Below, one piece after another: positions 1-20,449 of a stretch of 20,449 bases of DNA. Source of the stretch: a virus; IMG/VR virus record IMGVR_UViG_3300028840_000226, positions 1-20,449 of that record, one strand, 5' to 3'. Within the stretch, counting starts at the first letter, position 1. Every line of letters starts with the position of its first letter. The notes under the pieces are model-generated. The model did not search any database. It was given only the letters and a program-made list of their open reading frames with translations, and was not told the DNA's origin. The position numbers were made by a program, and so were the translations under genes.

Positions 1-793
1 TAGGCTGACCGGGTACGGCACTGGTAAAAATCAGGGTGGTGGTTCCGGTCAGCGTTATTCCCCTCAATGCCAGAGCCGCAGCATGAGCCGTCACGAAAGC
101 TGCACTGGTGGTTGCGATGTCCGTGTCGAAGGTTGCCAGATAAGCTGTTCCGCCTACCGTCACATTAGCTGTCCCGGCTGTACCAGTCAGGGTTACGGTG
201 TTCACCTGAGCAACAGCACCATCCGTAACTGAATGCCTGAAGATTTCGGTGTCACTTGGTGAGGTAGCCGCATTCGCCATCAGCTTGTACCACATCCCAC
301 CGTCAGTGATGGAATTGTAATCCGCATCAGCCGTCCCGGAGATAACACCACTGGAAACAGTTTCTTTGTTCGGATCAGCGAGCCAGAAGATACGGTAAAT
401 ATCACTCGCCACCGCATTCCTGTAAATCTCGATGATAATGTTCTTCAGGTCCGTCCCATCCAGGTTGTTCCAATCATCCTTCCGCAGACCCTGCTCGAAC
501 ACGGTCTGGTAGAAGTCAATCGCATCGTCAGACGCTTCCGCTTTCAGGCGGTAAACATTCAGCGTCCTCTGGGTATAGGTTGTGCCACTGGCTGCACTGA
601 ATCCCTTAGCATAGGCTTTCAGCATCTTCGATGCCGTCCCGAAGTAATTCAGTTTCTGTGCTGACTGCACGTTGGGTATTACTCTGATACCCTGAGTCTC
701 GTACGGCTGTTTGCCGATAAACATTGGGCGAAGGAAATATTCAAGGTTCTCTTTCCCTCCCCACGTAATTGAAGTTGTAATGAAAGTACTCAT
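1..793 (-). CDS. Major capsid protein, N-terminal 264 residues (cut by window edge)
   Basis: I translated this gene from the ATG at 793; it stays open to base 1, so the C-terminus lies outside the window. It follows the prohead protease-scaffold gene by 27 bases, the usual place for the major capsid protein, which is the main basis for the call. The N-terminal part (about residues 1-190) has the mixed helix/strand character expected of a HK97-type capsid subunit. From about residue 194 the sequence turns into a Thr/Ala/Gly-rich beta segment (for example VNTVTLTGTAGTANVTVGG) that looks like an inserted Ig-like or surface domain. The sequence before the start is A-rich with no clear Shine-Dalgarno. 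A major head-tail or decoration protein is possible but less likely given the order protease, scaffold, this gene. Confidence 0.75.
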   Translation of the reverse strand, partial: MSTFITTSITWGGKENLEYFLRPMFIGKQPYETQGIRVIPNVQSAQKLNYFGTASKMLKAYAKGFSAASGTTYTQRTLNVYRLKAEASDDAIDFYQTVFEQGLRKDDWNNLDGTDLKNIIIEIYRNAVASDIYRIFWLADPNKETVSSGVISGTADADYNSITDGGMWYKLMANAATSPSDTEIFRHSVTDGAVAQVNTVTLTGTAGTANVTVGGTAYLATFDTDIATTSAAFVTAHAAALALRGITLTGTTTLIFTSAVPGQP

Positions 794-820
794 GTCTCTG
801 TCTTTTTATGTCAGTTTTTC

Positions 821-1933
821 TTAATTATGCACCTCGTTCAACTGGTTCCGAAGGTTGCCCAAATCTTTGTTAAGCATCTTCATCTCCTCGTTGCGTATCT
901 CCCCGTCCGGGTCTTCCTTACCCTCGAGGCCATCCACCTCAGTAGATTTGGCGTTTTTCTTCACCAGTTTCGTTTCCAGTTCCTTCACCTTCTCGCTCTG
1001 GTTCTTATTCTCAGCTTTCAGCTTCTCGACCTCTGCGTCCAATTCAGCTTTGGCGGCTTTCATGTCTTCGAGTTCTTTCACTGCATTCTCAGCAACCTCA
1101 ATGGATTGCAGGGTGTTCGCAAACTCTTCCAGTTTGGTGTTCACTTCATCAGCAAGTGGCTTTTCTTCCTCTTCTGACTTTCCGTTGTTCAGCTTATCCT
1201 CAATCCAATTTTTGAGGTCATCGAACATCGTTTTCAGTTTTCCTGTTTCTTCGCTCATTTCAATTTTATTTTGTGGTATAAAACTTATGCCCATCTTACC
1301 AAGCAACTCAGGTGAGTTCACGCAAGCTGCCATCTTCATTGGCTCGTCAATTCCATGAATGAACCCCATTTCCAGAGCCTCGTCAGCATCGATCCACTTG
1401 CCTCTGCCCTCGTTCTCTTCCATGAGGTCGTTTATAACATCACTGTCCACGCCAGACTTTTCATAAATCGCCCTGATCCTTTTGTCCACCTTCTGCAAAT
1501 CTTCCTTCATTTGATCCATCTCGTTCTCGTTATATCCACCGAGTAACATCAGTGATGGCTTGTGGATCAGGAAAAGGCTGTTCGCACTCATCTCCCGGTA
1601 ATCACCGCTCATGGCAATAACCGTAGCGATCGAAGCTGTGAATCCATTTACCCTCGTAATCACTTCCGCTTTGTGGGAAGCAAGCATATCGTAAATGGAG
1701 ATGCCGTGGTTAACATCTCCTCCGTATGAATTTATGTTTACAATGATCTTGTCTGCCTTGACTCCTGCGATCGCTTTCAACTCAGCTCGCATCTTCTCCT
1801 TCGTATTCATCGAGTCGTCTGCCTCGTCATCCCACCAACTGCCACCGATCGTTCCTTCAATGTTCACTTCGACCGTCTTGTCCTTCTTGTCCAGAACCGT
1901 CATCCACGGTGATTCGCACAGTATTTTATCCAT
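821..1933 (-). CDS. ClpP-type prohead protease fused to scaffold (370 aa)
   Basis: The N-terminal 200 or so residues match the ClpP/S49-like phage head maturation protease. There is a nucleophile motif NGFTASIAT (Ser about 101 from this start), a second motif SLFLIHKPS carrying the likely catalytic His (about 124), and NINSYGGDV, typical of ClpP oxyanion/substrate loops. From about residue 226 on it is a highly charged, Lys/Glu-rich predicted coiled coil, typical of a capsid scaffold. The protein would cut scaffold and capsid during head maturation. The frame is open up to a TTG at 1978, but I chose the ATG at 1933 because the A-rich stretch AAATAAAAGACGATCAGGT lies just before it. A second ATG at 1258, also after an A-rich stretch, could give a separate 145-residue scaffold. 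The capsid gene starts 27 bases downstream. Confidence 0.88.
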   Translation of the reverse strand: MDKILCESPWMTVLDKKDKTVEVNIEGTIGGSWWDDEADDSMNTKEKMRAELKAIAGVKADKIIVNINSYGGDVNHGISIYDMLASHKAEVITRVNGFTASIATVIAMSGDYREMSANSLFLIHKPSLMLLGGYNENEMDQMKEDLQKVDKRIRAIYEKSGVDSDVINDLMEENEGRGKWIDADEALEMGFIHGIDEPMKMAACVNSPELLGKMGISFIPQNKIEMSEETGKLKTMFDDLKNWIEDKLNNGKSEEEEKPLADEVNTKLEEFANTLQSIEVAENAVKELEDMKAAKAELDAEVEKLKAENKNQSEKVKELETKLVKKNAKSTEVDGLEGKEDPDGEIRNEEMKMLNKDLGNLRNQLNEVHN

Positions 1934-2119
1934 ACCTGATCGTCTTTTATTTCGGTCTCGCAAGTTATTGGTAGTCAATCAATTCGGTGATCTGTCAAGG
2001 TCGCATCCATTCCGCTTACTCGTTACCAAAAGTCTGCTATTGCCGAAGTTTGCCGTCTTAGCATCAATTTCAGTCTTTTCAAAAATACGGTGAAATTCAG
2101 TGCGATTCGCACCTATTTT
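1934..2119. other. Intergenic gap before the head genes
   Basis: This is one of the longest gaps between genes in the window. It separates the tape-measure operon from the protease and capsid genes. It holds the hairpin listed at 2081-2120 and no open frame longer than about 13 codons from an ATG. Because capsid is needed in large amounts, a promoter is expected here, but I find only a weak match to the Bacteroidota -7 element (GACTTTTG on the minus strand near 2030-2040) with no -33 element at the right distance. Confidence 0.5.
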
Positions 2120-2120
2120 T
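2081..2120 (-). terminator. Hairpin, possible terminator after tail operon
   Basis: AAAAATA at 2081-2087 is complementary to TATTTTT at 2114-2120, and GGTG (2089-2092) to CACC (2110-2113), with one bulged base. A competing perfect inverted repeat, GTGCGA / TCGCAC with a one-base centre, sits at 2100-2112. Read on the minus strand it follows the stop codon of the 85-residue protein directly and ends in TATTTTTG, so it could act as an intrinsic terminator. The stem is only partly GC-rich and the U-run is interrupted, so read-through is likely. Confidence 0.45.
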
Positions 2121-2377
2121 TACGGAAATAACCCGTTGCCCTCCGTCAGTATTTTCTCAACTGTACTGAGGCTTACGTGCCACTTTTCTGCCAAATGAAT
2201 CTTTAGTTCGGTCTTCTTATGTGTCCGTTCCCTGACCTTGTATTCGTTCCTGATCAGAACACGCTTTGCCAAGTCCTCCCGGATCAATCCGATGTCAAAC
2301 ATCATCTCTGTAACATCCTGTGAGATGTCCAGATTTCGTTTCATGTATTCAGCCGTCCTCTCCCGAATGTTTATCAT
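2120..2377 (-). CDS. Small basic protein with a helix-turn-helix-like C-terminus (85 aa)
   Basis: The protein is basic and helical. Residues about 59-77 (KIHLAEKWHVSLSTVEKIL) read like a helix-turn-helix: a first helix, a short turn, then STVEKIL as a recognition helix. It overlaps the tape-measure stop codon by four bases (ATGA), so it is translationally coupled to that gene. A small DNA-binding protein at the end of a tail operon may be a regulator of the following head genes or a leftover of a homing or regulatory gene. I cannot name a family. The downstream neighbour is the 186-base gap with a hairpin. Confidence 0.7.
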   Translation of the reverse strand: MINIRERTAEYMKRNLDISQDVTEMMFDIGLIREDLAKRVLIRNEYKVRERTHKKTELKIHLAEKWHVSLSTVEKILTEGNGLFP

Positions 2378-5300
2378 AACTCACTCGTCTCGTTGATCAC
2401 TTCCAACTCGTCTTCGGCATCATGCAACTCGTTCACGTTCAATGTGACTTTCAGCCCCCTGATCATCTTCCCTAAATTAGCTGTCTGGCTCAAATTACTC
2501 ACATCCGGTTCTGGTGATCCCACCACACCACCGCTCGCAAATCCCGGTACGCCGATCCGCTTGAACATTGCCGCACCACCCAATCTCGCCTGTTGCGCTT
2601 GGTTCAATATCACTTCCCCCGGTTTGACCAATGCAAGGGTATTATCTCCACTCTTAGGCAATCCCGGTAACTCTGATCCTGTCTGTACCGCTCCACCCTC
2701 AGCAAACGCCTGTGACCGTATCACTGAAATCTGTGCCGCTCCTGCGGCTGCCACCACCGCTCCGGTGATCAGTCCCAAAATTCCACCCTGAGCAATCGCT
2801 TTCGTGATACCCTGTGCCACGTTTATGATCGCCTGAACCACACTAATTGCCTGCTGTCTGCTTGCATACTTCCTTTCAATCTCCTCCCTTTTCTTTGCAT
2901 TATCTCCTACCGCACTCAATTCCCTCTGCTTCTGTGCCTCGAATAATTGACCAAATGAACTTGTCAGATCGCTCGCAATCTGCAATCCCTGATTAATTGC
3001 GTCAAGCGTTTTCTTTTGTGCATCAATCTCGATCTGCGTCCTGTCATTCGCTCCCTTCCTTTTTATGTCCGTCAAATCATTTTCCAGAACCTCCGCACTC
3101 TGCCTCTGCTGTTCTTCAATCTCTACCTGAGCCGCACTAAGGTTTTCCTGAGCCGCTTCAATAGTTTCCTTCTGTACGTCAAAATATTCCTGTGTAATAT
3201 CCCCGGCTGCAAGCCTACTCTTCAAATTTTCAAGCGTAGCCGCCAGAGCCTCGTAATCCGCTCTGACCTCCTCCAATGATCTCCCCCTTGCAATCTTCTC
3301 CTGATCAAAAGCCGCCATCCGTATTTCTTCCTCCTTCGCCAATCTCCTTTCCAATAGCTGTTCACGTACAGCAATCTCCTCATCCGCATTTGTGGCGATA
3401 GCAGCATTTATAGCTGCCAACTCCTGTTCCATTATCTGAATACGTATATCAGCATTATCGTCCACACTATCCGTAAGCTGTTTCTGAGAATCTGAATACG
3501 CTTTCTGTATTTCACTGGATGTTTTTTTCTGGTACTGCTCGATCTCCCTCAGCCGTTCTTTCTCCAATCTCTCGGCCTCTTTCGCTTCTTCCTCCTTCGC
3601 TTTCTTTTCCGCTTTTGCTACCTCCTTTGCCCTCTTCTCTGCCGCTTTCACCTGTTCGCTTTCCAACTCCGCTTGCGCTTTCTTCTCCTGTGCAATAGCG
3701 TCCTCCGCTTTCCTCTCAGCAATCGTCCTTTCTTTTATGATCTCCTGATAGCCTTGCTCGTCTCTCCTCCTCTGGTACTCCTGAAACAATGCAACAGCCT
3801 CCTTGTCATTCACCTTTCTCACCGCCTCAAATTTCTGTGCGATAACATCCTGATCAAGTCCCCAAATCTCCTCGTCTGTCAACCCGTCAAGATACTCCAC
3901 CACTTCACGAAATTGCTGCCCCTGCTTATTACTCAGATTGTTTAACAGGTCAAAACTTCTTTCAAGTTGATCCCCGGATTGTTTATTGAACTTACGAACA
4001 GCCAGATCAAGGTTCTGCACCTGAAGTATGCCATCCTTCAACCCCTGAATAGCACCCCGGATCACCCCCGTTCCCTGCATCGCCAGTATCAATCCCTCCC
4101 ATGCACTCTGCAAGCTCTTCACATCCCCGGCAAACGAGTCAAGCTGAGTCTCAACCATCTCCTGTAACTCGTCATTTACGTCCGTTATCTCATCCCTCAA
4201 TGTCTTGGTCGAATCAGCTGCAGATAAGAACTGGTTGAAAGCCGCTACCGATCTCTTGTCCGTCAACTCCAATGTTTCAGCCAATCCAATACCCTGCTCG
4301 TCCAATCTCTTCATGGCATCGATCAGATCAGGGAATGTTTTTACGTTACCTCCCAATTTCTGAGCCAACGCTCCATTAGCATCTGCCAGATTCAGAAGGA
4401 TGTTCCGTGTAGCCGTTGCCGCTTTTGAAGCATCGAACCCTGCGTCCCGTAACCTTCCTGTCAAAGCAACCGTGTCCTCTAACGTGAACCCATACGATTT
4501 TGCTACTGGCCCGACCGTACTCAGAATTGTTTCATAATCTTCAAAGGCCAAAGCACTCTTCGTGGTCGCTACCGCCAACGTAGCAGCCGCATCAGCCGCT
4601 TCCAGAGTGTCCAGACCGAATGCCCGAACAGCCACCCCCGTCACCTTCGCTGTGCCGCCCAGATCAGAACCAACAGCCGTAGCGAACTGCACCACCGCCT
4701 CCGTACTATCCTGAATCTCACTGGTCGTAAAGCCTAACTTCGCCAGACTGACTTGTAAATCCGTAACCTGTGATGCCGTGAAGATACTCACAGAGCCAAG
4801 CTGCTTAGCCGTTTTCGTCAGTTCAGCGATCTCTTCCCTTGTCGATCCCGTCACCGCCGCAAGTTTCGCCGTTGCCGTGTCGAAATCACCCGTAACCTTC
4901 ACAATGTCACGCACTCCCTTGATCAGAGCCGTAACCCCTACAAATCCCGCAGCCATAGATTTGAAACTCGTCAGAATCCCTCTTCCGTACTCTCCCACCA
5001 GAGTCTTGCTACCGCTCATCTGCCTGTCGAAATTACGGATGCTTGTTTTATTCCTATCGACCTGTTTCTGTATCTCTGCGAACCTTTTCCGACCCTGAGC
5101 CGTGGTAAGATTCAATTGGTTAGCTGTCTGGATCAGCCTGCTCGTTTCCTGCCTCAACTGTTCCATTGACCCCTTTGTGGAAATCGTCTGCTTCGCCAGA
5201 CTCCGATCCGCTTTGTTCAAGGCCAATTTCTGTTGCCTCAGATTTGATGTTGAGATGGTGTTCTGTTTCAGAGCCTTATCGTACTGCTCCTGTGTGATCT

Positions 5301-5439
5301 TCCCCTGCTTCAGCAATTTATCATTCTCACGCCTCGTCACATTCAATTCTTTCAACTCCTGGTCAACTCGGTTGATTTCTTCTGCGACCCTTCCCCGGTC
5401 TTCTATGTCAATCCTGAATGAATAAATTTTGTCAGCCAT
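2374..5439 (-). CDS. Tape measure protein (1021 aa)
   Basis: This is the longest gene in the window. Residues about 15-150 form a Lys/Gln-rich coiled coil. Residues about 180-430 resemble the TP901/PhageMin_Tail domain of tape measure proteins, Ala/Thr/Gly-rich with amphipathic helices (for example TASQVTDLQVSLAKLGFTTS). A long charged coiled coil follows (about 560-800). Near the C-terminus lies a hydrophobic stretch around ILGLITGAVVAAAGAAQISV, then a Gly-rich tail with repeated FA(E/S)GG(A/V)V motifs. The family sets tail length at roughly 1.5 angstroms per residue, so about 150 nm would be expected here. It starts six bases after the preceding tail protein and overlaps the next small gene by four bases. 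Unusually, the tail-tip genes lie upstream of it rather than downstream. Confidence 0.93.
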   Translation of the reverse strand: MADKIYSFRIDIEDRGRVAEEINRVDQELKELNVTRRENDKLLKQGKITQEQYDKALKQNTISTSNLRQQKLALNKADRSLAKQTISTKGSMEQLRQETSRLIQTANQLNLTTAQGRKRFAEIQKQVDRNKTSIRNFDRQMSGSKTLVGEYGRGILTSFKSMAAGFVGVTALIKGVRDIVKVTGDFDTATAKLAAVTGSTREEIAELTKTAKQLGSVSIFTASQVTDLQVSLAKLGFTTSEIQDSTEAVVQFATAVGSDLGGTAKVTGVAVRAFGLDTLEAADAAATLAVATTKSALAFEDYETILSTVGPVAKSYGFTLEDTVALTGRLRDAGFDASKAATATRNILLNLADANGALAQKLGGNVKTFPDLIDAMKRLDEQGIGLAETLELTDKRSVAAFNQFLSAADSTKTLRDEITDVNDELQEMVETQLDSFAGDVKSLQSAWEGLILAMQGTGVIRGAIQGLKDGILQVQNLDLAVRKFNKQSGDQLERSFDLLNNLSNKQGQQFREVVEYLDGLTDEEIWGLDQDVIAQKFEAVRKVNDKEAVALFQEYQRRRDEQGYQEIIKERTIAERKAEDAIAQEKKAQAELESEQVKAAEKRAKEVAKAEKKAKEEEAKEAERLEKERLREIEQYQKKTSSEIQKAYSDSQKQLTDSVDDNADIRIQIMEQELAAINAAIATNADEEIAVREQLLERRLAKEEEIRMAAFDQEKIARGRSLEEVRADYEALAATLENLKSRLAAGDITQEYFDVQKETIEAAQENLSAAQVEIEEQQRQSAEVLENDLTDIKRKGANDRTQIEIDAQKKTLDAINQGLQIASDLTSSFGQLFEAQKQRELSAVGDNAKKREEIERKYASRQQAISVVQAIINVAQGITKAIAQGGILGLITGAVVAAAGAAQISVIRSQAFAEGGAVQTGSELPGLPKSGDNTLALVKPGEVILNQAQQARLGGAAMFKRIGVPGFASGGVVGSPEPDVSNLSQTANLGKMIRGLKVTLNVNELHDAEDELEVINETSEL

Positions 5440-5444
5440 CTCAG

Positions 5445-7529
5445 TTACATTTTTTGAATAAATTCAGCCTTCACCAGATTACCGTCCGTGACTATCTTCG
5501 AGCAAATCCAAAACATATCGTTCCCTTCAATATTGATCTTGTATGTCGCCCGGAATCCTTCGGCCCACGGTGAACTTCCCACCACCGTCATAAATTTCAT
5601 TATCTCTGCCGGGGTCAATTTCAGTGTACAGGTCAGCAGCTTATTCTTCTCAATCCTTCTGTAATCCTTCAACCAATAATCATCGTAAAGATCGCTCATG
5701 TCATCCGTAAGCATAATTGGGATAACATACTGTCTGGTATATCCTGTGTCCTCAGGGCCGTATCTGATTTCCACATAATCGCTCACCCCCATGTCAACCC
5801 TCTCATACTTCAACAGCCTCGGTTGCCAACTCTTCGCCCTGTACTCAGGATATGATGCGTTTGCCATATATTCCTCGCTCCCATGAATCCGTGAAAAATT
5901 GTCCTTATACAATCCCAACTGCGGGTACGTACCATACGCTGAAGCATAGAAAGCACTGTTCTCATGTTCCTCCGTTCCCTTCTGGATATATTCACCACTC
6001 AGAACAACAGTCTTGGTAAACGGTGTCCCATTCGCTGAAACATAATTGTTCCATGCCCTATCGCCCGTATCTGCTTTCCATCTCAACAATTGGTTTGCCT
6101 TGTAATTACTCCCAACTGTTTCCAGTAAATACCCTTTCGAATAATCCACCTTATCCGACCAATCCGTAAACGTGGATGGCGTCCAGTTATAGAAATCATC
6201 GCTCGTCTCGATATACACCGTCTTGTTCATCTTATCCACAAAGAATCGTAGGTTGTACGCCTCCTTGCAAGCCTTCAAAAATGTTACACAATCGATGTCC
6301 GGTAACATCACCGCAGGGTCATTCGTGTACCCTATCCCCGGCCACAAATTCCTTTCGTCCCATGTGTTTTCCAGATACGATGCACTTGCCCCTGCTTCAA
6401 TATACAATTCCAGTGTTCCCCCTGATCCCGTTGCGTCCGTTGCTCCTATTCCGATGTTTACGTGTATATCCACATAATCTGTTGCATCCAAATGAACCCA
6501 CCCCGTGTCCAGATCAAAACTGTTCCCGGTATTGAAAAGAGTTGGCTCCGGGGGGTTCGTTTCCGAATCTGTGAATGAAACAATAGCCGTTCCGTTTTTC
6601 CTGATCGACCATGTAATCGTTTCAGCCGAAATATCCCAATTTACTGTGTTACTCCTTCCTACCTTTATCTGTGCTTTAAATCGATATGTCCCATCCGCAG
6701 GAGCCGTGTACCTATATGTCCCGGTGCTGAAATCATTTCCTTCGTCCGTTGTCTCTCCCTGAATAACCAAAACTTGGTTCACCGTACAGCTTGCCGATCC
6801 CAATGCACCGACCGTGTCCGAATCATAATTGTCCGTGTTATCATCTACATAAACGCTCAACCCTTTGTTTTCCAGAAAATCGTCACTGTTCGGTACTGGT
6901 CTGCTATTGATATATTTCGTATGCCCATCATTCGAGTCGAAGAATCCATTTGCCGCAATCGAATATCCTGCCTGCTCCATTATCCGCTCGACTATCTCCT
7001 TAATTTTCCAGACTGGGTAAAAATCATTCGGATATGTTATTGCTCCAAATCCTGTCTGCTCACTCCACGGTAAGCAATAATTCATAACAGGGTAACAGTA
7101 CAATGGGGTTGCCGTTGGCCCCACACTCGCCCAACTGCCCGTAACATTCGATTCAGACAATAAATGTGTATCACCCGTCCAGTCCACATCCTGAATGCTC
7201 ACCCCCCGGATGTTTTCAAGCCAGTCATCAGCCTCCACGATGGCCCGTACCTTCTCCTGATCTACATTGAGCAACCTGATCCGTCCACTGATAACCTCCA
7301 TGTCATCCACAAAGATGCGAGCCGTATCGCTGACCTCTTCCCGGCTCCTTACATCCTGATAATGTTCCAACAATCTCTTGTTCGTCCTCGTCAATGGAAT
7401 ATCAAATGCATAACTTTTTGCACTCGTCCCGATTGTCAAATCCCTGAAATCGTTCACCTGACGTTTGATGTTGATCTCGCCATTGAAATCCATCAATTCT
7501 GTCCCTATGTAAATACGGTTCTTACTCAT
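5445..7529 (-). CDS. Tail-tip / hub-like structural protein with inserted jelly-roll domain (694 aa)
   Basis: The frame is open from 7580, but the ATG at 7529 (MSKNRIYIGTELMDF) overlaps the previous stop by eight bases, the usual spacing here, so I chose it. The protein is beta-rich. Residues about 1-240 and 395-694 look like the two halves of a tail-associated (hub) protein. Between them, at about 270-385, lies a separate segment that starts TGTYRYTAPADGTYRF and ends GGTLELYIEAGASASYLE. That pattern resembles C1q/TNF-type jelly rolls, which often bind ligands. It lies between another large tail protein and the tape measure, so it is probably part of the tail tip or baseplate. An adhesion role for the insert is inference. 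Confidence 0.75.
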   Translation of the reverse strand: MSKNRIYIGTELMDFNGEINIKRQVNDFRDLTIGTSAKSYAFDIPLTRTNKRLLEHYQDVRSREEVSDTARIFVDDMEVISGRIRLLNVDQEKVRAIVEADDWLENIRGVSIQDVDWTGDTHLLSESNVTGSWASVGPTATPLYCYPVMNYCLPWSEQTGFGAITYPNDFYPVWKIKEIVERIMEQAGYSIAANGFFDSNDGHTKYINSRPVPNSDDFLENKGLSVYVDDNTDNYDSDTVGALGSASCTVNQVLVIQGETTDEGNDFSTGTYRYTAPADGTYRFKAQIKVGRSNTVNWDISAETITWSIRKNGTAIVSFTDSETNPPEPTLFNTGNSFDLDTGWVHLDATDYVDIHVNIGIGATDATGSGGTLELYIEAGASASYLENTWDERNLWPGIGYTNDPAVMLPDIDCVTFLKACKEAYNLRFFVDKMNKTVYIETSDDFYNWTPSTFTDWSDKVDYSKGYLLETVGSNYKANQLLRWKADTGDRAWNNYVSANGTPFTKTVVLSGEYIQKGTEEHENSAFYASAYGTYPQLGLYKDNFSRIHGSEEYMANASYPEYRAKSWQPRLLKYERVDMGVSDYVEIRYGPEDTGYTRQYVIPIMLTDDMSDLYDDYWLKDYRRIEKNKLLTCTLKLTPAEIMKFMTVVGSSPWAEGFRATYKINIEGNDMFWICSKIVTDGNLVKAEFIQKM

Positions 7530-9060
7530 AGTATTCAACCTCGATTTCGCTATCAAACAACTCGTTGCGATCTGATACAATCACCTCATCGTCCACCACC
7601 GTCACCTCCCGGTAACCATCTGTGAAATCACTATCGTACATCCATACCTCGCCATCCGTATAGATCAATTCATGCAACAATTCACGTACCGCCCTTCTCT
7701 CGTATAACATCCTGAGCCGATGCCTGACCGATCGGTAAGCCTTCAATATCTTGCGAATCCTGTTTACATTCTGGTAATATGATTTCTCCGCTACACCCAA
7801 TTCAGTATGCAGACCCCTGAACAGCAATGTTTCTTCTCCCAGATCACCCACAAAGCTCAATGCCCTCACATCCGGGTAACAATTCTGATCCCTCCAAACA
7901 TATAAACCACTCCCTGTGTACTGCCCCACTGTCCGGGCCTCATTCAGACTGTAATGCTGAACAACCATAAATGTGTCCGCAGCTGTTGGTGTATGCGTGT
8001 TGTCATTCACCACATGAATAAACCATCCTGCACACTGGAAAGCATCATCGTCATTACCTCCATAAACCGAATATATGCGAGCCGTCATAAATGGATTGAC
8101 GCACAACCCCATGATCCGAACCTCCATGCCCTCGTTAGAGATGAACTCTGTCGCTACTCCATAAATCCCGGAGCCTGCTACGTTCTCTCTCCTCTTCGCA
8201 CAATATCTCTTGCCGCTTGTGCTGATCAGATAATCCGTAAAGCTATCTCCCACCGGAACGTGAACCGGAGCAAATAAATAACTCTGTGAATATCTCGTAG
8301 CACCTATTGTTGTTACATCACTTGCGTTCTCGTAAACCTCCTGAAACTTCACCACGAAAAATATGCCGGGGTTACCCTTGAAATCTGATATTTTTTTGAT
8401 TGAAAAGTTCCCACTGAAATTCGTTCCTTCCGCATCTCCTCCCAAAAATATGTAAGGCGTAGTGTCCGCATACGGCATCACGAAATAATAAATATGGTTC
8501 GCCTGATGCCTCCCCCCTGAGTTCCCTGAATAGCCACAAAACTCTCCCACCGCTGACGGGTCACCACTCTGTTCCATCTCAAACAATACCGGGAACGTCC
8601 CTGCATCCGAGTACCCCGCATCGACCGCAATCACATAAACATCACCGATCGCTGCCGATCCCAGATCGTTAGACTGCGCCCAATCTTCACCCCCACCCCC
8701 GGATGTGATCGCACTCGTTATCTCCCTTCCAGATGTCGTGAACGTGCTGAAATTACTATTGTACTGAGTCCATCCCGTCAATAGTTCAGAACTCAATGTA
8801 GGGTACAGCGTCCCATCACTACCCCCTGCAGCCACATTACATTTGCCGCAGAAGGATTTCAGGATGTCGAAGAAATCCCAATCGTCCAGACCCTTCGGCT
8901 GTTCCAAAACTGCCACCGCTTCTGTTTCTCCTCCAATATAGATCGTGGCCCGTATTCTCAGATTTTGATAGCTCGCCCCTTCCGTCAGACTCGTTGTTAC
9001 ATCAAACTCCGGTGCATTCGTTATCACTTCCGATGGGTTACCCCCTAATGTCAATGCCAT
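7522..9060 (-). CDS. Tail protein with carbohydrate-binding-like insertion (512 aa)
   Basis: The start is the ATG at 9060, one base after the previous stop. Residues 1-75 (with the motif AVLEQPKGLDDWDFFDIL) and about 228-512 seem to form one structural protein, probably a distal-tail or tail-tip component. They are split by residues about 90-225. That insert begins LTGWTQYNSNFSTFTTSGREI and ends NFSIKKI, a pattern typical of carbohydrate-binding jelly rolls of the CBM4/9 kind: a Gly-Trp strand at the start and a final strand leading back into the host fold. The C-terminal third is Arg/Tyr-rich and helical (KAYRSVRHRLRMLYERRAV). The gene overlaps the hub-like gene by eight bases. Major tail protein is an alternative, but its size and position argue for a tip component. 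Confidence 0.68.
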   Translation of the reverse strand: MALTLGGNPSEVITNAPEFDVTTSLTEGASYQNLRIRATIYIGGETEAVAVLEQPKGLDDWDFFDILKSFCGKCNVAAGGSDGTLYPTLSSELLTGWTQYNSNFSTFTTSGREITSAITSGGGGEDWAQSNDLGSAAIGDVYVIAVDAGYSDAGTFPVLFEMEQSGDPSAVGEFCGYSGNSGGRHQANHIYYFVMPYADTTPYIFLGGDAEGTNFSGNFSIKKISDFKGNPGIFFVVKFQEVYENASDVTTIGATRYSQSYLFAPVHVPVGDSFTDYLISTSGKRYCAKRRENVAGSGIYGVATEFISNEGMEVRIMGLCVNPFMTARIYSVYGGNDDDAFQCAGWFIHVVNDNTHTPTAADTFMVVQHYSLNEARTVGQYTGSGLYVWRDQNCYPDVRALSFVGDLGEETLLFRGLHTELGVAEKSYYQNVNRIRKILKAYRSVRHRLRMLYERRAVRELLHELIYTDGEVWMYDSDFTDGYREVTVVDDEVIVSDRNELFDSEIEVEYYE

Positions 9061-9061
9061 G

Positions 9062-9592
9062 TCAAACCGCTTTTATGTTCCTGTTCAATACTGATTCCAT
9101 TTCTGCCGTCATAAACTCCCGGTAGAATTGCCTGACGTACTCCCCGATCTTATCCTTGTTCTTTTCCAGAGCATCGTTGATCCATCCTGTCCGCTTGCCC
9201 GTTGAACTGAACCGATACGAACCCCTCGTAGGCATCCCTTCCCTTTTCTGCTTATGGGCAATCGCAAAGGCCACACTTTTTGCCCTCACCAGATCACCCC
9301 CCGTAATCCGTCTGGCTGCATAACTCATCAATGCCGCAATGTACTTGCTCTTCCTCACCCCTGATCCCGGAGAAAATGGTATGTTCGCTGCCGCCACACC
9401 CTTCTCAATATAGATGCCGTACGGGTACATTTTAGCGATCAGACTCGTCCTGCCAAAATCCCTTTCAATCTCGTAATCGATCTCCTCAACAATCTTACCG
9501 CTTTCAAAATGCCCCTGCCTCCTCCATTCATCCAATAGAGCCTGCTTCAGAAAAAACTTCAGCGTGTCGATATTTGTGTTTGTCAGCACCAC
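9062..9592 (-). CDS. HK97 gp10-like neck / tail completion protein (176 aa)
   Basis: This is a basic protein of the length expected for gp10-type head-tail joining or tail completion proteins. Visible features are YGIYIEKGV, then SKYIAALMSYAARR, then AIAHKQKREGMPTRG with TGKRTGW, an arrangement I associate with that family in phages. The start is a GTG at 9592 (or the adjacent GTG at 9589). No ATG lies near the N-terminus, and the GTG overlaps the previous stop by ten bases. It sits next to the tail-terminator-like gene, which fits a job at the head-tail connection. The assignment rests on pattern and context only. Confidence 0.62.
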   Translation of the reverse strand: MVLTNTNIDTLKFFLKQALLDEWRRQGHFESGKIVEEIDYEIERDFGRTSLIAKMYPYGIYIEKGVAAANIPFSPGSGVRKSKYIAALMSYAARRITGGDLVRAKSVAFAIAHKQKREGMPTRGSYRFSSTGKRTGWINDALEKNKDKIGEYVRQFYREFMTAEMESVLNRNIKAV

Positions 9593-9999
9593 AGCTTCAA
9601 TGTTATCCTGTACCGTATAGCCATTTCCCTTTCCAGACTCAACAATCCTGCCGGGAAATGCTCAAACTCAGGCTCCGTTGTTTCGACCGTCAAGTCATCC
9701 TGATCGTCCACTTCTGCGATATATTCCAGAAATGCCGTCTGTATTGTGTCCCAGGCCGCATGCCTGTTGACCACATCATCCTCCGGCTCAACCTCCGTCA
9801 ATATCCACAAGTCCATGTTCAACTCCTTTACTCCTTCCCTTCGGTCGATCGTTCCCGTAGCATTCCCAATATCCCACAATGCCAACGGGTAGGTCTTACT
9901 TCCATAATTCAAATAGGTCGTATAATCGAATACCACCTGTACGATGTCAGTTCCCGTTTTTGCGCTGTCCAGTTTCGTTTTCAAATCTGCGTAAGTCAT
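9583..9999 (-). CDS. Tail terminator-like protein (138 aa)
   Basis: This is a small acidic alpha/beta protein with a helix at the N-terminus (TYADLKTKLDSAKTG), a central strand region ending in NMDLWILTEV, a helix with WDTIQTAFLEYI, and a last strand AIRYRITLKLWC. This layout is that of tail terminator or tail-completion proteins (lambda gpU / HK97 gp10-gp11 region), which cap the tail tube before head joining. The ATG at 9999 is the only good start. It lies inside the end of the preceding 76-residue frame (53-base overlap), and the gene overlaps the gp10-like gene by ten bases. The family call is inference. Confidence 0.58.
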   Translation of the reverse strand: MTYADLKTKLDSAKTGTDIVQVVFDYTTYLNYGSKTYPLALWDIGNATGTIDRREGVKELNMDLWILTEVEPEDDVVNRHAAWDTIQTAFLEYIAEVDDQDDLTVETTEPEFEHFPAGLLSLEREMAIRYRITLKLWC

Positions 10000-10177
10000 G
10001 TTCCCTTGATTTGATCAATTTTTGAATATAATGCCGCCCCTTATTCGTCAACTCCCGGATGCACAAAGCCACCAGAATATGCTTCAGCAATTTTATCTCA
10101 CTTTCCAGCCTTTCCCTTTCTTGGTGGAGGCATGATGAGTTCCCTGTATTTGTTTTGCGCTCTGAGGTAACTTGCAT
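9947..10177 (-). CDS. Small helical protein overlapping both neighbours (76 aa, uncertain)
   Basis: Residues about 19-65 form a convincing charged helix (for example ERERLESEIKLLKHILVAL), which is why I keep it. It overlaps the end of the frameshifted chaperone frame by 80 bases and the start of the tail terminator-like gene by 53 bases, so only about 100 bases are its own. The ATG at 10177 is the only ATG; a later non-ATG start after the chaperone stop at 10098 would give a shorter protein. It could be a real overlapping gene or a chance frame that fills the gap. No function is proposed. Confidence 0.42.
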   Translation of the reverse strand: MQVTSERKTNTGNSSCLHQERERLESEIKLLKHILVALCIRELTNKGRHYIQKLIKSREHDLRRFENETGQRKNGN

Positions 10178-10394
10178 AATTGATAAACTCGTATAAATTC
10201 ACCTGTTCCACTTCACTCACTGTTCCGTATGCTCCATCCTGAGCCACCTCGTACAAAATCCCTCGCCACCCGAAGTCCATCAGACCAGACTGCCGAACCT
10301 TTGCTGAATCCTTCGTTCCATGCTTTTTGAATACCGATGGGTAGATTTCAGCAATTTTGAAAGTCGTACGTACATGTAAAAAAAAACCGCCCAC
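10098..10394 (-). CDS. Frameshift extension of tail assembly chaperone (gpGT-like T part)
   Basis: This frame is open from a GTG at 10394 to the stop at 10098 and lies in the -1 frame relative to the 257-residue gene that precedes and overlaps it. It has no good start codon of its own. Both frames run across nine T's (10378-10386). A -1 slip on T_TTT_TTT there would join residues 1-225 of the upstream protein to the last 93 residues of this frame, giving a product of about 318 residues. This is how lambda G and GT and many siphovirus tail chaperones are made. The T part (including LYEFINYASYLRAQNKYREL) is helical, as expected for a segment that recruits tail tube subunits to the tape measure. 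Confidence 0.72.
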   Translation of the reverse strand: MGGFFLHVRTTFKIAEIYPSVFKKHGTKDSAKVRQSGLMDFGWRGILYEVAQDGAYGTVSEVEQVNLYEFINYASYLRAQNKYRELIMPPPRKGKAGK

Positions 10395-11053
10395 ACAATG
10401 TCCATGGGCAGTTCCTGAAACTTATCCGCTCTCGCCATCACTTTGCTCTCGTCATACTCCTCCCCATCCGGTCTGCAATAAATCGCTATCAGCATTGGAA
10501 TCCGGTTCGCTGCTCCCTCTGCCATATCCCGTAGGGCCACTTCAATATCACTCGCCTCTGCAAACGTGATAGCCTTTTCCCTCGCCATCGGAATCTCGTC
10601 ACCGTAAATGCTCAGTGTGATAGGTAACTGATACCTCACACCATCCAACTCAAAATGCTCAATTTTCGGGGGTTCGTAAACATCCAATTCGCCATCCTTC
10701 AGATCGACCGGGAGGTTAGCGAATATCGAATAAATGTAATGCCGTAGATGCTTATTGAAAAATTGTTCCCTCAGCGAGCCGTGGATCAGATCAATAACGT
10801 CCTCCGGGATGTCCGTCAGGCACTTTATCACTTTCCCATAATACTCAGGGAAAGTCTTTTCAATTTCCACCACTCCAATAGCCTCGTCAGCCTTTTTGTA
10901 ATCCTCATCAGATTCCCCGGCTGAGGCCACCCACAGTTGCCGTAACTTTTCTGGAATTTCAATGTCGCACAGTTCAATGAACTTTTGTAGAGTGATTTCC
11001 TTCCAATTCTGCGGGGCCGTATATTCCTTCCCTCGAATTGTCAGCTTGATCAT
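10280..11053 (-). CDS. Tail assembly chaperone, gpG-like (257 aa)
   Basis: The protein is acidic and mostly helical. The N-terminus is MIKLTIRGKEYTAPQNWKEITL, a strand pair followed by a helix, as in proteins that serve as tail assembly chaperones. The evidence for the call is mainly its architecture: it overlaps a downstream frame lacking its own start, and the overlap contains a nine-T slippery run at codons 223-226 (Val-Phe-Phe-Tyr). The products would be a short gpG-like form (257 residues) and a longer gpGT-like form. It starts by an ATGA overlap with the Lys/Ala-rich gene upstream. Its position is unusual: tail-completion and tip genes separate it from the tape measure, whereas G/GT normally lie directly before it. 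Confidence 0.68.
   Translation of the reverse strand: MIKLTIRGKEYTAPQNWKEITLQKFIELCDIEIPEKLRQLWVASAGESDEDYKKADEAIGVVEIEKTFPEYYGKVIKCLTDIPEDVIDLIHGSLREQFFNKHLRHYIYSIFANLPVDLKDGELDVYEPPKIEHFELDGVRYQLPITLSIYGDEIPMAREKAITFAEASDIEVALRDMAEGAANRIPMLIAIYCRPDGEEYDESKVMARADKFQELPMDIVWAVFFYMYVRLSKLLKSTHRYSKSMERRIQQRFGSLV
10378..10387 (-). other. Programmed -1 frameshift slippery site (G + T9)
   Basis: On the minus strand the codons GTT TTT TTT TAC of the chaperone gene contain the heptamer T_TTT_TTT in the right frame. After a -1 slip the next codon is TTA, and the frame stays open to 10098. The bases just downstream, TACATGTACGTACGAC, contain small self-complementary words (TACATGTA, GTACGTAC), but I see no strong stimulatory hairpin. 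A nine-base homopolymer can also be a sequencing length error, which would fuse the frames for a different reason. Confidence 0.72.
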
Positions 11054-11334
11054 CTCATGCTTTTAATGAAGTTGAGTTTCATCACTTCGGCCCTCTTCCT
11101 GTGAACGAAATAAATCCTGTACGGTTTGTTCTTCATTCTCTGGGCCGCTTCGACTGCGGCTAAATTGTCGATTAGCTGCTCGTAACTCTTCAGGATAACA
11201 GAAGGGTCAGCCAGTTTCTCATTCACCTTTATGCTCGGCTTCTCTTCCTTCTCCTTTTTTGGAGCCGCTTTCTTCGGTGCTGCTTTCTTCACTGAAGCGG
11301 TTCCTGTTGAACTTTTTTTCTGTGCTGTTGCCAT
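11050..11334 (-). CDS. Lys/Ala-rich small protein (94 aa)
   Basis: Residues 1-33 are histone-tail-like, rich in Lys, Ala, Pro and Thr, with a repeated KKAAPKKAAPKK segment, and are probably disordered. Residues 35-94 are helical (SVILKSYEQLIDNLAAVEA and a basic end, YFVHRKRAEVMKLNFIKSMR). It starts with ATG after an A-rich leader and is coupled to the chaperone gene by an ATGA overlap. The order suggests a tail or packaging accessory protein, possibly nucleic-acid binding because of its basic ends. I do not recognise a family. Confidence 0.65.
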   Translation of the reverse strand: MATAQKKSSTGTASVKKAAPKKAAPKKEKEEKPSIKVNEKLADPSVILKSYEQLIDNLAAVEAAQRMKNKPYRIYFVHRKRAEVMKLNFIKSMR

Positions 11335-11395
11335 TTGATTTTGATTTTATGAATTATAAACCTTCACAAGTTAGTATATTTCTGCCTATATGCTC

Positions 11396-11412
11396 ACGTA
11401 AAATTTTTACGT
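11396..11412. repeat. Perfect 17-base palindrome
   Basis: ACGTAAAA and TTTTACGT flank a single T. The palindrome overlaps the stop codon of the 108-residue gene and lies 62 bases before the next start. It is AT-rich with no U-run after it, so it looks more like a protein-binding site than a terminator. It shares the TTTACGT/ACGTAAA word with the palindrome at 19120-19131. Confidence 0.6.
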
Positions 11413-11733
11413 ACTATCTCCGTCAATCACTTCAGACCCATACGACCTCTTTAATCCCAACAGCTTGCGCCTTTCCTCGATATAGTTCCCTGTCTCTGCG
11501 CTGCACCTGATCCTTAACTTCGGCAACCTCCATAAGACAATAAACTCCTCATCCGTCAGGTTCTCAAAATACACTTTCGGCAGATACACTTCCCTCTGTC
11601 CATTCAGCTGAGGTATCTTTGCAAAAATTGATTTCTCCAATGCCTGAGTAATCTTGTACAGTTGTTTTTCCTTTTCTTTATCCATTTCTTTATCCTTATC
11701 TTTTTCTTTTTCTTTTTCTTTATCCCTTTCCAT
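11407..11733 (-). CDS. Small protein with Lys/Asp/Glu repeat N-terminus (108 aa)
   Basis: Residues 1-23 are almost only Lys, Glu and Asp (MERDKEKEKEKDKDKEMDKE), encoded by a six-base-period repeat. The remainder is a folded-looking domain with strands and helices (VYLPKVYFENLTDEEFIVLW, then a Cys and an ERRKLLGLKR helix). The DNA just before the start resembles the DNA before the similar repeat in the gene at 19928-20449, so the front part may have been copied from a replication-protein linker. It lies downstream of two tiny membrane protein genes and upstream of a 72-base gap with a palindrome. I do not recognise the C-terminal domain. The start codon is uncertain, since the low-complexity part may not all be translated. 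Confidence 0.6.
   Translation of the reverse strand: MERDKEKEKEKDKDKEMDKEKEKQLYKITQALEKSIFAKIPQLNGQREVYLPKVYFENLTDEEFIVLWRLPKLRIRCSAETGNYIEERRKLLGLKRSYGSEVIDGDST
11664..11730. repeat. Six-base-period low-complexity repeat
   Basis: On the plus strand this is a run of CTTTTT / CTTTAT / CCTTTT type hexamers. On the minus strand it encodes alternating Lys with Glu or Asp. Such a tract can change length by slippage, and in-frame changes would alter only the linker length. Confidence 0.75.
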
Positions 11734-11734
11734 A

Positions 11735-11748
11735 GGGTATAGATACCC
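11735..11748. repeat. Inverted repeat next to a start codon
   Basis: GGGTAT and ATACCC are separated by two bases, one base upstream of the ATG at 11733. In RNA this would be a tight six-base-pair stem next to the start and might lower initiation. It may also simply be part of the element shared with 20340-20360. Confidence 0.5.
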
Positions 11749-11752
11749 TTTC

Positions 11753-11914
11753 CTAACCCTTTTTAATTAATTTACTTATAATATTAATAATCAGATAGAT
11801 AGCAAATAGCCATTCCAACGCTTTCCAGAATACAAAATATCCAAAGTCATCGTACTTCCAGACCTTCGCCAGAGTCCTCGCCCCGATCCACCCTATCAGC
11901 AATAAAAGAGTCAC
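11753..11914 (-). CDS. Tiny membrane protein, GTG start (53 aa)
   Basis: I found this frame by reading the gap after the terminase. The GTG at 11914 overlaps the stop of the preceding 35-residue gene by four bases (GTGA), a coupling typical of this genome. The protein begins with a hydrophobic stretch (TLLLLIGWIGA), has a short charged loop (KVWKYDDF), a second hydrophobic stretch (about 27-48, ending LFAIYLIINII), and a basic end KLIKKG. Two short membrane segments with a positive C-terminus fit a small holin or holin accessory. No endolysin is seen in the window, so this stays a guess. Confidence 0.55.
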   Translation of the reverse strand: MTLLLLIGWIGARTLAKVWKYDDFGYFVFWKALEWLFAIYLIINIISKLIKKG

Positions 11915-12018
11915 TTGTCCGATTTCCCGTAAGCCATTCCCATCAGGAAGCCGACCGCCAGACCGAATATCGCCACCTGAATCAAAATACTGATCATGTC
12001 AACCAATGCTACTGTCAT
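11911..12018 (-). CDS. Tiny single-pass membrane protein (35 aa)
   Basis: The ATG at 12018 lies three bases after the terminase stop. Residues about 4-28 are one hydrophobic helix with small residues (for example ILIQVAIFGLAVGFLMGMAY), followed by GKSDK. It overlaps the next tiny gene by four bases. The tight spacing on both sides and the clear membrane helix argue that it is real despite its size. The function is unknown; a lysis-related or membrane-anchoring role is possible. Confidence 0.58.
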   Translation of the reverse strand: MTVALVDMISILIQVAIFGLAVGFLMGMAYGKSDK

Positions 12019-12021
12019 ATC

Positions 12022-13491
12022 TTAAAAGCTTTTCATTCCTAACACTGAACTGCGGTGCTTCATCTGCCCCATCCTCGTAATCGCCATCACCAGAGTGTCC
12101 GCTATATCGTCATGCTCCCCAAAGGGAAATGCTTTCAATTCATCTACCAACATTGGAACCCATCCGCTTGACTCTTCCAGATACACCCGTCCAGATTCAA
12201 TAAAGGGCAGCACTGACTTCATCCGCTCTGTCTTTCCATCCTTCGGTGGTTTGTCAATCACTACGTTCAAATCCGTGTACCTCTTCAGCATCTGAGCAAT
12301 CGAATGCCCGGACGCTTTCGGCTCGATTACAATAGCACTTTCTCCGTTCATCTTATTCCGTCCCAAAAATCCCGGTACGTGCTTGATCAATTCAGGCAAT
12401 TCCATCCACACCCTGTCCACGTCCCGGATGTACAAATCATTCTCCCACACCCCGGCACACAATAATGCCGTAGGATCGTTCAACCGATCTTCCGTATAGG
12501 CTCCATCTATGAACACGTTCCAAACAATCTGTTCGTTCTCCTGATAGGCTCGCTCTTCCAACTCCTTCAGCCTGAACCGCTTGAACCACTCAGGACGTAC
12601 AAGGTTCCCTTCCTCAGCAATCGGATTCTGCTGATACTGACCGGAATAGTCGTTAGAGCCAAGTGATACCCTTGCACGTTTCAATACATTGGCAGTCAAT
12701 CGAATACGGTCTAATAAACCATCCGTGTACATATCTTTCAACCTCTCCGGTTTGATTAATGAACTAAATTGTGCAGGAAGGCAAATCTGTCTGTACAACC
12801 TCATTCCCTCGTCCTGCTTCTTCATACAATGCCCCGTCAAATCATTCACGCTCAGCCTCTGCATTACAATCACTTTATGGCTGACCTCCGGGTTCGTCAT
12901 CCTATTATAAATCGTATTGTCCCACCATCTGTTAACCTCCTCGTACTGCACCTGACTGTTAGCCATCTTCGGATTCATCGGATCGTCACAAATCAAAATG
13001 TCGCCATGCTTCCCTGTCGCTCCTCCCTTCACCCCGAAAGCGATCCTGTTCCCTCCTTTATTGTTGGCGTACTCACTCTTTTTGTTTACATCATATTTCA
13101 ACCGCCACAAATGCCCGAAGTGATCCCTGAACCAGTCCGATTCAATGATGTCCCGGCTCATCACTGCATGCTTGATAGCCAGATCAGCATTGTAACTCAT
13201 GGTGAGAAACTTCATCCATGGGTGACTAATCCAGCACCAGACCGGAAATGCTATCGTGATCAGTGAACTCTTCATCGTCCCGGGAGGTACGTTGATAATC
13301 GTGTCATGCTCCCTGAGTTCCTTCCCTGCCACCTGATCCCTGATTGTTTTCAACTGCTCGCATAAATACGAATGATGCCAATTCCATACGAGCTTGGTTT
13401 CTGGTTCAATCACCTTCCACGCCTCCCGGAAAAAGTCCTCAAAGCTGTCCCGGAATCTCCACTCTGCCGTATGTAAATCAATCTCATTCAT
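12022..13491 (-). CDS. terL: Terminase large subunit (489 aa)
   Basis: This is the DNA packaging motor: an N-terminal ATPase and a C-terminal nuclease. Visible motifs are the Walker A-like NVPPGTMKS (residues 67-75), Walker B ILICDD (165-170) and the coupling motif VIVMQRL (207-213). The nuclease domain has acidic residues in FIDGAYTEDR (D329), VIEPKASG (E390) and HDDIADTL (D461, D462, D465). The Walker A has Met in place of the usual Gly/Ala-Gly before Lys-Ser, a variant seen in phage terminases. The length is normal for the family. It overlaps the upstream 99-residue gene by eight bases. An HNH nuclease gene lies two genes upstream, the arrangement known from cos-type packaging phages such as HK97. 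Confidence 0.96.
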   Translation of the reverse strand: MNEIDLHTAEWRFRDSFEDFFREAWKVIEPETKLVWNWHHSYLCEQLKTIRDQVAGKELREHDTIINVPPGTMKSSLITIAFPVWCWISHPWMKFLTMSYNADLAIKHAVMSRDIIESDWFRDHFGHLWRLKYDVNKKSEYANNKGGNRIAFGVKGGATGKHGDILICDDPMNPKMANSQVQYEEVNRWWDNTIYNRMTNPEVSHKVIVMQRLSVNDLTGHCMKKQDEGMRLYRQICLPAQFSSLIKPERLKDMYTDGLLDRIRLTANVLKRARVSLGSNDYSGQYQQNPIAEEGNLVRPEWFKRFRLKELEERAYQENEQIVWNVFIDGAYTEDRLNDPTALLCAGVWENDLYIRDVDRVWMELPELIKHVPGFLGRNKMNGESAIVIEPKASGHSIAQMLKRYTDLNVVIDKPPKDGKTERMKSVLPFIESGRVYLEESSGWVPMLVDELKAFPFGEHDDIADTLVMAITRMGQMKHRSSVLGMKSF

Positions 13492-13783
13492 GGAATATAA
13501 ATACGTAATGCCCTCCCACCCGATGGCTGTAATAGTATCTCATCCAAAACAATTTATTTGCTCTCAGGGCATAAATCATGCTTTCGTTACCACTCCACCC
13601 CCCGGTGCTTAGAAATACCTTTATCTCTCCCCTGTATTTACGCTGAACCTTCACCCCGTAATCCATCCACCAATTATCCAGAACGTCCATTAATAAATCG
13701 AATCCGCTCCCCTCAATGGTATCGTAATTTTCAATGTATTCCAAATATTCTTCTGTCGGGTATTCGCCATCCATTCTAATCAT
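13484..13783 (-). CDS. Conserved-looking phage protein next to terminase (99 aa)
   Basis: The protein is acidic at the N-terminus and then has a compact domain with KYRGEIKVFLSTGGWSGNES, LFWMRYYYSHRVGGHYVFIF. The GGWSGNE motif followed by an aromatic W-x-x-Y-Y strand and a final GGHY strand is one I recall from small proteins near terminases in other phages, but I cannot attach a function. It is coupled by an ATGA overlap to the HNH nuclease upstream and by eight bases to the terminase downstream, which suggests a role in packaging or its control. Confidence 0.75.
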   Translation of the reverse strand: MIRMDGEYPTEEYLEYIENYDTIEGSGFDLLMDVLDNWWMDYGVKVQRKYRGEIKVFLSTGGWSGNESMIYALRANKLFWMRYYYSHRVGGHYVFIFHE

Positions 13784-14007
13784 GGTCGTAAATTTCTTTT
13801 CAATATTGCATTCCGCTTCGGATCATCGTGTACCGCCTTGTGGCACTTCCTACATAACGCCACCAGATTGTTTATTACGTCCTTCCCCGGCCCCCTTCCA
13901 TCGATGTGATGAATGTCCACAGCCGTGCCTCCACATCTCTCGCATGCTATCCAATCCTGTTCCCCGTACCCGAAATGCTTCAGGTAAACCCTAACGTGCT
14001 TCTGCAT
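13780..14007 (-). CDS. HNH endonuclease (75 aa)
   Basis: This is a complete small HNH domain. CxxC (Cys22, Cys25) and CRKC (Cys52, Cys55) form the zinc site, DIHHID (His33, His34) holds the catalytic His, Asn46/Asn47 lie in INNL, and a last His follows at 56 or 60. Its position, two genes upstream of terL in the same operon, matches the HNH proteins that work with terminase in cos cleavage (established for HK97). A free-standing homing nuclease is possible, but its small size and tight coupling (its ATG overlaps the previous stop by one base) argue for a packaging role. Confidence 0.87.
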   Translation of the reverse strand: MQKHVRVYLKHFGYGEQDWIACERCGGTAVDIHHIDGRGPGKDVINNLVALCRKCHKAVHDDPKRNAILKRNLRP

Positions 14008-14270
14008 TACTCCGGTATTATTCCTTCCAGACTGACCCCGGCCTCGTTACATCTCCTAATCAATTCCCCTATCGTCCACTGCATCCGACCTAACCGCACA
14101 ATAAGCCAGAACCCGTAAAAGCACAGCAGCAGAACGAACAACCCCAACGTGGCCCGTACTCGATCCCTCCAATAATAAACCCCGTACCGCACCGCCATGA
14201 ATAAGGCCAAAAGCCAGATAACAATGTCCACCACGTTCCCACTGATATATGTTTCCCAGATCACTGCCAT
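14007..14270 (-). CDS. Two-helix membrane protein (87 aa)
   Basis: Two hydrophobic helices are visible, about residues 11-27 (VDIVIWLLALFMAVRYG) and 41-59 (LGLFVLLLCFYGFWLIVRL), separated by a charged loop YYWRDRVRA. A soluble acidic end, GELIRRCNEAGVSLEGIIPE, follows. I chose the ATG at 14270, which overlaps the previous stop by ten bases; an upstream ATG at 14291 adds seven residues and would overlap by 31. Size and topology fit a class II holin, but the gene lies among packaging genes and no endolysin is nearby. Function unknown. Confidence 0.68.
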   Translation of the reverse strand: MAVIWETYISGNVVDIVIWLLALFMAVRYGVYYWRDRVRATLGLFVLLLCFYGFWLIVRLGRMQWTIGELIRRCNEAGVSLEGIIPE

Positions 14271-14608
14271 CCGTCCGGTATCTCGGTCCATAGTATTACG
14301 TTCTTATTCGGTAAAGGTTTTCCCATGAAGAAATAATGTCCATTGAACTCCCGGTGTATTACCTCCATCGCCTCCATTAGTTCAACCCTCTTCTTTGCCT
14401 CAACCCACACTGGCTTTCGTATCAATGCCAGAATGTCCCGGTTATCGTCTGGTGCTTCCTTTCCCTTGTACCATTTCGGGGGGTTCACCGTCACACCAAG
14501 CACCTTTGTTGGTTCCTCTTTTTTGATCATTTTCGCCATATCCTTAAAATAAGCGGCATGCCGTATAAGCTGAGCGGCTACCTGTTTTCTCGTCCGTAGT
14601 AATACCAT
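14261..14608 (-). CDS. Unknown basic protein (115 aa)
   Basis: The N-terminal half is a long basic helix (TRKQVAAQLIRHAAYFKDMAK) and the middle is Pro/Lys-rich (NPPKWYKGKEAPDDNRD). A helix follows (VEAKKRVELMEAMEVIHREF), then a C-terminal strand hairpin ending VILWTEIPDGWQ. The ATG at 14608 is the first start after an in-frame stop. It overlaps the membrane protein gene downstream by ten bases. The basic front could bind DNA, but I recognise no family. Confidence 0.68.
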   Translation of the reverse strand: MVLLRTRKQVAAQLIRHAAYFKDMAKMIKKEEPTKVLGVTVNPPKWYKGKEAPDDNRDILALIRKPVWVEAKKRVELMEAMEVIHREFNGHYFFMGKPLPNKNVILWTEIPDGWQ

Positions 14609-14649
14609 CCGTCCACTGTCGTTCTGATCTCTGTATCAGTTGGCCACAT
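14578..14649 (-). CDS. Possible 23-residue peptide (low confidence)
   Basis: An ATG at 14649 opens a frame reading MWPTDTEIRTTVDGWYYYGR and four more codons before TAG at 14578. It fills most of the only gap in this part of the operon and overlaps the next start by 31 bases, in the style of its neighbours. The length is too short to judge coding from composition. Confidence 0.25.
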   Translation of the reverse strand: MWPTDTEIRTTVDGWYYYGRENR

Positions 14650-14664
14650 TGGGATTGCTGAGCG

Positions 14665-14687
14665 ATAAGTGGAAATTGTACACTTAT
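14665..14687. repeat. Inverted repeat at a gene end
   Basis: ATAAGTG (14665-14671) and CACTTAT (14681-14687) are perfect inverted arms with a nine-base spacer. The repeat overlaps the stop codon of the small acidic gene upstream. No U-run follows, so it is not an obvious terminator; an operator or an RNA-processing hairpin is possible. Confidence 0.5.
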
Positions 14688-14878
14688 TCAAATTCGCCAC
14701 TTTCAACCCTCTCAATCAGTTGTAAAAAGGATTTCAAAGCCACTTCCGCTTTCCAATCTCCCGGCCCGAACTCCTGTTCCATCCTATCCCGTATTGTCTT
14801 CTCCAACTCTTCCCTGCTCATTCCCTCCATTCGAGCAGCTTCAAGCAATCTCTTCACTTCCTCAACCGCCTCAACCAT
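14684..14878 (-). CDS. Small acidic helical protein (64 aa)
   Basis: The protein is mainly charged helix (MVEAVEEVKRLLEAARMEGM, then EELEKTIRDRMEQEFGPGDW and a last helix). The frame is open from an ATG at 14935, but I prefer the ATG at 14878, which overlaps the small-terminase stop by eight bases; ATGs at 14935 and 14911 would overlap by 65 and 41. It follows the terminase small subunit-like gene, so it may be a packaging accessory. No family recognised. Confidence 0.6.
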   Translation of the reverse strand: MVEAVEEVKRLLEAARMEGMSREELEKTIRDRMEQEFGPGDWKAEVALKSFLQLIERVESGEFE

Positions 14879-15368
14879 CGGGTCCGGTTCCTCCTCCTTG
14901 CCCCAGGGCATTCCGCATGCTGTTAATTTCTTCATAGTCTATGTCGATTGTTTCCACCTTCCCACAAGCCTTGTCATACAATTTGTACCACAGCTTTCTC
15001 TCCCCTTCCGTTAATAATCCCAGATTGAATAGCTGTTCCCCGGTCGTGTTTACGTTCACATTGACCTCCCCGCTCATGGAAAGCATTGCCCTCTCCTCCG
15101 GGGTACAGATCAGCTTGTACAAAGCCAATAATTCTGCCGTCCTATCTCCATCGTAAAACCTCTTCCTCAGTGATACCTTGATGCTGATTTTGTTCTTTTC
15201 AAGCTCCTCTTTTATAGCATCCATTTCATCCGATCCTGCCGGGAAAAGATTGTACCATGTCGATCTGTTACAAGGCACGAATCCTATTATGTCCTCGATG
15301 AAAAACAGCTTGTGCTTCCTGACCGCATCAATGCTTTGATCAAGCAGTTTGTCTTTTTTGTACGCCAT
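14871..15368 (-). CDS. Terminase small subunit-like DNA-binding protein (165 aa)
   Basis: Residues about 1-70 look like a helix-turn-helix recognition domain: FFIEDIIGFVPCNRSTWYNL followed by basic helices (KNKISIKVSLRKRF). A helical stretch with LALYKLICTPEERAML follows, then a Gly-rich end. I recall proteins of this layout from Bacteroidota phages and related elements, where they are annotated as terminase small subunits or DNA-binding proteins. Its place upstream of the HNH and large terminase genes supports a role in choosing packaging sites. It could instead be a regulator. The start at 15368 overlaps the 41-residue gene by 29 bases. Confidence 0.68.
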   Translation of the reverse strand: MAYKKDKLLDQSIDAVRKHKLFFIEDIIGFVPCNRSTWYNLFPAGSDEMDAIKEELEKNKISIKVSLRKRFYDGDRTAELLALYKLICTPEERAMLSMSGEVNVNVNTTGEQLFNLGLLTEGERKLWYKLYDKACGKVETIDIDYEEINSMRNALGQGGGTGPDG

Positions 15369-15465
15369 CTTCTTCCTTTCTCAACTCTCTGAAATAATTC
15401 ATTCGCACAGGTCTTCTGTCCCGTGGATGGATAGTCAGTTCCATTCCCAAAAATTTCCGTTTCAT
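15340..15465 (-). CDS. Small basic protein (41 aa)
   Basis: I read this frame in the gap. The ATG at 15465 overlaps the stop of the zinc-ribbon-like gene as ATGA. The peptide reads MKRKFLGMELTIHPRDRRPV and then RMNYFRELRKEED and a short tail, ending at TGA 15340-15342 inside the next gene. It is strongly basic. The coupling is the best evidence that it is translated; the function is unknown. Confidence 0.55.
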   Translation of the reverse strand: MKRKFLGMELTIHPRDRRPVRMNYFRELRKEEDGVQKRQTA

Positions 15466-15725
15466 GGTGCAGGTGTTATTTTTTTCATTCTCACAATCTG
15501 AGTCGGGAAATGGTCAGGGCATTCCATCCTTTCCACTCCTTCTGAATCTTTCCATCGTGGTTTCCTCCTCACGGTTCTGTACCTTTCTCCTTCCCCTTTG
15601 ACTTGTTCCGCATCTCCGGGGTCTGGTTTCTCTGGAATCACTTCGACCGGGATGTCTGTTGCTACGATGAATCCACTGCCGTCACAATTCGGGCAGGATA
15701 ATTCCCAAAGTTCTCCGTCTGCCAT
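15462..15725 (-). CDS. Zinc-ribbon-like small protein (87 aa)
   Basis: CPNCDGSG at residues 11-18 is the DnaJ-like Cys-x-x-Cys-x-Gly-x-Gly zinc motif. Cys69 and His72 in ECPDHF could complete a CxxC...CxxH zinc site. The middle is Pro/Glu-rich with a basic RTVRRKPRW segment. It starts five bases after the stop of the 52-residue gene and is coupled by ATGA to the 41-residue gene. Metal binding is likely from the sequence; its partner, protein or nucleic acid, cannot be told. Confidence 0.68.
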   Translation of the reverse strand: MADGELWELSCPNCDGSGFIVATDIPVEVIPEKPDPGDAEQVKGEGERYRTVRRKPRWKDSEGVERMECPDHFPTQIVRMKKITPAP

Positions 15726-15730
15726 AGTTT

Positions 15731-15889
15731 TTATATTTTTTCCTCTCCTTCAATGTCAATCCAAAATTTACCTGTATGTTTTCCGTTCAGGCTTTCATAG
15801 TGTGGGAGCCAACTGGTGATCGTGGCCCCTTCCCTTTTCAATTTCCTGAGATACCCCATTAGTTCTGTGAATGAGTCTTTTTCTTTCAT
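15731..15889 (-). CDS. Small protein after the glycosyltransferase (52 aa)
   Basis: I read this short frame from the ATG at 15889, which overlaps the glycosyltransferase stop as ATGA, to TAA at 15731. It has an N-terminal basic helix (SFTELMGYLRKLKREGATI) and a strand-rich end (HTGKFWIDIEGEE). The exact coupling and balanced composition support it as a real gene. No family recognised. Confidence 0.62.
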   Translation of the reverse strand: MKEKDSFTELMGYLRKLKREGATITSWLPHYESLNGKHTGKFWIDIEGEEKI

Positions 15890-16644
15890 ACTCCTTTTAT
15901 TGGTATTTTCAGGATAGGGTTTATGTCGTATTCCTTTTCCTTTCCTGATTTGTTCGATTTGTCAAAAGCAATTATTCTCTTGCCCCACTTCCTCTGCAAC
16001 CTTTTATTCTGTTCCATTTCCGTGTCCACATTTCGATACGCTGCCACCCCTCCATGCAAGGTGTTCTGCTCACAAACGTAATGGTACATATTCAATCGAA
16101 GGTTCTTTCTGTATTCATTCAATACCTGTAACGTCATGTCGTAATCTTCCTTCAGAAATAATGCTTCGTCATATCTCAATGGATTGTCCATGTGAGCTTG
16201 AAACGGGCCACCGATATAATGCACCGTGCCAAATGGAGTGTATTCTCTGTACGCCCCTTTATCCTTCAGGCAATTCACGCCCCAATATTTCACGCCCAAA
16301 TCGGTCGCCAGTAACATTCCCTCCTGTATCATCTGGTAAACATCTTCCTCCTTCAGCCTTTTATCCTTATTCCCGTTCCACCTTCCAAAATAATTAATGT
16401 CATCGTCCATCAGAACAATGTTCTTCTCCTTTGCGTTATCCAGTATATAATTCCAGACCCTCGCCAGATTTCCTTGTACTTCATCAGGAATCGCCCAGAC
16501 CTTCACCCCAAGTTTTTTGTACTCCTCCTCTTCGCTTTCCATCACAACGTAAACAATCTCCCGGAGGTATTTATGTGTCTTAGCCAACTGAGGCCGTTTA
16601 TATGAAGCAACGTAGATCCTGTATTTTAATCCCTTTCCATCCAT
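15886..16644 (-). CDS. GT-A glycosyltransferase, TET-associated-type (252 aa)
   Basis: The N-terminus YRIYVASYKRP is the nucleotide-sugar binding start typical of this group. A DxD metal motif lies in IVLMDDDINYF (residues 76-86, DDD at 80-82). An acidic pair that may be catalytic sits in FLKEDYDM (Glu165, Asp166), and LHGGVAAYRN (His197) may give a further metal ligand. The arrangement resembles the TAGT glycosyltransferases of phages, some of which act on modified DNA bases (Iyer and co-workers described that family). It overlaps the methyltransferase gene by 19 bases and follows a ParB-like gene, so the three look like one cassette. The substrate could be a DNA base, a surface glycan or a phage protein. 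Confidence 0.75.
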   Translation of the reverse strand: MDGKGLKYRIYVASYKRPQLAKTHKYLREIVYVVMESEEEEYKKLGVKVWAIPDEVQGNLARVWNYILDNAKEKNIVLMDDDINYFGRWNGNKDKRLKEEDVYQMIQEGMLLATDLGVKYWGVNCLKDKGAYREYTPFGTVHYIGGPFQAHMDNPLRYDEALFLKEDYDMTLQVLNEYRKNLRLNMYHYVCEQNTLHGGVAAYRNVDTEMEQNKRLQRKWGKRIIAFDKSNKSGKEKEYDINPILKIPIKGV

Positions 16645-17186
16645 AATATGCCGTGTTCCCTGTGTAATTCAATGAAATCCTTTTCCCTCCATTCCCTGCT
16701 AAACATTCCGATAATGTCACATTTGTCAAAATCGTGATAATGGTGAGGATTGTAATGTGTGGTCTTTTTCGTTGGAAAACTGATCAATGCCTTTATAGCA
16801 TTTGACCTTTCAATCAAATCGATCAGCTGTTTTGGTTTATGAAGATGTTCAATAATTTCAAAAGCTACTACCATGTCAGCTTCCATGTTGAACTGTTTGA
16901 TCGTTGACTGTTTGAACTGAACCTTGCCATGCCCGAAATTGACCTGAGCCCATTCGATTGCTTCCTGTTCCTGATCGAAAGCAATAACGTCCTCAACATC
17001 CGGGTTTTTACTGATCAGATATGAGCCATAGCCACATCCGCAAGCCACATCCATCACAACCCCGGAGCAATATTGTCTTATTATTCCATACCGTTCAATA
17101 TGTCTGCGATTCATTATGTCCAATTCCATCCTGTCCAACTCTTCACCCGTCAGGTAAATCCTTTCCCTCACATTCCTGCCTTTCAT
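16626..17186 (-). CDS. Class I SAM-dependent methyltransferase (186 aa)
   Basis: Motif I is VMDVACGCGYG (residues 44-54), an acidic residue that binds the SAM ribose lies in IAFDQEQEAI (Asp71), and the post-motif strand is VVAFEIIEHL (106-115), as in Methyltransf_11/23 enzymes. The end has FPTKKTTHYNPHHYHDFD, a pattern seen in UbiG-like and sugar methyltransferases. There is no DPPY, NPPF or PC motif, so an ordinary DNA base methyltransferase is unlikely. I chose the ATG at 17186, which forms ATGA with the ParB-like stop, over the longer frame from 17246. It may methylate the sugar added by the glycosyltransferase or a small molecule. Confidence 0.83.
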   Translation of the reverse strand: MKGRNVRERIYLTGEELDRMELDIMNRRHIERYGIIRQYCSGVVMDVACGCGYGSYLISKNPDVEDVIAFDQEQEAIEWAQVNFGHGKVQFKQSTIKQFNMEADMVVAFEIIEHLHKPKQLIDLIERSNAIKALISFPTKKTTHYNPHHYHDFDKCDIIGMFSREWREKDFIELHREHGILWMERD

Positions 17187-17770
17187 TTTTTCTTGCTTTT
17201 CAGATATTGTGTGCCGTTTACCACTCTTCCAACTCCCTTGCTCCATTCCTTCCCATTCGACCGCTTTGCGCTTACCGCCTCAAGGTTGAACTCCGTCAAT
17301 GCCTGAAGCCAATCAATCCTATTGTCGAAATACAATACAACGTAATTATGCTCCTCGTCCAGAAACTCGCTGAACTTTACCTCTGGCTCTTTTATTTCTT
17401 CCTCTTCCTCACCCACAAAAGTTTCAATTCCCCAATCATCCAGTTCGTCAACCTCCCACTCGTTTGCCAATGTGTCCATGTCCCATTCACCGAATCCCAC
17501 GTTGTCACCAATAATGAACTTTCGCTGCTCCTCCTCCGTCAACTCCTCGGCCCTCTTCACCCAATCTTCAGGTATTTCCTTGTACCCCAATTCCACCAAT
17601 GCCCTGTACCGCATATTTCCTCCCAATATCGTGTTATCCTGATCCACTACGATAGGCCGTAGCTTCATCATCTTCGGAAAATCCTGTATTCTTTCCTTCA
17701 ATCTCTCCATGCTCGTCTTGGTGATGTACCGGGGGTTCCGCTCATTCACCTTCAGTTCGGTTATTTTCAT
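17183..17770 (-). CDS. ParB/sulfiredoxin-fold phage protein (195 aa)
   Basis: The N-terminus MKITELKVNERNPRYI and motif ILGGNMRYRAL (residues 48-58) with the following GYKEIP give a ParB/Srx-type nucleotide-binding domain, whose GGxxR motif binds CTP or ATP. Residues 77-130 are acidic (EEEEEIKEPEV). The C-terminal part (YVVLYFDNRIDWLQAL, then KGVGRVVNG) looks like a separate small domain I recall from phage ParB-like proteins. There is no visible HTH or DNA methyltransferase domain, unlike many phage ParB fusions. The ATG at 17770 overlaps the previous gene by 29 bases, and the stop joins the methyltransferase by ATGA. Confidence 0.82.
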   Translation of the reverse strand: MKITELKVNERNPRYITKTSMERLKERIQDFPKMMKLRPIVVDQDNTILGGNMRYRALVELGYKEIPEDWVKRAEELTEEEQRKFIIGDNVGFGEWDMDTLANEWEVDELDDWGIETFVGEEEEEIKEPEVKFSEFLDEEHNYVVLYFDNRIDWLQALTEFNLEAVSAKRSNGKEWSKGVGRVVNGTQYLKSKKK

Positions 17771-18086
17771 TCTGTCCCTCTTTAAATGATGTTTTTATGG
17801 TAATTATGTATGATTTGAATGCCGATCGCTTGACCATTCCACGACCGTCTGAATTTGCTACTACTGTTTTAACCAGAACAGCCAGTGTATTGTTGAACGC
17901 CTGAGCAAAATCATTCGGTACACTTCCATCCACAGGCAACATGGCTTCCCCTGCCATCAATGTCACCACATCTTTGTGTACTTTCCTTCCACCAGAGATA
18001 GCATGGCTCCCAATCAGTACAGCTTTCTGGAACCTGTCCAGATGCTGAAAAACTATGTCCTGTACTTCCTGCTGAATCTTATCCAT
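17742..18086 (-). CDS. Unknown small protein (114 aa)
   Basis: The frame is open from 18233, but the ATG at 18086 (MDKIQQEVQDIVFQHLDRF) overlaps the previous stop by eight bases, so I take it as the start. It has an N-terminal helix, a GSHAISGGRKVHKDVVTLM segment, a central acidic helix, and a strand-rich end (AFKSYIITIKTSFKE). I do not recognise the family. It couples the Trp-rich protein to the ParB-like gene. Confidence 0.72.
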   Translation of the reverse strand: MDKIQQEVQDIVFQHLDRFQKAVLIGSHAISGGRKVHKDVVTLMAGEAMLPVDGSVPNDFAQAFNNTLAVLVKTVVANSDGRGMVKRSAFKSYIITIKTSFKEGQNENNRTEGE

Positions 18087-19002
18087 TCCTTTGTTTTTTC
18101 CATCGGTTATACAACATATCAAGCCAATCCTTGTCCCATTTATATTTTTCCGTCTCGGGTAATTTCCTCCACTCCTCAGACCTCCATGCCTCCCCGTTCC
18201 ATTGGAACCCCTTCTTGTTACGGTAATTTTCAATGAAATCGATTTCCAGATGCACCAGTTTACTTCCGCACAATATCTTTAAAACATGGTTCCACTGTGG
18301 AGTGTATTTCAGTAACCTATCTCCGAGCCTTTCCGATCCTGTAACATAGATCATACAACCATGAAGGTGCTTGACGTACCCCGGATAACCTAAGTTGTTC
18401 ACCAATCGGTCATAAAAATACCTCCGCAATCCCTTTTCGGTCTTCTCCTTTTCCTTCCATCCATCCCGGTATTTTTCCGTCCACAGCCTCCAGTCCATTT
18501 CCCTCATCAGCACCCACTCAAAGGCCCGTTGGTATTTCTTATTCAGTAACGCCCTTTTCCACAACCACAATCCGCTCCGATTCATCCAAAACGGTATGCG
18601 TACCTGTCTGATCCATTCCTTCCGCTGATCCTCGTTCAGTCCTTCCATCAAGCAGATGGAGGTCAGGGTGTACTTATAAGGGTCTCTCGTCATACTCCTC
18701 TGGCTCCTGAACTTTTTATAGCCTTTCTCCTTCAAAATCTTCTTCTGCTTCCTGTCCAGTTCTAACCAATCAGGCCACCTTTTATACTCCTTCAACAGCA
18801 TCATACAATTCAGCAGCAAATCCCAATCCTGCAGGGCCGCAGCGAAGTTCGCTGTCCGCATAATACAGTCTGCCCTTCCCATGTGATCGAACCCGAATAC
18901 ATTGAAAGAATAGTCATCCGCATAGGTCAGCATCGTATCTACCTGACGGTGAACCCATAACTCAGTTGTCAACAATAACTGTTCGTTCTCTTCAGATTTC
19001 AT
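18079..19002 (-). CDS. Trp-rich protein of unknown function (307 aa)
   Basis: The protein has 19 Trp among 307 residues (about 6%), with long charged helices and several aromatic pairs (WPDWLELDRKQKKI, GLWLWKRALL, MDWRLWTEK). There is no signal peptide, membrane helix or motif I can name. Its end is rich in W/K/E (WRSEEWRKLPETEKYKWDK). The ATG at 19002 lies 13 bases after a strong terminator hairpin, so its expression probably depends on read-through. The gene is coupled to the next by an eight-base overlap. Confidence 0.78.
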   Translation of the reverse strand: MKSEENEQLLLTTELWVHRQVDTMLTYADDYSFNVFGFDHMGRADCIMRTANFAAALQDWDLLLNCMMLLKEYKRWPDWLELDRKQKKILKEKGYKKFRSQRSMTRDPYKYTLTSICLMEGLNEDQRKEWIRQVRIPFWMNRSGLWLWKRALLNKKYQRAFEWVLMREMDWRLWTEKYRDGWKEKEKTEKGLRRYFYDRLVNNLGYPGYVKHLHGCMIYVTGSERLGDRLLKYTPQWNHVLKILCGSKLVHLEIDFIENYRNKKGFQWNGEAWRSEEWRKLPETEKYKWDKDWLDMLYNRWKKQRNG

Positions 19003-19015
19003 AATTGTTTACCGC

Positions 19016-19049
19016 AAAAAAAAGGGGCAACCCCTCCCGGAGCCACCCC
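19016..19049 (-). terminator. Strong intrinsic terminator ahead of the Trp-rich gene
   Basis: On the minus strand GGGGTGGCTCC, loop GGGA and GGGGTTGCCCC form an 11-pair stem using Watson-Crick and G-U pairs, followed by eight T's and GCGG. The G-U pairs become C-A and A-C mismatches on the other strand, so it works only for minus-strand transcription. It is the clearest terminator in the window and ends 13 bases before the start codon at 19002. Confidence 0.85.
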
Positions 19050-19075
19050 AAGCCATGAATAATAGAACCTATGTA

Positions 19076-19105
19076 CAAAGATTCATAACGCACAAGTCTC
19101 GCAAA
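19076..19105 (-). promoter_or_regulatory. Candidate Bacteroidota-type promoter
   Basis: On the minus strand TTTG (19105-19102) is followed after 18 bases by AATCTTTG (19083-19076), one mismatch from the TAnnTTTG -7 element of Bacteroidota; the known spacing is about 19-21. A transcript from here would start near 19070 and run straight into the terminator at 19049-19016, so it would be a short leader or small RNA unless read-through occurs. Confidence 0.35.
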
Positions 19106-19131
19106 TTTCAATCGATTAAATTTACGTAAAT
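19103..19131. repeat. Overlapping palindromes in the control region
   Basis: ATTTACGTAAAT at 19120-19131 is a perfect 12-base palindrome. AAATTT..AATCGATT..AAATTT (19103-19123) is palindromic except for one extra base. Both lie just upstream of or over the candidate -33 element and at the end of the DnaA-like gene, which fits binding sites for a dimeric regulator. Confidence 0.55.
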
Positions 19132-19620
19132 CTATGCAATAAATCCATTCAGTCCAAATCTTTTCGCCAGTTCGTTCAACCGCCACCTGTATTCCTTAAT
19201 CGTGGAAGCCAGTTCCTCGGCTTTTTCAACTCTCTGGTACGTCACTGATCTGTCCCATTTCAGAATGCGTGTAATATCCCTCGGAGCATATCCCATCTGT
19301 ACGGCTATCCAACAAGTCATCTGCCTTACCTCAACAAATTCCCGGTTACGCTTCTTGCTGTTTACATCCTTCACTGTCACCCCTGATAATTTGCACGCCA
19401 TATCCCTCACATTAATTAAAACATAATCCGGTGGTATGATAACTTTCTCGTTTACGTCCTTGATAGGTAAAATGTCATCCTCCACCAAATCCTGCGGTTT
19501 AATGTGTCCCTTCAGATAATTGAATAATATTTCCTCCATTGTCATCTTTCGATGGTGGAGCCTCAAATAATACTCAGCGAATCCGAAGAGGTCTGCCTTG
19601 CTGTACATTATCTCACTCAT
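19132..19620 (-). CDS. DnaA domain IV-like DNA-binding protein (162 aa)
   Basis: Residues about 72-140 follow the pattern of the DnaA C-terminal domain: a helix with MACKLSGVTVKDVNSKKR, then EFVEVRQMTCWIAVQMGY, in the place of DnaA's ARQ-AMYL helix, then DITRILKWDRSVTYQRVEKA, matching the IG-x-FG-xRDHTTV-x-HA signature. Here WDRSVTYQRV stands in for RDHTTVLHA, so the signature is diverged. There is no AAA+ ATPase domain. The protein could bind DnaA-box-like sites to start or block replication, or act as a repressor. It overlaps the 64-residue gene by eight bases and is followed by the palindromes and terminator. Confidence 0.75.
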   Translation of the reverse strand: MSEIMYSKADLFGFAEYYLRLHHRKMTMEEILFNYLKGHIKPQDLVEDDILPIKDVNEKVIIPPDYVLINVRDMACKLSGVTVKDVNSKKRNREFVEVRQMTCWIAVQMGYAPRDITRILKWDRSVTYQRVEKAEELASTIKEYRWRLNELAKRFGLNGFIA

Positions 19621-19807
19621 AATCGTACAGCTTTAAAATTACACTTCTACCAGATTCAGGATGTATAGGTATCTTCCACCCTCCGACCAGTTCCACATCA
19701 AGGTACGTCCCATCATTCAGCTTCGTTCCGATCCCTCGAACATCCTTCCGCTTGAACTCGACCGTCATCCCATTCCGGGTTTTTGCTACAATTCTCGTAT
19801 TTCTCAT
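19613..19807 (-). CDS. Small unknown protein (64 aa)
   Basis: The protein is a compact, beta-rich, basic one (TRNGMTVEFKRKDVRGIGTK, DGTYLDVELVGGWKIPIHPE). The frame is open to a TTG at 19816, but the ATG at 19807 follows the A-rich stretch GAAATTTGAAACAA and is the likely start. It is coupled to the DnaA-like gene by an eight-base overlap. The size and strand pattern suggest a small barrel or regulator; no family recognised. Confidence 0.68.
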   Translation of the reverse strand: MRNTRIVAKTRNGMTVEFKRKDVRGIGTKLNDGTYLDVELVGGWKIPIHPESGRSVILKLYDYE

Positions 19808-19927
19808 TTGTTTCAAATTTCAGGATAGGCGAAAGCCTCCCAAATTTCGGTGATCTCTTTTCCAGTGATACCTACATACCACCGTCATAGTAAACCGCCT
19901 CAAATCGGGAGGTTTGCCCGTCCTTTG
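19808..19927. other. 120-base intergenic gap, nothing firm
   Basis: The gap lies between the replication-type gene and the 64-residue gene. It contains CCTCCC and GGGAGG words about 60 bases apart that could pair, but no terminator with a U-run, no convincing promoter and no frame with a plausible start. Confidence 0.4.
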
Positions 19928-20449
19928 TTAAAGATTTGTTCCTTTTACGGGTTCCTTTTTGACCCAATTCAAGAGAGTAAGGTAAAGTGATTGTTTTCCT
20001 TCAGCATACTTCCTGTTATTTATCATTGAGTTCAGAAGGTCGATAATGTTCACGCCCCTCCTCTTCGCCTCACTTGATAACTTCAGGTAATCCGTAAACT
20101 TCATTTGGTTCGGAATCTTCAGGATATGAAAGGCAGGCTTGTTCAAAGCATTCGGGTAATCTTCCGTATTGAAAATCATGCCGACAAATCGGAAATATCC
20201 TTGTACAGCACTTTTATTATCAGATTCCCTCGCCTGAGCAAACTCAGGGAAATAAAAGTCTCGGTATGGAGTCAATTCATCTCCCTTCTTTTCTTTTACC
20301 TTTTCCTTATCCTTTACTTTTACCTTTTCCTTTTCTTTAAGGCTATTGATACCCTTTCGGTAGTCTTCCCATACTTCATGTTTTTTCAGTAATTTAATAT
20401 ACGATTGAATTGGTTTGCTTCCGCTCCCCTCATCCAACGTACCGTACTG
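19928..20449 (-). CDS. C-terminal part of a phage replication-type protein with Lys/Glu linker
   Basis: The frame is open to the right window edge (QYGTLDEGSGSKPIQSYIKL), so the N-terminus is missing; the TTG at 20437 is not a reliable start. About 40 residues in is a linker rich in Lys, Glu and Val (KEKEKVKVKDKEKVKEKKGD). It is followed by a folded domain with FYFPEFAQARESDNKSAVQG, LKIPNQMKFTDYLKLSSEAK, and LYLTLLNWVKKE. I associate this layout (N-terminal DNA-binding domain, KE linker, small helical C-terminal domain) with DnaD/primosome-like replication proteins of Bacteroidota phages, sometimes listed as a DUF4373-type architecture. The missing N-terminus makes this only a likely call. 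Confidence 0.6.
   Translation of the reverse strand, partial: QYGTLDEGSGSKPIQSYIKLLKKHEVWEDYRKGINSLKEKEKVKVKDKEKVKEKKGDELTPYRDFYFPEFAQARESDNKSAVQGYFRFVGMIFNTEDYPNALNKPAFHILKIPNQMKFTDYLKLSSEAKRRGVNIIDLLNSMINNRKYAEGKQSLYLTLLNWVKKEPVKGTNL
20285..20339. repeat. Six-base-period low-complexity repeat in replication gene
   Basis: On the plus strand this is a run of CTTTTAC / CTTTTC / CTTAT units that encodes the Lys/Glu linker. It is similar in kind to the repeat at 11664-11730, and both are flanked by a near-identical GATACCCTTTC word. Confidence 0.7.

Follow-up and report, generated by a model that had tools for sequence, protein, structure and literature searches.

Recoding at a run of nine T's very probably yields two products, G and the longer GT, from one locus of the viral DNA analysed here (IMG/VR record IMGVR_UViG_3300028840_000226, 20,449 nucleotides, hereafter the window), and we hold with nearly equal confidence that this locus is a G/GT-type tail assembly chaperone pair from a family without functional annotation. 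Judged by sequence comparison, the predicted slip is conserved and largely unannotated in more than 200 related viral sequences. We infer the production of both proteins, their ratio, their roles and the machine that slips. What is new here is a G/GT-like pair in a large, functionally unannotated family, with a slip site that is an unusually fixed homopolymer. A literature search for a frameshift in this family found none, most subscription journals lying outside that search.

Probable slip site and overlapping reading frames

The G-like gene, which encodes a zero-frame product of 257 amino acids predicted to be a tail assembly chaperone, lies at 11053-10280 on the minus strand, as do all features of the window described below. 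In the frame of this gene, the segment 10460-10360 contains the codons ...GTG TGG GCG GTT TTT TTT TAC ATG TAC..., and the succession GTT TTT TTT TAC places the heptamer T_TTT_TTT (10385-10379) in phase. The slip site itself, the only T9 in the whole window, occupies 10386-10378. The sequence-only reading of this DNA had counted nine T's correctly but placed them at 10378-10387, one base too long because 10387 is the preceding G. Stepping one base back at the run leads into ...VWAVFFLHVRTTFKIAE..., a frame that stays open until the stop codon at 10100-10098, giving a fusion of 318 amino acids; the phases, the open frames and the fusion of about 318 residues proposed by that reading are thus confirmed in the sequence. 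The T-like −1 frame (FFLHVRTT...GKAGK, 10385-10098) forms the C-terminal part of the fusion, and the stretch 10377-10280 is dual-coded, belonging both to the zero-frame tail and to the T frame.

In the proposed scheme, most expression would produce the 257-residue protein G, while a minor fraction would shift by −1 at the T9 run and continue in the −1 frame to give the 318-residue G-T fusion. By an alternative route, a transcript with one extra U would encode an identical fusion, the junction residues perhaps excepted. On the model of phage lambda, the tape measure protein would be coated with G, and the tail tube subunit brought in by the T part.

Conservation of the junction and coding of both frames

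Relatives were collected with the 711-residue tail protein of the window as the query, which gave 38 loci. A mechanical search of these loci for in-frame X_XXY_YYZ motifs of any kind that lead into a −1 frame revealed the same G/−1-frame arrangement repeatedly. Further scans led to 239 sequences, in 213 of which both domains were detected with two-domain profiles. The T domain was found in the −1 frame, with a pure T run of 8-10 at the junction, in 210 of these 213 loci, which form 92 clusters at 80% identity that are not fully independent of each other. By cluster, the run is T9 in 85, T10 in six and T8 in one, and never seven. It occurs in three codon phases among the 210 loci (xTT TTT TTT Txx, xxT TTT TTT TTx and TTT TTT TTT), and an in-phase T_TTT_TTT is present in every two-frame locus. 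Across 847 kb of related loci, the gene strand holds 91 junction runs of T9 or T10 and only 11 further T9 runs, with nothing longer outside the junctions. Searching viral contigs with the 257-residue protein or the terminase returned just one near-identical contig, which ends before the junction; tblastn of G against phages gave no match, nor did one genome scan for relatives.

The T9 form is found in cultured hosts and phages, among them Rufibacter ruber CCM 8646 (L237), Dysgonomonas sp. 520 (L236) and the Nonlabens phages P12024L and P12024S (L074 and L075). Based on the hosts of these relatives and on the terminase relatives, the virus of the window probably infects a Bacteroidota host. The family is also present in a contig filed as a Pseudooceanicola metagenome-assembled genome (L234), which may be misbinned. 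A clade of 21 loci (L186-L216) carries T8 instead of T9, and Tyr replaces Leu/Phe after FF in its −1 frame.

The three exceptions among the 213 loci comprise two single-frame fusions and one locus with a further frame break. In L046 the fusion is encoded in a single frame through GGG TTC TTT CAA, with no T run. In L235, a prophage of Dysgonomonas sp. 520, a T10 run (8450-8459) puts the fusion in frame while the G frame is still open. Its sister prophage in the same genome (L236), with about 85% identity in this region, carries T9 at the same site (8016-8024) and would form the fusion by a −1 shift. The existence of these natural single-frame fusions indicates that the two frames form one protein. 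A run length joining the frames without slipping was found in this single T10 copy only. In the third exception (L190), T9 is present at 6483-6491 and the T domain lies in the third frame further on, the only such case, in which the extra frame break is a probable indel or decay.

Profile comparisons and substitution patterns both bear on the coding status of the two frames. A profile built with the window left out matched the window G at E 1.1e-11, and a profile made from the residues that follow the run in homologues matched the window T at E 1.2e-6, as the sole match in six frames. Substitutions were then counted by codon position between disjoint pairs of relatives. Before the run, zero-frame positions 1/2/3 carried 149/38/341 substitutions (341 of 528 at the third position); after the G stop, −1-frame positions 1/2/3 carried 130/48/255 (255 of 433 at the third position), and the pattern was mixed in the overlap homologous to the dual-coded stretch. 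This switch of substitution periodicity from the zero frame to the −1 frame is direct evidence of two coding frames. In the comparison with homologues that the sequence-only reading proposed, the second frame proved conserved as far as about 20% identity, and it lacks a start of its own in most of them.

Could the −1 frame nevertheless be translated from its own start, as a separate gene and with no fusion? The window does hold a GTG (10394-10392), eight bases before the run, so that the earlier statement that this frame has no start is, strictly, incorrect here, and the record of the Nonlabens phage P12024L lists gp41 as a gene in its own right. However, this GTG is absent in most homologues. 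Before the T core, start codons of every kind are missing in 61 of the 92 clusters and 19 more have TTG only, leaving 80 of 92 without ATG or GTG; in most clusters the T part would therefore have to be read as a fusion. As L046 and L235 moreover encode the fusion directly, an independent start is mostly refuted and two separate genes are very unlikely. We give a similarly slight chance to a phase-variable switch, in which replication slippage on the T run would toggle the locus between G-only and GT-only states. The sister prophages of Dysgonomonas sp. 520, with T9 and T10, would fit such a switch, but toggling at random should have left in-frame copies at many loci, and with 210 of 213 loci in the −1 arrangement this explanation was rejected. 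Least probable, to the point of being negligible, are gene decay and errors of sequencing or assembly. Homopolymers are error-prone and L190 does carry its extra frame break, but the same junction recurs across 92 clusters, cultured isolates and L009, a GC-rich relative (57% GC), and codon periodicity changes frame across the run; error and decay are refuted by this conservation.

Gene neighbourhood and probable tail chaperone identity

Upstream of the pair and in the same gene run, the window encodes a terminase large subunit (12022-13491; PF17289, 2e-8), a neighbour also found upstream of the pair in L035, L237 and phage P12024L. The pair is followed by genes of 138 amino acids (9583-9999) and 176 amino acids (9062-9592), both located at the same place in relatives and assigned to the tail module by position, and further on by the 711-residue tail-module gene used to find the family (5445-7580); relatives in which this gene is seen have it about 2.1-5.8 kb downstream of the junction. 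The tape measure protein (2374-5439; PF10145, 4.4e-26) comes after four intervening genes, the order in the window being terminase, small genes, G/GT, 138 aa, 176 aa, 512 aa, 711 aa and tape measure. The pair is thus within the tail module with the tape measure gene, without being immediately upstream of it. The sequence-only reading regarded this distance as unusual. L035 and L237 show a similar gene order as far as the 711-residue gene, and the position is therefore a normal feature of the family and no oddity of the window. In L041, a tape-measure-like gene stands directly behind the pair; this locus also has a 1479-residue open reading frame (7047-11486) with collagen-like SGTNGTSGSSG repeats, probably a tail fibre.

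In the window segment 1-13491, the tape measure gene is followed by a ClpP-type protease and then by a capsid candidate, so that tail genes precede the head protease; between the terminase and the tail genes no portal could be recognised. Known phages with similar terminases (PJN03, P2559Y, P2559S, phi18:1 and MA9V-3) were set aside, as their annotated gene order differs: portal and head genes, in the records that annotate them, lie near the terminase.

No Pfam or NCBIfam match was obtained for G, only PHROGs of unknown function, and a PDB sequence search with the G profile returned only unrelated chains. AlphaFold2 models were obtained for the natural L046 fusion (pLDDT 88) and for the window G (78.6). 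For both models the best VIA-align match was the HK97 tail assembly chaperone 2ob9: the L046 GT model aligned with a Z of 4.5 over 78 residues (next match 2.5) and the window G model with a Z of 3.7 (next match 2.1), low values with no accompanying sequence match. A Z of 4.5 alone could reflect a common structural arrangement. Foldseek against the PDB gave nothing significant with either model (E above 6). Among viral predicted structures there are many uncharacterised relatives and two annotated tail assembly chaperones, matched weakly at E of about 0.03. The G/GT-type assignment made in the sequence-only reading is thereby supported, the structural part of this support being independent but modest.

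Lambda gpG/gpGT are likewise tail assembly chaperones made by a −1 ribosomal frameshift. Compared with that pair, the slip site here is a long T homopolymer of near-fixed length, no sequence similarity was found, and four genes separate the pair of the window from the tape measure gene, whereas lambda G/GT adjoins it. The E/E+E' tail chaperones of phage P2 are produced by a −1 shift at T_TTT_TTG. They resemble the present pair in combining a T-rich heptamer with a −1 shift in a tail chaperone, but differ in that the P2 heptamer has six T's while 8-10 are kept here. The cultured members of the family, the Nonlabens phages P12024L/S, have T9 at the gp40-gp41 junction with the terminase just upstream. 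Their records list two hypothetical proteins with no frameshift noted, the T part being annotated as a separate small gene in P12024L (L074:12989-13683), where gp40-gp41 would probably be better annotated as one joined frame.

Ribosomal or transcriptional slippage

The −1 frameshift of the sequence-only reading stands as far as recoding at the T run is concerned, but this recoding may be transcriptional, instead of or besides ribosomal. As the main route, a ribosomal tandem −1 slip on T_TTT_TTT has about even chances, slippage of RNA polymerase is possible but rather less probable, and a contribution of both would be unlikely. Such a ribosomal −1 slip, the usual mechanism in tail chaperones, would be enough by itself. 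Comparison of relatives did not reveal a conserved RNA stimulator on either side of the run, and downstream structure as a ribosomal stimulator gave no signal; lacking a conserved downstream stimulatory structure, nothing positive points to the ribosome. The window has a terminator-like 9-bp hairpin inside the coding region (10387-10411, within the segment 10387-10416 of the minus strand) that directly abuts the T9 run on its 5′ side. It was rejected as a slippage stimulator, since it was not found in relatives and was not unusual against synonymous shuffles (z −1.4).

Programmed transcriptional slippage is a serious candidate that we retain tentatively: the host RNA polymerase would slip on T9 and produce mRNAs with 8 U's or with 10 and more; normal translation would then yield the fusion from the mRNA with one additional U and G from the faithful mRNA. 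RNA polymerase is known to slip efficiently on nine A or T, and the RNA-DNA hybrid measures 9-10 bp (PMC5009743). Genes with transcriptional slippage have been recognised by a homopolymer of at least eight A or T at the frame junction (PMC3711429), and T8-T10 is found at the junction of 210 loci. The length of nine recurs in 85 of the 92 clusters across three codon phases. In phase-1 loci, a T8-to-C change was never seen, although in most of them it would alter neither encoded protein and would keep a compatible heptamer, T_TTT_TTC; the joint probability of missing it, calculated from codon usage, ranges from 0.02 (60% clusters) to 0.0005 (80% clusters). The near-fixed run of nine whatever the phase, the missing T8-to-C change and the lack of a conserved RNA structure do not follow from the heptamer rule. 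The T10 prophage of Dysgonomonas could moreover still make G by slippage of the polymerase, but not by a ribosomal −1 slip. Against this, an in-phase T_TTT_TTT accompanies every two-frame locus, the known tail chaperone cases are ribosomal, and part of the run is imposed by the encoded amino acids, V/I/L-F-F in one frame and F-F-L/F in the second. The absence of C could also stem from UUU pairing less strongly than UUC, slippage would be poor in the T8 clade, and the incomplete independence of the clusters tempers these counts. Nine-base A/T homopolymers likewise give two products in Thermus thermophilus dnaX and in insertion sequences, where slippage has been measured (PMC5009743); here it is inferred. 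The papers searched describe no tail chaperone made by transcriptional slippage. It is quite conceivable, if short of even chances, that in a widespread Bacteroidota-type phage family the G:GT ratio is set not by the ribosome but by slippage of the host RNA polymerase on T9, with the T10 copy still able to make G. A natural test between slippage of the ribosome and of RNA polymerase is offered by the two Dysgonomonas prophages, T9 and T10 sisters within a single host.

Whichever machine slips, the recoded G/GT pair suggests what the "hypothetical" phage proteins of a large family probably do, and adds a second product so far hidden. P12024L/S and the Rufibacter and Dysgonomonas prophages carry members of this family, whose two frames annotators can now join.
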